Made by a program: the position numbers and the translations under genes | DNA from: Desulfovibrio sp. | GTDB taxonomy: Bacteria; Desulfobacterota; Desulfovibrionia; Desulfovibrionales; Desulfovibrionaceae | Direction of reading: 5' to 3' | DNA: 64,000 nucleotides | Assembly: GCA_030145055.1 (NCBI GenBank) | Contig: JAQYWK010000002.1 | Span: 62,001 to 126,000, forward strand | Notes under the pieces: generated by a model | Told to the model about the DNA's origin: nothing | Database searches by the model: none | Seen by the model: only the letters and a program-made list of their open reading frames with translations | Part shown: piece after piece, positions 1 through 64,000 of the stretch | Numbering within the stretch: position 1 is the stretch's first letter | Layout: each line of letters begins with the position of its first letter

Positions 1-276
1 TAAATAAGTTTTTTTATATATTATTTATTCTTTGTGTTTTTTGAAAGGATGTTTTGAACTTATAAATAATATTAGATTAGTAATGATTGGTGTTTTTGTT
101 TCTGTTGATGTGATGTATACATAAGAGTGTAAAACAATAAATAATTGGAAATTGTGTATTTTTAAGTAATAGTTATAGAAGTGTTATAAAAAATCTAGAA
201 GTTTTGGACGTTTTTTTGATTACAATTTAAGACGAGTTGGTCCTTTGAGACTAACCATCTATCAGAGGCTATACAA
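1..276. other. AT-rich upstream region, no gene seen
   Basis: No convincing coding frame is visible on either strand. A short stem (GTTGGTC and GACTAAC around a 6-base loop, about 236-255, one G-T wobble) lies just before the first gene and may belong to its leader. No promoter could be assigned with confidence. Confidence 0.4.
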
Positions 277-1524
277 ATGGATAGTAGAATTTCGGTACTT
301 TTTGTTGATGATGAATCAAATGTGCTAACATCAATTAAGCGAATGTTGCGTTTTAAAAGAAATGAATGGGATATTGATTTCGCTCAATCAGGTAAAGAAG
401 CTATAAATTTATTTGAAAAAAATTCCTTTGATGTGGTCGTTTCAGATATAAGAATGCCCGGGATGGATGGTGCTGAGCTGCTTACCATTTTGAAAGATAA
501 GTACCCTGGTGTTATCCGGATTGCTTTGTCTGGGCAGGTCGGGCTGAATGAAGTTGTGCGCAGTATTCGAGCTGTCCATCAATACATTTCAAAGCCATGC
601 GATGCGGAAGATTTAGTAACTAAAATCGAGAGCGCACTCAAATCCAGGGAAATATTAACAGATCCGGCAATGCAAAGATTGGTAACGGAGATTGATGCTC
701 TACCTGTGATCCCAAGCGTTTTTCAAGCTATAGAAGGTGAGTTGCGGAAAGAGGAGCCTTCAATTTCAAAAATTGCAGATTTGATATCCAAGGACGTTGG
801 CCTTGTAGCAAAGATTTTGAAATTGATTAATTCTCCATATTTTGGACTGCCTTCAAATATAAAATCAATTTCTCAGGCGATAAGTTTATTGGGTCTTGAA
901 ACAATTAAGACCTTGATACTTGGAACACATCTTTTCTCAATGTATGATGAAAAAGCTTTACCTAAATTGTCACTGAGCTTGCTTTGGGAACATAGTTTTC
1001 GCGTCTCAAATATTGCCCGACTTATTGCCGAAAAAGAAAACCTTGATAGGAACACAATAATACATGTGCGCATGGCAGGGTTGCTCCACGATGTGGGTAA
1101 ACTGATTTTGGCTCATAGTTTTCCAGAAAAATATAAGCTGGTTCTTGATAAAATTAGGGAAACTAAAAGTCCGATAAACATATGTGAAATGTCAGTTTTT
1201 GGAACAACTCATGCCCAGATGGGTGCGTATCTAATGGGGCTTTGGGGGGTGAGCGGAGAAGTAGTTCACGGAATAGGATACCATCATTCATATGATAAGT
1301 ATGACTTCAGTATACCAATGATTGTTTCAGTTGCGGATATGATTGATCATCAATGTGTTATCATAAATCCTGACTACGGAAGGATTGTAATAGATGAATC
1401 TGTGCTCCCTCCCTCAAGTAACGCTAAGCTTGAAGAATGGATATCTCATGTTGCTCTGCACTGGCAGGGGATAACTGATTTTAATGTTCTTGATTCAGAT
1501 GTCATTGAACATCTCCGAAAGTAG
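277..1524 (+). CDS. Response regulator with HDOD domain (REC-HDOD)
   Basis: A 415-residue cytoplasmic signalling protein. Residues 1-125 form a receiver domain with acidic residues D11/D12, phospho-acceptor Asp57 in VVSDIRMPGMDG, and the switch lysine in YISKPC. Residues about 135-330 form an HDOD domain (LPVIPSVFQAI, SKDVGLVAKILKLINSPYFG), which includes an HD-like GLLHDVGKL. HDOD proteins are non-enzymatic relatives of HD phosphohydrolases that often act as signalling scaffolds; the specific role here is unknown. An AGAGG lies 8 bases before the ATG. It is the first of three tandem receiver-domain genes read as one operon (gaps of 10 and 8 bases). No histidine kinase is encoded nearby, so the input is unknown. 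Confidence 0.9.
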   Translation: MDSRISVLFVDDESNVLTSIKRMLRFKRNEWDIDFAQSGKEAINLFEKNSFDVVVSDIRMPGMDGAELLTILKDKYPGVIRIALSGQVGLNEVVRSIRAVHQYISKPCDAEDLVTKIESALKSREILTDPAMQRLVTEIDALPVIPSVFQAIEGELRKEEPSISKIADLISKDVGLVAKILKLINSPYFGLPSNIKSISQAISLLGLETIKTLILGTHLFSMYDEKALPKLSLSLLWEHSFRVSNIARLIAEKENLDRNTIIHVRMAGLLHDVGKLILAHSFPEKYKLVLDKIRETKSPINICEMSVFGTTHAQMGAYLMGLWGVSGEVVHGIGYHHSYDKYDFSIPMIVSVADMIDHQCVIINPDYGRIVIDESVLPPSSNAKLEEWISHVALHWQGITDFNVLDSDVIEHLRK

Positions 1525-1534
1525 AGGGATATGC

Positions 1535-2674
1535 ATGAAAGCGCGAATTTTACTTGTTGATGATGAGCCTAATGTCCTCTCTTCGTTGAAAAGGCAACTC
1601 AGGAATACCTACGAAGTTGATACTGAGGAGGATCCGGCAATGGCTTTAGTCAGTCTTCAGAGTTCGAAACCATACGCAGCTATAGTTTCAGACTATCGAA
1701 TGCCGAAAATGAACGGTATTGAGTTTCTGAAAGGAGTCAAAAAGAGTTGCCCCGATACGACGCGCTTGATGTTGACGGGATACGCTGACTTGGAGAGCGC
1801 GATGAGGGCCGTAAATGATGGCCATGTGTTCAGATTTTTAACAAAGCCCTGTGAGAAGGAGACTCTGCTTGAAAGTCTTAAAGAAGCTGTAAAGCAGTAT
1901 GAACTTGTTACGGGTAAAAGAATACTTCTTGAGAAAACGCTGAAGGGCAGTGTCGAATTGCTCAGTGAAATAACCTCCCTCGTGAATCCGGAAGCTGGAG
2001 CCAGAATTAATAGAGCCAGACGATATGTTAAATATCTTGCCCGTAAAAAAGGAGCTAAGGATCTCTGGCGCTATGATATTGCGACGATGCTTTCGCAACT
2101 TGGTACTCTAATTTTACCTTCCGACACATTGGATAATCTTCTGTCTAGCGGAACCCTTACAGCCGAACAAGAGCAAATGTTTGAAATGCACCCGGTAATT
2201 GCCAAAAGTCTTGTGGCAAAATTACCTAGAATGGAAGCTATAGCTGAAATGATAGCTTACCAACTGAAAGGATTTGATGGATCTGGAACACCTAGAGATG
2301 GCCTAAAAGGCGAAAAAATACCTCTAGGAGGAAGAATTCTCAGAATTGCACTAGATTATGATCTGTATTTAAATATCGAAGAAAACCCGAGTGCAGCATT
2401 TGCAAGGCTAGAGGATCAAGCAGAGTTTTATGATCCGGAGCTTCTCTATTATATTGAAGGACTGCTTGGAGTTGAGGCTCGGTATGAAGTTAAACAGCTG
2501 TATAAAGGAGAGTTGCATCCGGGTATGATTCTCTATGATGATGTCGTTTCGGCTCATGGGGCTATGCTATTGAGGAAAAGCCTTGAGCTTGATAAAGATA
2601 AGATTGACCGGATACTTATGTTCGCGGAAAAAGTGGGTATTAGTGAACCTATAGATGTATTGGTCCCTAATTAG
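1535..2674 (+). CDS. Response regulator with degenerate HD-GYP domain
   Basis: A 379-residue protein. The ATG at 1535 was chosen over the longer frame start at 1484 because AGAGGG sits 6 bases before it and the receiver domain begins at once (MKARILLVDDEPN). The phospho-acceptor is Asp53 (VSDYRMPKMNG). The C-terminal half aligns in layout with HD-GYP domains but lacks the catalytic residues. Where active members have HDIGK there is SQLGT, and where they have HHERxDGSGYP there is YQLKGFDGSGTP. It is therefore unlikely to hydrolyse cyclic di-GMP and may act as a phosphorylation-controlled binding partner. It sits between REC-HDOD and an intact REC-HD-GYP gene. Confidence 0.88.
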   Translation: MKARILLVDDEPNVLSSLKRQLRNTYEVDTEEDPAMALVSLQSSKPYAAIVSDYRMPKMNGIEFLKGVKKSCPDTTRLMLTGYADLESAMRAVNDGHVFRFLTKPCEKETLLESLKEAVKQYELVTGKRILLEKTLKGSVELLSEITSLVNPEAGARINRARRYVKYLARKKGAKDLWRYDIATMLSQLGTLILPSDTLDNLLSSGTLTAEQEQMFEMHPVIAKSLVAKLPRMEAIAEMIAYQLKGFDGSGTPRDGLKGEKIPLGGRILRIALDYDLYLNIEENPSAAFARLEDQAEFYDPELLYYIEGLLGVEARYEVKQLYKGELHPGMILYDDVVSAHGAMLLRKSLELDKDKIDRILMFAEKVGISEPIDVLVPN

Positions 2675-2682
2675 GAAGTAAA

Positions 2683-3678
2683 ATGATAGATGCTTTTCAT
2701 AGAGATAATAAGATTCTTTTTGTAGATGATGAGATAAATATTCTTAAAAGCTACAAAAGAACACTTCGATCATACTTCTCAGTTTCAACGGCACTTGGCG
2801 GTAAAGAAGCTCTCAGAATCATGGATGAAGAGGGGCCATTTGCTGTTGTTGTATCTGATATTAAAATGCCGCAAATGGACGGGATAGAATTACTTTCTAA
2901 AATACGCACTAGTTATCCAGACTCTGTAAGGATGGTACTTACTGGATTTGCTGATTTAGAGATTGCGATCGGAGCTGTAAACCACGGTGATATATTTCGA
3001 TTTCTAACTAAGCCATGCCAAACTGAAGATCTAATAAAAGCTGTTGAGGCTGGTATTAGACAATATCGCATGGTCCATGCATCTAGGGAATTAGAGGCCG
3101 TCAGAAGAATAAAAGAAGGGTTGGAGGGAACCATAAGGGCGTTCACCAGAGTTGTTGAACTCAGAGATCCATACACTGCCGGACATATGGACAGAACGGC
3201 TGATATTGCTACAAAAATTTCTGCATCTCTTGGGCTTGGCTCAGATCAAATTCAAGGATTGCAACTTGCTGCTTTAGTTCATGATATTGGTAAAGTAGCT
3301 GTACCGTCTGGAATTCTAAATAAACCTGGATCGTTAACAGAAGCAGAGTTTTCTATAATTAAGACGCATTCTCTAGTTGGAGCGGAAATATTTGAAACAA
3401 TGGAAACCGAATGGCCGATACAAAGAATAATTCTTGAACACCATGAGCGTCTTGATGGGTCGGGGTATCCACATGGTTTGAAGTGTGATGAGATTCTTTT
3501 GGAATCAAAAATTGTATCTGTTGCAGATTTCATTGATGCCACTTCGACAGATCGTCCATACAGGAAAAGTATGGGAAAAGAAAAAGTAATAGCAGAACTT
3601 AAAAAACTTAGTGGTACAAAATTAGATAAAAGATGCGTTGATATAGGAGTTTATCTTATTATGGAAGGGATGGTGTAA
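2683..3678 (+). CDS. REC-HD-GYP response regulator, probable c-di-GMP phosphodiesterase
   Basis: A 331-residue RpfG-like protein. The receiver domain has phospho-acceptor Asp59 (VVSDIKMPQMDG). The HD-GYP domain is intact: ELRDPYTAGHMDR, LVHDIGKVAVP, the metal-binding HHE of EHHERLDGSGYP, and VADFIDATSTDRPYR. Members of this family hydrolyse cyclic di-GMP to pGpG or GMP in the cytoplasm. An AGGAAG lies just before the ATG, 8 bases after the preceding stop. It is the only gene of the three with a complete active site, so it is the likely catalytic output of the cluster. The signal that phosphorylates it is not visible here. Confidence 0.93.
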   Translation: MIDAFHRDNKILFVDDEINILKSYKRTLRSYFSVSTALGGKEALRIMDEEGPFAVVVSDIKMPQMDGIELLSKIRTSYPDSVRMVLTGFADLEIAIGAVNHGDIFRFLTKPCQTEDLIKAVEAGIRQYRMVHASRELEAVRRIKEGLEGTIRAFTRVVELRDPYTAGHMDRTADIATKISASLGLGSDQIQGLQLAALVHDIGKVAVPSGILNKPGSLTEAEFSIIKTHSLVGAEIFETMETEWPIQRIILEHHERLDGSGYPHGLKCDEILLESKIVSVADFIDATSTDRPYRKSMGKEKVIAELKKLSGTKLDKRCVDIGVYLIMEGMV

Positions 3679-3788
3679 CCTTTTCTCAATATATCTGCAC
3701 AAATTATAAATTTCATGCTAGACTATAGTCCCTATGAGGATATTTGAGATAATCAATATTTTTCAAATGCTTACACGTGAGGGCCGGC

Positions 3789-4133
3789 ATGACGTCAAAA
3801 TTCTCAGTCAGTTTTGGTACCAAAATAAGATGTTTCATCGTAGCAATCATTGGTCTAGCATTTCTTTTGCCAGCAATCGGCGTTGCAATTGAGGCTTTTG
3901 CTGCGTCAGATATAAGTGCTGATGAACCTCTGGCTATGCTTTTTATTGCGTTGTTGCTTGGCGGGTGTGGACTACTGCTTTTATGGGTGTCACGCGATAT
4001 GTATCGAAAAGATAGTCTCAATGTGAAGCTTAAGAATAATACGGACATTACTGCTGTCGGATTGGCTAATCTCATGAATATGCAGGATATGGGAAATGAT
4101 TCGAATTCCGACGGTGGCGACTTTGATAGTTGA
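3789..4133 (+). CDS. Small two-helix membrane protein, unknown function
   Basis: A 114-residue protein of no recognised family. Two hydrophobic stretches (around CFIVAIIGLAFLLPAIGVAI and LAMLFIALLLGGCGLLLLW) suggest two membrane helices. They are followed by a basic segment (SRDMYRKD) and an Asn/Asp-rich tail (NDSNSDGGDFDS). The ATG at 3789 was preferred to an in-frame GTG at 3777 because GAGGG precedes it by 5 bases. A strong hairpin terminator follows the stop. The opposite strand is open across most of this span, but its product looks like a shadow (Ser/Ala/Lys-rich, no ribosome site). Confidence 0.65.
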   Translation: MTSKFSVSFGTKIRCFIVAIIGLAFLLPAIGVAIEAFAASDISADEPLAMLFIALLLGGCGLLLLWVSRDMYRKDSLNVKLKNNTDITAVGLANLMNMQDMGNDSNSDGGDFDS

Positions 4134-4152
4134 TAAATATTAATAGCAATAA

Positions 4153-4185
4153 AGGCCGCATCTATTTTTAGATGCGGCCTTTTTA
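4153..4185. terminator. Bidirectional intrinsic terminator
   Basis: A 12-bp perfect stem (AGGCCGCATCTA and TAGATGCGGCCT) with a 4-base loop of T's, flanked by A's on the left and T's on the right. It separates convergent genes ending at 4133 (+) and 4203 (-). Confidence 0.9.
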
Positions 4186-4202
4186 AGAGTTTTTATTGTC
4201 TT

Positions 4203-5699
4203 TTACCGTGTCCTTTCCGGAACACATCCCATCTGATTGTCTTGTCCTATCTGAAGGCAATTCCCATTCATGGTTCCTCGTGGTGTGGTGAAAGAACAGT
4301 TGTCACCCTGTGATTTTCCGCTGCATGCATTTAACGCTTCAGGTGGTGGGCCTTGTCTCATGCCTCCGCCTTGACCTCCGCCTTGGCCTTGATTTTGGCC
4401 TCGTCTCTGTCCATTCATTTGACTGTTACCCTTTCCATTCATCCCGCCTTGGCGCTGCATGGAATTTGAACCCCTTTGGCTTTTTGACGCTTTAAAATTT
4501 GTCGGGGTAGGCGGGCTGTCCGGGATAGCCTTTCCACCGGAAACACAGCGTACATAGTTATAGATGCGTATGTCATCGCCTTGAGGGCCGTGTCCATTTG
4601 GAAATTTTGAAGGATCGCCTGATTTTGGATCGCTGCGCTGTGCGCCTGCCCCGTGAACGTCCATCCATTGTCCTTGAGATGAGCGCGGAGATTTCATGTA
4701 CCCTTTAGCCCGCCCGAAAGTGATATATACAGCGTTCTTTGGGCGAGGTCCGTCCAGATGGGTTGTCGAAGTCCAGTAGTAGGATTCTTTGTCAGAGACA
4801 TTAAAAATAGGGTCGATGGCTGCCGAGTTCGTGGTTGCTGGGCTGCGCGAGTAATCTACTATTGATTGCAGTTCCTTTGCATTTGGAAGACGCCAATCGC
4901 TGCGACCTGCTAAGGTAAGATTTTCACAGTAACTTAAGGAGTCTTCCCAGTTCAGCGTTCTACCACTGTCATCTTTATGCCAGATTAGGGTTGTGGCCTG
5001 ATCCGTTACGGTTTTATCTCCGTTATCCACGAATTTGTTCTGGCCGTAATTGGTGTTGCCACGCACATAGCGAATGTAAAGCTTGTTTTTCTGCCTGTTG
5101 CGAGGTTTCGTGATGGCGTACCCTTTAATACGCCCGTCAGCGAAATTGACGCCGAATACTGTAGGATTTCCGTTCATAGTTTTGCTGACATACTTTGTCG
5201 CTGACCAGTCCTGACAATCAATATCGCGTTCGCCAGCGTTGGTGTTTCCATATTTATAATCAAAGAACTTAGTATTAATAAATGGTTTGGCTCCTTTTGC
5301 ATTAAGAAGCCACCCGTTAAAATCAATTAAAGAATAGAGTTCCTTAATTGTCGGCGCGCGCCAGTCGGAAAATCCGCCTATCGTGCAGTCTTTAGCGTCA
5401 GCTAAAGCAGAGTTCCATGTGACTTTAGAACCGCGAGCTTTGACCCACATTAAACCTGTGACAAGGTCGGTTATGGTTCCATCAGCGTTGTCGCGGTAGG
5501 CTGGCTGGTTTCCTTTGTATTGTGCATCTTGCCCGAAAAAAGATTGTCCGGTATCGGGGCAGTCCATTAAATTTGTATTATCAAAGCAGGCTTTTTGGCC
5601 TGTATCTACTATAGTATAGGTCTGATCTTGAGCAAACGCAGGGCTGGATATGATAAATAAAGCGAGAAATAGGCCGCTTAATGATATTTTGTTGAGCAT
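4203..5699 (-). CDS. Secreted protein with two DUF1566 modules and a Cys-containing tail
   Basis: A 498-residue protein with an N-terminal signal peptide ending near SSPAFA. Two DUF1566 (Lcl C-terminal-like) modules follow, each marked by a WRxP...KEL motif (DWRAPTIKELYSLID and DWRLPNAKELQSIVD), with GLMWVK, LIWHKDD and YYWTSTT. A low-complexity Gln/Gly/Asn/Arg-rich linker of about 60 residues leads to a C-terminal module with four cysteines (ACSGKSQGDNCS to GCVP). The location is periplasm or cell surface. The function of DUF1566 proteins is not established; many are predicted surface proteins. AGGAG precedes the ATG. It is divergent from the Fur-box/TPR gene, and either promoter could be affected by the shared spacer. 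Confidence 0.85.
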   Translation of the reverse strand: MLNKISLSGLFLALFIISSPAFAQDQTYTIVDTGQKACFDNTNLMDCPDTGQSFFGQDAQYKGNQPAYRDNADGTITDLVTGLMWVKARGSKVTWNSALADAKDCTIGGFSDWRAPTIKELYSLIDFNGWLLNAKGAKPFINTKFFDYKYGNTNAGERDIDCQDWSATKYVSKTMNGNPTVFGVNFADGRIKGYAITKPRNRQKNKLYIRYVRGNTNYGQNKFVDNGDKTVTDQATTLIWHKDDSGRTLNWEDSLSYCENLTLAGRSDWRLPNAKELQSIVDYSRSPATTNSAAIDPIFNVSDKESYYWTSTTHLDGPRPKNAVYITFGRAKGYMKSPRSSQGQWMDVHGAGAQRSDPKSGDPSKFPNGHGPQGDDIRIYNYVRCVSGGKAIPDSPPTPTNFKASKSQRGSNSMQRQGGMNGKGNSQMNGQRRGQNQGQGGGQGGGMRQGPPPEALNACSGKSQGDNCSFTTPRGTMNGNCLQIGQDNQMGCVPERTR

Positions 5700-5850
5700 T
5701 GTTTCTCCTTGGTTTCGCTATTCTTACCACTATATATGATAATATTAAATGGACAAACATAAGTTAATTATAAAAGTGAATAGTACTTTATATTTATGAA
5801 GATTCGCATTTTGTGAAATGTAGGAAATTTAGTTTATTAAAAACTAGCAG

Positions 5851-5879
5851 TTGACATTGATAATCATTTTCAATAAATA
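5851..5879 (+). promoter_or_regulatory. Promoter with overlapping Fur-box-like operator
   Basis: TTGACA (5851-5856), a 17-base spacer and TAAATA (5874-5879) form a sigma70-type promoter facing the TPR gene at 5994. Between them lies TGATAATCATTTTCA (5858-5872), a 7-1-7 inverted repeat differing at one base from the Fur consensus TGATAATNATTATCA. Its position inside the spacer fits iron-dependent repression. This is a motif match only. Confidence 0.6.
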
Positions 5880-5885
5880 AGGTTT

Positions 5886-5934
5886 AACGAAACGCAGTGA
5901 CCTAGTTGAATCCAACGAAGAGTGGCGTTTCGTT
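5886..5934 (+). other. Leader hairpin upstream of the TPR gene
   Basis: AACGAAACGC (5886-5895) is perfectly complementary to GCGTTTCGTT (5925-5934), giving a 10-bp stem with a 29-base loop. It lies in the presumed 5' leader just downstream of the Fur-box promoter. There is no T tract after it, so it is not a classical terminator. A regulatory role is inferred. Confidence 0.5.
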
Positions 5935-5993
5935 TAGCGAAGATCGAAGTTAATTATAATTATGTTTGGTAAGAATATTTTTAGGAGAAGTTT

Positions 5994-6305
5994 ATGTGCG
6001 GTTTCAGTAGTGCTTGGAAATTGAATCGTGAAGGAATGGCTGCTTGTAATGACGGTAAATTTGATAAAGCAGAAAGAAATATTTTGCGGGCTATAAGTCT
6101 AGCAGGTTGTAAATCAAAAAAGATTCACAGAGCTACAATGTATAATAATTTGTCAGTTGTTTATCAGATGAGTGGAAAAATAGATGATGCACTGGATGCA
6201 TATAATCAGGCGGTCAGTAATTTAAATCCAGAGCACAAAGGGCAGGCGGCACTCATAAATAGAATTAAAAGTAAAATCGATACACTTAAAAATTCTGTTG
6301 TTTAA
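5994..6305 (+). CDS. Small TPR-like protein
   Basis: A 103-residue protein with helix-turn-helix repeats of TPR type: GMAACNDGKFDKAERNILRAI and MYNNLSVVYQMSGKIDDALDAYNQAV are two recognisable units. There is no signal peptide, so it is probably a cytoplasmic adaptor for protein-protein contact. TAGGAGAAG precedes the ATG. It is monocistronic, with a promoter carrying a Fur-box-like site upstream and a terminator downstream, which suggests an iron-responsive role. No partner is encoded in the same operon. The function is unknown. Confidence 0.8.
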   Translation: MCGFSSAWKLNREGMAACNDGKFDKAERNILRAISLAGCKSKKIHRATMYNNLSVVYQMSGKIDDALDAYNQAVSNLNPEHKGQAALINRIKSKIDTLKNSVV

Positions 6306-6332
6306 AGGTTGTTGATACAGTTTCACCTTTCG

Positions 6333-6364
6333 AACGGGAAATCTTACTAGGTTTCCCGTTTATT
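6333..6364 (+). terminator. Intrinsic terminator after the TPR gene
   Basis: A 9-bp stem AACGGGAAA / TTTCCCGTT followed by TATTTATT, placed 27 bases after the TPR stop codon. Confidence 0.75.
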
Positions 6365-6425
6365 TATTATTAGAAGGAAATATCCAGAAAATTAGCTTAA
6401 ATCGTAAAGGATTCCTCTACAGGGC

Positions 6426-6453
6426 TTGACTTTGTGTGGAAACTGCCTAAATA
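6426..6453 (+). promoter_or_regulatory. Probable tig promoter
   Basis: TTGACT (6426-6431), a 16-base spacer and TAAATA (6448-6453) resemble a sigma70 promoter about 120 bases before tig. Motif match only. Confidence 0.45.
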
Positions 6454-6574
6454 ATCCGAGTTCTTTTGCTGTACTTGTGAAAGGGTTCACTAAACCTTTT
6501 TTTATAGCATATTTTACGTACACTACCGCCGTCTTGGTTTGAGCTCGGCGAATATATTTAGGAGGATACATTAG

Positions 6575-7879
6575 ATGGAATTTAATATTGATGAAGTTTC
6601 CCCGGTAGAAAGAGCTATTAAAGTTACTGTTCCTGCGGAAGAAGTTGGAGCAGCACTCGACGCTACTATAGCTTTATACAAGGTTCAGACTCCTATTAAA
6701 GGATTCAGAAAGGGCAAGGTGCCTTCCTCTGTTGTTCAATCTAAGTACAAAAAACAGATTATCACTGAAGCAACCACTGATCTTGTCAATTACCAGATCA
6801 ACGAAATCCTTAACGGGGAATCAATTGTTCCTGTTTCTAAGATTGACGTTGACGCTCTGGAACTCGTTCGTGGTGAAGACTTCAGCTACACTATTTCTTT
6901 CGAAATCGTTCCTGAATTCGACACTCCTGTTTACCTCGGTCTCGACGTTGAAGAAGAACGCGCTGAAGTAGGCGAAGCAGAGCTTAAAGACGTTGAAACA
7001 AGACTTCTTCAGAGCATGGCTAAAATTGCACCGATCGAAGATGATCGTCCTGCTAAAGACGGCGAACTTGCTTGTGTTACTTTCTCAGCTGAGATGGATG
7101 GCGAGCCACTTCCTGGAGTTCAGGCTGACAACTTTGACCTGCCAATCGGTGAAGGTCACTCCCTTCAGGAATTTGAAGACTACGTAAAGACTCTCAAAAC
7201 TGGCGAGTCCGGATCTGTTGATATCACTTTCCCAGAAGACTTCATTAATGCTGAACTTTCCGGTAAAGTTGCAACAATGAAAGTTACTGTTCACGCTATT
7301 AAAGAACGCAAAATGCCTGAACTGACTGACGATATCGTCAAACAGGTTGGTGGTTTTGAGTCTGTTGAAAAAATGCGTGAGATTGTAAAGCAGTCTTACC
7401 TCGCTAACCGCAAGCAGCTTTGTAAGAGCTCAGCTCTAACTAAGTTGATTGGTAGCATTGTAAAAGACCTTGAATTCCCGCTTCCACCAGCACTTCTCAA
7501 CGACCGCGTTGATCGTATGGTATCTGATGTTATTACTCGTGCTGAGCACTCAGGCAAAAGCTTTGAGTCCATTGGTAAAAGCATGGAAGAACTTCGCGCA
7601 GAGCAGACTGTTCTCGCTGAAGAAAGCGTTCGTACTGAAATCTTCCTTCTTACTGTTGCAAACCGTGAAGAACTCACAGTTGATCCACAGGAAGTTGAAG
7701 GAGCTCTTCACCAGATCGCTCAGCAGACTAAGCAGGACTTCAGCTCTGTTAAGTCATACTACGAAGAAAATAACCTTCTTGTTCCTCTTAAAGATAGACT
7801 CGTTGCTGATAAAGCCGCTGAGTTCATTTACGACAATGCAAGCATTACTGAAATTGACCCTGAAGTTAAAGCTGACTAG
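6575..7879 (+). CDS. tig: Trigger factor, ribosome-associated chaperone
   Basis: A 434-residue protein, the usual length for trigger factor. The N-terminal domain carries the ribosome-docking signature GFRKGKVP at residues 43-50. An FKBP-like prolyl isomerase domain spans roughly 150-245. The helical C-terminal substrate-binding domain follows, with an acidic tail. It binds nascent chains at the ribosome exit tunnel in the cytoplasm. A strong TAGGAGGA lies 7 bases before the ATG. It has its own promoter and terminator but sits directly upstream of clpP-clpX and lon, the common order for this folding and proteolysis block. Confidence 0.97.
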   Translation: MEFNIDEVSPVERAIKVTVPAEEVGAALDATIALYKVQTPIKGFRKGKVPSSVVQSKYKKQIITEATTDLVNYQINEILNGESIVPVSKIDVDALELVRGEDFSYTISFEIVPEFDTPVYLGLDVEEERAEVGEAELKDVETRLLQSMAKIAPIEDDRPAKDGELACVTFSAEMDGEPLPGVQADNFDLPIGEGHSLQEFEDYVKTLKTGESGSVDITFPEDFINAELSGKVATMKVTVHAIKERKMPELTDDIVKQVGGFESVEKMREIVKQSYLANRKQLCKSSALTKLIGSIVKDLEFPLPPALLNDRVDRMVSDVITRAEHSGKSFESIGKSMEELRAEQTVLAEESVRTEIFLLTVANREELTVDPQEVEGALHQIAQQTKQDFSSVKSYYEENNLLVPLKDRLVADKAAEFIYDNASITEIDPEVKAD

Positions 7880-7910
7880 TCATTTCGGTTGTTATCGTTA
7901 GAATTAAAAT

Positions 7911-7945
7911 GGCGGCACAGTTTTTTTTAACCGTGCCGCCTTTTG
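7911..7945 (+). terminator. Intrinsic terminator after tig
   Basis: An 8-bp stem GGCGGCAC / GTGCCGCC, extendable by GTT/AAC past one mismatch, followed by TTTTGCTTTT. Confidence 0.85.
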
Positions 7946-8040
7946 CTTTTCCGGGAAAAGGGTTGTTTATAATCGTATATGTCGTTAACTAATCAGGTAA
8001 ATGTTGTATAAAATCTTTTTGGTAAGATTTGTACTTGTAC

Positions 8041-8068
8041 TTGAACTTTCAAATGATTAGAATATATT
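8041..8068 (+). promoter_or_regulatory. Probable clpP promoter
   Basis: TTGAAC (8041-8046), a 16-base spacer and TATATT (8063-8068), about 100 bases before clpP. It is immediately preceded by two copies of TTGTAC, so the -35 hexamer is the third unit of a short tandem run. Confidence 0.45.
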
Positions 8069-8165
8069 TTAGTAAAAAAGGCCCTCATGGATGGTGGTTA
8101 AGTTAAGTATTAAAGGTACTTTGCCCCTCCTTATTATATCACAATTCTTCTCTCGGGAGATATAG

Positions 8166-8774
8166 ATGTCTGGAACAATCCCTATTGTTATTGAAACTAC
8201 TGGGCGCTCTGAACGCGCTTATGATATTTACTCACGCCTGCTCAAAGACCGAATCATCATGCTTGGAAGCGCTATTGATGACCACGTTGCAAGTGTAATT
8301 TGTGCGCAGTTGTTGTTTTTGGAGTCCGAAGATCCAGAAAAAGAAATTTATATGTACATCAATTCTCCCGGAGGATCGGTTACTGCCGGTTTAGCCATAT
8401 TTGATACTATGCAGTACATTTCAGCTCCTGTTGCAACTCTTTGCATGGGGCAAGCTGCCAGCATGGGCGCTTTCCTCTTATGTGCCGGAGAAAAAGGAAG
8501 CCGATATTCATTGCCTAACAGCAGAATCCTTATTCATCAGCCTCTAGGTGGTGCGCAGGGCCAGGCTACCGATATCGAAATTCAGGCGAATGAAATTTTA
8601 AGACTTAAAGCTTCTTTGAATGCTATTATGGCTGAAAATACTGGTAAGTCTCTTGATCAAATTCAGAAAGATACAGACCGTGACTTTTTCATGTCAGCTG
8701 AAGAAGCAATCGAATACGGCCTTATTGATAAGGTTCTTACTTCGCGTTCAAAACTTGAATCCAAGGAAGGTTAG
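8166..8774 (+). CDS. clpP: ATP-dependent Clp protease proteolytic subunit
   Basis: A 202-residue serine peptidase, the standard ClpP length. The catalytic triad is visible as Ser99 (GQAASMGAF), His124 (ILIHQPLGG) and Asp173 (TDRDFF), with the oxyanion/handle region [10 protein letters not shown]. It forms tetradecameric chambers that degrade substrates unfolded by ClpX or ClpA in the cytoplasm. TCGGGAG precedes the ATG. clpX follows after 6 bases, so the two are co-transcribed. The other partner ATPase, ClpA, is encoded 32 kb downstream in this window. Confidence 0.98.
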
Positions 8775-8780
8775 TTCCTG

Positions 8781-10031
8781 ATGAGTAGTGAAAAAAAAGG
8801 TCCAGGACAGGACCTTAATTGCTCCTTCTGTTCCAAGTCTCAGGACGAGGTTCAGAGATTGATTGCCGGGCCTGATGTCTACATCTGTGACGAATGCGTC
8901 CAACTTTGTAATGATATTATGGCGCAGGAAGCGGTAAGCGAAGAGTTTGATGCAGGAAATCTTCTGTCCCCGCAAGAAATCAAGGCTTTGCTTGATGAAT
9001 ATGTAATTGGACAGACTCACGCTAAAAAGATTTTGGCCGTTGCGGTTCATAATCATTATAAGCGGGTATTTTATACAAAATCAGGTACTGACGACGTTGA
9101 GATTGATAAGAGCAACATTCTTCTTATCGGGCCTACCGGTTCAGGTAAGACATTGCTTGCTCAAACTCTCGCAAGAGTTCTGAAAGTACCTTTCGCTATT
9201 GCTGATGCTACTACTCTCACCGAAGCAGGTTATGTTGGTGAAGATGTAGAAAATATCCTTGTTCAGCTTCTACAGAATGCTGACTACGATATTGAATCTG
9301 CCTCTCGTGGAATCATCTACATTGATGAAATCGACAAAATATCTCGCAAGGGAGACGGTCCATCCATCACTCGTGATGTATCCGGAGAAGGTGTTCAGCA
9401 GGCCCTACTTAAGATTATTGAAGGAACTGAAGCGAATATTCCTCCTAAAGGTGGACGTAAGCACCCTCAGCAGGAATTTATCAGACTTGATACTTCGAAT
9501 ATCCTGTTCATCCTTGGCGGTGCGTTTATCGGTCTTGATGCAATCGTTCAGCAGAGGCTGGCGGGATCAGGTATCGGTTTCGGAGCTAAGGTTGAAGCTA
9601 AGAAAGAAACTGGCATCAGTGAGCTTTTCAAAAAGTCAGAGCCAGGCGATCTCGTTAAATTTGGTTTGATTCCTGAATTTGTTGGCCGTATTCCGGTTCA
9701 GACAGCTCTTTCAGAATTAACTGAAAATGATCTTGTTCGCATTCTTCAGGAACCAAAGAACGCTCTTGTTAAACAGTACAAGAAGATGTTCGATCTTGAT
9801 GGTGTTCGTCTTACTTTCACAGAGAACGCAATGAACAGCATTGCTGCTCTGGCTGTAAAGAGAAAGACCGGAGCTCGCGGACTGAGAAATGTCCTTGAGT
9901 CTATCATGCTCGATATCATGTACAAGCTTCCTTCGCTCACAGGAGTGAAAGAATGTGTGATTAATAAAAGCGTGGTCGAAACGGGAATGGAACCGTTACT
10001 ATTTTTCCATAACGAAGTTAAGAGTGCATAA
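8781..10031 (+). CDS. clpX: ATP-dependent Clp protease ATPase subunit ClpX
   Basis: A 416-residue AAA+ unfoldase. The N-terminal zinc-binding domain has Cys14, Cys17, Cys36 and Cys39. The Walker A motif GPTGSGKT is at residues 117-124, followed by the Walker B region [16 protein letters not shown]-type pore loop ([10 protein letters not shown]) and the IGF-containing region that docks onto ClpP are consistent with the family. It recognises tagged proteins, unfolds them with ATP and feeds them to ClpP. It is the second gene of the clpP-clpX operon and is followed by a strong terminator. Confidence 0.98.
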
Positions 10032-10040
10032 ACTTATAAA

Positions 10041-10076
10041 CGCCTCCAGCCGATAAAGCTGGAGGCGTTTTTTTTT
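10041..10076 (+). terminator. Intrinsic terminator after clpX
   Basis: A 10-bp perfect stem CGCCTCCAGC / GCTGGAGGCG with a 7-base loop, followed by nine T's. Confidence 0.95.
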
Positions 10077-10249
10077 GACCGCCTGCCTTGGGCTTTCCAT
10101 ATTTAATTTTTCACTCCTTTATTATTTTCTCATATTTCGATAATATTACGTGTTCTCGTTTGACAAAACAGTTGCGAGTATTATTTCATGTTCTTGAAGG
10201 GTTATATTTTAAATTGAAATTAGTACTTAGATAAAAAGCAGGAGGATAT

Positions 10250-12706
10250 ATGTCGTCCACATTAACAGAAGGTGGCAGCGAATCCGCTGAAAATATCCTT
10301 CTTCCAATGATGGCCTTGCGGGAAGTTGTAATGTTTCCGCGTTCAATTATTCCTCTTTTTGTTGGCCGCGAGTCGTCCATTAAAGCCATTGAAGAAGCTA
10401 TCGCAGAGCATGATAAAAAGATCTTTTTAGTTACGCAGGAATTTCCAGAAAAAGAAAAGCCTGAACCTGAAGATCTTTATGCCGTTGGAACAGTAAGTAA
10501 AATTCTCCAAATGTTAAGGCTGCCTGACGGCACAATCAAGGTTCTTTTCGAAGGTCTTTACCGTGCACAGTGGGATTCTGCGGCTGATGGTAAGACTTTT
10601 GAAGAAGTTTATCCCATGGTTAATCTCAAACCAATCGAAGACCTTCCTGCAGACGTTAATGTCACGGAAGCTTTGGTTCGTTCTGTCCATGGCGCGCTTG
10701 AGAATTTTGGAAAGGTGAACAAAAAAGTTGCACCTGAAACAGTTCTCGCTATTTCTACAATTCGCACAGCAGGTAAGCTTGCTGATTCGATAATGCCTCA
10801 TCTCAAGGTTGAGTTTGCTAAGAAACAGATAATTCTTGAAATTATCGATCCTTTAAAAAGACTCGAGGCTGTTTACGAACTCCTGCTCGGTGAAATTGAA
10901 ATTGTGTCCATTGAAAAGCGCGTTAAAAACCGCGTGAAAGGGCAGATGGAAAAGAACCAGCGTGAGTACTATCTTAACGAACAGCTTAAAGCGATTAATA
11001 AGGAAATGGGACGTGAGGATGATCCGCAGGCGGAAGCTCACGACCTTGAAAAGCAACTTGAAGCCAAGCAGATGGATGACGAGTCTCGCGATCGTGTCCT
11101 TAAAGAAATTAAAAAACTTCGCCAGATGGCTCCTTCATCTGCAGAATACACAGTTGTTCGCAACTATGTGGACTGGGTGTTGGACCTTCCTTGGAATGTT
11201 TATAAATCAGTTGAACTTAATATTACTGAAGCACGCAAAATCATGGATGAAGATCATTTTGGGCTTGAAAAACCAAAAGAGCGCATTCTTGAATATATGG
11301 CTGTTCAGTCTTTAGTTGATACCATAAAAGGACCTATCCTTTGTTTGGTAGGCCCTCCCGGAGTTGGTAAGACTTCAATCGCACGTTCAATTGCCAGAGC
11401 TATGGACCGCGAGTTTGTCCGTCTGTCTCTTGGTGGAGTCCGTGATGAAGCTGAGATCAGAGGCCATCGCCGTACTTACGTCGGCGCGCTTCCCGGTAAA
11501 ATAATTCATTCACTTAGACGCTGCGATTTCAGTAATCCTGTTATCTGTCTTGATGAAGTGGATAAGATGAGCACTGATTTCAGGGGTGATCCTTCGTCCG
11601 CATTACTTGAAGTTCTTGATCCTGAACAGAACAACACTTTTAATGATCATTATCTTGATTTGGATTATGATCTTTCAAAGGTCTTTTTCATAACAACCGC
11701 CAACGACCTTAATTCTATTCCTATTCCTTTGCAGGACAGAATGGAGATTATTCGTCTGCCCGGTTACTTAGAAACCGAAAAAACTCAGATAGCCAAAAAA
11801 TTTCTGCTGCCCAAGCAGATCAAAGAGCATGGCCTCAGTACTGACAATGTTGCCATTTCTGACAATGCAATGGTTGAAATTGTTCAGACTTATACAAGAG
11901 AAGCAGGAGTTCGTAATCTTGAGCGTGAACTCGCTAAGGTTTGCAGAAAGACTGCTATGAAAATTGTAGAAGCTGATAACGATAAGACCAAGAGTCTGCA
12001 TGTTACCAAGACGAATCTTTCATCCATTCTTGGTGTTCACAAGTTCCGTCACGGTGCAAGTGAAGAAAAATCTCTCATCGGTGTTGCAACTGGACTTGCA
12101 TATACACAGGTTGGCGGTGAAATGCTGATGGTCGAGGTTGTTCTGATGCCGGGTAAAGGTAAAGTCGTCATTACTGGTAAACTCGGAGATGTTATGCAGG
12201 AGTCGGCACAGGCTGCTCTTTCATATATCCGCTCACGTTCGGACTTGTTCGGTTTGAAACCAAACTTTCACGAGAAGATTGATATTCATGTGCATGTTCC
12301 TGAAGGCGCGACACCTAAAGATGGACCTTCTGCCGGTATTACACTTTGTACGGCGATGGCTTCCGCGTTCTTGAATGTCCCTGTAAGGCACGATCTTGCT
12401 ATGACAGGTGAAATCACCTTGCGCGGCAGAGTGTTCCCGATTGGCGGACTTAGAGAGAAGTTGCTTGCGGCCCATAGAGGATTGTCTAAAATAGTTTTGA
12501 TTCCGTCTGAGAATGAAAAAGATCTTAAGGAAGTTCCAAATGAAATTCTTAAGGATCTTGAAATTATTCCAGTGGAAAATATGGATGAAGTATTAAGTCA
12601 TGCGCTTGATAGTTTGACTGCTGAGGAATTATTCAGAGGTAAGGATGATATAACTCCTGTTGCTCTGAACCTTATTAAAGAAGAATATCAGGCTCCAACT
12701 CATTAG
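10250..12706 (+). CDS. lon: Lon ATP-dependent serine protease
   Basis: An 818-residue LonA-type protease. The N-terminal substrate-binding domain ([23 protein letters not shown]) is followed by an AAA+ module with Walker A GPPGVGKT at 368-375. The C-terminal peptidase domain has the Ser-Lys dyad Ser694 (DGPSAG) and Lys737 ([10 protein letters not shown]). It degrades damaged and regulatory proteins in the cytoplasm. GGAGGA lies 6 bases before the ATG. A TTGACA at 10160 may be part of its promoter, but no good -10 element was found at normal spacing. It is monocistronic, with a strong terminator behind it. Confidence 0.98.
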
Positions 12707-12732
12707 TTCTAGCTAGATTATTGAATTATTAA

Positions 12733-12766
12733 AGGGTGCTCACCGATTGGTGAGCACCCTTTTTTG
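12733..12766 (+). terminator. Intrinsic terminator after lon
   Basis: A 12-bp perfect stem AGGGTGCTCACC / GGTGAGCACCCT with a GATT loop, followed by a run of T's. Confidence 0.95.
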
Positions 12767-12903
12767 TTGTTATTTTAATAAATAGTTGCATTTATATGAG
12801 GTAAATTGATAAAATTATTATAATTTATAATTAAATGTTTTTATTAAAAATAGAGTTGTGATATTGTCAGGTAATATTTAAACCGTCTAAGTTTGCGTAT
12901 GTT

Positions 12904-14073
12904 ATGAAAATATCAGCATTAATTATATTAATCATTTTTGTTAACACATTTGTAATGATATTTTATGTCGAATCCAATGTGGATGATCAGGATGAGCTTG
13001 AATCAATATTTAAAGAAGCTGTTAAAGAATTAAATATTCCCGGAGCAGTAATGATCATCCGTTCCTCAAAAGGGAAAGAGGTTTCTTACGTTGCCGGAGT
13101 TAGAGATATTAAATCGAATCCGGTAATAGCTAAAAAATATCTTATGACCTCTAATATGAAGTTTCGAATTGGGAGTATAACAAAAACTTTTGTCGCTTCT
13201 GTTGTGCTGATGTTAGTGCAGGAAGGGCTCGTGAATCTTGATACAACCGTTAGTGAAATATTGCCTGGACTTGTGGTGAACGACACTAAAATTACCATCA
13301 GGCATCTTTTACAAATGAGAAGTGGATTGAGTAATTTTTCATCTAATGAAGGTTTTTTAAAGAGATTTCGTGCTCAGCCTTGGTATGTGTGGTCTCCCGT
13401 AGAACTGATCGCTTATTGTTCGACAACCGATAGGGACTATGATTCTGAAGCAATATCCACCACTGGAGACGGTTATGATCCTAGGCCTGGAGCTCGATTT
13501 GAGTACAATAATTCCAATTATGTTGTGCTTGGAATGATTGTGGAGAAACTCACAAATGACAAAATTGAAAATCAAATTTATCGCCGTATTCTGAAACCGT
13601 TAAAGCTTAAGAGTACTTCGTTTCCGGCGACCAGTTCTAATCTCTCCGAACCATATGCCAAGGGGTACGATTATGATCCCGCAACAGGCGAGATAAGTAA
13701 CCTTAGCCAGCGAATTAACCCTTCATGGGCATGGGGTTCCGCTAATGGTGTTTCAACTGCCAAGGATCTCTTAAAATGGCTTCAAGCATATCTGGACGGT
13801 TATGGAATAAGCAAGAAACTGCTAGCGGAACAGATGCAGTTTATCCCTACAAATTACACGTGGGTATCATACGGATTTGGCGTGATGAGTAAGTATGGGG
13901 CAATCGGGCATAATGGAAATTATGCAGGAATATACACGGCAATGGCGTGTAAGTTCAAGGGCTACTATTTTGTAATACTAACAAATGGGCAGTCATACGG
14001 AGGAGGGCACAACTCTTCCGCAGAATCCATTTTCTGGAGAGTCGTGAATAAGGCTACTCTTTTTAAAAACTAA
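12904..14073 (+). CDS. Serine hydrolase, beta-lactamase class C / penicillin-binding family
   Basis: A 389-residue protein with an N-terminal hydrophobic segment (residues 2-21) that may be a membrane anchor or signal. The family triad is present: SxxK as Ser91-Ile-Thr-Lys94 (RIGSITKTF), YxN as Tyr201-Asn-Asn203 (FEYNNSNYV), and HxG as His336-Asn-Gly338. Relatives include DD-carboxypeptidases, esterases and class C beta-lactamases; the substrate cannot be told from sequence. No good ribosome site is seen before the ATG. Its last 11 bases overlap the end of the convergent small secreted-protein gene, with no terminator between them. Confidence 0.85.
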   Translation: MKISALIILIIFVNTFVMIFYVESNVDDQDELESIFKEAVKELNIPGAVMIIRSSKGKEVSYVAGVRDIKSNPVIAKKYLMTSNMKFRIGSITKTFVASVVLMLVQEGLVNLDTTVSEILPGLVVNDTKITIRHLLQMRSGLSNFSSNEGFLKRFRAQPWYVWSPVELIAYCSTTDRDYDSEAISTTGDGYDPRPGARFEYNNSNYVVLGMIVEKLTNDKIENQIYRRILKPLKLKSTSFPATSSNLSEPYAKGYDYDPATGEISNLSQRINPSWAWGSANGVSTAKDLLKWLQAYLDGYGISKKLLAEQMQFIPTNYTWVSYGFGVMSKYGAIGHNGNYAGIYTAMACKFKGYYFVILTNGQSYGGGHNSSAESIFWRVVNKATLFKN

Positions 14074-14371
14074 GACTTAGTCCCACACCCATTCTAGTTT
14101 CATCTTTTTTCTCTTCAGGGGAAATTCTACTGCTTTTCACGGTATTTTGCGCAGGGCCAGAAATGAGACCAGCACTTGCGCCATCGGATATTGTCACGTC
14201 ATTGTGCGCTGCAAATTCTTTGTCAATATCACTTTTCATCGTCTGCTTTTTTTTGTCAGAATTTTCTTTAACAACTAAAGCATTTCCGATATTTATGTCA
14301 TTCGCATAAACTTGAGTTATCACTATTGGTATAAGCAGAAATGCTATTAAAATTATGATTTTTTTATACAT
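14063..14371 (-). CDS. Small secreted protein of unknown family, paralogue A
   Basis: A 102-residue protein. The start at 14371 was chosen because AAGGTGATCAC precedes it and a signal peptide begins at once (MYKKIIILIAFLLIP, cleavage likely after VYA). The mature part is hydrophilic and Lys/Asp-rich. It then has ISDGASAGLISG and ends in GVGLSLSF, an alternating hydrophobic strand with a terminal Phe. The same layout recurs in the gene at 14702-14995, so the two are paralogues. A terminal aromatic strand resembles the sorting signal of outer-membrane barrels, but the protein is too short to be a normal barrel. The function is unknown. Confidence 0.7.
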   Translation of the reverse strand: MYKKIIILIAFLLIPIVITQVYANDINIGNALVVKENSDKKKQTMKSDIDKEFAAHNDVTISDGASAGLISGPAQNTVKSSRISPEEKKDETRMGVGLSLSF

Positions 14372-14701
14372 GTGATCACCTTTCTTTCGATCTTGAAGGG
14401 GGAATATTACTATTTCTGCTCTTTCTATTAATGCAGTAAGTACAATATTTTTGTGACTGTGGAGTAGGTGTAAATGCCCACCAATAAGGTTCAACATATA
14501 CGGAAGTGCTTTCGGAGTAAATGGCAAGGGCGCGCTAACTGATGGGATTTTGGCTATAAAAATAGACCGAAGATTTGAGCTTCAGATGTTGTTGCGAGCA
14601 ATATGATACGTATATTAACCGTGTAATTAGTTAATTAATTCAGGCTGTAATAATATCCAGTAATTGCCAGTAATTAATATCTAACTAGATCGGATAAATA
14701 G
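14372..14701. other. Spacer between the two small secreted-protein genes
   Basis: An AT-rich stretch of 330 bases, presumably holding the promoter of the gene ending at 14063 (-). The frame of that gene is open upstream to 14527, but this part has no ribosome site and no secretory character. No repeat or RNA structure was recognised. Confidence 0.4.
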
Positions 14702-14995
14702 TTAGAAACTAAAACTGAATCCAAATCCCAGTCCGTATCCGTTATCCTCGTTATTTAATCCATGCTTATTTTTTGGGCGGCTTGAATCGAGTCCGAAGAT
14801 AAAGCCTGCACTTACTCCGTCAGATAGAATAAAGTTCTTATTGGGTCCATTGGGCCCTTTAAGCTGCGACCTAGCCTCATTCTTATTTACTCTCAAATTT
14901 AGCTCGGTTCCTTGTTCCGTTTCTTCAGCCTGAGAAATAACTGACGGTATGGCTAAAAATAAAACTGCTGTCAAAATGATGATGGTTTTCCACAT
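14702..14995 (-). CDS. Small secreted protein of unknown family, paralogue B
   Basis: A 97-residue protein with signal peptide MWKTIIILTAVLFLAIPSVISQA. A polar middle follows, then LSDGVSAGFIFG and a C-terminal GLGFGFSFSF. It shares with the gene at 14063-14371 the signal peptide, the SDG-SAG-I-G motif, the Gly-alternating strand ending in Phe, and the same ribosome site (AAGGTGAT before ATG). This supports recent or functional duplication. It is probably periplasmic or outer-membrane associated. No family is recognised. Confidence 0.7.
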   Translation of the reverse strand: MWKTIIILTAVLFLAIPSVISQAEETEQGTELNLRVNKNEARSQLKGPNGPNKNFILSDGVSAGFIFGLDSSRPKNKHGLNNEDNGYGLGFGFSFSF

Positions 14996-15191
14996 AATAT
15001 CACCTTCCTTTTTGGCTAGCGGAAAATACTCTAATCCCTCCTTTCGAATGTATTCTTACAATAAACATACCACATCAGTATAAAATAAATAAAATTAACC
15101 CTTCAATGGTCGTGGTAAATATTATGTAGAATTTTTTTCGGTCAAATTTTGCGAATTATGGTTATTGGTGTCGATATTTCGACATAAAAAA

Positions 15192-15226
15192 AGCGTCTGA
15201 AGATTTTGTCTTCAGACGCTTTTTTG
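15192..15226. terminator. Bidirectional intrinsic terminator
   Basis: A 12-bp perfect stem AGCGTCTGAAGA / TCTTCAGACGCT with a 5-base loop, A-rich on the left and T-rich on the right. It lies just after the stop of the minus-strand M23 peptidase gene. Confidence 0.9.
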
Positions 15227-15245
15227 GTAGATTTAATTGTAAAAG

Positions 15246-16568
15246 TTAATCAGTAGGTAATTTGCTGGTGATATTGTTTTTTATCCAAGTTCCATCCCAC
15301 CATTCGAAGGGATTAACGGGGATTCCTGAACAAAGAACGCCATAGTGAAGGTGATCTCCTCCAGCCATACCTGTTGCCCCTGTTTTACCAATGACCTGAC
15401 CACGTTCAACCATCGCACCTACCTCAACATCAATCTGGCTAAGGTGTGAGTACAGTGACTGTAATCCTAAGCCGTGATCTATGATAACTGCGTTTCCATA
15501 TATTCCGAAATCCTGCTCAGCCAAAACAACACGGCCCTTATTGGCTGCGGGTATTGGAGCATGTCTTGTGCTGGCAAGGTCGATTCCTAGATGAGTTTGA
15601 TTGTCGATCTTCTTACCATTATGTTTGTATGTTCTCTGATCCCCAAATCCTGCTCTGGAAGCTGCATTTGGAAGTCTACGGAACTTGCCTTCGAAAAGGA
15701 ATGTAGGTGAAGTGTCTAACCCTATTTTGCGTAGCTCAGCTCTATTCGTTTTGCGCAGCTCTCTGTTTACTCTTAAGAATAATTCGACCGGATCAGTTGT
15801 GTCGGGGAATTCACCTTCAAACTGAGGCATTTTGCTATTAAGAAAACGATCTGAAATGTTGATATTGTCGTGACGATAATTCTTGCTATTTGCATGGAAC
15901 CAGAAAGTGGCTGTTTTGTTATTTTTAGCTTCATCCTGAGCAATGATGGTAGGTGAGAAGTCTTTTGACCCTACGTAAAAAGGCATGGCAAAAAGCGCCG
16001 CATATTCTCCGTTAGGCTGTTTGTAACCAGGGAAAAAATCCTCTCCAACCATAACACCAGTTTTTACAGGATCGGCATCTACAGTATATAGTGCAAGCCC
16101 GCATCCGCCTTGTGTTAAGTTATGGGTGCTTGATTGTACTGTTATTTTCGGTGCGACAGTATCTAGTGTGTAATTGCCTCTTGCTATGACGGCATTTCCG
16201 CTTCCGAATCCTGCATATGAACCATCAACAGCCCACGCTGCAATTTCGAAATTACCCTGTTTAATTTGCTTCTTTTTGATTAAAATTTCCTGACTATAAT
16301 CGGCGGTCCCTTTTGGAAGATTTTTTTCTGCAAGGACGATCTGTTTCTTACCCTGCGTGAGTACTACTTTGATAGCTTTGATTCCGGACGGAGTGTCATT
16401 AACGGTGATATTAATCGGTGTCGAGTAAGTTATAAAACCCTTATCTGGATTAATTGTGATGGTTGGTGCTGCCGTATCTTTATATAGAAGATAAGCTCCT
16501 GCGCCGATAAGGCCCAGAATTATGATTGTTAGAATGAATGGTATAATGCGACCTTTACTTTTAGCCAT
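15246..16568 (-). CDS. M23 family (LytM-type) peptidase, membrane anchored
   Basis: A 440-residue protein. The start at 16568 was chosen because AAAGGA precedes it and the first residues (MAKSKGRIIPFILTIIILG) form an N-terminal membrane anchor; the frame is open to 16670 without these signs. The middle is beta-rich and resembles Ig-like repeats (TITINPDKGFITYSTPINITV). The C-terminal M23 domain has the zinc ligands in THLGIDLA and DHLHYGV, plus YSHLSQ. Family members cut peptidoglycan cross-bridges; the protein would act in the periplasm. It is divergent from the hydrogenase operon. Confidence 0.9.
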   Translation of the reverse strand: MAKSKGRIIPFILTIIILGLIGAGAYLLYKDTAAPTITINPDKGFITYSTPINITVNDTPSGIKAIKVVLTQGKKQIVLAEKNLPKGTADYSQEILIKKKQIKQGNFEIAAWAVDGSYAGFGSGNAVIARGNYTLDTVAPKITVQSSTHNLTQGGCGLALYTVDADPVKTGVMVGEDFFPGYKQPNGEYAALFAMPFYVGSKDFSPTIIAQDEAKNNKTATFWFHANSKNYRHDNINISDRFLNSKMPQFEGEFPDTTDPVELFLRVNRELRKTNRAELRKIGLDTSPTFLFEGKFRRLPNAASRAGFGDQRTYKHNGKKIDNQTHLGIDLASTRHAPIPAANKGRVVLAEQDFGIYGNAVIIDHGLGLQSLYSHLSQIDVEVGAMVERGQVIGKTGATGMAGGDHLHYGVLCSGIPVNPFEWWDGTWIKNNITSKLPTD

Positions 16569-16657
16569 GAGGGTGTCCTTTGATTCTATGAATTTATTTT
16601 TGAAATTATTTAGACTTTCTTTAAAAAAAGACCCTAGCAGGAAAGAGGGTGATTGTT

Positions 16658-16672
16658 CAATGTACAACATTG
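16658..16672. promoter_or_regulatory. Perfect 15-base inverted repeat, operator candidate
   Basis: CAATGT-ACA-ACATTG is a perfect 6-3-6 palindrome. It lies in the divergent spacer between the M23 peptidase gene and hysB, 6 bases before a TTGAAC element. It matches no regulator consensus that I recognise. Confidence 0.4.
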
Positions 16673-16678
16673 TAATTT

Positions 16679-16706
16679 TTGAACAGGTCTATGTCAGATA
16701 TAGATA
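16679..16706 (+). promoter_or_regulatory. Possible hysBA promoter
   Basis: TTGAAC (16679-16684), a 16-base spacer and TAGATA (16701-16706), about 150 bases before hysB. A weak motif match. No sigma54-type element was seen. Confidence 0.3.
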
Positions 16707-16859
16707 AAATCTATGGTTTTGTTAAGTTTATATCAGTTAGTGTTGACGTAAAAGTTTGGAGTGTGTATCTCTCTTAAAAAAATATCGTTAGCGTGACATA
16801 TTTTTTTTACGAGTAAGGACAGCGCCTTACTAGCGCCGGCAACTACCAAGGAGGTAGGG

Positions 16860-17804
16860 ATGAGTTTGACCAGGCGAGATTTTGTTAAATTGTGCACAGG
16901 AACAGTGGCTGGCTTTGGGGTTTCCCAAATGTTCAACCCAAGTATTGTGCAAGCACTTGAGAAGTTTGTACCACATGTCTTCTGGATACAGGGACAGGGC
17001 TGTACCGGATGTTCGGTTTCACTTCTTAATTCAGTGCACCCCTCAATTGCAAAAGTTTTGCTTGATGTAATTACCCTTGATTTCCATCCGACCATTATGG
17101 GCTCGGAAGGTGAAATGGCTTGGGGCCACATGACAGACGTGGCTAAAGAGCAGAAAGGCAAATACATCATGATCTTTGAGGGATCGGTACCAGTGGCAGA
17201 AAACGGCCACTATTGTATCCTCGGCGAGAAGGACCATAAAGAGTACACCATGCTCGAGACTACTATCGAGATGGCCAAGAATGCTGCTCTTGTTGTTAAC
17301 GTCGGTACTTGTGCTGCTTACGGTGGTATACCTGCTGCTGCAGGCAACGTTACTGAAGCTACTTCAGTAACAAAAGTACTTGCTGACAATGGAATTAAGA
17401 CTCCAGTAGTCAATATCCCCGGTTGTCCTCCACATCCAGATTGGATGGTTGGAACTCTAGTTGTCGCTATTAATGCGATCGAAGAGAATGGACTTGAAGG
17501 TGGACTTGGCGAAGTTGTTAAACTTCTTGATGACGAAGGTCGTCCAACACCATTCTTTGGTGAAAACATTCATGATAATTGCCCTTACCTCGACAAGTTC
17601 GACGAAGATGCATACTCAAAAGTGTTTACTGACAAAGAAAACTGTCGCTACGAACTCGGCTGTAAAGGTCCGAGTGCTAATGCCGATTGCTTCAAACGCA
17701 AATGGAATGGCGGAGTTAACTGGTGTGTTGAGAATGCTGTATGTCTTGGTTGTGTTGAGCCGGGTTTCCCGGATGAAATGTCTCCCTTCTACGAAGCCGG
17801 TTAA
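16860..17804 (+). CDS. hysB: Periplasmic [NiFeSe] hydrogenase small subunit
   Basis: A 314-residue electron-transfer subunit. The Tat signal is TRRDFVK (Arg5-Arg6), so the folded heterodimer is exported to the periplasm. The proximal [4Fe-4S] cluster uses Cys48 and Cys51 (GCTGC) plus NVGTC and IPGCPP. The distal cluster uses His238, Cys241, Cys262 and Cys268. In ordinary [NiFe] enzymes the medial cluster is [3Fe-4S], with a Pro in the NWP motif. Here that position is Cys289 (NWC), with Cys277, Cys295 and Cys298 also present, giving a [4Fe-4S] cluster as known for [NiFeSe] enzymes. A very strong AAGGAGG precedes the ATG. It is the first gene of hysB-hysA-hysD. Confidence 0.96.
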   Translation: MSLTRRDFVKLCTGTVAGFGVSQMFNPSIVQALEKFVPHVFWIQGQGCTGCSVSLLNSVHPSIAKVLLDVITLDFHPTIMGSEGEMAWGHMTDVAKEQKGKYIMIFEGSVPVAENGHYCILGEKDHKEYTMLETTIEMAKNAALVVNVGTCAAYGGIPAAAGNVTEATSVTKVLADNGIKTPVVNIPGCPPHPDWMVGTLVVAINAIEENGLEGGLGEVVKLLDDEGRPTPFFGENIHDNCPYLDKFDEDAYSKVFTDKENCRYELGCKGPSANADCFKRKWNGGVNWCVENAVCLGCVEPGFPDEMSPFYEAG

Positions 17805-17828
17805 TCGGTAATAGGAGTATCTTTCCTA

Positions 17829-19364
17829 ATGTCGAAATCGAAAGCACCCGCGAAAGACGGGAAACTTAAGATTGCCATTGACCCGGTTAGCCGGATCGAA
17901 GGCCACCTCAAAGCTGAGGTTACTGTTAAAGACGGAAAAGTTGTTGATGCCTGGCTTACAGGCGGTATGTACCGTGGTTTTGAGAACATCTTAGTTGGTC
18001 GCGATCCTCGTGATGCAGCTCAGTTGACTCAGAGACTTTGTGGTGTATGTCCAACAGCTCATTCCACTGCATCTTGTTTGGCCCTTGATGATGCTTGTGA
18101 CGTAAAACTTACCAGCAATGGTAGAGTTACAAGAAACCTCATCTTTGGTGCTAACTACTTGCAGTCCCACATTCTGCATTTTTATCATCTAGCAGCTCTT
18201 GATTTCGTTAGAGGACCAGGTAAAGCACCTTTCGTTCCTCGTTTCGATCATCCTGATCTTCGTTTGGATGAAAAAACTAACGCAGTTGCAGTTGACCAGT
18301 ACATTAAGGCTCTTGAAGTACGTCGCGTCTGCCATGAAATGGTAGCACTCTTCGGCGGAAAAATGCCTCATATCTCTGGTCAGGTTGTAGGTGGAACCAC
18401 TGAAATTCCTACTAAGGAAAAGCTTGCAGAATATGCTAGCCGCTTCAAAGACGTACGGAAATTCATTGCAGAAACTTACCTGCCTACCGTTTACTTGATC
18501 GGATCTGTTTATAAAGATCTGTTCAGCATCGGTGGTGGTTACAAGAACTGTATGTCATACGGTGTATTCCCAATGGATGACAAGGGTGGCGATAATGTCC
18601 TCTTGAAATCTGGTGTTTACATTGACGGCAAAGATTCTAAGTTTGATCCTGCTCTTATCAAAGAGTACGTTAAATACTCATGGTTCAAAGACTCTTGCTC
18701 TGATCTCCATCCGAGCGAAGGCAAGACTGTTCCAGATATTCACAAAGAAGGCGCTTACAGCTTCGTTAAAGCTTCTCGTTACAATAAGAAGCCTGTTGAA
18801 GTTGGCCCTCTTGCACGTATGTGGATCCACAACCCAGAACTCAGTGATATCGGTAAAAAACAGCTTAAAGACCTTTTCGGTATCAAAGCTGTTAAATTCC
18901 GCGATCTCGGAGAAGACATGGCGTTTTCTCTCATGGGTCGTCACGTTGCACGTGCTGAGGAAGCTCTCATTGTTGCTGATGCAATCAATGATACTTGGCT
19001 CAAGGATGTTAAACCCGGCGAAGAAACTTTCGTTGAGTCTAAGATTCCTGCAACTGGTGAAGGCATCGGTTTCACCGAAGCTCCTCGCGGATCATTACTG
19101 CACTATGTGAACATTCAAGACTCCAAAGTAGCTAATTACCAGCTTATGCCTGCTACTCTCTGGAATACCAATCCTCGCGATGACATGGGTCAGCGTGGAC
19201 CGGTTGAGGAAGCCCTTATCGGCTGTCCTGTTCCAGACACTGGAAGTCCTGTAGATATATCAAGGATCATTAGATCCTTTGATCCATGACTAGGCTGTGC
19301 CGTGCACGTGTTGCACGCAGAGACTGGTAAGACAACAGTTCATCACATTCAGGAAGGTTGCTAA
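17829..19364 (+). CDS. hysA: Periplasmic [NiFeSe] hydrogenase large subunit, selenoprotein
   Basis: 511 residues if TGA at 19287-19289 is read as selenocysteine (U487). Without readthrough the frame stops at 486 residues, right after DP and before the catalytic motif. Downstream in the same frame come LGCAVHVLHAETG and a TAA stop, giving DP-U-LGCAVH, the [NiFeSe] version of DPCxxCxxH. The other nickel ligands are Cys71 and Cys74 (RLCGVCPTAH), and Cys490 pairs with U487. Cleavage by the maturation protease is expected after His493, removing 18 residues. The subunit oxidises or evolves H2, probably passing electrons to periplasmic cytochromes c. TAGGAG lies before the ATG, 24 bases after hysB. 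Confidence 0.95.
19287..19325 (+). promoter_or_regulatory. UGA selenocysteine codon with candidate SECIS hairpin
   Basis: The TGA is followed 12 bases later by GTGCA (19302-19306), a 5-base loop, and TGCAC (19312-19316). The stem can be extended by C-G, G-C and T-A pairs around a bulged C. Its placement inside the coding sequence, directly after UGA, is where bacterial SECIS elements recruit SelB. Structure judged by eye. Confidence 0.55.
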
Positions 19365-19435
19365 GTTATCTAGTATAACTTAGTCGGGATTTAGTCCTGC
19401 CTTACTTTTGTGAGAATGTTTTGGATTACTAATAG

Positions 19436-19473
19436 CTCCCGGGCGCAGGATTTTTCCCGTGTCCGGGAGTTTC
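19436..19473 (+). other. Hairpin between hysA and hysD
   Basis: CTCCCGG (19436-19442) pairs with CCGGGAG (19463-19469), with further G-C pairing inside, followed by TTTCATTT. It could be a partial terminator or a processing site that lowers protease expression relative to the structural genes. The 185-base gap between hysA and hysD holds no other visible feature. Confidence 0.5.
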
Positions 19474-19549
19474 ATTTCAGGACGGTTTTATTTGAATTCC
19501 GCCGATACAATTGAGAATGGATTCATGTAATCTGTTCAAAGGATTAAAA

Positions 19550-20026
19550 ATGAAGAAATTGCTTGTTTTAGGTGTTGGTAATATTCTGCTTATGGATGAG
19601 GGCGTGGGAGTGCATGCTATTCACGCTTTGCAGAAAGAAGAATGGCCTGAAAATGTTCACATGGTTGACGGTGGAACATTCACACAGGATCTTTTCCATG
19701 TTCTAGAAGGGTATGATGGACTTCTCGTACTTGATATAGTTCATGCCGATAAAGATCCTGGAACAGTATATATTTTTGACGAGGATGATCTTGTGAAGAA
19801 TGATTCACAGCGCTTGTCTTTGCATGATATTGACCTACTTGATTCATTGGAGATGGCGGGAACAGTTGGCAAGAGACCTAGAATGCGCGTAATCGGTATG
19901 GAGCCTAAAAGCTATACTGAGTGGAGTCTAGAATTAACTCCTGAAGTTCAGAAAACTTTCCCACATTTTCTAAATGTTGCAAGGAAAGAAGTGAATAGAT
20001 TTCTTGAAGAGTTTAAAGAAGACTAG
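19550..20026 (+). CDS. hysD: Hydrogenase maturation protease (HyaD/HybD family)
   Basis: A 158-residue endopeptidase that trims the C-terminal tail of the hydrogenase large subunit after nickel insertion. The nickel-sensing residues known from HybD are matched by Glu17 (LLMDEGVGVHA), Asp62 (LLVLDIVHAD) and His92 (RLSLHDIDLL). The ATG at 19550 has AAAGGA 6 bases before it; an upstream in-frame ATG at 19511 lacks this and would add a non-conserved extension. The position after hysA makes the selenoprotein HysA its natural substrate. The symbol is assigned from context. Confidence 0.92.
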   Translation: MKKLLVLGVGNILLMDEGVGVHAIHALQKEEWPENVHMVDGGTFTQDLFHVLEGYDGLLVLDIVHADKDPGTVYIFDEDDLVKNDSQRLSLHDIDLLDSLEMAGTVGKRPRMRVIGMEPKSYTEWSLELTPEVQKTFPHFLNVARKEVNRFLEEFKED

Positions 20027-20040
20027 TTGGATATTTGGTA

Positions 20041-20080
20041 AGCGGAACCGGGATCTATGGGCACCCCGGAACCGCTTTAA
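20041..20080. terminator. Terminator-like hairpin after hysD
   Basis: AGCGG-AA-CCGGG pairs with CCCGG-AA-CCGCT, two 5-bp GC-rich stems around an AA/AA internal loop, followed by TTTAAGTTT. It lies between convergent genes hysD (+) and the CBS gene (-). Confidence 0.7.
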
Positions 20081-20082
20081 GT

Positions 20083-20520
20083 TTATTCTTCGTTTTGTTC
20101 TAAAGCTTCCATAAGGCTGATGGTCAGCTTCAAAAAGTCGGCTTCAGTTAAAATTCCGGTAAGTTCATTTTCCTCGTTCACTACGGGCAAACAACCGTAT
20201 TTGTGATTAAGAAGCAGATCGGCGGCTTCTTTGAGCAATGTGTCGGCTGTGACTGTCTTGATGCCAGTTCTCATTATTTCACCGACAGGAATTCCAGAAT
20301 CAATTTCACCTTGAGTTGCTGGGTCGATTTCAGCTAAATGCGAAATTGTAGCTCCCAGTATATCTCTGTGGGTGATGAGTCCTATAAACATCCTTTTTTC
20401 ATTTACTATCGGAATATGCCTAATTCTTTGAAGATCCATCAGGGAGCGGGCCATCTTCAGCGTATCACTCTCATTTAGGGTGAACAGATTGGTGGTCATT
20501 AAGTCTCTAACTTTAAGCAT
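20083..20520 (-). CDS. CBS-domain pair protein
   Basis: A 145-residue cytoplasmic protein made of two CBS domains (residues about 5-60 and 80-140): VRDLMTTNLFTL...RIRHIPIV...LIGLITHRDIL and IMRTGIKTV...YGCLPVVNEENELTGILTEADFL. CBS pairs bind adenosine nucleotides and usually regulate a partner; no effector domain is attached here. The start at 20520 follows a perfect AGGAGGGG; the frame continues to 20544 but the longer start has no such site. The target is unknown. Confidence 0.88.
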   Translation of the reverse strand: MLKVRDLMTTNLFTLNESDTLKMARSLMDLQRIRHIPIVNEKRMFIGLITHRDILGATISHLAEIDPATQGEIDSGIPVGEIMRTGIKTVTADTLLKEAADLLLNHKYGCLPVVNEENELTGILTEADFLKLTISLMEALEQNEE

Positions 20521-20780
20521 AGTCCCCTCCTTTTCCTTAGTCATAATCTCTCTTTATGAAGCTTATGTTTCAAGTGGCTGATACATTAAATTGAAGTTTA
20601 ATCGTTTAATAGCTGTATTCAGGTTGACGTGGCCCTAAAAATCTGATTTTCAACATCAAACGATAATATTTATGTCGTTGTCTTAATACTACCTCATAAT
20701 TGAGGACTAACAAAGAATTTTTTGCAAACTGTTACAAATATATAGTTTGTTATTGAGGCAGAGCCTCATCGGGAGATATT

Positions 20781-21425
20781 ATGCGGATTGATCCAAAGCT
20801 CCGCAGATCTAAAATGGTTGAGGAACAGATTGTTGCCCGTGGCGTGGCAGACAAAAATGTTCTTGACGCCATGCGGAAAGTTCCCAGACACTTATTTGTT
20901 CAGGGCGCACTTGCCGATCGCGCTTATACCGACAGCGCTTTACCCATAGGCGAAGGGCAGACCATCTCCCAGCCTTTTATTGTTGCTTATATGTCAGAGC
21001 TTCTACAGGTAAAGGCTGGTCATAAAATTTTAGAGATAGGTACAGGGTCCGGTTACCAGGCCGCCGTACTGGGTGAAATGGGGGCGGATGTCTTTTCTAT
21101 TGAGCGGATACGCAAACTTTTTATCTCAGCGCGAACTCTTCTTTTCAAACTCAGATATTTCAATATTAATCTCAAGCTAGATGATGGAACAATGGGGTGG
21201 CCGGACGAAGCTCCTTATGACCGCATAATTGTTACCGCTGGCGGGCCTGAAATTCCGCAATATCTTGTTGACCAGCTTGCCGATCCAGGAAGGATGGTTA
21301 TACCTGTTGGGGGACAAAAGCGTAAACAGCAGCTTATTCTCATTACAAAAGAAGACGGCAAAGTTACTGAAACAGATATGGGTGGATGTTCCTTTGTAGA
21401 TCTTGTCGGTAAACAGGGCTGGTAA
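20781..21425 (+). CDS. pcm: Protein-L-isoaspartate O-methyltransferase
   Basis: A 214-residue SAM-dependent methyltransferase. Motif I is [19 protein letters not shown], preceded by the family signature VPRHLF and the [15 protein letters not shown] segment. It repairs isoaspartyl residues in damaged proteins by methylating them in the cytoplasm. CGGGAG precedes the ATG. The downstream DUF368 gene starts 22 bases after the stop, so the two are probably co-transcribed. Confidence 0.95.
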
Positions 21426-21447
21426 TTATGGGGTTTCTGGAGGTTAA

Positions 21448-22407
21448 ATGAACTTAATTCAAGCATGGAATAACGGTCCGGGGCCGAACTCGATTCGAGA
21501 ATACTTAGTACTGATCCTTAAAGGATTATGTATGGGTGTTGCTGATATCATTCCGGGAGTGTCCGGTGGTACAATGGCCTTTATTACCGGTATTTATGAT
21601 CAACTTATTGATTCTATTCGTTCATTTAACGGTAGTTTTATTAAGAAGTTAATTAAATTCGATTTGACCGGAGCTATTGCGATTCCGCACTTGAAATTTA
21701 TAATTCCACTTCTTTTCGGCATTGTTCTGGCTATGGTTTCTATGGCGCGGATTATTCATGAACTTCTCCTCACTCATCCTGTACAGGTCTGGTCATTGTT
21801 TTTCGGGCTGATCGCATCCTCAATTCTTGTTGTAGGCAGGAGAGTTGGAAATTTTTCACTAAAAAATATTTTTTTCGGGGTGTTAGGGGCAATTTTCAGC
21901 TTTATTCTCGTTGGTTTGATTCCTGTTTCAACTCCTGATAGTTTGTGGTTTGTATTCATGTGTGCTTCTATTTCTATATGTGCCATGATCCTGCCGGGAA
22001 TCAGCGGGGCTTTCATACTGCTCCTGCTTGGCAAATATGAGTACATAACCGGAGCACTTAGAAACCCTGCAAATCCTGAAAATACAGCTATATTGATAGC
22101 TTTTGTTTGTGGCTGCGCTTTTGGAATATCTGTTTTCTCACGTGCTCTTCATTATTTTCTTGAAAAGCATCATGGTGTAACCGTCAGCATCCTTACAGGT
22201 TTTATGGCCGGTGCTATGCGGAAGATATGGCCGTGGAAAGAAGTCTTGGATTCAATCGTAGTTCGCGGCAAAACCCACGTTCTAAGTGAAGCGAATATTT
22301 TACCACCAGCATATGACGGTGATTTCGCAATGGCTGTCGGTTTTATGGTTGTCGGATTTGTGACAGTAATATTTTTGGAATGGGTATCTTCAGCTCAAAA
22401 AGGCTGA
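21448..22407 (+). CDS. DUF368 membrane protein, probable polyprenyl-phosphate transporter
   Basis: A 319-residue integral membrane protein with about eight hydrophobic segments. Two related glycine-rich motifs mark the internal repeat: GVADIIPGVSGGTMAFITGIY and MILPGISGAFILLLLGKYE. DUF368 proteins (named PopT in some species) have been linked to recycling of undecaprenyl phosphate across the inner membrane; assignment here is by family only. TGGAGG lies shortly before the ATG. Confidence 0.85.
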   Translation: MNLIQAWNNGPGPNSIREYLVLILKGLCMGVADIIPGVSGGTMAFITGIYDQLIDSIRSFNGSFIKKLIKFDLTGAIAIPHLKFIIPLLFGIVLAMVSMARIIHELLLTHPVQVWSLFFGLIASSILVVGRRVGNFSLKNIFFGVLGAIFSFILVGLIPVSTPDSLWFVFMCASISICAMILPGISGAFILLLLGKYEYITGALRNPANPENTAILIAFVCGCAFGISVFSRALHYFLEKHHGVTVSILTGFMAGAMRKIWPWKEVLDSIVVRGKTHVLSEANILPPAYDGDFAMAVGFMVVGFVTVIFLEWVSSAQKG

Positions 22408-22460
22408 TTTTATACGAGGGATAATTTCCCTTTAATCTAATATACAACAAAGGTAGAAAA

Positions 22461-23351
22461 ATGAGTTCATCATGTGGTTCCTGTTCAACAGGAAAAAAAG
22501 ACGACAAAAAACCAGATGCCGCCCATGCTCTTCAGAATGAGTTGATTTCTACAACTCTGAAGCGGATCAAATATAAAATTTTTGTTATGAGCGGCAAGGG
22601 CGGAGTTGGTAAAAGCTCCGTTGCGGTAAATATTGCAGCAGCACTCGCAGACAAAGGCTTTAAAGTCGGTATTTTGGACGTTGATATTCATGGTCCAAGT
22701 GTTCCTCATCTTCTCGGAATCACTGGGCAGCTTGAAGTTGAACGTGGCAATCTTGTAGTTCCTAAAAAAGTGAACGACAACTTACATGTTGTTTCTATGG
22801 AATCTCTGCTAAAAGATCCTGATCAGGCCGTGCTCTGGCGCGGACCTATGAAGACTTCTGCTATCAGACAGTTTGTTTCTGATGTTCAGTGGGGCGACTT
22901 GGATTTCCTAGTTGTTGATTCCCCTCCAGGAACAGGCGATGAGCCCATGACAGTGCTTAAGACTATTCCTGAGTCTCTCGCTGTTGTTGTTACGACTCCG
23001 CAGGAGATTTCTCTTGCTGACGTTCGTAAAGCTATCAATTTCCTCCAGTACGCTAAAGCGAATATCATGGGCGTTGTTGAAAATATGAGTGGTCTTGTTT
23101 GTCCTCATTGCAATGAGCAGATTGATCTGTTCAAAAGAGGTGGCGGGGAAGAGCTTGCTAAAAAATACGGCTTGCCTTTCCTTGGAGCTATTCCATTAGA
23201 CCCGACTGCCGTTGTTGCCGCTGATCTTGGCAAGCCTGTGGTTCTTCTTGAAGAGAGTTCTCCTGCTAAAACAGCGTTTAGAGCTCTTGCAGATAAAATC
23301 GCCGAAGCTGCTGCAAGTAGTCTGGAAATTGCTTCCAGTACGCACACTTAG
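22461..23351 (+). CDS. mrp: Mrp/NBP35 family Fe-S cluster carrier ATPase
   Basis: A 296-residue cytoplasmic P-loop protein. An N-terminal Cys pair (Cys5, Cys8 in SSCGSC) precedes the deviant Walker A KGGVGKSSVAVN, then DVDIHGPSVPHLLG, DSPPGTGDEP, and a C-terminal CxxC (GLVCPHC) that would hold a bridging [4Fe-4S] cluster in the dimer. Family members load Fe-S clusters onto target proteins. The N-terminal cysteine motif makes it closer to the NBP35-like branch than to minimal Mrp. AAAGGTAG precedes the ATG. Confidence 0.92.
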   Translation: MSSSCGSCSTGKKDDKKPDAAHALQNELISTTLKRIKYKIFVMSGKGGVGKSSVAVNIAAALADKGFKVGILDVDIHGPSVPHLLGITGQLEVERGNLVVPKKVNDNLHVVSMESLLKDPDQAVLWRGPMKTSAIRQFVSDVQWGDLDFLVVDSPPGTGDEPMTVLKTIPESLAVVVTTPQEISLADVRKAINFLQYAKANIMGVVENMSGLVCPHCNEQIDLFKRGGGEELAKKYGLPFLGAIPLDPTAVVAADLGKPVVLLEESSPAKTAFRALADKIAEAAASSLEIASSTHT

Positions 23352-23400
23352 GCTTTTTTTGCTGGCTTTGTTAGAGCCTATAGTTATAAGTATTGATTTG

Positions 23401-23434
23401 TTACAGGGAGTTTGAAATATAACTCCCTGTAATT
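23401..23434. terminator. Palindromic hairpin after mrp
   Basis: A 12-bp perfect stem TTACAGGGAGTT / AACTCCCTGTAA with an 8-base loop. The following bases (TTAAAATC) are only weakly T-rich, so termination may be inefficient. Confidence 0.6.
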
Positions 23435-23518
23435 AAAATCGTATAATATCTTTCAAGGTACGTTTTGATCGAAATCTCTTGGTGCCTTGAATTAATGTTT
23501 TTTGAACCGGGACACGCT

Positions 23519-24064
23519 ATGCTTAATCTCGCTAATTCACTTACTCTTGGTCGCATATTTACGATCCCTGTTATCGTGGTTCTTCTTTATTACCCTAACC
23601 AGATTACGCTATTTCTTGCGTGCTCGTTGTTTTTTCTGGCATCTCTCACAGATATTTTTGACGGGTATATTGCCCGCACCCAGAATCAGGTGACAACTTT
23701 AGGTAAATTTTTAGATCCCTTAGCGGACAAGCTTTTAATCAGCTCTATTTTGATTATGTTGACTCAAATAGGCTATGTTGAGGCTTGGATATCTATTGTA
23801 ATTATCTGCCGCGAGATTGCAATTACGGGGCTTCGCGCCATTGCTATTGATATGGGTCTTGTGCTTGCTGCGGACAATTTAGGTAAACTTAAAACCGTGG
23901 TTCAATCCCTTGCTTTAGGGGGATTGCTGTTGCATTATCGTTACCTTGGTATGGATATGCATGTAGTCGGAACATGGATACTTTATGTAGCATTGGTACT
24001 TACTGTGTATTCCGCAGGTAATTATATGTACAATCTGCATAAAATTTGGTTAACTAGCGAATAA
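23519..24064 (+). CDS. pgsA: CDP-diacylglycerol-glycerol-3-phosphate phosphatidyltransferase
   Basis: A 181-residue integral membrane enzyme making phosphatidylglycerol phosphate. The CDP-alcohol phosphotransferase signature is complete: DIFDGYIART, then GKFLDPLADKLL. Four or more hydrophobic helices follow. The ATG at 23519 was chosen (GGGA 6 bases before; MLNLANSLTLGRI is the normal family start) over upstream in-frame TTG and ATG codons. The nearby ftsB-type gene makes this an envelope-related cluster. Confidence 0.92.
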   Translation: MLNLANSLTLGRIFTIPVIVVLLYYPNQITLFLACSLFFLASLTDIFDGYIARTQNQVTTLGKFLDPLADKLLISSILIMLTQIGYVEAWISIVIICREIAITGLRAIAIDMGLVLAADNLGKLKTVVQSLALGGLLLHYRYLGMDMHVVGTWILYVALVLTVYSAGNYMYNLHKIWLTSE

Positions 24065-24103
24065 TTTTTTGAGTAATTAAATAATTCTCAAGTTGGGTGC
24101 ATC

Positions 24104-24382
24104 ATGACCAGTATTGATCGAAGTAATCTTGTTCTTAGGCTTAACAACTGTCTTGAGACCATTCTTGAGCTTGAACAAGCGCTTGAAAAGCTTGATTTAA
24201 ACCGTAATTTTCTTGAAGAGCTTGAACTTCTTAAGGAGTTTATGCAAAAAATTGAGAAGGTTCAGGTCACTGAAGATGACGTGCTGAGAATTGAGTCTGC
24301 TACAGGTAATTTTCTTGATGAACTTAAGGAACCACTTAGCCACCTTGATTCTTCTGATAAACTTTTTATGCGTCTACAGTAG
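24104..24382 (+). CDS. Small helical protein of unknown function
   Basis: A 92-residue, Leu/Glu-rich, almost wholly helical protein without signal peptide or membrane segment. Heptad-like spacing (LETILELEQALEKLDLNRNFLEELELL) suggests a coiled coil. No family is recognised. It lies 9 bases before the ftsB-like gene and is probably translated with it, which hints at a cell-division or envelope link; this is inference from position only. Confidence 0.7.
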   Translation: MTSIDRSNLVLRLNNCLETILELEQALEKLDLNRNFLEELELLKEFMQKIEKVQVTEDDVLRIESATGNFLDELKEPLSHLDSSDKLFMRLQ

Positions 24383-24391
24383 GAGTTCATA

Positions 24392-24718
24392 GTGCTGAGG
24401 CGTAGATTTTTGCTTGGGCTTTTAGTTTTAATCAATTTAGTTTTGCTCCTGCGGCTTGGTCTTAGTGAGCAGGGCGTTTTTGGTTATCTTGATCTTGATA
24501 AAAAAGTTCTTGAGCTTGAACAAAAAATTGAAAAAGCCGATAGTCGTACACTTGAACTCAGTAGAGAAATTAGACGGCTGAAATCTGATAGAGCTTATCA
24601 GGAAAAAATTATCAGAAGTCGAATGAACTATGTCAAAGAGAACGAATTGTTGTATATTTTCCCGGATAAAGTGAAGCTACAGAAACAGGGAGCGACAGCA
24701 GATGCAAAGCAAAATTGA
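24392..24718 (+). CDS. ftsB: FtsB/DivIC-like septum formation protein
   Basis: A 108-residue bitopic membrane protein: a short basic N-terminus (MLRRR), one membrane helix (FLLGLLVLINLVLLLRLGL), a coiled coil (LDLDKKVLELEQKIEKAD), and the family end RSRMNYVKENELLYIFP. It fits the FtsB/DivIC family of the FtsQLB divisome complex. The start codon is GTG, preceded by TAGGAG. The 3' end overlaps the next gene by 17 bases, so translation is coupled. Confidence 0.85.
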   Translation: MLRRRFLLGLLVLINLVLLLRLGLSEQGVFGYLDLDKKVLELEQKIEKADSRTLELSREIRRLKSDRAYQEKIIRSRMNYVKENELLYIFPDKVKLQKQGATADAKQN

Positions 24719-25574
24719 GTGGTATCAGGAAGTATTGGCCCTCGAACCCAGCTCTAAAGTGTTTTTTCCTTTAGCCCGTCTCTATGTTGAAATCGGTAAT
24801 CTTGAAAAGGCAGTAACTGCGCTTAGGATGGGTCTGGATAGACATCCTGACTATCTTGAAGCACGCTTGCTCCTTGTTGAAACCCTTACCAAGTTGGATA
24901 GAGATTCAGAAGCCAAGGCCGCAGTGGCTCCTTTTACAAGACTTTTTTCTTCGTATCCTTCCTTTTGGAAAATGTGGGGAGACTCCGTTTCAGAAGGAAA
25001 TACTGACGTTGCCTGCGCAATGGCTTTCCTGTTTTCAGCGCTTAACGGTAGTCCTCTTTCTTGGTCCGAGGTTATGTCTGAGGGGATCAATAAACTTACG
25101 GGTATAAGTCCACTTTCTAAGGGGCAGTCCAAAGCTGAAGTTTCATCCTCCGGATCATCAGAAACTAACACTTTCGATGAACTTGCTGATAGTGATGTGC
25201 TTTCTCGTGAAATAGAGCAGGCAGCAGCTCAGATTGACACTGATAATGAGTACAGTGATGGGTCTTTGACCTCCTCTGTTGCCATGGATAGCCTAAGAAC
25301 AAGAACCATGGCTGATGTTTTGGCTTCTCAAGGTGAGTTGGTGGCAGCACTTGATATTTATCGTGAGCTTCTTTCCAGAGCAGAGGAAACCCAGAAAGAC
25401 GAATTGCTGATGGTTATGTCTGACATTTCATCCAAAATTAGCAATGGACAGAGCAACTGCATTGGTGATGAGTGTAGTGAGGACGATGATCCCTACATAA
25501 AACATGCAAAAAATAAACTGATGAGTACACTTGAAATTCTTGCAGAAAGGCTTGAAGCACGTGCTGCTCGGTAA
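24702..25574 (+). CDS. TPR-repeat protein
   Basis: A 290-residue protein without signal peptide. The N-terminal third is TPR-like (WYQEVLALEPSSKVFFPLARLYVEIGNLEKAVTAL, split over helix pairs), followed by an acidic, Ser-rich middle. A further TPR-like unit near the end (MADVLASQGELVAALDIYRELL) precedes an acidic C-terminus (CIGDECSEDDDP). CAGGGAGC precedes the ATG, inside the end of ftsB. It is probably a cytoplasmic scaffold; the partner is unknown. Confidence 0.85.
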   Translation: MQSKIEWYQEVLALEPSSKVFFPLARLYVEIGNLEKAVTALRMGLDRHPDYLEARLLLVETLTKLDRDSEAKAAVAPFTRLFSSYPSFWKMWGDSVSEGNTDVACAMAFLFSALNGSPLSWSEVMSEGINKLTGISPLSKGQSKAEVSSSGSSETNTFDELADSDVLSREIEQAAAQIDTDNEYSDGSLTSSVAMDSLRTRTMADVLASQGELVAALDIYRELLSRAEETQKDELLMVMSDISSKISNGQSNCIGDECSEDDDPYIKHAKNKLMSTLEILAERLEARAAR

Positions 25575-25660
25575 TAGTTTTCCTCTTTCATTATAAAATA
25601 AAATTTTCAAATAATTATATAAGAAGTGCTGTCTCTTATTGTACAGCATTCGGGTTTAAT

Positions 25661-26464
25661 ATGAGATTTAAAAATTCAGTGCGATTTATCGTGCTTTTTG
25701 TTTTGGTGATGTTTATGATGTTTGCCAGCGGCTGTGAATACGGCAGTAAAGTGTGGCATGATGCACAGGAAGCAGTTAATCCTAATCCTACTATAGACCT
25801 ATCAACAGGTGGGATAGAAGACGCAGACGATAATAAGCTTGCAATTCTGTTCACACCTGTCGATGAAAAAATCCTTTCATTGACATCATTTCTTTCAAAT
25901 ATTGATTCTCATCCTGACGAGGATTGGTTCAGGCTCTTGTTCATGCGCTTTCCATGGGTTAGTGGCGTATTTACTGTTGATGATGAGGCTTCAATTTTAG
26001 TCCGCTTACCAGAGCAGGGAATTAAGCCTTTTAAACCCGGACCGCTGATTGAATACGAAGGTAACTGGTCTGACATTAAGATGAAATCTTTCATCAACTA
26101 TTCAGAGTTTGGACCTGAGATGTATCTTTGCACTCCTTTTTTTAAGGATGCAGATTTCAAGGGGCTTGTAGTGGTCCATTTTGATCCTCGCATTCTGCTT
26201 AATTTTTGTCCTGATCCTAAAAAGTTGGTAATTATGCAGCCTGATGGCGGCGGAGTTTGGACTGGGGTCGAAAATTTTAATAAAGAAGCTTTTTTGAAGA
26301 TAGACTGGGATGCACTCCTTGATGAAGACGTTTCTGGCGTTACCAGGGTAGGCGAAAGTCGATTCGTCTGGCTTTCAAGGTACATAAGTGATACTCAGAT
26401 TGTTTACGTTACCAAAGCCGTTTCAGATGATGGTGACGAAGATGCGGATTTCTGGTTTTTTTAA
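25661..26464 (+). CDS. Lipoprotein of unknown function
   Basis: A 267-residue protein with a signal peptide and lipobox FASGC (Cys25 lipidated). The mature part has no family I recognise. It is acidic and Trp/Phe-rich, with segments such as DEDWFRLLFMRFPWVSGVFTVDDE and FKGLVVVHFDPR that recall a PAS/Cache-like ligand-binding fold; that resemblance is weak. It precedes fbp by 90 bases. No clear ribosome site is seen before the ATG. Confidence 0.75.
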   Translation: MRFKNSVRFIVLFVLVMFMMFASGCEYGSKVWHDAQEAVNPNPTIDLSTGGIEDADDNKLAILFTPVDEKILSLTSFLSNIDSHPDEDWFRLLFMRFPWVSGVFTVDDEASILVRLPEQGIKPFKPGPLIEYEGNWSDIKMKSFINYSEFGPEMYLCTPFFKDADFKGLVVVHFDPRILLNFCPDPKKLVIMQPDGGGVWTGVENFNKEAFLKIDWDALLDEDVSGVTRVGESRFVWLSRYISDTQIVYVTKAVSDDGDEDADFWFF

Positions 26465-26553
26465 AATTGTTTGGTGATAGACGTTCAATCTGGTATTATG
26501 CTGGACGAACCACCTTACATCCGCGCACTAGAGACATTCCTTTAGGAGGATAA

Positions 26554-27570
26554 ATGACCCAGCAGATAACAGTCACTGAACACTTGCTACTTCACCAGAA
26601 GCAGATTCCAGGTGCGACAGGACAGTTTACGCACCTATTTAATGAACTTGTTCTTTCGGCTAAAATTATATCAAGAGAAGTCAATAAAGCTGGCCTTGTT
26701 GATGTTCTTGGATTTACCGGAGAAATTAACGTTCAGGGCGAAGAAGTTAAAAAACTCGATGAATATGCTAATCGGATTCTGATTCACCGCATGGCGCGGT
26801 CAGGAGTCCTTTGTGCAATGGCTTCTGAAGAGAATGCCGATATCATTGATATTCCTCATGGTCTTCCGCAGGGTGGCTATATAATAATTTTTGATCCGTT
26901 AGACGGGTCTTCAAATATCGATGTGAATGTTAATATCGGAACTATTTTTTCGATTTACCGCCGCAAAAGCCCGCTTGGAACCCCTGTTCAATCCTCTGAT
27001 GTGCTTCAGAAATGTGACGAACAGGTTGCCGCTGGGTATATACTGTATGGTTCATCCACCATGCTGGTCTTTACCACAGGTGATGGTGTTCACGGGTTTA
27101 CGCTTGATCCTGGTGTAGGCGAGTTTCTGCTTTCACATCCCAATATTAAAATTCCGGAAGTGGGCAAAATCTATTCAGTAAATGAAGGATATTGGCCTTA
27201 CTGGAGTAAGAGTACCCAAAAAGTAGTTAATCATTTCAAGTCTCTTGATAACATTCATGGACAGCCATATAGTTTACGGTACATCGGTTCGCTGGTTGCT
27301 GATTTTCATCGCAATCTAATTTACGGCGGTGTTTTTATGTATCCGGCTGACCATAGAGAGCCGAGTAAGCCTGTGGGGAAATTACGACTTTTGTGTGAAG
27401 CAGCTCCAATGGCTATGCTTGTTGAACAGGCTGGCGGAATGGCAACTGATGGAACTAAACGGATACTTGATATCGTTCCTGATGATCTTCACCAGAGAGT
27501 ACCTCTTTTTATTGGCTCCAAGCATGAAGTTTCCGTTATCCGCGACATATATGAGACTGAGGACGACTAA
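26554..27570 (+). CDS. fbp: Fructose-1,6-bisphosphatase, class I
   Basis: A 338-residue gluconeogenic enzyme converting fructose 1,6-bisphosphate to fructose 6-phosphate in the cytoplasm. The metal-binding motif [16 protein letters not shown] is intact, as are the FMYPAD region and the end motif [10 protein letters not shown]. Length matches the family. TAGGAGGA precedes the ATG. The stop codon overlaps the tsaD start (TAATG), so the two are translationally coupled. Confidence 0.97.
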
Positions 27571-28646
27571 TGCTATGCCTTGGTATTGAAAGTTCGTGTG
27601 ATGAAACTGGATTGGCTCTTGTCCTAGACGGTAAATTCATCGCGGAAAAACTTGCATCTCAGGTTGACGTACATGCCCTTTTCGGAGGGGTGGTTCCTGA
27701 AATAGCTTCTAGAGAACATCTGCGGGCATTGCCTGCTTTGTTTAATGAACTTATGGATGAGCAATCGCTGACAGCAGACGACATCGACGTCATCGCCATT
27801 GCGCGCGGTCCGGGCTTACAGGGCTGTTTATTAATGGGTCTTAATTTCGCAAAAGGATTGGCTCTCTCTACGGGAGCCGACTTAATTGGAGTTAACCATT
27901 TATGGGCGCACCTCACCGCTGCAGGACTTGAGCAGGAATTGCAATTCCCTTCTCTCGGACTATTAGTTTCCGGTGGGCACACTCATATTTACCTCATTAA
28001 GAGTACCTCTGAATTTATCCTACTGGGCAGAACTTTGGATGACGCCGCTGGTGAGGCTTTTGATAAGACAGCTAAATTATTAAATATACCTTATCCCGGT
28101 GGAAAGATTGTTGATGAACTTGGTAAGCTGGGTACGGTTGATCCAAAAATGTTTCCTACGCCTTACATTAAGAATGACAATCTTGATTTTAGCTTTAGTG
28201 GGCTTAAGACTGCGGTTTCACTTTACGTTCAGGCAAATACTGAATTGCGTTTGCCGGTTATGGGAATACCTGATTCTGAAACTGAGGATCCGGAAATCGT
28301 CAGACGGCGCAATGATATGTTTGCCTCGTTTAATTACAGCGTTGCCAATAAGCTTAGGGTTAAAGTAGATCGTGCATTGCAGCGTAATAAGAATGTTAAA
28401 TCTTTGATCGTGGCTGGAGGGGTTGCAGCAAATTCAGTCGTTCGTACTGTGATGTCTGATGTTGCTGATAAATTTTCAATTCCGCTGGTTTTGCCTTCTC
28501 TAAAATTTTGCACAGACAACGGGGCTATGATTGCTTATTCTGGTTATCTTTTGGCTCAAGACGGATATAGGCACGATTTAAAGCTTGAAGCGATTCCTAG
28601 AGGACGGGTTGTTCCAGAAGATTGGACCCGTGATTCAGAAAAATAA
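27570..28646 (+). CDS. tsaD: tRNA N6-threonylcarbamoyladenosine transferase subunit
   Basis: A 358-residue Kae1/Qri7 family protein of the ASKHA fold that transfers threonylcarbamoyl to A37 of ANN-decoding tRNAs, together with TsaB and TsaE (not in this window). Signatures are GIESSCDETGLAL, the metal ligands in NHLWAHLTAAG, GLLVSGGHTHIYL, and LDDAAGEAFDK. Length is normal. The ATG overlaps the fbp stop by one base. Confidence 0.97.
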   Translation: MLCLGIESSCDETGLALVLDGKFIAEKLASQVDVHALFGGVVPEIASREHLRALPALFNELMDEQSLTADDIDVIAIARGPGLQGCLLMGLNFAKGLALSTGADLIGVNHLWAHLTAAGLEQELQFPSLGLLVSGGHTHIYLIKSTSEFILLGRTLDDAAGEAFDKTAKLLNIPYPGGKIVDELGKLGTVDPKMFPTPYIKNDNLDFSFSGLKTAVSLYVQANTELRLPVMGIPDSETEDPEIVRRRNDMFASFNYSVANKLRVKVDRALQRNKNVKSLIVAGGVAANSVVRTVMSDVADKFSIPLVLPSLKFCTDNGAMIAYSGYLLAQDGYRHDLKLEAIPRGRVVPEDWTRDSEK

Positions 28647-28718
28647 TTTTGGTGTGTTGCCATTCCGGTCATAGATAGTTAATCTTCGATTACTGTTAGT
28701 TGGATGAATGGATACATC

Positions 28719-28746
28719 TTGACACTTTGACGAACGAGAATTAAAT
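28719..28746 (+). promoter_or_regulatory. Probable trxA promoter
   Basis: TTGACA (28719-28724), a 16-base spacer and TTAAAT (28741-28746), about 110 bases before trxA. Motif match only. Confidence 0.45.
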
Positions 28747-28753
28747 TTCATGA

Positions 28754-28790
28754 TCGAGTAGAGGTCTTACAGCTCTGCTCGAGAATTTTA
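28754..28790 (+). other. Leader hairpin upstream of trxA
   Basis: TCGAGTAGAG (28754-28763) pairs with CTCTGCTCGA (28773-28782), 10 bp with one G-T wobble, followed by GAATTTTAAAAA. It sits between the presumed promoter and trxA and could attenuate transcription. Confidence 0.45.
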
Positions 28791-28854
28791 AAAATCCGTA
28801 GGATCCTCCGTATGGAGGGATTCTTACTTAAATTACTACAACAAGGAGCAAGTT

Positions 28855-29175
28855 ATGGCTTTGCAGGTAACCGATTCCAATTTTCAAGAAGAAGTTCTTA
28901 ATAGTGATAAGCCCGTTTTGGTTGATTTCTGGGCACCTTGGTGTGGCCCTTGTCGTGCTATGGGCCCTGTTATTGATGAGCTTGCAGAAGAATTTTCCGG
29001 CCAGATTAAAATTTGTAAGATGAATGTTGATGACAATCCTACATCTCCTGGTAAGTACGGTATTCGTGCTATTCCTACTCTGATTCTTTTTAAAGACGGT
29101 GAAGTTGTTGACCAGACTACTGGTGCGGTTTCAAAAAGTAGCATTAAGGAAATGATCACTAGCAAGGCTCTTTAA
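28855..29175 (+). CDS. trxA: Thioredoxin
   Basis: A 106-residue classic thioredoxin with the redox motif WCGPC (in FWAPWCGPCRAM), the cis-Pro segment IRAIPTLILFKDG and GAVSKSSI near the end. A cytoplasmic disulfide reductase, reduced by the TrxB encoded 4 bases downstream. CAAGGAGC precedes the ATG. Confidence 0.97.
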   Translation: MALQVTDSNFQEEVLNSDKPVLVDFWAPWCGPCRAMGPVIDELAEEFSGQIKICKMNVDDNPTSPGKYGIRAIPTLILFKDGEVVDQTTGAVSKSSIKEMITSKAL

Positions 29176-29179
29176 TCTG

Positions 29180-30097
29180 ATGAAGTCTTATGACGCCATT
29201 GTTATCGGGGGCGGCCCAGCCGGAATGGCGGCCGCCCTTTATCTTGTTCGTGCAGGTGTAAATATACTTGCCGTTGAGAAGCTTGCGCCAGGCGGGCAGA
29301 TGCTTCTTACCGAGGAACTTGAAAATTACCCGGGATTTCCTGGAGGCATCAAAGGCTATGAGCTTGCAGATCAGATGTCTGAGCATGTTAAACAGTTTCC
29401 ATATGATAAGATTTTTGATGAAGTTCGGGAAATTATTCCCGGCAAGGAATTTCATGAGATAGTAGTTGACGGGGAACACATTAGAGCCCGCTCAATTATT
29501 ATCACAACGGGTGTTACTTTCCGTAAACTCAAAGTTCCAAATGAAGAGAAACTTTTGGGGCGGGGTGTTTCATATTGTGCGTTATGTGACGGCAATTTTT
29601 TTAAAGATAAAGTCGTTGCAGTCGTCGGTGGTGGAAATTCTGCTCTCGAGGAGTCACTTTACCTTGCAAGACTCGTAAAGAAATTATATCTCATTCACCG
29701 CAGGGAGGGATTTAGAGCTGACAAGTGCTATCAAGATAAGTGCTTTTCAGATTCTACAATTGTTCCTGTTTTAAATTCAGTTGTGTCCCGCATAGTCGGT
29801 GATACTGAAGTTGTTGGTATTGAAGTAAAAGATACCGATACTAATGAGTACTCTGTTTTAGATGTGGATGGTGTTTTTATCTTTGTAGGATTCAATCCTG
29901 TAAGTAATTTTTTTCCTGCTGCGCTTAAATTGGATCAGGCTGGTTTCATTCAAACAACGTGTGAAATGGAAACCAATATCCCGGGCATTTTTGCTGCTGG
30001 AGATATACGGTCCAAAAAATGCCGGCAGGTAGTCACCGCAGTAGGTGATGGCGCAACCGCTGCAACAGCGGCTTTTGCGTTTTTGGAACATAAATAA
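29180..30097 (+). CDS. trxB: Thioredoxin reductase
   Basis: A 305-residue flavoprotein. The FAD-binding motif GGGPAGMAAAL is near the N-terminus. The redox-active CALC motif lies in GVSYCALCDGNFF, and the NAD(P)-binding GGGNSALEESLYLA follows directly. A second FAD motif GIFAAGDIR is near the end. It transfers electrons from a nicotinamide cofactor to TrxA. The stop overlaps the start of the following lipoprotein gene (TAATG). Confidence 0.96.
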   Translation: MKSYDAIVIGGGPAGMAAALYLVRAGVNILAVEKLAPGGQMLLTEELENYPGFPGGIKGYELADQMSEHVKQFPYDKIFDEVREIIPGKEFHEIVVDGEHIRARSIIITTGVTFRKLKVPNEEKLLGRGVSYCALCDGNFFKDKVVAVVGGGNSALEESLYLARLVKKLYLIHRREGFRADKCYQDKCFSDSTIVPVLNSVVSRIVGDTEVVGIEVKDTDTNEYSVLDVDGVFIFVGFNPVSNFFPAALKLDQAGFIQTTCEMETNIPGIFAAGDIRSKKCRQVVTAVGDGATAATAAFAFLEHK

Positions 30098-30828
30098 TGC
30101 GTAGCAGAATATTTTCTATTGTTTTACTTTTCCTTCTACTTTTCAGCAGCGTAGGCTGTGGTGTTCTCGATTACTATTTTTTACCCAAATCTGAAGATAC
30201 CGCTCAGGAACTTTATGAAGCGGGTGTGGAATCCATGAGCGATAAGGATTATGGTAATGCTTCAGAATATTTCGCGAAACTAAAAGACCGTTATCCTTTC
30301 AGTCCATATACAGTTAAGGCTGAAATCAGTCTCGGTGATGCGTATTTTCTTAATGGTAAATTCTTTGATGCTTCAGAAGCATATAAAGAATTTGCGGCGC
30401 TCCATCCAGGAAATGATGAAATCCCGTACGTCTTATATCAGATCGGGCTTAGTAATTTTTCTTTATTCAGTTCCATTGATAAGCCGCAGCATAGTGTTAG
30501 TGAAGCTTTAGAATATTTCTATCGAGTTGAAGAAGCTTACCCTGACAGCGAATATGCTACTGCTTCTAAAGGCTACATTCTTAAATGTAGGCGTGCACTT
30601 GCAGATCAAGAACTTTTTATTGCCGATTTTTTCTGGAGAGCTCAAAAGTACGGTTCAGCATGGAAGAGATATGCTTTTGTCGTTCGCAATTTCAAAGATC
30701 TTCCTGAGGTCCGTAAGTATGCCATTAAACAAGCTGAAATGTCATATTATGAATATCAGAAAACTTTGTCACAGACTGAAAGAGAAAAATTACAAGGAAG
30801 TTGGAAAGAATTTTTAGAATGGTTGTAA
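30097..30828 (+). CDS. BamD-like outer-membrane assembly lipoprotein
   Basis: A 243-residue lipoprotein with signal peptide and lipobox SVGC (Cys21). TPR repeats fill the mature part: LYEAGVESMSDKDYGNASEYFAKLKDRYPFSPYTVKAE is typical of BamD, split here over helix pairs, followed by LGDAYFLNGKFFDASEAYKEFAALHP. BamD works with BamA to insert outer-membrane barrels. No other Bam gene is nearby. It is translationally coupled to trxB, and a terminator follows. Confidence 0.85.
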   Translation: MRSRIFSIVLLFLLLFSSVGCGVLDYYFLPKSEDTAQELYEAGVESMSDKDYGNASEYFAKLKDRYPFSPYTVKAEISLGDAYFLNGKFFDASEAYKEFAALHPGNDEIPYVLYQIGLSNFSLFSSIDKPQHSVSEALEYFYRVEEAYPDSEYATASKGYILKCRRALADQELFIADFFWRAQKYGSAWKRYAFVVRNFKDLPEVRKYAIKQAEMSYYEYQKTLSQTEREKLQGSWKEFLEWL

Positions 30829-30869
30829 AAACTGTTTAGAATTACTTTTTCTTTTAAGTGTATATTTAT

Positions 30870-30901
30870 CCGGCAGACGTTTGTTTGTCGGGTTTTTTTT
30901 T
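30870..30901 (+). terminator. Intrinsic terminator after the trxA-trxB-bamD-like operon
   Basis: A 6-bp stem CCGGCA / TGTCGG (one G-T pair) with some further pairing in the loop, followed by eight or more T's. Confidence 0.75.
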
Positions 30902-31005
30902 AGCTATTTTAATTCATTGTGATACGGGATAATTAAGTTTATATTTAAACATGATTCAACTTTTTCAAATAAGAATAAGAAATTAACCGCAACGGGTATA
31001 AAAAT

Positions 31006-31815
31006 ATGACTTTAGACTCTTTTACGTTTCCCGATTGGATTGAAGAATTTCAGATAGATGATGGTGTTTTCGGTTTAGCTTATGAGGCAACTTTGCCACC
31101 GCGCAGAGCATGGATGAAAAAGACAATTGCTCAAGTTTACGCTGTAAATTCTCCTGATTCTCCACAAAAGACATGGGTAGTCAACACTTGGAAAGGGGGC
31201 TTTGAAACTGAAGTTTCAATGTCACCACTTGACTGCGTTGTTATGCTTATTGATCAAGAGGCTCTCTCTGCCATTAGAATCCTTGCTGCACTGACTCCAG
31301 CTTTAGCAGCCGGAGTAAAAAATATTCTTGTAGTATTCACGGGAGAAGGAGAGCTTTCTCAATCTGTTTTAACCGGGTTCGAGCTTGCTGGTCAGGAAGC
31401 GGTTGTTTGCCTTGAAAATGAAAAACTTGAAGAGTTATTATCATATATTAACGATTCAAAAGTTGATTCTGCCATACTTGATCTGAGATCACATCCTACA
31501 GATATTCCTTACGCTGAGAATATGAAATATTGGAGATCTCCTGTTGTTTCGAACATAGCAGTCTGTCTTGATGAAGACGGTCCTGATATGGATATTTTAA
31601 AATTTGCACATCCTGATGCCATTATTAAAGAGGTCGCCATTGAAGATTTGTCCGAATTCAGCGGCAATGTCGTTGTTGTTTCGGCTGAACTTGTCGGTGA
31701 AGCACTTGTTGATTTTAAATTAGTGTTGTCGCATGGGCAGGAAGGTTGCTGGATGTGGAGTGATCTTACAGGTCTATTCTTTAAAAAAGAATCTGTAGCT
31801 CTTGCTGTTTGTTAG
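31006..31815 (+). CDS. Conserved-looking protein of unknown function
   Basis: A 269-residue protein without signal peptide. The middle (RILAALTPALAAGVKNILVVF, then LTGFELAGQEAVVC) has the layout of a Rossmann-like half-domain and faintly recalls histidinol dehydrogenase. The zinc and catalytic residues of that enzyme are not recognisable, so I do not assign it. It is followed 38 bases later by the EF-G2 gene and may share its transcript. The function is unknown. Confidence 0.7.
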   Translation: MTLDSFTFPDWIEEFQIDDGVFGLAYEATLPPRRAWMKKTIAQVYAVNSPDSPQKTWVVNTWKGGFETEVSMSPLDCVVMLIDQEALSAIRILAALTPALAAGVKNILVVFTGEGELSQSVLTGFELAGQEAVVCLENEKLEELLSYINDSKVDSAILDLRSHPTDIPYAENMKYWRSPVVSNIAVCLDEDGPDMDILKFAHPDAIIKEVAIEDLSEFSGNVVVVSAELVGEALVDFKLVLSHGQEGCWMWSDLTGLFFKKESVALAVC

Positions 31816-31853
31816 TAGTTTTAGCAATAAATGGTACATATAAAGGTGAAGTT

Positions 31854-33902
31854 ATGAGTGATAAATCTGATTTCTCCCCGAAAGGGATAGCTAAAGTTCG
31901 AAATATTGGAATTATTGCTCATATTGATGCCGGCAAAACCACCGTTACCGAACGTATTCTCTATTTCTCAGGCAAAATCCACAGGCTCGGAGAAGTGCAT
32001 GAAGGCACAGCCACAATGGATTATATGCCCGAAGAGCAGGAGCGGGGTATTACTATTACTTCTGCTCTTACCTCATGTTTTTGGGGAGAAAATACGATTA
32101 ATATAATTGATACTCCTGGACATGTTGACTTTACCATTGAAGTTCAGCGCTCACTTAGAGTTCTTGATGGTGCTGTTGGTGTTTTCTGTGCTGTTGGCGG
32201 AGTTGAACCGCAGTCAGAAACTGTTTGGCGACAGAGTGAAAGTTATGGCGTTCCTAAATTAATTTTTATTAATAAAATGGATAGACTCGGTGCCGATTTT
32301 GAAGCAACGCTCGAGTCCATTACTGAGCGGCTTAATGTGAATGTTTTGCCAGTCCAGATTCCCGTTGGCGCAGGTGATGAATTTTCAGGAGTTTTTGACG
32401 TAATTAATTTAAAGAAGATTGTTTACGATGAAGATGAGAATGGAGAAGAATTTGAAATTTTCGAGCTTACTCAAGATGAATTAGATATTGTTTCGCCTTG
32501 GCGCGGACGTATGTGCGATTCTCTTGCTGAGCTTGATGAAGAATTTCTTGAGCGATACCTTGAGGATGATATTGATCCGAAATATATTGAATCTGTGATT
32601 AGAAAAGCTACACTTAATCTTGAGCTTGTTCCTGTCTTTTCAGGCTCAGCGCTTAAGAATATTGGTGTTCAGCCTTTAATAGACGGTGTTTGCAAATATT
32701 TGCCGAGCCCTCTTGAAGTTTCCCAGATAAAAGGAATTGATCCTCTTACAGGAGTGGAAAGGGTTGTTGATCCTTCTGTTTCTGCTGATTTTCAAGCACT
32801 TGTTTTCAAGATAATCATGGATTCCGGTCGAAAGGTTGTGCTCATTCGGGTTTACTCTGGGAACATAGAAGTTGGTAGTGTCGTAAAAAATGTTACCCGT
32901 GGAACCGAAGAAAGAATGGATCGGCTATTCCGGATGCATGCCGGTAGGCGAGAGAAACTTGAAGTTGCGGGAGTTGGGGATATTGTCGCTGTTGCAGGGC
33001 TTAAAAATTCTCGCACCGGAGACACCCTTTCAACAGCTGAAAAACCAATTGTTCTTGAACAGATCGAACTGTACAAACCCGTAATTTCTTTGGCAATTGA
33101 GCCAAGAACTTCTGATGATGCAGAGAAGCTTGATGATGTTTTAGATAAATATATTCAAGAAGATCCAACTCTTAGTTTAAAAATAGATGAAGATACCGGG
33201 CAGATAATTTTATCCGGCATGGGTGAGCTCCATTTAGAGGTTGTTCTTGAGAGAATGCGCCGTGAATACGGTTTGGCTCCGAGGTCTGGACAGCCTCAAG
33301 TCGTGTATCAGGAAGTTCCCGGCAAGATGGCTGAAGCTGAGGAAGATTTTGATAAATTGCTTGGCGATGAAAAACATTATGGTTTTGTCCGCTTATCTGT
33401 AGAACCGGCTGAGCGTGGATCTGGGCGCAAAGTCAGCTTTGAAATTGATACCGGCAACTGGGCTTCTGATTGGCTTGACGCGGTAGCGGAAGGTGTTGAG
33501 GATGCTCTTCAAGGTGGACCGCTAAAAGGGTTCCCGGTTCAAGATATCAGAGTACGAATTTTGGAAATTAAGAAGAAAGATGGCGAGTCCAGTTCTCAAG
33601 GTTATCACTTAGCGGCAGGGCGTGCTTTAAAGAAGGCTTTGTCCGGTTCTTCTCCCCGGTTGCTTGAGCCTCTAATGAATGTCGAGATTTCAGTCCCGGA
33701 TGAGTTTGTCGGCGATGCAATCGGCTTGCTTGGGGCTAAAGGTGCTCGCATTGAAAATATGCTTGATCGTGGTGGATTGAAAATTGTGCATGCTATTGCG
33801 CCCCTTGCCAGAATGTTTGGTTTCTCTACTGAATTAAGGTCTTCCACTCAAGGACGTGCTGGATTTGCTATGATATTTAAGAGCTTTGATGTTTTGGATT
33901 AA
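31854..33902 (+). CDS. fusA2: Elongation factor G-like GTPase (second type)
   Basis: A 682-residue translational GTPase. G motifs are AHIDAGKTT, DTPGHVDF and NKMDRLGADF. Domains II to V follow in EF-G order (LSLKIDEDTGQIILSGMGELHLEVVLERM split across the domain III region). It is shorter than typical EF-G (about 700 residues). The switch I region reads ITSALTSCFW rather than the usual SAATTCFW, pointing to the accessory EF-G2 class rather than the ribosomal-operon copy. The ATG at 31854 has AAAGGTGA before it; the frame is open to 31809. It stands apart from rpsL/rpsG/tufA. Confidence 0.9.
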   Translation: MSDKSDFSPKGIAKVRNIGIIAHIDAGKTTVTERILYFSGKIHRLGEVHEGTATMDYMPEEQERGITITSALTSCFWGENTINIIDTPGHVDFTIEVQRSLRVLDGAVGVFCAVGGVEPQSETVWRQSESYGVPKLIFINKMDRLGADFEATLESITERLNVNVLPVQIPVGAGDEFSGVFDVINLKKIVYDEDENGEEFEIFELTQDELDIVSPWRGRMCDSLAELDEEFLERYLEDDIDPKYIESVIRKATLNLELVPVFSGSALKNIGVQPLIDGVCKYLPSPLEVSQIKGIDPLTGVERVVDPSVSADFQALVFKIIMDSGRKVVLIRVYSGNIEVGSVVKNVTRGTEERMDRLFRMHAGRREKLEVAGVGDIVAVAGLKNSRTGDTLSTAEKPIVLEQIELYKPVISLAIEPRTSDDAEKLDDVLDKYIQEDPTLSLKIDEDTGQIILSGMGELHLEVVLERMRREYGLAPRSGQPQVVYQEVPGKMAEAEEDFDKLLGDEKHYGFVRLSVEPAERGSGRKVSFEIDTGNWASDWLDAVAEGVEDALQGGPLKGFPVQDIRVRILEIKKKDGESSSQGYHLAAGRALKKALSGSSPRLLEPLMNVEISVPDEFVGDAIGLLGAKGARIENMLDRGGLKIVHAIAPLARMFGFSTELRSSTQGRAGFAMIFKSFDVLD

Positions 33903-34015
33903 CTATATAATTGTCTGATTTTGTTCGTGATATCTTTCAGTTACTGTGAGTATTAGCAGGTTATTTATAAGATACGTTTGAACTTATTTAATTTTGCGTT
34001 GAAGAAGGAAATTTA

Positions 34016-34519
34016 ATGTCTAAAGATTTAAGTCCGTACGGTAAGTTTAAAAGATTTATCCGTTTGTATTATTTAAAAGTTATACGCCTAAACGCTTCAC
34101 CTCATCAAGTTGCAATGGGAGTGGCTAGTGGTGTTTTTGGTGGCTGTTTTCCTGTTATACCGGGGTTGCCGCTACAAACTGTGATCGCTGTTATTGCTGC
34201 ATTTGTTACTCGGGGCAGTAAGATTGCCGCCATTGTTGCTACATGGATATCAAACCCATTTAATTGGCTTTTATTCTACTATATTCAGTTTAAAATAGGT
34301 GTGTTTCTTCTTCCCATCGATCTTAAATTTGATCCCGCCACGTGGCAGGTTACAGATTTCATGGAGATTGGCTGGCAGGGGATAACCATTTTAATGTTTG
34401 GTGGATTGGTGCTCGCAATCCCTATGTCGATAATTTCTTATTTCATAGCATTGTTTTTTATTCGTAGACATAGAAGACGCAAAGTTTTGCGAATGTTAGC
34501 TCGTCGGAAAAAAATATAG
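34016..34519 (+). CDS. DUF2062 membrane protein
   Basis: A 167-residue protein of the DUF2062 family, recognisable by SPHQVAMGVASGVFGGCFPVIPG and WISNPFNWLLFYY. It has three to four hydrophobic segments and a very basic C-terminus (RRHRRRKVLRMLARRKK). Inner membrane; function not established for the family. GAAGGA precedes the ATG. No terminator is seen after it, but 160 AT-rich bases separate it from cheA. Confidence 0.85.
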   Translation: MSKDLSPYGKFKRFIRLYYLKVIRLNASPHQVAMGVASGVFGGCFPVIPGLPLQTVIAVIAAFVTRGSKIAAIVATWISNPFNWLLFYYIQFKIGVFLLPIDLKFDPATWQVTDFMEIGWQGITILMFGGLVLAIPMSIISYFIALFFIRRHRRRKVLRMLARRKKI

Positions 34520-34678
34520 TTTAGTTATTGTTCAGGATAGTGTTAGTTGTTTTTAAGGGTTCTATTATAAATAACTTATTTTAAGCACACTTTATTACAA
34601 TACTGCTTGAATAAATTGAATTAAATGATTAAAAATAAATAGAGAATATGTTTTTAATAATGACGGGGAGATTTCTTT

Positions 34679-36964
34679 ATGACCGATGATATGACTACTC
34701 AAGTTTTCAAAGAAGAAGCTTTTGAGCTTTTAGGTGAGCTTGAAACTTCCCTTTTAGAACTCGAAGATGTCCCTGATGATATGGATTTGATTAATCGAGT
34801 TTTTAGAGCACTTCATACGATCAAAGGTTCTGGCTCGATGTTTGGGTTCGATGCTATCGCAGGGTTTACTCATCATGTTGAAACTACCTTTGATATGGTC
34901 AGAAATGGTGATCTTCCAATCACAAAAAAATTACTTACTCTTGCTCTGTCATCGCGAGATTATATATATACATTACTAGAATCTTCTTCTGGAGAAGGAG
35001 ACCCTGCAATAGGGGAAACGATACTTGAAGGACTCAGGGCTATTGCTCAGGGAGATTCGATCCAGGAAGATCTTGAGGAAATTGCAGAGAATGAGGTTCC
35101 CGAAGAAGCTTCTATTGTTATGAAAGATGAGGGTGATTCTAATATTCAGTGGGAGAACCTTTATAAAATTACCATTAATTCCGACGCAGCAGATGATATC
35201 TCAGTGGAAGCCTTGTCTCCGCTTTATGATGAATTGAGGCGTGTTGGAGAAATTCAATTAGAAGTGGCTTTTACCGACTATGAAAACGATTCAGCGCATT
35301 CCGGAGTATGGTGGGAAATTCTTTTACTGAGTAATTCAGACAGCTCTTCTGTTGAGGAAATTTTCTTTTTTACTGATGTTCCGATAGTTGTGAAGGTTAC
35401 AGATCTAGTTGTTGATAAGCTTGATGAATACTTAGCAAAAGCTAAGGAAGATGCTGAAAACGCATCCTCTGTTACAGAAGTACCCGTATCTAGTGTGCCG
35501 AGTAATCCTAGCGAACTGAGTAAACCTACTGCTTCCGTTAAGCCTGCCGAGCCTGAAGAATCCGGTTTGGACTTTGGGCATAATCCAAAAGAAAAACCAG
35601 AGACGATTAAAAAGCTCGGTGAAATTCTCATTGATCGCGGAGATTTAACTCAAGAAACACTCACGGAAGTTCTCGCTGATCAGAAACCGCTTGGCGAACT
35701 GCTTACCGCTAAGGGAGTAGTTACAAAGGATAAAGTTGACAGCGCTCTTGCAGAACAGAGTGCCACTAAAAAGAAGATTACCCGCCGCAAAATGGAAGTG
35801 GCTTCCTCAATTCGTGTGTCAGCAGAAAAACTGGACTTTTTGGTAGATCTTGTTGGTGAGTTGGTCATTGTTCAGGCACAGATAAGTCAGGTGGTCGGCG
35901 AAAAGAACGACGCCTCACTTACGGCTCTTTCTGAAGAATTGGAACGTTTATCTGATGAGCTTAGAGATAGCACTCTTGGAATCCGGATGCTGCCGATTGG
36001 GACCACGTTCAGTAAGTTTAGAAGATTGGTTCGCGACCTGTCTGATGAGCTTGGTAAAGAGATGGATCTTCATACAATTGGAGCCGAAACTGAACTTGAT
36101 AAAACTGTAATAGAACGGCTTGGCGATCCTTTAGTGCATTTGCTGCGAAACTCAATCGACCATGGTATCGAATCTCCTGAAGAGCGAGAAGCTAACGGTA
36201 AACCTCGTCGTGGTAGTATTTCCCTCTCTGCTGAACATTCTGGCGGTGAAGTTGTCATTTTAATTAAAGATGACGGTAAGGGCATGTCCAAAGATGTTAT
36301 TATTGCAAAAGCAATTGAAAAAGGAATTATATCTTCCGATGCTGAATTGTCATCAAAAGAAATTTTCAATCTTATTTTAGAACCCGGATTTTCAACTGCA
36401 GCCAGTATCACCAATGTCTCTGGACGCGGTGTTGGAATGGATGTTGTTAAGCGAGCAATTGATTCCCTGAGAGGCCGTATAGATATTACTAGTGAGGAAG
36501 GTAAAGGGTCGATTATCACCATAAAATTACCTTTAACTTTAGCAATCATTGATGGTTTACAGGTTCAGGTAGATGACGGTTTCTTTGTAATTCCACTTTC
36601 CCTTGTCGAAGAATGCGTTGAGCTGACACGTCAGGATATTGAAGATGCTAATGGGCAGCAATTTGTGAATCTGCGCGGAGAAATTGTTCCGTATATACGC
36701 ATCAGGGAATGGTTTGACATTGAAGGAGAATGCCCCGCTATTGAGCAAATTGTTATCACCGGGGTAGAGGGCAATAGAATGGGGGTGGTTGTGGATACTG
36801 TAATTGGCGAGCACCAGACGGTAATTAAGAGTTTAGGTCGTGTTTACAGGGATGTTGAAGGTATTTCGGGGGCAACGATCAAAGGTGACGGAACTCTTGC
36901 ATTAATACTTGATGTACCCAAACTTGTCCGTACTGTAGTTGCCGAAATTAAGGCTGCAGGTTAA
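34679..36964 (+). CDS. cheA: Chemotaxis histidine kinase CheA with an extra embedded domain
   Basis: A 761-residue protein. The Hpt domain has phospho-His46 (RALHTIKGSGSMFGFD). A dimerisation region precedes the ATPase core (DPLVHLLRNSIDHGIESPEER, IIKDDGKGMS-type box as LIKDDGKGMS, VSGRGVGMDVVK). A C-terminal CheW-like domain follows. Between Hpt and dimerisation, residues about 309-362 carry IKKLGEILIDRGDLTQETL and LGELLTAKGVVTKDKVDSAL, a pair of short repeats typical of the MshEN/GspE-N-terminal fold, which is not part of standard CheA. It phosphorylates CheB (encoded downstream) and an unlinked CheY. GGGGAG precedes the ATG. It is the first gene of cheA-cheR-cheB. Confidence 0.95.
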   Translation: MTDDMTTQVFKEEAFELLGELETSLLELEDVPDDMDLINRVFRALHTIKGSGSMFGFDAIAGFTHHVETTFDMVRNGDLPITKKLLTLALSSRDYIYTLLESSSGEGDPAIGETILEGLRAIAQGDSIQEDLEEIAENEVPEEASIVMKDEGDSNIQWENLYKITINSDAADDISVEALSPLYDELRRVGEIQLEVAFTDYENDSAHSGVWWEILLLSNSDSSSVEEIFFFTDVPIVVKVTDLVVDKLDEYLAKAKEDAENASSVTEVPVSSVPSNPSELSKPTASVKPAEPEESGLDFGHNPKEKPETIKKLGEILIDRGDLTQETLTEVLADQKPLGELLTAKGVVTKDKVDSALAEQSATKKKITRRKMEVASSIRVSAEKLDFLVDLVGELVIVQAQISQVVGEKNDASLTALSEELERLSDELRDSTLGIRMLPIGTTFSKFRRLVRDLSDELGKEMDLHTIGAETELDKTVIERLGDPLVHLLRNSIDHGIESPEEREANGKPRRGSISLSAEHSGGEVVILIKDDGKGMSKDVIIAKAIEKGIISSDAELSSKEIFNLILEPGFSTAASITNVSGRGVGMDVVKRAIDSLRGRIDITSEEGKGSIITIKLPLTLAIIDGLQVQVDDGFFVIPLSLVEECVELTRQDIEDANGQQFVNLRGEIVPYIRIREWFDIEGECPAIEQIVITGVEGNRMGVVVDTVIGEHQTVIKSLGRVYRDVEGISGATIKGDGTLALILDVPKLVRTVVAEIKAAG

Positions 36965-36972
36965 AAGTCATA

Positions 36973-37842
36973 ATGAAAAAAGCAGAGACTAAGCGCCCGA
37001 CATCAAATGATGTTGCCGTTTCCATGACTCCTAAGATGAAGGATGCTGATTTTAAAAAATTCAGCAATCTTATCAAGAGTGAGTTTGGAATAAAAATGCC
37101 CCCAACCAAAAAAACTATGCTCGAAGCTCGGCTTCAGAAAAGGTTACGTGCGTTGGGGTTTGGTACACATTCTGAATATTGTGATTTTTTGTTTAGTCCG
37201 GGAGGACTTGAGAAAGAATTGACACAGCTTATTGATGTTGTAACAACCAATACAACTGATTTTTTTCGTGAGCCCAAACATTTTGAATTGCTTCTCAGCA
37301 CGATTCTACCTGATCTCGCGGAGAGACGCGCTCCTATAAAAGTCTGGTCTGCTGGATGTTCGAGTGGTGAAGAGCCATACACCCTTGGAATTGTCTTAAG
37401 TGAGTTTGCTGATCAAAACCGAAATTTCAAATTTTCTATTCTCGCAACAGACATATCTAACGATATACTCAATAAGGCTGTGAGTGCAGTGTATCCTATG
37501 AGTAAAGTTGAAGTTATCCCCATGGCGATGAAGAAAAAATATCTTTTAAAAAGTAAAAATAAAACCAAGTCTCTCGTTAGGATTGCTCCTGAATTGCGAC
37601 GAAAGATTGAATTCCGTAGACTTAATTTTATGGAAAAATTTCCTTTTGACGATTTGAAAGATATAATTTTTTGTCGAAATGTCGTTATTTACTTTGATAG
37701 ACCTACCCAGTTTAGTCTTTTTACCAAGTTTTGTGAGAGGCTTTCTAAAGGTGGCTTTTTATTCATTGGTCATTCTGAAAGTATTTCGGGAATGGACCTC
37801 CCGTTAAGACAAGTAGCTCCCACCGTTTATCAGAAGATTTGA
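36973..37842 (+). CDS. cheR: Chemoreceptor glutamate methyltransferase CheR
   Basis: A 289-residue cytoplasmic SAM-dependent methyltransferase that methylates chemoreceptor glutamates. Recognisable segments: LIDVVTTNTTDFFREPKHF, the SAM-binding VWSAGCSSGEEPYTL, ILATDISNDILNKA, and the late DIIFCRNVVIYFDRPTQ with GGFLFIGHSES. It starts 8 bases after cheA and is followed 8 bases later by cheB. Confidence 0.96.
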   Translation: MKKAETKRPTSNDVAVSMTPKMKDADFKKFSNLIKSEFGIKMPPTKKTMLEARLQKRLRALGFGTHSEYCDFLFSPGGLEKELTQLIDVVTTNTTDFFREPKHFELLLSTILPDLAERRAPIKVWSAGCSSGEEPYTLGIVLSEFADQNRNFKFSILATDISNDILNKAVSAVYPMSKVEVIPMAMKKKYLLKSKNKTKSLVRIAPELRRKIEFRRLNFMEKFPFDDLKDIIFCRNVVIYFDRPTQFSLFTKFCERLSKGGFLFIGHSESISGMDLPLRQVAPTVYQKI

Positions 37843-37850
37843 GGAATTAA

Positions 37851-38915
37851 ATGAGAAAGTTAACTCGCGTATTAATTGTTGATGACTCTGCTCTTGTGAG
37901 AAGTACCTTACAGCAACTTTTTGCTACAGATCCTAATATTGAGGTTGTCGGAAGTGCGGGGGACCCTTTTGCCGCCGCAAAAATAATGCAGACAGTTATT
38001 CCTGATGTAATAACTTTAGACATAGAAATGCCGAAAATGGATGGGTTGACTTTCTTGCGTAAGCTGATGTCTCAGCATCCTATAGCGGTCGTTATTTGCT
38101 CAACTCTTACTGAACAAGGTTCTGAGAGTTACATGAAGGCGTTGGAGTATGGCGCTGTTGAAGTAATAACTAAGCCTAAGGTCGGTACTAGACAATTTTT
38201 TGAAGAGTCCAGCATCAGAGTTTGCGATGTGGTTAAAGCTGCGGCTTTGACTAGGCCTAAAAAACTTTCAGCTAAGCCTATGATTGTTCAGCCTAAGTTA
38301 ACTGCAGATGCAGTGCTTCCTATGAGTAAAAGAAGTTGCTTGCAGACTACCGAAAAGGTCGTTTTGGTCGGAGCATCAACAGGTGGTACAGAAGCTCTAC
38401 AGACTTTTTTGCAGGCAATGCCTCTTGATAGTCCCGGTATTGCGATCGTTCAGCATATGCCAGAGCATTTTACTGCTGCGTTTGCGCAAAGACTAAATAC
38501 AATTTGTAAGATTACCGTAAAAGAAGCTGTTAACGGTGATACTGTTCTTAGAGGTCAGGCGTTAATTGCTCCGGGCAATAAACACATGCTGCTCAAGCGG
38601 TCTGGAGCCAGATATTACGTGGAAGTTAAAGACGGACCATTAGTTAGTCGCCATAGGCCTTCCGTGGATGTTTTGTTTAGATCGGGCGCGCATAATGCGG
38701 GTAAGAACGCTGTCGGAGTTATTATGACCGGAATGGGTGATGATGGCGCTAAGGGTATGAAAGAAATGCATGATTCCGGAACATATTGTTTCGCTCAGGA
38801 TGAAGCGTCCTGCGTTGTATTCGGTATGCCGCAAGAAGCAATTAAGCATGGTGGTGTGGACAAAGTGATTCCGCTTACTAGAATTGCCCAAGAAGTTGTG
38901 ACAAAATGTTGCTAG
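37851..38915 (+). CDS. cheB: Chemotaxis methylesterase CheB
   Basis: A 354-residue protein. The receiver domain has phospho-Asp57 ([12 protein letters not shown]). The C-terminal methylesterase domain has catalytic Ser176 ([11 protein letters not shown]), the His of [10 protein letters not shown] and the Asp of [11 protein letters not shown]. Phosphorylated by CheA, it removes receptor methyl groups and so opposes CheR. GAGGA lies 6 bases before the ATG. No cheW, cheY or receptor gene is in this operon, so those parts must lie elsewhere. Confidence 0.96.
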
Positions 38916-38957
38916 GTAATATTTAGTATAAGCAACAGAACTATAATGAAATTTTAA

Positions 38958-39010
38958 ATCTGTCAGGATAAAGCTTCAAAGCGAATATCCTGACAGATTT
39001 TTATTTTTTA
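38958..39010. terminator. Intrinsic terminator after cheB
   Basis: A 13-bp perfect stem ATCTGTCAGGATA / TATCCTGACAGAT with a 15-base loop, followed by TTTTATTTTTTA. The T tract overlaps the end of the convergent DUF190 gene. Confidence 0.88.
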
Positions 39011-39345
39011 CCTTGATTATGTTTGTATAAAACTATTTCGACTTCTTCAGCAGTGATCAACCCTTCTGTCATTGTTTCTTTTAAAAAAATCTTAAAATTT
39101 TCAATTTTATCTGCAGAATCAACAATTTCAATAATCATTGGTAGGTCTTCTGAGAGCCTTAAAATGGAAGTTGTTCTTACCTGGCTATTCTTTCCATATC
39201 CCATAACTCCGCGATAAACTGTAGCTCCGGCAAGACCTTGCTTTCTTGCTTCGTTTACTATTACCTCAAAAAGTGGGCTATGTTGGATACGGTTTTCTTC
39301 TCCTGTAAAAATTCTTAGTCGAACCGCCTTTTCCGGTAGATCCAT
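39001..39345 (-). CDS. DUF190 protein (PII-like fold)
   Basis: A 114-residue cytoplasmic protein of the DUF190 family: RLRIFTGEENR, ARKQGLAGATVYRGVMGYG and LPMIIEIVDS are the typical segments. The fold is PII-like. DUF190 genes are commonly paired with crcB, as here (crcB lies 43 bases upstream on the same strand), so a regulatory role towards the fluoride channel is plausible. GGAGAAAC precedes the ATG. Confidence 0.88.
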   Translation of the reverse strand: MDLPEKAVRLRIFTGEENRIQHSPLFEVIVNEARKQGLAGATVYRGVMGYGKNSQVRTTSILRLSEDLPMIIEIVDSADKIENFKIFLKETMTEGLITAEEVEIVLYKHNQGKK

Positions 39346-39388
39346 ATGTTTCTCCGTTATTGAAATGTTTTATTAATATGAAATATAA

Positions 39389-39769
39389 TTATGAAATGAT
39401 CAGTCTTCCAAGAGCTAATCCTCCGATAACGCAAACAAATCCCAAGGCACTTTGACCTCCGATACTAAGAGCTGCCAGAGGCCATTGCCCTGTTTTCACC
39501 AGTTCAGTTGTCTCGAACATGTATGTTGAAAAAGTCGTGAACGCTCCCATGAACCCGGTTAGAATCATAAGCCGCATTTCCGGCGAAAGTCCTAGCCTAT
39601 CCTCAAAGGTTCCGCTAATAATACCAAATAGCAGACAACCGAGCATATTAACGGTGAATGTACCTGCGGGGAATGGTGTGTCGAAGATACGCTGAGCCGC
39701 GCCGGAAACCATATATCTGCATAGCGTGCCGGCGGCCCCGCCTGCAGCTAAGTATAAATACTTGTACAT
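39389..39769 (-). CDS. crcB: Fluoride ion channel CrcB/Fluc
   Basis: A 126-residue membrane protein with four hydrophobic helices. Family signatures are GGAAGTLCRYMVSG, the pore-lining Asn segment PAGTFTVNMLGCLLFG, and GFMGAFTTFSTYMFE. It exports toxic fluoride as a dual-topology dimer in the inner membrane. AGGA precedes the ATG. It is the first gene of a two-gene operon with the DUF190 gene. The short upstream spacer shows no fluoride-riboswitch consensus. Confidence 0.95.
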   Translation of the reverse strand: MYKYLYLAAGGAAGTLCRYMVSGAAQRIFDTPFPAGTFTVNMLGCLLFGIISGTFEDRLGLSPEMRLMILTGFMGAFTTFSTYMFETTELVKTGQWPLAALSIGGQSALGFVCVIGGLALGRLIIS

Positions 39770-39839
39770 AAACTATGTCCTGGTTTTACTTTTAATGCTG
39801 AAAAATCAGTACCACTTCAAGCTATAAGAGAAAAGAGAA

Positions 39840-40415
39840 ATGGCTTTTGAGATAGAACTTAAATATTTGAATGCGGACCTTGATAAGCTTAAAAAGATTC
39901 TTGAATCTTTAGGCGGACATTTTCTTTCCCGTCATTATGAACGAAATATTGTTTTAGATGATCCGGGGCGAACTCTGTTCAAACGTTCCGCGCTCCTTAG
40001 AGTAAGGCAGGCTGGAAAAACCACTATGACTGTTAAGCGTCTTCCCGCAAATCCAGTACCTTCAAAAGCAAAAGTGTATGTTGAACATGAAACAGAAGTG
40101 TCTGATTTTGATGCAACTGTCTCTGCGTTGGAAGTGTTGGGGTATAAGCCCGTGTTTAAGTACGAGAAATTCAGGGAAGAATGGGATTTCAAAAATTGTA
40201 CTATATGTTTGGATCAATTGCCTTTCGGGTCTTTCATTGAGATCGAAGGAGCTGAAAAAGATATTATATCCTGCGCCGTAAAACTTGATCTTAAAGATTC
40301 AGATTCAAGCAAGAAAACATATCACGAATTAAATAGAGATTATCGAGCAAAAGCAGGGCTTGATCCCGACGAAAATTTTGTTTTCACCACTGAGCAAGTT
40401 AAGTGTTTGAAGTAA
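39840..40415 (+). CDS. CYTH-domain protein, class IV adenylate cyclase-like
   Basis: A 191-residue protein of the CYTH superfamily (class IV adenylate cyclase and thiamine triphosphatase). The ExExK-type motif is EIELKY at residues 4-9; VRQAGKTTMTVKR and FKYEKFREEW supply the other tunnel residues. It acts on triphosphates in the cytoplasm; whether it makes cAMP or hydrolyses a triphosphate cannot be told. It begins 70 bases from the divergent crcB, so the spacer holds both promoters. Confidence 0.85.
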   Translation: MAFEIELKYLNADLDKLKKILESLGGHFLSRHYERNIVLDDPGRTLFKRSALLRVRQAGKTTMTVKRLPANPVPSKAKVYVEHETEVSDFDATVSALEVLGYKPVFKYEKFREEWDFKNCTICLDQLPFGSFIEIEGAEKDIISCAVKLDLKDSDSSKKTYHELNRDYRAKAGLDPDENFVFTTEQVKCLK

Positions 40416-40543
40416 ATGTCCGATAGATTTAAGTGACAAAAGAGGGCTAATATTCTTTTTACAGCTAATTCTAGCTCGACAGGTTAGGATTTAGTTCTTA
40501 TTGTTAGCTTAGGTTAATATAAAATTATAAATTGTGTGTGGAT

Positions 40544-40852
40544 ATGTCAAAATATAGTGAAGATTCTGACTCAAATGTGTTATTTAAGGATGAACTTAAA
40601 GAGCCACGGAAGTATAAAGTGTTGTTGCATAATGACGATTATACTTCCATGGAGTTTGTTATAGCTGTTCTTGTTCAGGTTTTCCGTAAAACCGAAGAAG
40701 AGTCTACAGACATCATGCTCAAAGTTCATAATGACGGGTACGGAATTTGTGGTATTTATACCGCAGAGGTTGCTGAAACTCGTGTGGAAATGGTCAGGCA
40801 GCTTGCAACCCAAGCCGGCTTTCCTCTTAAATGTTCAATCGAAGAGGTCTGA
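40544..40852 (+). CDS. clpS: ClpS, N-end rule adaptor of ClpAP
   Basis: A 102-residue adaptor. The N-degron binding signature VLLHNDDYTSMEFVI is intact, as are the helix KTEEESTDIMLKVHNDG and the C-terminal region MVRQLATQAGFPLKCSIEE. It delivers proteins with bulky N-terminal residues to ClpA. The ATG at 40544 was chosen over an in-frame GTG at 40532; neither has a strong ribosome site. clpA follows after 6 bases. Confidence 0.96.
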   Translation: MSKYSEDSDSNVLFKDELKEPRKYKVLLHNDDYTSMEFVIAVLVQVFRKTEEESTDIMLKVHNDGYGICGIYTAEVAETRVEMVRQLATQAGFPLKCSIEEV

Positions 40853-40858
40853 TAATAT

Positions 40859-43195
40859 ATGCTTAGCAAAGCCCTTGAACAGTCTCTGACTTCTGCAGTT
40901 AATGAAGTCAGGCTCAGAAATCACGAGTTCCTTACTCTGGAGCATTTGCTTTACGCAATTGTTCAAGAAGAGGTCGGCGCGGATATTCTTGCTGGTTGCG
41001 GGGCTGAGTTAATACAGCTCAGAAGCCAGTTAGAAAAATTTTTCGATGAAAACCTCGAATCTCTTCCCGAGGGAGTTGAGACTGAAGTGATTCAGACTCT
41101 CGGCGTAAGACGTGTTCTTCAAAAGGCTATTTGGCAGAAAAAAGCGGCGGGCAAACATGTTGTCGAAGTGGGCGACGTGCTTGCCGCTATGTTTGAGGAA
41201 GAAGATTCATACGCCGTCTATTATATGAAGACGCATGATATCACTCGCCTCGATATTCTAGAATATATTTCCCATGCCCTTAATAGCGAAAACGACTGGG
41301 CAGAAGGGCTTAACATTGGTCCTAATCCCGGTTCCGGACAAAATCATGGTCATAATGATCCCGGGCAAAGGACCGGACAGAAAGGTAAGCCGGGTGGTAA
41401 AGATGATAAGCTATCTCCACTTGAAGAGTTTGCCTCCAACCTGACCGAGAAAGCTCGTGAAGGTAAGATTGATCCCCTCATTGGGCGTGATGATGAAATT
41501 GAAAGAACTCTGCAAGTGCTTTCGCGCAGACGCAAAAATAATCCGATTTTCGTTGGTGATCCCGGAGTTGGTAAGACTGCTATGGCCGAAGGGCTGGCTC
41601 TTGCTATTGCAAAAGATAAGGTTCCTAGATCATTTGAGAATGTAGATGTTTATGCTCTTGATATGGGAGCGCTTCTCGCCGGGACCAAATATAGAGGTGA
41701 TTTTGAATCACGTCTTAAGGGTGTTTTGGCTCAGATTAAACATCAACCCGGTGCAATTCTTTTTGTTGATGAAATTCATACTATCGTAGGTGCTGGAGCC
41801 GTCAGTGGCGGATCTATGGATGCTTCGAATATCCTTAAGCCGTTCCTTGCTTCTGGTGAAGTTCGCTGCATTGGCGCAACTACTTACGAAGAGTACAAAA
41901 ATCACTTTGAAAAGGACCGTGCCTTGTCACGTAGATTTCAAAAGATTGATATCAGTGAACCTTCTGTTGAAGAAACTATTGAGATTCTTAAAGGGCTTAA
42001 GCCTTATTACGAAGAGCATCACAATGTTTTCTATTCTCCGTCAGCTATTAAAGCTGCTGCGGAGCTTTCAGCACGCCACATCAACGAACGTTTTTTGCCG
42101 GATAAAGCAATTGATGTAATTGATGAGGCTGGCGCTTTTTATGGTCTCAGTCAGCGTAAGCGTAAAGGCAACAAGATTCTTGTTTCCGATGTGGAAAAGG
42201 TAATTTCAAAGATTGCCCGCATTCCTACACGCCGTATCACCATGTCGGACCGCACCCGTCTTCAGGAGCTTGATACTAATCTCAAGTCTGTTGTTTTCGG
42301 GCAGGATGAAGCTGTAGACCTTATTGCTAAGGCTATTCTACGCTCGCGTGCTGGCATGAAGCAGGTCGGACGCCCGACTGGCTCCTTCCTTCTTACTGGA
42401 CCTACTGGAGTCGGTAAAACCGAACTAGCAAGGCAGCTTGCCACAACCATGGGCATTCACTTCATGCGTTTTGATATGAGTGAGTACATGGAGAAACATG
42501 CTGTAGCACGCATGATCGGTGCGCCTCCCGGATATGTTGGTTTCGATCAGGGTGGTTTGCTGACAGAGGGCGTTCGTAAAAATCCTCATTGTGTTATTCT
42601 TTTCGATGAAATTGAAAAGGCGCATCCTGATGTATTTAACATTTTGTTGCAGGTCATGGACTACGCAACTCTCACAGATAATAACGGTCGTAAGGCCGAT
42701 TTCAGAAATACAGTTCTGCTCATGACATCTAACGCCGGTGCGCGTGAAATGACTAAGAGCGGCATCGGTTTTGGAGCTGGAATTCAGGGTGCAGAAGACA
42801 AGGGTCTTGCTCTTAAAGCTGTTGAAAAGGTTTTCAGTCCTGAATTTAGAAATAGACTTGATGCTATCGTTTCCTTCAATTCTCTCGAATTAGATGTGAT
42901 GGAAATGATTGTGGATAAGTTTATTAAAGAGCTTAACACTCAGCTTGTCGATCAAAGGATCACTGTTGTCATTGATGATAAGTCCAGACGCTGGCTTGCA
43001 GAAAAAGGACACGACCCTGCTTACGGGGCACGTCCAATGGCTCGCTTGATTCAGACTTCCATTAAAGATGAAATCGCTGATGAAATTCTTTTTGGAAAGC
43101 TTGTTAAGGGTGGACAGGTTATTGTTTCTACCAAAAAAACTAAAGAAGAGGATGAAGGTTTATCCTTTGAATTTAAGTCAATTGGAGAAAAGTAG
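40859..43195 (+). CDS. clpA: ClpA, ATPase subunit of ClpAP protease
   Basis: A 778-residue unfoldase with an N-terminal Clp repeat domain (residues about 1-145). A Gly/His/Asn-rich linker ([16 protein letters not shown]) of unusual low complexity follows, then two AAA+ modules with Walker [14 protein letters not shown] and [13 protein letters not shown]. It unfolds substrates for the ClpP encoded at 8166. It is co-transcribed with clpS, and aat follows beyond a terminator. GAGGT before the ATG lies at the end of clpS. Confidence 0.96.
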
Positions 43196-43229
43196 ACGTA
43201 AGTTGATTAACGTTTATACGAAACTAATC

Positions 43230-43265
43230 AAGGGCGGACGTTTTGGCGTCTGTCCTTTTTTTATT
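43230..43265 (+). terminator. Intrinsic terminator after clpA
   Basis: An 11-bp stem AAGGGCGGACG / CGTCTGTCCTT including two G-T pairs, followed by TTTTTTATTTG. Some readthrough into aat would keep the three N-degron genes linked. Confidence 0.8.
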
Positions 43266-43328
43266 TGTTTGTTGTAAAAAATTTACTTTAGATTATGATA
43301 GCGGAAAGACATATTTTAGGGGATTTTT

Positions 43329-44054
43329 ATGGTTGTATATAGGCTGATTGAAGAGCCGATTTTTCCTCATCCAGATGAGTCCGAACCAGATGGACTCCTT
43401 GCTGTCGGAGGAGATTTAAGACCCGAAAGATTACTTTCTGCTTATGCTTCCGGTATTTTTCCGTGGTATGATGAAACTTCTCCAATACTGTGGTGGTCCT
43501 TAGATCCTCGCCTGATTTTACATCTCGATAAGCTTTATGTCTCTAAGCGCGTAAAGCGTAAGATTAAAAAGCAGGAATATCGCGTCACCATTGATACTGA
43601 TTTTCAGAATGTCATCACGAATTGTGCCGGAAAAGATAGGCCCGGTCAGGGCGGTACATGGATTCTTCAGGAGATTATAGACGCATATGTAGAACTTCAT
43701 AGGCTGGGGTTCGCTCATAGTGTTGAAGTCTGGAATAAGGAAGGAAAGCTCGTGGGAGGCCTTTACGGTGTCTCGCTGGGCAGGGTTTTCTCGGGTGAAT
43801 CTATGTTTTTCCTTGAGCCGGATGCTTCGAAAGTAGGATTTTCGTATCTGGTTAAATATCTGGAAAACAGAGAGTTTCATTTTGTAGACTGTCAGCAGCC
43901 TACAAATCATCTCAAGTCGCTCGGAGCAGAAGAAGTATCCCGTGACGATTTTTTGTCTATGCTCGATGAGTCCTTAGAACATTCAGCTCTTAGAGGGCGC
44001 TGGGAGTTTTTTGCTAACGAGTACGATTTGATAACGGAAAGCCTTTGCCTCTGA
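43329..44054 (+). CDS. aat: Leucyl/phenylalanyl-tRNA-protein transferase
   Basis: A 241-residue cytoplasmic enzyme that adds Leu or Phe from aminoacyl-tRNA to N-terminal Lys or Arg, creating primary N-degrons for ClpS. Signatures are GLLAVGGDLRPERLLSAYASGIFPWY, GTWILQEIIDAY, GGLYGVSLGRVFSGESMFF (split across the GNAT-like core) and FVDCQQPTNHLKSLGA. TTAGGGGA precedes the ATG. Its position after clpS-clpA completes the bacterial N-degron pathway. Confidence 0.97.
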   Translation: MVVYRLIEEPIFPHPDESEPDGLLAVGGDLRPERLLSAYASGIFPWYDETSPILWWSLDPRLILHLDKLYVSKRVKRKIKKQEYRVTIDTDFQNVITNCAGKDRPGQGGTWILQEIIDAYVELHRLGFAHSVEVWNKEGKLVGGLYGVSLGRVFSGESMFFLEPDASKVGFSYLVKYLENREFHFVDCQQPTNHLKSLGAEEVSRDDFLSMLDESLEHSALRGRWEFFANEYDLITESLCL

Positions 44055-44080
44055 TTATCTCAATTTTGTTGCACAATAAA

Positions 44081-44111
44081 AACGGAGAATTTCATTATGA
44101 AATTCTCCGTT
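44081..44111 (-). terminator. Intrinsic terminator for the minus-strand gene at 44170
   Basis: A 14-bp perfect stem AACGGAGAATTTCA / TGAAATTCTCCGTT with a 3-base loop. The run of A's before it makes a T tract on the minus strand, so it mainly serves the gene at 44170-44661; it may also stop aat transcripts. Confidence 0.85.
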
Positions 44112-44169
44112 TATGCGTGTAAAATAGGTGCCATAAAGTTAAATGGTCCGGCTGTATGGCTGCCTAATA

Positions 44170-44661
44170 CTAGCCGTCTTCGCGAGTTTCAACCAAAGGT
44201 AGGTGAGCACTAAGATTATATAGTCCTCTGAGCGCGAAAGGCAGGTTGAAATGCGGCACTTTTTCAAACTTGATCAGCCCGATATCTTTACCTTCATCTA
44301 TTGATGAAAGGGGCGGAAGACCTGATGGGACAGGGAAGCTGAGTGGGTTGGAATTGATGTAATCCAGCCTTGAAGAGTAATGATCTTTAAGATAGTCAAT
44401 TATCTGATCACGTTCAGCGATTGTGAAGGCTTCAAGAATTATTTTGCGATCTTTTTTCTCGTCGGAGACTGCATCCAGCATTGCTGGTGGTCCGATTAGA
44501 TTGGCCCATTCAATAGAAGTTTCATCACTCTCATCCCATTCGGGTCTGAAAAGATGAACTTCAACATCGCGGCGACCTTTAAAGCTGCGAACTACCATTG
44601 AGACTGCATATCCACGGTCTATCGGAATCTCGCCATTTTCTATTTGAATTATAGGAATCAT
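44170..44661 (-). CDS. Protein of unknown function
   Basis: A 163-residue soluble protein without signal peptide or recognised family. It is acidic in the middle (RPEWDESDETSIEW) and ends with a proline-containing segment (FPVPSGLPPLSSIDEG) and a hydrophobic KVPHFNLPFALRGLYNLSAHLPLV. AAGAGGTAG precedes the ATG. It stands alone between aat and uvrB with its own terminator, so it is probably a real gene, likely restricted to related bacteria. Confidence 0.72.
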   Translation of the reverse strand: MIPIIQIENGEIPIDRGYAVSMVVRSFKGRRDVEVHLFRPEWDESDETSIEWANLIGPPAMLDAVSDEKKDRKIILEAFTIAERDQIIDYLKDHYSSRLDYINSNPLSFPVPSGLPPLSSIDEGKDIGLIKFEKVPHFNLPFALRGLYNLSAHLPLVETREDG

Positions 44662-44764
44662 TGCTACCTCTTAAAATGGATGTTTTAATACTTCTTGCTT
44701 ATTCAATAATCTAAATATCATAACTTTTTTAATTTAACTATACAAGTCAGGAAAAAAGAGCAGG

Positions 44765-46771
44765 ATGTCTGGAAAATTCGAACTCGTCAGCGACTTTACT
44801 TTAAAAGGTGATCAGCCTGAAGCTGTGAAGCAAATTGTGGAAAACTTGAAGCACGGTGTGCAGGATCAGGTTCTACTTGGTGCTACAGGTACGGGTAAGA
44901 CTTTTGCTATGGCAAATGTGATAAGCCAGCTTAACAGGCCGACGCTTGTAATGGCTCCTAATAAGACACTTGCCGCACAGCTTTTCAATGAATTTAAAAC
45001 TCTTTTTCCGAACAATGCTGTTGAATATTTTGTCAGTTATTACGACTATTACCAACCAGAAGCTTATCTTCCACACTCGGATACTTTCATAGAAAAAGAT
45101 TCATCAATTAACGACGACATAGATAAACTACGGCATTCTGCAACTCATGCATTGCTCACGCGTCGTGATGTTCTGATTGTTGCTTCCGTATCGTGTATTT
45201 ACGGTCTAGGTTCACCTGAATTCTATTCCCGCATGATTATTCCAGTTGAAGAAGGGCAAGACTTTCCCATGGAAAAGCTCATGGACCGGTTGATTGAGGT
45301 TCAGTATGTACGTAATGATTACGATTTCCATCGCGGAACATTCAGAGTTCGCGGTGATGTTATTGAAATTATTCCGGCATATAGTCGTGAGCAGGCTCTC
45401 AGAATAGAATATTTTGGTGATGAGATTGAAGCTATATTAGAGACTGATCCGCTCACTGGTGAAGTCACCGGGCGAAGGCGTAAAACCGTAATTTATCCCG
45501 CCAGTCACTTTGTATCTGATAAAGATAATCTTGAGATTGCGGTAGAACGTATTCGCGCAGAGCTTTTTGATACACTCAATAATTTTAAGCGAGAAAACAA
45601 GCTTGTAGAGGCTCAGCGTATTGAGCAACGCACAATGTATGATCTCGAAATGATTGAAGAGATCGGCTATTGTAGTGGGATTGAAAACTATTCGCGCCAG
45701 ATGGATGGTCGTGAAGAGGGTGATCCTCCGGCTACGTTGCTTCACTATTTTCCAGATGATTTCCTTTTGTTCATGGATGAATCTCACATTGCTGTTTCGC
45801 AGGTTGGCGCCATGTACAATGGAGACAGGTCCCGAAAAACAACCCTTGTAAATTTTGGATTCAGACTTCCGTCAGCACTTGATAATCGTCCGCTGTGTTT
45901 TGAAGAATTTTTAGATAAAGTCGGCCAGACTGTTTATGTGTCGGCAACTCCGGGGCCGTGGGAAATTGAACGTTCGCAAGGGCTTGTGATTGAGCAGATT
46001 ATCCGGCCTACAGGACTTCTTGATCCTATTGTAGAAGTTCGTCCTTCCAAAGCTCAGATGGATGACTTGCTTACCGAGTGTAAAATTCGTGAAAGTAGAA
46101 ATGAGCGGGTTCTGATCACAACGCTGACCAAGCGGATGTCGGAAGATTTAACGGACTATTTCAATCAGATGGGCGTGGAAGCAAAATACCTTCATTCTGA
46201 TATTGTTACTATGGAGCGAATGGAGATTATCCAGTCGCTACGGGCCGGAAATTTTACTGCGCTGGTCGGGATTAACCTACTTCGTGAAGGCCTTGATATT
46301 CCTGAAGTCTCTTTGGTCGCGATACTTGATGCTGACAAGGAAGGTTTTTTGAGATCAACTAGATCTCTCATTCAGACTTTCGGACGTGCTTCTCGAAATT
46401 CTGGAGGACTGGTTATACTTTACGCCGACAGAATTACTAATTCCATGCGAACTGCAATGGATGAGACGGCTCGTAGACGCATAAAACAGATAGAATACAA
46501 CAAAGAGCACGGAATCACCCCGCAAACCATCAGTAAATCGCTGGATAATATGCTGGGAACATTGTACTCTACTAAATCATCGGGTGATAAAGTTAAGTTT
46601 GCTGCTGAAGAAATGGCAGAATATGGACTTGATCCCGTTAAAATGGAAAAGATGGTTCGTAAGCTGGAAAAAGAGATGCGCAAATATGCAAGCGAGCTTG
46701 AATTTGAAAAAGCTGCTGAACTTAGAGATCGCATTCAGGTTTTACGAGATAAACTTATTACTTTGGGCTAA
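44765..46771 (+). CDS. uvrB: UvrABC system protein B
   Basis: A 668-residue nucleotide excision repair helicase-like subunit that loads damaged DNA for UvrC. Walker A is [13 protein letters not shown]; the beta-hairpin that clamps DNA is [12 protein letters not shown]; helicase motifs [17 protein letters not shown] and TFGRASRN are present. A C-terminal UVR motif ([21 protein letters not shown], split at FEKAAELRD) binds UvrC. AGCAGG precedes the ATG. Confidence 0.98.
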
Positions 46772-46798
46772 CGCCCGCACATCTGGTGGAAAACAGGA

Positions 46799-47836
46799 AT
46801 GAAATCCAAATCCATATATTCAAGAATGCTGAACCTCAGAAGAGAATTTGGTATGTTCTGGGGGCTTGCCGCCGGATTTATCTATATGACTCTGGTCTTT
46901 ATCGGCGGCATTATCGGGTACATGTGGATTGAGGGATGGAATTTCTTCAATAGCTTCTACATGGTTGTAATCACCCTTTCTACAGTCGGTTTCATGGAGG
47001 TGTTACCTCTTTCTGAAAACGGCAGAATTATGACCGCGATGCTTATACTTGGCGGTGTCGGTGGTTTTGCATATTTGATTGGTGCCTTTTCTCAATTATT
47101 AGTTGAGGGGCGGGTACAAGCTCTTCTTGGGAGACGCAGGATGCAGAAGACAATTGGAAAATTAAAAGATCATATCATAGTCTGTGGTTATGGAAGAATC
47201 GGCGCCATCGTGGTCGAAGAAGTTCGCAATGAAGGTATTGATGTTGTTGTCATCGAAAATAGCCCGGAACTTGTTGCTCATATGGAAGCTCAGGATATTT
47301 ATTGCATTGAAGGCGATGCGACTAAGGATGACACCTTGAAACTGGCTGGTCTTGGTCAGGCCAAGTCACTTATCGCAGCACTTTCAGACGAAGCGGCTAA
47401 TGTTTATGTAACTCTCATTGCGCGCCAGTTCAGCTCAAAAGTGAATATTATCGCACGCGGTAATAACAAAACCAGTATTTCCCGCCTTGAGTTTGCCGGA
47501 GCAGACAGAGTCGTGCTTCCGCACACTATCGGCGGAATTCGTATGGCTCAGTCTGTACTAAGGCCGACGGTCACCAACTTTCTAGATATTGCCATGCGCG
47601 GTAAGATTGATCTTCAAATGGAAGAGCTTTTTGTTACCGAGAGTTCTGAGTTTGTAGGACAGGATTTAATTGAATCCAAAATTCGCCCTCGCTTTAACTT
47701 GATTATTATTGCGATTAGAAAGAACGATGGAGAAATGGTTTTTAATCCCGGTCCTAAAGAAATTATTGATGCTGGTGATACTCTTTTGACAGTTGGGAAA
47801 ATCAGCGACCTTTCTGCCATTCAGAAAGTTTTATAG
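46799..47836 (+). CDS. Two-helix potassium channel with TrkA-N/RCK domains
   Basis: A 345-residue protein. Two membrane helices (residues about 20-45 and 70-95) flank a pore loop whose filter reads TLSTVGFMEV (Thr62-Val-Gly-Phe65) instead of the usual TVGYGD. A cytoplasmic RCK N domain follows (IIVCGYGRIGAIVVEEV, a Rossmann NAD/nucleotide motif; IEGDATKDDTL), then an RCK C domain. It probably passes K+ under ligand control in the inner membrane. ACAGGA precedes the ATG, 27 bases after uvrB. Confidence 0.88.
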   Translation: MKSKSIYSRMLNLRREFGMFWGLAAGFIYMTLVFIGGIIGYMWIEGWNFFNSFYMVVITLSTVGFMEVLPLSENGRIMTAMLILGGVGGFAYLIGAFSQLLVEGRVQALLGRRRMQKTIGKLKDHIIVCGYGRIGAIVVEEVRNEGIDVVVIENSPELVAHMEAQDIYCIEGDATKDDTLKLAGLGQAKSLIAALSDEAANVYVTLIARQFSSKVNIIARGNNKTSISRLEFAGADRVVLPHTIGGIRMAQSVLRPTVTNFLDIAMRGKIDLQMEELFVTESSEFVGQDLIESKIRPRFNLIIIAIRKNDGEMVFNPGPKEIIDAGDTLLTVGKISDLSAIQKVL

Positions 47837-48006
47837 TTGCTTGAATTTGAGAAGTTGGCTAAGTCTACGAAATAAACTTCTGCTTCATAATAACTAATTA
47901 TTTTAGATAATTATTATAACTGGATTATATCTTTGCCCTGATTGTATTTTACTTTCAGGGTGATTTTAATTTTAAATGAACATCAAATAAGAAATCCAAA
48001 TATACC

Positions 48007-49854
48007 GTGAAAAAATCAGACGAAAAGAAAGTTAAAGAGCTCGTAAAAACTCTTGAAAATCATAATGAAAATTATCGTCGTGGTATGCCCACAATCAGCG
48101 ATGCCAGATATGATGAACTCACCGAAGAGCTGCGCCAAATTGCGCCTGATCATCCATTTTTAGGTAATGTCGAGCCTGAAAGTTTTAGTAATAAGGTTGA
48201 GATTAGGCATCCTAAGCCGATGCTTTCGACTGAAAAAGCCTATACCATTGAAGAGTTAGATAGATTTGTTTCTCGTGTTGAGAAAGAAGCTAAAATGCTC
48301 GGTATCAAAGACATTGAATATCGCATTACGCCTAAGCTCGACGGTCTCGCAGCTCGTGATGATGGTAAAATTTTTGCGACCCGTGGTAATGGTGAAGTTG
48401 GTTATGAAATTTCTAGTGCTTTTGCTAAAGGCGTAATCGCTGTTGGCGGTCGCGGGCAAGGCGTGGGCGAAATAGTTTGCAGCCAGAATTATTTTAATGA
48501 GCACCTTTCAGAAGTATTTGAGCATCCGCGCAATATGGTTGTCGGCATTGTTACCTCTGATAATGTTAATGAGGCTTCAAAGCAGGCTCTACAGGACGAA
48601 GCGATAAGATTTGTCCCATATAGCACTCTTGCAAAAAAAGTCGTTAGTGGCGAAGAACTTGTCCGTGATGTGTGGAAGATTACTGACGAGTTATGGGAGC
48701 AGGCTGACTATCCCTTGGATGGGATGGTTGCCGAAGTTATCAACACGAATCTTCAAGACGCACTGGGCGCTACAGCTCACCATTATCGTTGGCAGATAGC
48801 TATTAAGAAGAAGGGCGAATCCGCTGTTACTACAGTTTTAGATATTCGCTGGCAGGTTGGGCGCATGGGCGCAGTTACTCCTGTTATGGAAGTTGATCCC
48901 GTATCTGTTTCCGGTGCAACGATCAGCAATGTTACTGCGCACAATGCTGGAATGCTGCGCGATCACTCCATAGGGAAAGGAGCGGTAATCAGGATTATTC
49001 GTAGCGGTGAGGTTATTCCAAAATTAGAGGAAGTAATCAAACCAGCTGAATCCGTTGAACTTCTCACGCATTGTCCCTCATGCAACGCTGAACTTTATTG
49101 GTCTAATGATTTTCTTAAATGTCCAGATTTTAGCTGTCCCGCGCGAGTTGAGCAGCGCCTTGAATATTGGTTTAAAACTCTTGGCAATGCGGACTGGTTT
49201 GGTAAAAAGACCATTGCACGGCTAGTAAAAGGTGGACGCAAAACGCTCGAATCTGTTTATGAAATGGGTGAAGAAGATTTCGTAAAACTTGATTTTGGTC
49301 CGATTCAGTCCTCTAATTTAGCAGAAGCTATTTACATTAGCCGGACCAAGGAAGTTGACGATTGGAGATTTCTAGCTGCGTTTGGAATTCCAGATCTCGG
49401 CAAGGCCGACAGCCGTAAGCTGCTTGGACACTTCAAGCTGGAAAATGTTGTAGATGTTAAGCAGGAAGAGCTTGTCGAGATTCATGGATTCGGTGATCTT
49501 ACCAGTCATTCTGTGACAAAGGGGATTGGTGCTATTAAAGAAACCATTCTCCATATGCTGGCTAAAAATTTCAATTTGCGTCGCACTCCACTTGAAAGTG
49601 ACACGCAGGATATTTCCAGCGCCATCACAGGTAAAGGAATAGTCTTCACTGGGAAAATGGTCCAAGGCTCACGTGAAGATATGCAGGCTATGGCCCGCAA
49701 AATGGGCGCTAAGGTTCAGACTTCAGTCACCGGTAAAACTAATTTTCTTGTCTGCGGTAGTAATGTCGGTGAGAAGAAAATGGAAAAAGCCCGTGCAAAG
49801 GGAGTAGAAATAATGACTGAAAGCGAATTTATGGATATAGTAAGCGCAGATTAA
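48007..49854 (+). CDS. ligA: NAD-dependent DNA ligase, divergent LigA-type
   Basis: A 615-residue protein, shorter than typical LigA (about 670). The Ia-like domain is SDARYDELTEEL. The adenylation motif is KLDG with candidate Lys110 (ITPKLDGLAARDD), where typical LigA reads ELKIDGLA. The OB-fold region QVGRMGAVTPVMEVDPV and HNAGMLRDHSIGKG are clear. A four-Cys zinc finger (CPSC, CPDFSC), helix-hairpin-helix segments and a C-terminal BRCT domain (GIVFTGKMVQGSREDM) follow. It seals nicks in DNA with NAD+. Several normally strict positions differ (HPRNMVVGIV for the usual NPRNAAAGSLRQ), so it could be a paralogue. The start codon is GTG. Confidence 0.88.
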   Translation: MKKSDEKKVKELVKTLENHNENYRRGMPTISDARYDELTEELRQIAPDHPFLGNVEPESFSNKVEIRHPKPMLSTEKAYTIEELDRFVSRVEKEAKMLGIKDIEYRITPKLDGLAARDDGKIFATRGNGEVGYEISSAFAKGVIAVGGRGQGVGEIVCSQNYFNEHLSEVFEHPRNMVVGIVTSDNVNEASKQALQDEAIRFVPYSTLAKKVVSGEELVRDVWKITDELWEQADYPLDGMVAEVINTNLQDALGATAHHYRWQIAIKKKGESAVTTVLDIRWQVGRMGAVTPVMEVDPVSVSGATISNVTAHNAGMLRDHSIGKGAVIRIIRSGEVIPKLEEVIKPAESVELLTHCPSCNAELYWSNDFLKCPDFSCPARVEQRLEYWFKTLGNADWFGKKTIARLVKGGRKTLESVYEMGEEDFVKLDFGPIQSSNLAEAIYISRTKEVDDWRFLAAFGIPDLGKADSRKLLGHFKLENVVDVKQEELVEIHGFGDLTSHSVTKGIGAIKETILHMLAKNFNLRRTPLESDTQDISSAITGKGIVFTGKMVQGSREDMQAMARKMGAKVQTSVTGKTNFLVCGSNVGEKKMEKARAKGVEIMTESEFMDIVSAD

Positions 49855-49935
49855 ATTTTATATTTAGACTAACTGATTTATATATAACGCAATTAATTGG
49901 CTCATTAATGGGCCGTAAAATTTCAGGAGCACAAA

Positions 49936-50712
49936 ATGACTGATATAGTAATTATTGGCGCAAAAGGGCGCATGGGCGCAACGCTTGTTCGTTTAATTCA
50001 GGAAAGCGATGATATGAAACTCGCTGCCGTAATGGAACGTTCCGGATGTGAAGAAGGGCTTGATGCTCTTGGCTGTGTTTGCGGTACGTCACCTGATGAA
50101 GTTCTTGTACAGGTTCCCGGCGCAGTTATTATCGACTTTACTGCTCCTGCGGCAACTTTGAAGCTGCTCGAAACAGCCGTAATTACCGGCAATCCAGTTG
50201 TAATCGGAACTACTGGTATGACTGCTGAAGATATTGCTAAGGTTGAAGAGTTTGCGAAGAAAGTTCCAGTATTCCTCGCTCCGAATATGAGCGTTGGTGT
50301 TAACGTGCTTCTCAAGATTTTACCTGAATTGGTTCGCATGCTCGGACCTGCTTACGATATGGAAATGACCGAAATTCACCATAACAAAAAGGTTGATTCC
50401 CCAAGCGGTACAGCTCTCAAGCTTGCTGAGTGCATGGCGGAAGCTCGCGGACTCGTTTATGATGAAGTTAAGCAGCATTGCCGCGACGGTATTATCGGAG
50501 CTAGAACTAAAGATGAGCTTGGCGTAATGGCTGTTCGCGGCGGAGACGTTGTCGGCGATCACACTGCATACTTCCTCGGGCCTGGTGAACGCATAGAAGT
50601 AACTCACCGTGCACATTCCCGTGATACATTTGCCCAGGGCGCAATCAGAGCTGCCGGATGGCTGGCAGAGCAGAAGCCCGGTAAAATTTATTCAATGGCA
50701 GACATTTTCTAA
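49936..50712 (+). CDS. dapB: 4-hydroxy-tetrahydrodipicolinate reductase
   Basis: A 258-residue enzyme of the lysine/diaminopimelate pathway, cytoplasmic. The nucleotide-binding motif [10 protein letters not shown] is at the N-terminus. The signature [20 protein letters not shown] contains the catalytic His pair and Lys; [13 protein letters not shown] and GAIRAAGWL are also conserved. CAGGAGC precedes the ATG. A terminator follows. Confidence 0.97.
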
Positions 50713-50779
50713 AACTAGTCTTTAATAACTTGGCTACGCATTACAAAATTTGTAGCTGAAATATGGATTTAAGGTTAAT

Positions 50780-50818
50780 AAGGTCGTATCGGTTTATCCG
50801 ATGCGGCCTTTTTTTTGT
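50780..50818 (+). terminator. Intrinsic terminator after dapB
   Basis: A stem of about 13 bp from AAGGTCGTATCGG and CCGATGCGGCCTT (two G-T pairs) around a 5-base loop, followed by eight T's. Confidence 0.85.
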
Positions 50819-50860
50819 TAATAAATTCAGTAAATAATTTATGATAATTTTATAAAGTTA

Positions 50861-50884
50861 AACTTTAACTTTAACTTTAACTTT
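50861..50884 (+). repeat. Hexanucleotide tandem repeat upstream of kup
   Basis: Four perfect copies of AACTTT, preceded by AAAGTTA so that the left edge forms an inverted repeat with the first unit. It lies 27-50 bases before the kup start, within the likely promoter or leader. Confidence 0.85.
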
Positions 50885-50910
50885 AAATATTACGTAGCAG
50901 TGAAGCAAAT

Positions 50911-52776
50911 ATGAAGAAAAAGAGTGAAGTATCGAGACAGACGGTTTTATCGCTGGGCGCACTTGGCGTTGTTTTTGGTGATATTGGAACCAGCCCACTT
51001 TACGCCTTGAAAGCCTGTTTTAGCGGGCATCATGCAATTGCACTCAATCCCGGAAATGTTCTTGGCGTGCTATCGCTTATTATCTGGTCTCTTTTTGTTG
51101 TGATCAGTTTAAAGTATGTAACCTTCGTTATGGCTGCGGATAATAAAGGTGAAGGAGGGATTTTCGCCCTATATGAGCTTATAAGTAAAAAGGGCGGTAA
51201 ACAAAAAGTCTCATTAACACTTCTCCTTGCAATGATTGGCGGCGCTCTTTTGTATGGTGACGGAGTCATTACGCCCGCCATATCGGTTCTCTCAGCAATC
51301 GAAGGGCTTGATATTGCCACGCCAATTGCTCACAAATATACAACCCACATTTCATGCACCATTCTGCTCGCTCTATTTGCTTTTCAAAAATGCGGTACAG
51401 ATAAAATTGGGCGGCTGTTTGGTCCTATCATGGGCGTTTGGTTTGTCGTAATAGGTACATTCGGGGCGTTATCGTTACTAAATAATCCAGTGGTGCTTGA
51501 GGCTTTCAGTCCGTGGCATGCAATAAGGTTCTTTGCAGAAAACGGGCTCGCTGGGACTCTAGTTCTAGGAGCGGTTGTTCTTTGTGTCACCGGAGGAGAA
51601 GCTCTATTTGCAGACATGGGACACTTTGGCCGGAAACCAATCACACTGGCGTGGTATTGTGTTGCCTTGCCAAGTTTACTTTTAAATTACCTTGGACAGG
51701 GCGCCTTACTAATCAATGACCCCAAGCTTGTCGTTAATCCTTTTTTCAGTCTGTTTCCACAATCCATTCTATTGCCGATGGTTGGACTCGCAACACTGGC
51801 GGCTATTATTGCTTCGCAGGCTATTATCTCAGGCGCTTTTTCGCTTACCGCTCAGGCTGTTCATCTTGGTTTCATCCCACGTATCAAAATATTTCAAACC
51901 TCCGAACTTAATCCCGGTCAAGTATATGTAAGCTCTGTAAATTGGATCATGGCTGCACTTAGTATCCTGCTTGTAATCTCATTCAAACAGTCGGAAGAAT
52001 TAGCAGGAGCATACGGAATCGCCATCACAGGAACCATGGTTATTACAACTTATCTGTTCTGGTTTTACCTGCGCGATATTCGCAAGTGGTCTTTCGCTCC
52101 TGCCGCGCTGCTTACAGGGTTTTTTGCATGTTTTGATCTGGGATTTTTGATTGTGAACTTCACCAAGATTGGCGGTGGAGGCTGGGTTCCAATCCTGCTT
52201 GCTGCAATCATTGCGTATGGGATGTACATATGGATTTGGGGGAGAGCGGAAGTTTTTGCGAATGTAAAGGAAAGAGGACTGCATGTTACAGCCCTTGAAG
52301 ATTTAATTGAAAAGAATTTGCTCGCTAAGGTTCCCGGAGAAGCAATCTTTTTAGCCGCGTCTGACTTTGTTCCGCATGCCTTCGTTCAGCATCTAAGATG
52401 GAACAGAGTTGTTCATGAAAAGCTGGTTTTTGTGCAGGTGAAGACTTTAAGCGATCCCTATGTTGATTCGGGAAAACGCATATCTATTAAGAAAATTGAA
52501 AAGAATGTTTCGTGGCTTACCGTTTCGTATGGTTTCATGGAGAAACCTAACGTTCCGGTAGCTATCTTTCAGGCATATAATCAACTTGGGGTGACTCAGG
52601 ATGAGTGTCATTATTATGTTGGGCAGGTTTCTATCAAGCTTAATAGAGAGAGATTGGATTATCTACTTAGAAGAAAAATATTTATAGTGCTAAGTTCTTT
52701 TTCAGATAATCCTGTGGAATATTTCAAAATACCGGAAGAGCAGGTCGTCACTATTGGTACCGGAATAAAAGTGTAA
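50911..52776 (+). CDS. kup: Kup-family potassium uptake transporter
   Basis: A 621-residue inner-membrane K+/H+ symporter of the Kup/HAK family. The N-terminal signature LGALGVVFGDIGTSPLYALKACF (quoted in part) is clear, with GEGGIFALYELI, about twelve hydrophobic helices, and a C-terminal cytoplasmic domain from about residue 450. Length is normal. The ribosome site is weak (AGTGA). The hexanucleotide repeat just upstream could influence expression. Confidence 0.95.
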   Translation: MKKKSEVSRQTVLSLGALGVVFGDIGTSPLYALKACFSGHHAIALNPGNVLGVLSLIIWSLFVVISLKYVTFVMAADNKGEGGIFALYELISKKGGKQKVSLTLLLAMIGGALLYGDGVITPAISVLSAIEGLDIATPIAHKYTTHISCTILLALFAFQKCGTDKIGRLFGPIMGVWFVVIGTFGALSLLNNPVVLEAFSPWHAIRFFAENGLAGTLVLGAVVLCVTGGEALFADMGHFGRKPITLAWYCVALPSLLLNYLGQGALLINDPKLVVNPFFSLFPQSILLPMVGLATLAAIIASQAIISGAFSLTAQAVHLGFIPRIKIFQTSELNPGQVYVSSVNWIMAALSILLVISFKQSEELAGAYGIAITGTMVITTYLFWFYLRDIRKWSFAPAALLTGFFACFDLGFLIVNFTKIGGGGWVPILLAAIIAYGMYIWIWGRAEVFANVKERGLHVTALEDLIEKNLLAKVPGEAIFLAASDFVPHAFVQHLRWNRVVHEKLVFVQVKTLSDPYVDSGKRISIKKIEKNVSWLTVSYGFMEKPNVPVAIFQAYNQLGVTQDECHYYVGQVSIKLNRERLDYLLRRKIFIVLSSFSDNPVEYFKIPEEQVVTIGTGIKV

Positions 52777-52801
52777 CGAAAGTTTAAATGGTTTTGGCTG
52801 G

Positions 52802-53179
52802 CTAATTTATGTGGTTGCTCATAAATTCGTAAACTAGCTTCATTTCACTTTCTAGAGACTGCAAGTCTTGCTCTGCCTTACTGGAATTTCCAGAAAGCGC
52901 ACTATGCTCCAACTTCAGGCAGGCATCTTTTACTCTGTCTGCACCCATGGTTGCTGCTGCGCCTTTTAGTGAATGGGCCAGATATTTAAGCTCTTCCATT
53001 TGCCCTGACTCGAGCGCATCTTTAATTTTAAGAACTCTAGCAGGTTCATCCCTAAGAAATACCGTGAAGAGTTTTGTAAGGAATTCTTTTTTAGAACCCA
53101 TGGTCTTCATCCAATCGCTGTTAATTACGTCGTTATTGTTCATTTCGTACTCATAGTTCAAAATTAAATTCATATCCAC
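52802..53179 (-). CDS. Hpt-domain phosphotransfer protein
   Basis: A protein of up to 125 residues consisting of one Hpt four-helix domain. The phospho-acceptor His lies in YLAHSLKGAAATMGADRV. It would relay phosphate in a multistep phosphorelay in the cytoplasm; no partner kinase is adjacent. The start is uncertain: ATG at 53179 (GTGGAT nearby) or ATG at 53143 (MNNNDVINSDWM), which fits the domain better. Confidence 0.85.
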   Translation of the reverse strand: MDMNLILNYEYEMNNNDVINSDWMKTMGSKKEFLTKLFTVFLRDEPARVLKIKDALESGQMEELKYLAHSLKGAAATMGADRVKDACLKLEHSALSGNSSKAEQDLQSLESEMKLVYEFMSNHIN

Positions 53180-53245
53180 AAGTTTTCAAACATCGGTTAA
53201 TTATATATTCTAAATCGAAGTTCTAGATTTAGCCATTATTAAAAA

Positions 53246-53277
53246 AAAGGGTCTGAAGTTGATACTTCAGACCCTTT
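53246..53277 (-). terminator. Intrinsic terminator after the ACT-domain gene
   Basis: A 14-bp perfect stem AAAGGGTCTGAAGT / ACTTCAGACCCTTT with a TGAT loop. The preceding A run is a T tract on the minus strand, so it ends the paaK-ACT operon. Confidence 0.92.
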
Positions 53278-53295
53278 ATATAAGCAGTGTTCATT

Positions 53296-53727
53296 CTACA
53301 GTTTGCAGAGCTCTTCACTTGGAATCATTTTAATGTTCTTTCCACTAAGTAATTCAATGGCCTGTTCTGTGCGATCAAAACGGAAAATAATTACTGCATT
53401 GTTGCCGGACTGCTGAACAAATGCGTACATGTATTCAACGTTGATGCTTGCGTCTCTGAGCATATCCAGCAAAGTGTGAAGTCCACCCGGCTGGTCGTCT
53501 ACAACAACTGCGACAACCGTGGTTTTACCTACTGTGAATCCTGCGTCTTTGAGCACTTTCTGCGCGGTTTCAAAGTCTGATACTATAAGTCTCAAAATAC
53601 CGAAATCAGAAGTGTCCGCTAGCGAAAGGGCGCGAATGTTAACTTTTGCTTCACTTAGAAGTCTGGTTACTTCTGCAAGTCTTCCTGCACGATTTTCAAG
53701 AAATATTGATAACTGATCACATTTCAT
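53296..53727 (-). CDS. Tandem ACT-domain protein
   Basis: A 143-residue protein of two ACT domains (residues about 3-65 and 70-135): LSIFLENRAGRLAEVTRLLSEAKVNI and VVVDDQPGGLHTLLDMLRDASINVEY (each quoted from the start of a domain; key residues are the GRL and GGL glycines). ACT domains bind amino acids. It lies 27 bases downstream of the phenylacetate-CoA ligase gene, a frequent pairing, so it may sense an aromatic or branched amino acid for that pathway. GAGGA precedes the ATG. Confidence 0.9.
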   Translation of the reverse strand: MKCDQLSIFLENRAGRLAEVTRLLSEAKVNIRALSLADTSDFGILRLIVSDFETAQKVLKDAGFTVGKTTVVAVVVDDQPGGLHTLLDMLRDASINVEYMYAFVQQSGNNAVIIFRFDRTEQAIELLSGKNIKMIPSEELCKL

Positions 53728-53754
53728 AGTGTTCCTCGCTTTTATGTTGGGCTG

Positions 53755-55062
53755 TTACTGGTTCTCGTTGCGAAGGTCGATAATCCGTTTGGCTTTACCT
53801 GCTGAACGCTCAATAGACTTGGGTTCTACTAGTTTAATGCGAGCAGTTACTCCAAGGAATTCTTTAATATTTCTTTGTATCTTTCTTTCGAGTGTCTGTA
53901 AATTTTTAATTTCATCGGAGAAGGTGTTTCCTGCTACTTCAACCTTAACGGTGAGAATATCAAGGTTTCCGTCTCTGTGAATTTCAAGCAGATAATGAGG
54001 TGACAATCCTTCCGTTTCAACAAGGATTGATTCAATCTGTGAAGGGAATACATTCACGCCGCGAATGATAAGCATATCATCACTTCTACCCGTTACACGC
54101 TGCATTCTAGCAAGAGTTCTGCCACAACGACAAGGCGTGTAGTTCAGCTTGGTGAGGTCACGTGTGCGGTAACGAATAAGTGGAATGCCTTCTTTGGTGA
54201 GGGTGGTGATAACAAGTTCACCGACTTCACCCGGTTCGACAGGATCCCCTGTTTCTGGATTGATGATTTCTGGTAGGAAATGATCTTCCATAATATGTAA
54301 TCCGTCCTGAGCTTCCGCACATTCCATTGCAACACCGGGACCCATGATCTCGGAAAGTCCGTAGATATCAAGAGCTTTAATGTTCAGCTTATCTTCGATT
54401 TCTCTACGCATGGATTCAGTCCAAGGCTCAGCTCCGAAAATACCAGTCTTCAATGGCAATTCTCTAAAGTCAATTCCCATCTCTTTTCCTGTTTCATACA
54501 AGTAGAGAGCATAGGAAGGAGTGCAGCAGAGTACGGTTGCGCCGAAATCTTTAATGACCATGATCTGACGTCTAGTTGCGCCGCCGGACATTGGAATAAT
54601 GGTCGCGCCAAGGGCTTCCGCTCCATAATGCACACCGAGGCCGCCTGTAAACAATCCGTATCCATAAGCATTGTGAATACTATCAGCAGGAGTTGCACCA
54701 GCTATTGCAAATGAGCGAGCCATCATGTCTGCCCAGTTTTTGATATCACGCTTTGTGTAACCTACAACTGTAGCCTTGCCTGTGGTTCCTGAAGAAGAAT
54801 GAATCCTAACGATATTTTCACGGGATACAGCAAACAATCCGAAGGGGTAATGATTGCGGAGATCCTGTTTTTCGGTAAAAGGCAACTTGGAGAGATCTGA
54901 AAGAGATTTGATATCTTTAGGTTCTATACCAAGTTCTTTAAATTTTTTGGTGTAGAAAGGAACGTTTGCGTATACTTTTTCGCAAAGTTGTTTGAGACGT
55001 TTGAGCTGTAATTTTTCTAGCTCTTCTCTCGGCATTGTTTCTTTATCTATGTCGAAGATCAT
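53755..55062 (-). CDS. paaK: Phenylacetate-CoA ligase
   Basis: A 435-residue adenylate-forming enzyme that makes phenylacetyl-CoA or a related aryl-CoA from acid, ATP and CoA in the cytoplasm. The AMP-binding loop is [33 protein letters not shown] and YRTRDLTKL are conserved. The ATG at 55062 follows a perfect TAGGAGG; the frame is open to 55194 without such a site. A short hairpin sits just upstream of the ribosome site. In anaerobes this enzyme serves amino-acid-derived aryl acids. Confidence 0.93.
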
Positions 55063-55511
55063 TATTTGCCTCCTAAAGGCTGAAGGGGGTGGTTTCAGCC
55101 ATAAAAAAATGTTGCGCTTATGTCTTAGAACACGATTTTGGAAACTTTTATCATGAAAAAACAGGATGCTGATAAAAGGAAAAAACGTGATCAATAATGT
55201 TGGGTTTTATTGCATAAGTGCCTACTCACAGTCAAGTTTGAATGTGCAGAGCCTTTTTTCATCATATTTATTACTAAAAATATCAAAATAATTGTAAATG
55301 ATTGCAAATATGACCTTGGTATTGATTGCGTATCGTTCATAAATTCTCTATATCATTATATTGTAAGTTAAATGCTGTGAGACAGACTGTGGCTGATTAT
55401 TCATGATGGATGAATATTACACAGGGGAGTTAGAATCCCTATATCTTGATTTATCATAGTTAATTCAAAGCGCGTATCTTCACATAAGGTTCGCCGAGTT
55501 AATAGAAAAGA
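55063..55511. other. Divergent spacer between paaK and rsfS
   Basis: About 450 AT-rich bases without a credible gene. On the minus strand, GGCTGAA and TTCAGCC (55078-55084 and 55094-55100) form a 7-bp hairpin ending a few bases before the paaK ribosome site. No consensus promoter could be fixed. Confidence 0.45.
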
Positions 55512-55892
55512 ATGAAAACTAAAAGTAAGAAATTTAAAGAGATTAGTACTTCGGACAAACTCCAGCTTGTATCAGAATGGTTGGACGAGAAGCAAGCAAT
55601 TGACGTGGTTGCAATTGATGTAACCGGGATTTGCCCGATTTCAGAAGTCGTAATGGTTGTCAGTGCCAAAGGGGTTCGTCATGCGCAGTCTCTGGCTGAC
55701 AACACTCTAGGCAATCTTTCAAAAGACACCATTGAGTATCTTGGAATGGAAGGTTACCAGACAGGCGACTGGATTCTTCTCGATTTGAACGATATTATCA
55801 TCCACATTTTTCAGGAAGATAATCGCGAATTTTATAATGTTGAAGGATTGTGGTCTGAAGGGACCAGAATTGAATTAGATATTAACCGGTAG
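55512..55892 (+). CDS. rsfS: Ribosomal silencing factor RsfS
   Basis: A 126-residue protein of the Iojap/RsfS family that binds ribosomal protein uL14 and blocks subunit joining under starvation. Recognisable segments: VVAIDVTGICPISEVVMVVSA, EGYQTGDWILLDLNDIIIHIF and EFYNVEGLWSEG. It starts 30 bases before gpmI, with which it forms an operon. No strong ribosome site is visible. Confidence 0.94.
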   Translation: MKTKSKKFKEISTSDKLQLVSEWLDEKQAIDVVAIDVTGICPISEVVMVVSAKGVRHAQSLADNTLGNLSKDTIEYLGMEGYQTGDWILLDLNDIIIHIFQEDNREFYNVEGLWSEGTRIELDINR

Positions 55893-55922
55893 GCTCTGCC
55901 TGCCGTATTTGAGGTTCTTTTC

Positions 55923-57455
55923 ATGTCCAAGCAATCTGCTGCTCCCACAGTTCTTCTCATATTAGATGGATGGGGAATTGCTCCTGCTAGTAAAGGTAAC
56001 GCTGTACAGCTAGCGAAAACGCCTATTTTAGATGGTCTTTTTAAAGATTGTCCGAATACCCATTTGAAATGTTCTGGCAGAGCTGTCGGACTCCCAGATG
56101 GATTCATGGGAAATTCGGAAGTTGGACATACTAATATTGGCGCCGGGCGCGTTGTTTATCAGGACATGACCAGAATTGATATAACTATTGAGAACAATGA
56201 GCTTGCAACCAATGATGCTATTTGCGATTTAATTGATAATGTGAAAGCTACCGGCGGGCGTCTCCATTTTATGGGACTTCTCTCTGATGGTGGTGTGCAT
56301 TCTCATATAAATCATCTCTACTCACTTCTTCAGGTGGCTAAAGATGCCGGCGTCAGTGAAGTTTTCGTTCATGCATTTATGGATGGACGCGATACTTCTC
56401 CGACAAAGGGTAAAGAGTACATGTCTGAGCTTGTAGATAAGATGAATGAAATCGGTATCGGGAAGGTTGCGACCATCTCGGGCCGATATTATTCTATGGA
56501 TCGCGACAAGCATTACGAGCGCAATGAGCTTTCGTATAGGGCTCTTGTTCTTGGCGAAGGGCAGGTTGTTACAAATCCTGTTAATGCTATCGAGTCCGCT
56601 TATGCGGACGGTGAAACTGATGAGTTTATCAAACCTCGTGTTTTAGCTGATGTTGATGGGCTTATGCTCGATGAGGACGGAGTTTTCTTTTTTAACTTCC
56701 GTGCCGACCGCGCTCGCCAGTTGTGTCGAATTTTGACAGACGAGGACTTTACCGAATTCGAAAGACCCATCGTTCCGGCTTTTGCCGATTTCGTGACTAT
56801 GACTAGATACGAAAGTGATTTTTCCTTTCCGGTTGCTTTCGCTCATCAGAATATTGTGAATCCGATCGGTGAAGTTGTTTCTAATGCTGGCCTTAAGCAG
56901 CTTAGAATTGCAGAAACCGAAAAATATGCTCACGTCACATATTTTATGAACGGCGGAAGAGAAGAGCCTTTTCCTAACGAAGACAGGATTCTCGTACCTT
57001 CTCCCCGTGAAGTGGCGACCTACGACCTTAAGCCTCAGATGAGTGCTGAGGAAGTTACGCAGAAGCTTGTTAACGCTCTACCTGAATATTCTTTGTGTAT
57101 ATGCAATCTAGCCAATCTGGATATGGTTGGGCACTCTGGAATAATTCCAGCAGCTATTTCGGCCACTGAAACTGTTGATGCATGCGTTGGTAAAATTGTT
57201 GATGCTGTAATTAAGCTTGGCGGTCAGGTTCTATTGACTGCTGATCACGGAAATGCAGAAGAAATGATTGATGCTAATGGCGGGCCTCAGACAGCACACA
57301 GCTTAAATGAAGTTCCTCTAATTTTCATTGGCGATGCTTTTAAGGGACGCACTCCTTCTACGGGCGCCTTATGTGACATAGCACCCACCATTTTGAATTT
57401 AAAAGGCATTTCTGTACCAAATGAAATGACCGGCAAAAACCTTTTTGAGAGTTAA
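55923..57455 (+). CDS. gpmI: 2,3-bisphosphoglycerate-independent phosphoglycerate mutase
   Basis: A 510-residue glycolytic enzyme of the alkaline phosphatase superfamily interconverting 3- and 2-phosphoglycerate with two Mn ions. The metal-binding Asp15 is in LLILDGWGIAP. The catalytic Ser65 is in MGNSEVGHTNIGAGR. Later ligands are in LDMVGHSG and LLTADHGNAEEM. Length is standard. GAGGTTC precedes the ATG. Confidence 0.98.
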   Translation: MSKQSAAPTVLLILDGWGIAPASKGNAVQLAKTPILDGLFKDCPNTHLKCSGRAVGLPDGFMGNSEVGHTNIGAGRVVYQDMTRIDITIENNELATNDAICDLIDNVKATGGRLHFMGLLSDGGVHSHINHLYSLLQVAKDAGVSEVFVHAFMDGRDTSPTKGKEYMSELVDKMNEIGIGKVATISGRYYSMDRDKHYERNELSYRALVLGEGQVVTNPVNAIESAYADGETDEFIKPRVLADVDGLMLDEDGVFFFNFRADRARQLCRILTDEDFTEFERPIVPAFADFVTMTRYESDFSFPVAFAHQNIVNPIGEVVSNAGLKQLRIAETEKYAHVTYFMNGGREEPFPNEDRILVPSPREVATYDLKPQMSAEEVTQKLVNALPEYSLCICNLANLDMVGHSGIIPAAISATETVDACVGKIVDAVIKLGGQVLLTADHGNAEEMIDANGGPQTAHSLNEVPLIFIGDAFKGRTPSTGALCDIAPTILNLKGISVPNEMTGKNLFES

Positions 57456-57458
57456 TAA

Positions 57459-57701
57459 ATGTCCGAATCCAGTAGGCCCATATCTCCAGTCCGCCCAAGT
57501 GGAATGGAAGTAATATTTATGTATAGATGTCCTTTTTGTGAAAGGTCTGTTCCACTCATTGCACCGACTCAGCCTATTATGGTTCAGTGTGATTCATGCC
57601 GTGAAAAATTTCCGCTCGTGCCTGTAGATGAGAAATTAGTAAGATTCTACAAGACCATGCTAGCCAATGGAAATGCCGCAATGGACCCCGACTTTTTTTA
57701 A
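57459..57701 (+). CDS. Small zinc-ribbon protein
   Basis: An 80-residue protein with a CxxC pair in YRCPFCERSVPL and a second in VQCDSCREKFPL, about 19 residues apart, forming a zinc ribbon. There is no signal peptide. It begins 3 bases after gpmI stops, so it is translated with it. The function is unknown; the link to gpmI may be only positional. Confidence 0.78.
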   Translation: MSESSRPISPVRPSGMEVIFMYRCPFCERSVPLIAPTQPIMVQCDSCREKFPLVPVDEKLVRFYKTMLANGNAAMDPDFF

Positions 57702-57758
57702 GCTAACAATTTCCGCCATCTCAAAAAAATGATCCCTGAATTGAATATAAATTTCATA

Positions 57759-57796
57759 AAAAAGCCTCTTTCTGCTAAGCAGAAAGAGGCTTTTTC
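57759..57796. terminator. Bidirectional intrinsic terminator
   Basis: AAAGCCTCTTTCTGC pairs perfectly with GCAGAAAGAGGCTTT around a 3-base loop, with A's before and T's after. It serves the gpmI operon (+) and accAD (-). Confidence 0.95.
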
Positions 57797-57816
57797 AATT
57801 TGTATAATCGAATCGT

Positions 57817-60075
57817 TTATCTGTAATACAGGTTTCTACCACCAACGGTGAGGAAGGCCTGATGTAGATTTCTGCGAATATCTCTGCGATCCCAGATGTC
57901 CTGAATATGACCGCGCGAGAGAGCATTGTATGCGGAATGGTAATCAGGTGCGATGTCCATACCTGTAGTTTCTTTGATAACACCAGGGCCGGCGAAACCG
58001 ACACGGGATGATCGAACCGCATACTGGTAAGGAGAGCAGCCAAGGAAACTTGCTACAGGCCCAGCATATGAGTTTGTATCATATAAAACGATGTATAGTC
58101 CGCCTGATTCGATGTAGCGGCGTACTGCGAGAGTACAGCGCGGCATCTGGATGAGTCCGTTTGTTCCTTCCTGAATTCTGATTCCGGCTGTTCCGTGAAC
58201 ATATGCCAGAAATGGGTATCTCTTTTTGCCCGCAAGCTCGAGAGCGCGAACAAATTTTTCACCCTCTGCAGCTCCGACTGAACCACCTCGGAAAGGAGCA
58301 ACCAGAGTCGCACAGATTACTTTAGTGTGTTTGATGTGCCCTTCGAAGGTCACACAACCACTCTGAAGTCCTGTTTTTTCTTTCGCCGCATCCAGTCTGT
58401 TCTGGTAATTAGGAAAGTTGGTCGGGTTTGCAGCACAAATAGACTTATTGAATTCGCGAACTGTTCCCCAGTCAAATAAATTGGCAAGATACCAATTATA
58501 TTCCATTGGGAAATGATGCCCACATGTAGGACATACTCCGGCGAATTCATCAAATAGATCGCGAGACCAGATTTCGAGACAGCCGTCTTTTTCAGCGTTA
58601 GGACAGGTTATTTCTCTGTCTTCATTTGCTCTAGGGCTGACGAAATGCCTGTAATCAGCTGGTGGAAGCTGCTCTTCTTCCTGAACAGACAGCTTCGTCA
58701 ATGCGAACTCAACTTCTGAATTGGTCTTGGTCGTAAAGCCTATTTTGGTGGCTACGCGGCACTTAAGTTGATCTATTTTGTTGGTGACAACATGGATTTC
58801 ATCTTTTGCTTCTTCGGCGAGCCTTTGAAGTTTGGTCTGATATTTTTTGATTAAATCATAGCGGATTGTGGAGTAGGCTGCTGCCATTGCATCCACTTTA
58901 GCTGAATTGATTTTCTCAACAAATGTTCTTTTATCTTCGTAGGCATGTTGAGCCATTTTGCGGTATTTTTTGTATCTCTTCCAAAGTAGCCTTTGCTTTT
59001 CAGTGGAATTGATTGACCAGCGCACGAATACGGATTCGTCAGTAAGAGCCTTTTTAGTGCGGCTTTTAATTGCTGTTCCACGGAAAAGGCGTAACCCTTT
59101 AACGCTTAATACCACTTCATCTGTTGCTCTGATAACTTCGGATCTTACTACTTTGTAGAAATCAAAGTGTTCAGGGCGGGAACCCAAAGAAGGCTCCTGA
59201 ATGATGCCGTCAATGTATCCGAAACCGAGATTGTCTTTTGCTGTGATGCACTGATTTTTAGCGCAAGAATCGATAAGCTCTGCAGATGCACGCATTCCAC
59301 CGCGAAGACGCCCTTCGATTGCGGCAGCACCCTCTGGAGATATTACAGAGTAGTAACCGTGTGAAAGCATAAGGCGTTTATCCGCCATTGCAATCGCTTC
59401 AGCTCCGCCGGATCCGCCTTCAGAGATAACAGATATGACGGGAACTTCAAGCCCGCACATTTCGTAGATATTTTCAGCAATCTGCTGAGCTGCACCCGGG
59501 TAATCTTCAATAGGATAAGATCCGGGGGTAAATACATATGTATGGATAGGGATATTTTCACGCGCGGCCACTTTCATGTAACGTAATGCGTTGGCATTAC
59601 CCCATGGTTTAATACAGCCACCGTTACGAAATTCCTGTCCGTGTCCTTTTTCCTGACCAACGACCATAACTGGCTGGTTGTGCACTTTTTTGCCGACTCT
59701 TCTGGAAATGTAGGCGCGTGCGATGACCATGCCGGGGTCGATGCTCATGTCATCCTTGCCGCCGACAACTGTGTAATTGTCGTAAACATTTTCAAGAATA
59801 TCTTTAAGGCATATTCTTTCGGAATGACGAACGATACGGACTTTGTCCATGGGAGTAAGGGTATTATCAATATCCTTTTCAAGCACAGCCAGACTTTCGC
59901 CGACGGTGTTTAATTTATCCCACAGTTCTTCCTGAGTCAGATTAATATTGCGGTCTAGGAAGGAATAAAGTTTCTGGGCAAATGCTGTAAGGCGTCTATC
60001 CTCAGTGTCACCGAGAATGTCGCGCGCATACTGAACCCGCTTACTTAAACCATCTAGTTTTTTTTCTATATCCAT
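57817..60075 (-). CDS. accAD: Fused acetyl-CoA carboxylase carboxyltransferase (AccA-AccD)
   Basis: A 752-residue protein in which the alpha-type half comes first and the beta-type half second. The first half (residues about 1-350) has GQEKGHGQEFRNGG, PGSYPIEDYPGAAQQIAENI (part of the alpha signature) and ISEGGSGGAEAIAMADK. The second half (from about 480) has zinc cysteines (ITCPNAEKDGC, GVCPTCGHHFPM) and crotonase-fold motifs FRGGSVGAAEGEKF and SYAGPVASFLG. It transfers the carboxyl group from carboxybiotin to acetyl-CoA, giving malonyl-CoA. It follows the biotin carboxylase gene after 9 bases. A biotin carrier gene is not present here. Confidence 0.92.
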   Translation of the reverse strand: MDIEKKLDGLSKRVQYARDILGDTEDRRLTAFAQKLYSFLDRNINLTQEELWDKLNTVGESLAVLEKDIDNTLTPMDKVRIVRHSERICLKDILENVYDNYTVVGGKDDMSIDPGMVIARAYISRRVGKKVHNQPVMVVGQEKGHGQEFRNGGCIKPWGNANALRYMKVAARENIPIHTYVFTPGSYPIEDYPGAAQQIAENIYEMCGLEVPVISVISEGGSGGAEAIAMADKRLMLSHGYYSVISPEGAAAIEGRLRGGMRASAELIDSCAKNQCITAKDNLGFGYIDGIIQEPSLGSRPEHFDFYKVVRSEVIRATDEVVLSVKGLRLFRGTAIKSRTKKALTDESVFVRWSINSTEKQRLLWKRYKKYRKMAQHAYEDKRTFVEKINSAKVDAMAAAYSTIRYDLIKKYQTKLQRLAEEAKDEIHVVTNKIDQLKCRVATKIGFTTKTNSEVEFALTKLSVQEEEQLPPADYRHFVSPRANEDREITCPNAEKDGCLEIWSRDLFDEFAGVCPTCGHHFPMEYNWYLANLFDWGTVREFNKSICAANPTNFPNYQNRLDAAKEKTGLQSGCVTFEGHIKHTKVICATLVAPFRGGSVGAAEGEKFVRALELAGKKRYPFLAYVHGTAGIRIQEGTNGLIQMPRCTLAVRRYIESGGLYIVLYDTNSYAGPVASFLGCSPYQYAVRSSRVGFAGPGVIKETTGMDIAPDYHSAYNALSRGHIQDIWDRRDIRRNLHQAFLTVGGRNLYYR

Positions 60076-60084
60076 GATGTATTA

Positions 60085-61503
60085 TTAGAATTCCAGTAGA
60101 TTGTTTGTTTTCTTGGCCAAAAATTTGAGGTTGGACTTGAGTGAAACATTCTTTCTGTCCTTACCTTTTAGCACGAATTCGTTAAGGAATTCATGACCAC
60201 GTTCCTTGGCTTCTTTAAGGTCCTTACCCCAGATAATGGCAAGAGCCAGATTGGGGTCAAATTCTGTAGGGATCTGATACGGCAGTTTTTTGGGAATATG
60301 TGTGTGCATTTTGAGCCAAGAGTGCTCTTTCCAATGAAGTTCTTCAATTTCCCCTGCCCAAGGAGCAAATTTATCATCGGTATCTTCTGCAATAATTCTG
60401 TATTCGATTCCTACACCATTAAGAGTAATGTCTTCCTGAGTGTAGCCAAGCTCGTCACCAAGCGCGAGTCTGATCTGTTCTTTGATCAGGTTTACGTCCG
60501 AGTCACCTTGAATGCTTGAAATTTGAGCTGAAACACCATTTTCAACCTGAATTCTGGTGTTTACCTCCATCAAGAAAGGATCTCCCTTAGGCGTAACAAT
60601 CCATTCCCATGTACCGACACTGTCATAGTCAATGCTGTGGGCCATCTTCAAAGAATGGGCAACAATGTCATCAATGACTTTTTGTGCGTCGAAAGAGTAG
60701 GCCATGCCTTCTGGGTAAAATCCTGGAGCGACTTCGATTCTTTTCTGTCTGCCGGGACTCTGTACCGAACAGTTTCTGGTTCCGAAGTGAATATGATGTT
60801 TACCAGACTTTTCAGAAACTATCTGTACTTCAAGATGATTGAAGTTGAAGATACGCTGCTCAATAAGAACACCCTCATCATTAAAGGTGCGCAGAGAGAA
60901 GTTTCTAATCTGGCGATAAACCTGACGGAATTCTTCGATGCTATATACTTCGTCGATTCCCATTCCGCCACCACCGGCAGATGCTTTTACAAGAACTACA
61001 GGGTTTTTAACGCCTTGTTCTTCTTGAAATTTAAACAGGTTGGATGCAATTTCTTCAGCTTCCAACTCGTCATAAATAGCTCTGTCAGAACCTGGAATAG
61101 TAGGAACTTCAAGCTTTCTAGCTAAGCGTTTGGTGTTAATTTTATCACCAAGGTCGCGAATAACTCTCCATGAAGGACCGATGAAAATCATCGCTCTTTC
61201 TCTTTCAGTTACTCTGCGGGCAAAGCGGTAGTTTTCAGAGAAAAAACCGTAACCAGGGTGAACCGCAGTACAGTTTGTCTGATCAGCTACGGAAAGAATA
61301 TCTCCGGCATCATTATAGGATCTGATTTTGTAAATAGATTCTTCGCCACCTAGTTCTCTTGCGAGAGTAACGTGTCCTGAATCCATGTCCTCAGTCGTGT
61401 ATACGCTAACAAAGCCAATATCTAGGTCTGTACATGCCTGCATAATACGCACGGCAATCTCACCTCTATTGGCGATCAATATTTTATCTTTTTGAGATTT
61501 CAA
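60085..61503 (-). CDS. accC: Biotin carboxylase subunit of acetyl-CoA carboxylase
   Basis: A 472-residue ATP-grasp enzyme that carboxylates biotin on its carrier protein. Segments include KILIANRGEIAVRIMQAC, AVHPGYGFFSEN, the glycine-rich ATP loop KASAGGGGMGIDEV, and LMEVNTRIQVEN (typical enzymes read EMNTRxQVEH). It lacks a C-terminal biotinyl domain. The start is TTG with CAGGAG 7 bases before it. The order accC-accAD forms one operon reading leftwards. Confidence 0.92.
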   Translation of the reverse strand: MKSQKDKILIANRGEIAVRIMQACTDLDIGFVSVYTTEDMDSGHVTLARELGGEESIYKIRSYNDAGDILSVADQTNCTAVHPGYGFFSENYRFARRVTERERAMIFIGPSWRVIRDLGDKINTKRLARKLEVPTIPGSDRAIYDELEAEEIASNLFKFQEEQGVKNPVVLVKASAGGGGMGIDEVYSIEEFRQVYRQIRNFSLRTFNDEGVLIEQRIFNFNHLEVQIVSEKSGKHHIHFGTRNCSVQSPGRQKRIEVAPGFYPEGMAYSFDAQKVIDDIVAHSLKMAHSIDYDSVGTWEWIVTPKGDPFLMEVNTRIQVENGVSAQISSIQGDSDVNLIKEQIRLALGDELGYTQEDITLNGVGIEYRIIAEDTDDKFAPWAGEIEELHWKEHSWLKMHTHIPKKLPYQIPTEFDPNLALAIIWGKDLKEAKERGHEFLNEFVLKGKDRKNVSLKSNLKFLAKKTNNLLEF

Positions 61504-62018
61504 AACGACTCTCCTGAGTCTTGCGAGTTTAGTTCTATATATTAGGGTGAATAAACAGGTTTTTTTTAAAAATACGGGATCTTTTTAAGCCAACTGTAAT
61601 CCTTGTCAAGTGAAATGAAATTAACACTCGTGAAGGTATAGGTTGTCTGTTATGTAGCTGTTCTAAAAATGTCTTTAGTTTGAGGTTCTTATGTAGAAAT
61701 TAAAAAATAAGAACAATGTTGTTTCAAGTTTTGATGTGTTTCAAGTTTGGTTTCAAGTTAAATAATTTATCGGCTTTAATTATCTATAGGTTGAACTGAT
61801 AAAACAAAGACCGCTTATCGTCAAATTCTAGTTTTTTTTTTAGTGTAAAATTGTATCCGCAGTTTATCTTTATAAATATGTGAATTAATGAATGAAAACA
61901 TTGTGAACGCATTTAAATATGTATTTTAAATGAAGAGAGTGGAATTAGTTTTTTTGTGTTCAAAAAAAACCCCGCAATCTTTAGCAGAGTGCGGGGTTTA
62001 AGGACAATCTTATTATTT
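61504..62018. other. AT-rich spacer upstream of accC
   Basis: No gene is seen in this stretch. On the minus strand, TTGACA (61609-61604), a 16-base spacer and TAAAAA could form an accC promoter; the match is weak in the -10. Three partly repeated phrases of GTTTCAAGTTT type occur around 61720-61760. The distal end holds the terminator of the neighbouring TPR lipoprotein gene. Confidence 0.4.
61969..61998 (-). terminator. Intrinsic terminator after the TPR lipoprotein gene
   Basis: A 9-bp stem AACCCCGCA / TGCGGGGTT. The A run to its left is a T tract on the minus strand. Confidence 0.88.
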
Positions 62019-62618
62019 TTAAATAATATTGAAAACGTCAAGTATGTTAGATTCATTTTCTCGTGCAAGCCTTGAGCTTTCTTTGGCTTTCAGAGTATCT
62101 TCCATTATCTGGGCCACGGACACATTCTTATGCCCTTCAGGTAATTCTAATTCTTCCACAAAGAGCTCTGTGTCTGAGAGCTTCTGCGGCGTGAATTTGT
62201 CCTGATACACAGACATTCTAGTGTAGATGGTAATGTGCTCAAGAGCTATTTCGGGTTGGCCGAGTTCTTTATATGCTCTTGCCAGCTTTCTGTGGGCCAA
62301 CCTTTTGTGGCCTTCATCAAGGTTAAGCTCAAGACCTTTCTTGATGACCTTTATAGCTTCTTCCGTTTTACCCTGACGCAGGTAGCAGTCTCCAAGCATA
62401 ATATAGCTGGGTCCGTACTCTGGGTCGGCATCTAGAGCTTTTTCAAAATATGTTTCCGCTGCGCCGTCACAGTTTAACATAAACGCTACCGTTCCTGTCT
62501 GGTGTAGACCTACAGCTTCTTTTTTGGTTCCGCATCCTGTCAAAATAAGAGCAAGAAGTACGGGGACGCTCAGAATTTTGATGGTTTTCGTAAACCGATT
62601 AGATGAATTATTCATCAT
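62019..62618 (-). CDS. TPR-repeat lipoprotein
   Basis: A 199-residue lipoprotein with signal peptide and lipobox LTGC (Cys29). The mature part holds three TPR units (AAETYFEKALDADPEYGPSY, MLGDCYLRQGKTEEAIKVIKKG, and LARAYKELGQPEIALEHI) and a charged tail. It resembles PilF/NlpI-like periplasmic scaffold lipoproteins, but no pilus or other partner genes are adjacent, so the role is open. Confidence 0.85.
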   Translation of the reverse strand: MMNNSSNRFTKTIKILSVPVLLALILTGCGTKKEAVGLHQTGTVAFMLNCDGAAETYFEKALDADPEYGPSYIMLGDCYLRQGKTEEAIKVIKKGLELNLDEGHKRLAHRKLARAYKELGQPEIALEHITIYTRMSVYQDKFTPQKLSDTELFVEELELPEGHKNVSVAQIMEDTLKAKESSRLARENESNILDVFNII

Positions 62619-62810
62619 ATATAGGATTATTCCTTTTTTTTGCTAAATTAATTTAAGCAGTTTTTACTTTTTGGTGTTCATGCCTTAATCTTATTGAATG
62701 AGCAAGGGGTGTTATATTGGTATCATTTTTATAAAGTGTCTACCAAATTTTTCAATTTTCGAAGGTAGAACCTCGCAACTGCTTATTAATTTTGCCTATT
62801 TACCTTTCAT

Positions 62811-64000
62811 CTATTTAATTTTAGGAATTTCTGCCCAGCATGTCGTGTAATCTGGGGACTTGTGGTTTCTGGTCATTTGCCAAGGTTGATTAATGCCCTC
62901 TGATGCATAGTTCAAGGTTCCCTTACCGAACCGAGTGTTTGCACTATCCAATATTTTCATTAATTTATTCTTTTTTTCTGTACTTTTGCTGCTTGTTAGC
63001 TCCAGAAGGTTAGCTTGTCTGTTGTATTTATGGACCAAGTCTAGCAAAACTACTCCGGTTTTTTTGAATTTGTACCCAGATCTGTAAATAGACTTGATCC
63101 CCTTTAGAGCTGCCGTAATAAGATCCGGCGTATAATCTGTTGCAACCGGAAGCATTTTGGTTATGGAGTTTGAGTACTGCGGAAGAGAGTTATGAGGATT
63201 CGTGGCCAAAAAGATTATTATTCCTCCGGTCAGTGATTGCTGCCGTCGCAGTTTCTCAGCTGCACGTGTCATATAGGCCGCAACGGATTCTTCAAGTTCC
63301 TGCAAGGTGGATATCGGCTTCCCAAAAGATCGTGATGTTACGATAGATTTTTTGGGTGGCGGTGAATTTTCAAGCGAAAAGCAGGAAATTCCCCGGAGTT
63401 CTAAAGCTGTGTGCAACCCCGTTATCGTCAAATTTTCTTTTATCCATAGGTCTGGCAAATTCTTAAACAGGCGGGCAGTTGTAATACTTCTGTCTGTAAG
63501 TTTTTTCCCGTTTTTTCTGCCGATTCCCCATATGTCGCTTACGGGTATTTTTTCTAAAAACTCATCATTTTTATCAAGATCACACAGACCAAATACTCCG
63601 TTTGTCCATGACTCTTTTTTAGCGAATCTATTGGCCGCTTTGGCTAGAGTCTTGGTCGGTCCGAAACCGACTGAGACGGGTATTCCTGTCCATTTTAGTA
63701 CTTTTTCGCAGATTTCGCGCCCTATTGATTCGAGATTTGTTAAATCGTGCCCGGTGAATTCAAGAAAGGATTCATCAATTGAATAAACTTCCATCGATGG
63801 TGCAAATGTAGACAAAGTGTTTACGACCCGTTGTGACATATCTCCGTAGAGTGCGTAGTTTGATGAAAAGACGCTGACCCCGTGTTTCTCGAAAAAGGCT
63901 TTATACTTGAAAGCCGGAGCCCCCATGGGCACTCCTATCTCTTTTGCCTCCTGCGAACGCGCTATAACGCACCCATCGTTATTAGATAACACCACTGCTG
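62811..64000 (-). CDS. umuC: Y-family DNA polymerase V catalytic subunit UmuC, partial
   Basis: Runs off the right edge of the window; the N-terminus, including the first catalytic Asp, is missing. The visible 396 residues include VLSNNDGCVIARS, the palm motif YSIDESFLEFTG with the catalytic Asp-Glu, PVSVGFGPTKTLAKAANRFAKK and the helix-hairpin-helix DIWGIGRKNGKKL, then the little-finger domain. It performs error-prone translesion synthesis with UmuD'. A umuD gene would be expected just beyond the edge. Codon 63993-63995 is an internal GTG valine, not a start. Confidence 0.93.
   Translation of the reverse strand, partial: AVVLSNNDGCVIARSQEAKEIGVPMGAPAFKYKAFFEKHGVSVFSSNYALYGDMSQRVVNTLSTFAPSMEVYSIDESFLEFTGHDLTNLESIGREICEKVLKWTGIPVSVGFGPTKTLAKAANRFAKKESWTNGVFGLCDLDKNDEFLEKIPVSDIWGIGRKNGKKLTDRSITTARLFKNLPDLWIKENLTITGLHTALELRGISCFSLENSPPPKKSIVTSRSFGKPISTLQELEESVAAYMTRAAEKLRRQQSLTGGIIIFLATNPHNSLPQYSNSITKMLPVATDYTPDLITAALKGIKSIYRSGYKFKKTGVVLLDLVHKYNRQANLLELTSSKSTEKKNKLMKILDSANTRFGKGTLNYASEGINQPWQMTRNHKSPDYTTCWAEIPKIK

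Follow-up and report, generated by a model that had tools for sequence, protein, structure and literature searches.

Three adjacent forward-strand genes make up a hydrogenase locus in the window, a 64,000-nucleotide stretch of a contig from Desulfovibrio sp. (JAQYWK010000002.1, positions 62,001 to 126,000). The first, hysB (16860..17804), encodes the small subunit of an [NiFeSe] hydrogenase; its product scores 562 bits against NCBIfam NF045520 (cut-off 470) and matches Pfam PF01058 and PF14720, and inspection of the DNA by eye revealed a twin-arginine motif (MSLTRRDFVKL) at its N-terminus. A [4Fe-4S] medial cluster is stated to be a feature of this type of small subunit in the available part of PMC10779653. 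The large-subunit gene hysA (17829..19364) is placed between hysB and a gene for an [NiFeSe] hydrogenase maturation protease (19550..20026), the latter matching NF045519 (246 bits, cut-off 190) and PF01750. The protease reading frame is open from a TTG at 19511, and the ATG at 19550 was preferred as its start. Further out, profile matches identified an M23 peptidase (15246-16670, reverse strand), a CBS-domain protein (20083-20544, reverse strand) and a protein-L-isoaspartate methyltransferase (20781-21425, forward strand); these matches gave no sign that any of the three neighbours belongs to the hydrogenase.

In the list of open reading frames, the stop-based frame of hysA spans 17829-19289, with 486 codons and TGA as the last codon. 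This TGA (19287-19289) occupies, in frame, the codon of the first metal-ligand Cys of the DPCxxC motif. Read as selenocysteine (Sec), it is followed by 24 further codons up to a TAA at 19362-19364, and the 511-residue product ends in RIIRSFDP-U487-LGCAVHVLHAETGKTTVHHIQEGC, where Sec487 is predicted to provide the first of the ligands in the C-terminal DP-U-LGC-AVH motif. The initial annotation, which had placed the TGA directly after SFDP, was right in both coordinates and motif. The N-terminal ligand pair, RxCGxC, is intact (QRLCGVCPTAH). When Cys was substituted for Sec in the profile search, the product scored 885 bits against NCBIfam NF045518 (cut-off 780), and PDB entry 5jsu was aligned to residues 10-506 (E 1.1e-233), with a tail free of gaps up to residue 506. 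At the position of Sec487, a Cys is written in the solved chain 5jsu and an X in 5jsh, and the best solved relatives of the product are entered as selenocysteine-containing HysA. The curated HysA model and the solved structures agree with the earlier proposal that a Sec reading restores the [NiFeSe] motif, and the alignment of the 511-residue product with HysA proteins, suggested earlier as a check, supports it. Judged from its sequence, the product is HysA, the large subunit of an [NiFeSe] hydrogenase, which we take to have a mass of about 54 kDa.

The last residue of each of the solved chains 2wpn, 3ze6 and 6ruc aligns to His493 of the window HysA, and residues 494-511 (19308..19361, forward strand) are expected to be a C-terminal propeptide that is cut off after His493. 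Termination at the TGA would remove 25 precursor residues (487-511), and the initial annotation correctly counted these and the active-site ligands as lost; its statement needs amending for the mature enzyme, which would lose only 7 residues because the solved chains stop at the His493 equivalent, the remaining 18 being propeptide. Both Sec487 and Cys490 are among those 7; the practical consequence lies in annotation, since a stop-based call drops these two ligands of the metal site as well as the position cut by the protease.

HysA relatives were sought in 58 genomes, the window's own included, and one locus from the genome collection (L055) was added. A HysA-type gene covering the site was found in 29 of the 58 genomes, or 30 genes with L055; fragments short of the site, L053 (G009), L056 and one of G019, were left out. 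The site codon is TGA in all 30 genes in which it could be read, a count that does not represent 30 independent events because the relatives share ancestry. Within the window's genus, the TGA gene occurs in 15 of 17 genomes, with a fragment in G009 and none in G008; the latter has tRNA-Sec and gave no HysA-type match, so HysA is not universal in the genus. A tRNA-Sec was detected in 55 of the 58 genomes, including all 29 with the TGA gene, a co-occurrence that is weak evidence because most genomes lacking HysA also have this tRNA. Among 27 distant relatives, the motif was found in 25, every one with TGC or TGT; the motif search gave nothing for L068 and L081. The predicted propeptide past His493 is 18 residues long in all 15 genes of the window's genus, and in the 15 genes of other genera and L055 it measures 15 residues in 12, 17 in two and 4 in one. 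A second in-frame TGA was observed in L054 (G027) four residues (VLHA) beyond CAVH, and most of the usual propeptide is thus missing from this gene.

A hairpin is predicted directly after the UGA (19289..19328, forward strand; minimum free energy fold), with an apical stem formed by 19302-19306 and 19312-19316 and a loop, CGUGU, at 19307-19311. Its 5-nt loop, upper stem of 5 bp, G at loop position 2 and spacing of 17 nt satisfy all four constraints of the bacterial SECIS model as set out in the available part of PMC13188914. The 44 bases starting at the TGA have a minimum free energy of -18.7 kcal/mol (z -2.34), and 5 of 200 shuffled sequences were equally stable; taken alone, this shuffle test is modest evidence. 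When 3,000 synonymous variants were drawn from the codon usage of nine window ORFs, 3 were as stable as the native sequence and 131 were able to form the apical stem. For comparison, the sequence at the Cys site of the [NiFe] hydrogenase gene in this genome gave -8.5 kcal/mol and a different hairpin. Because Rfam, applied at gathering scores, matched nothing in the window, the SECIS call rests on the folds, the relatives and the published model.

The apical stem is present in the minimum free energy fold of 29 of the 30 HysA sequences, the exception being L054, whose sequence differs downstream. Four of the five stem pairs are invariant, and the fifth is G-C in 29 sequences and C-G in L041, where a double change (bases 18 and 28 from its HysA TGA) preserves the pair at the cost of replacing a tail His with Asp; this paired change counts as one event. 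Over the 173 columns with an invariant residue, the mean codon entropy is 1.21 bits; for the six of these columns that fall between +3 and +10 past the TGA, the mean is 0.42 bits. When the gene is scanned in windows of six such columns, the five lowest values belong to windows starting at +1 to +5. Degeneracy-matched resampling, repeated 20,000 times, never gave so low a value, a result that is not an exact probability because the relatives share ancestry. This analysis covered 29 of the 30 sequences, the short tail of L054 having led to its exclusion; a simple rule was used to choose the gene starts, and it cut five genes down to 468 codons, with loss of N-terminal columns. Together, these observations support the assignment of the predicted hairpin as a bacterial SECIS element conserved at silent positions, and the comparative HysA data offer a clean view of selection acting on such an element within protein-coding sequence.

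The selenocysteine machinery was likewise found in the window's genome. SelA (545 bits), SelB (375 bits) and SelD (330 bits) all scored above their cut-offs, and selC was detected as a tRNA-Sec of 80 bits (cut-off 47) with anticodon TCA according to ARAGORN; it sits on the same contig outside the window, within which ARAGORN found no tRNA. The expectation that selA, selB, selC and selD would be present elsewhere in the genome was therefore borne out in full by a search made with their possible absence in view, and by its gene content the genome should be able to decode UGA as Sec. The SelD gene itself (L015) has an in-frame TGA (AAG-U-AAK). Directly upstream of it, in the same frame, another ORF ends in TGA; its product is presumably CobT-like. 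Three formate dehydrogenase genes, counted from loci L105-L107, also contain an in-frame TGA, two in the context ARI-U-HSAT and one in ARL-U-HAPT. The two ARI-U-HSAT enzymes have Ala in place of the Pro of the formate dehydrogenase motif UHxP, and we take their U to lie at the aligned position of the family. ARL-U-HAPT fits UHxP, and the SelD sequence fits UxxK, both as tabulated in the available part of PMC13188914. Counting hysA, SelD and the three formate dehydrogenases, the genome therefore has no fewer than five genes with TGA at a Sec site.

Taken together, the hysB-hysA-protease locus almost certainly encodes a periplasmic [NiFeSe] hydrogenase in which the UGA at 19287-19289 is read as Sec487. 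As the ribosome translates hysA, Sec-tRNA-Sec would be brought by SelB sitting on the hairpin directly after the UGA; by analogy with known HysA, the UGA would be decoded as Sec487 and translation would continue to the TAA. Sec487 would then serve as a terminal selenium ligand of nickel. As in the known enzymes, insertion of the Ni-Fe site would probably be followed by trimming of the tail after His493 by the protease, the twin-arginine signal of the small subunit would take the pair over the membrane, and catalysis would presumably proceed as it does in characterised HysA proteins.

UGA decoding generally competes with termination, and the locus might therefore yield two products, the full-length Sec protein under ample selenium and a truncated, inactive chain under selenium limitation. 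The genome's own Cys-type [NiFe] hydrogenase (L004) could take over in the latter case, but no function for a short HysA form was seen, and this scenario, which is possible although on the doubtful side, adds to the main explanation and replaces nothing in it. That the TGA is a true stop, such that the protein finishes at residue 486, is very improbable: TGA is indeed a stop in translation table 11 and the stop-based call ends there, but a real stop would strip the enzyme of two of its four metal ligands, the codons past the TGA match HysA and are conserved together with the hairpin across relatives, and the genome encodes both the maturation protease and the apparatus for Sec incorporation. 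Still harder to credit is that the TGA arose through faulty sequencing or, in a gene undergoing decay, through a recent mutation of TGC, which would take one substitution from the TGC or TGT of the 25 distant relatives but would have to account for an identical TGA in 29 other HysA genes and an otherwise intact hysA frame.

Several known systems resemble the window hysA and its product. The HysAB enzyme of 5jsu, 2wpn and 3ze6, which we take to be that of Desulfovibrio vulgaris Hildenborough, has the large-subunit family and the DP-x-LGCAVH motif in common with the window HysA, and its small-subunit and protease families are likewise found beside the window hysA; the window HysA has an 18-residue tail, and no functional difference was seen. 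Entries 1cc1 and 4kl8, presumably from D. baculatum, also match the window HysA (E < 1e-219). The genome also encodes a standard [NiFe] hydrogenase (L004, L005), which belongs to the same superfamily and aligns to HysA residues 14-127 and 145-501 with 53% and 37% identity, respectively; L004 has TGC at the site, within DPCIACGVH, whereas the window HysA has TGA. In its available part, PMC4730141 names D. salexigens and Desulfomicrobium baculatum as sources of characterised [NiFeSe] hydrogenases and already reports truncated annotation of such genes. The hysA finding is thus correct and already known in kind, for an enzyme that is itself known, with a solved structure, and that is valued as a catalyst for hydrogen production and oxygen tolerance. 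A Sec-containing FrhA is listed for D. vulgaris in the accessible portion of PMC1794560, and we infer that this entry is HysA. The search of relatives also returned three hydrogenase-like genes with one in-frame TGA each (G039:C2:116936-118303, G034:C8:533052-534419 and G031:C28:33658-35025); they share 27-29% identity with HysA and are perhaps of the known Sec-containing FrhA/MvhA type.

A different Sec position was suggested by [NiFe] hydrogenase large-subunit genes from five genomes of one related genus (f5 g22) in the same order, which carry a TGA within ACGV-U-NYxH. In these genes (L091-L095), the TGA lies at 6809 of L099, 5961 of L100, 6078 of L102 and 1510 of L094, all on the reverse complement, and at 6615 of L101 on the forward strand. 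In ACGV-[TGA]-NYxHA, it takes the place of the second Cys of the N-terminal motif, which we take to be Cys68 in D. gigas numbering, a bridging ligand between nickel and iron. In the four genes that were read that far, the C-terminal motif, DPCIACGVH, retains its Cys. The first four of these genes surfaced in the 58-genome HysA search. Among 296 genomes of the order, a pattern derived from them hit five, every one from that genus, which contributed 8 genomes to the sample; the single new case was G064. The reversed control pattern gave 0 matches among the 296 genomes, and when a looser pattern was run on 395 genomes from across the phylum, its one match was G042, already one of the five. In G042, as judged by eye, genes for a small subunit and a protease lie on either side.

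In all five genomes, 483 codons are open past the TGA. Across the ten pairwise comparisons, each of 485 codons including the TGA and the final stop, there were 59-156 synonymous and 6-71 non-synonymous codon differences, the synonymous count being greater in every pair. A pseudogene was rejected on the strength of the open codons together with this synonymous excess, and an assembly error on that of the occurrence of the TGA in five genomes. From +4 to +18 past the TGA, 15 codons are identical in all five genes; among 553 windows of this size, no other is free of variation. SelB was present in all five genomes and tRNA-Sec in the four covered by the tRNA-Sec search, and a formate dehydrogenase with an in-frame TGA (UHSAT; L113-L115) was found in the three genomes tested.

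On these comparisons, it is reasonably likely that Sec entered hydrogenases at a second active-site position in the same order, giving a natural [NiFe] hydrogenase with a bridging selenolate. No report of a natural bridging Sec was found in the limited literature covered, which included the available parts of PMC11212049, PMC9961374, PMC13111528 and PMC13188914. For Escherichia coli Hyd-2, the accessible text of PMC11212049 describes engineered Sec variants at all four ligand positions, all of which were active, at levels below the native enzyme. If the assignment is true, bridging-Sec chemistry could be studied in a naturally evolved enzyme, and the five genes would matter more than the window hysA.

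The hairpin predicted after the N-terminal TGA has the loop CACCC, without a G in its first two positions; the bacterial SECIS model asks for a G there, and some bacterial selenoprotein genes fail this model, according to the available part of the review PMC13188914. Cys-type paralogues were also compared. The hairpin stem is not retained in L096 and L097, which have TGC. It is shared by L098 (G050; TGT at 2534, reverse complement), and the stem is thus not specific to the N-terminal-TGA genes. The loop of L098, CGUCC, contains the G asked for by the SECIS rule, and this paralogue may be what remains of an earlier Sec gene.
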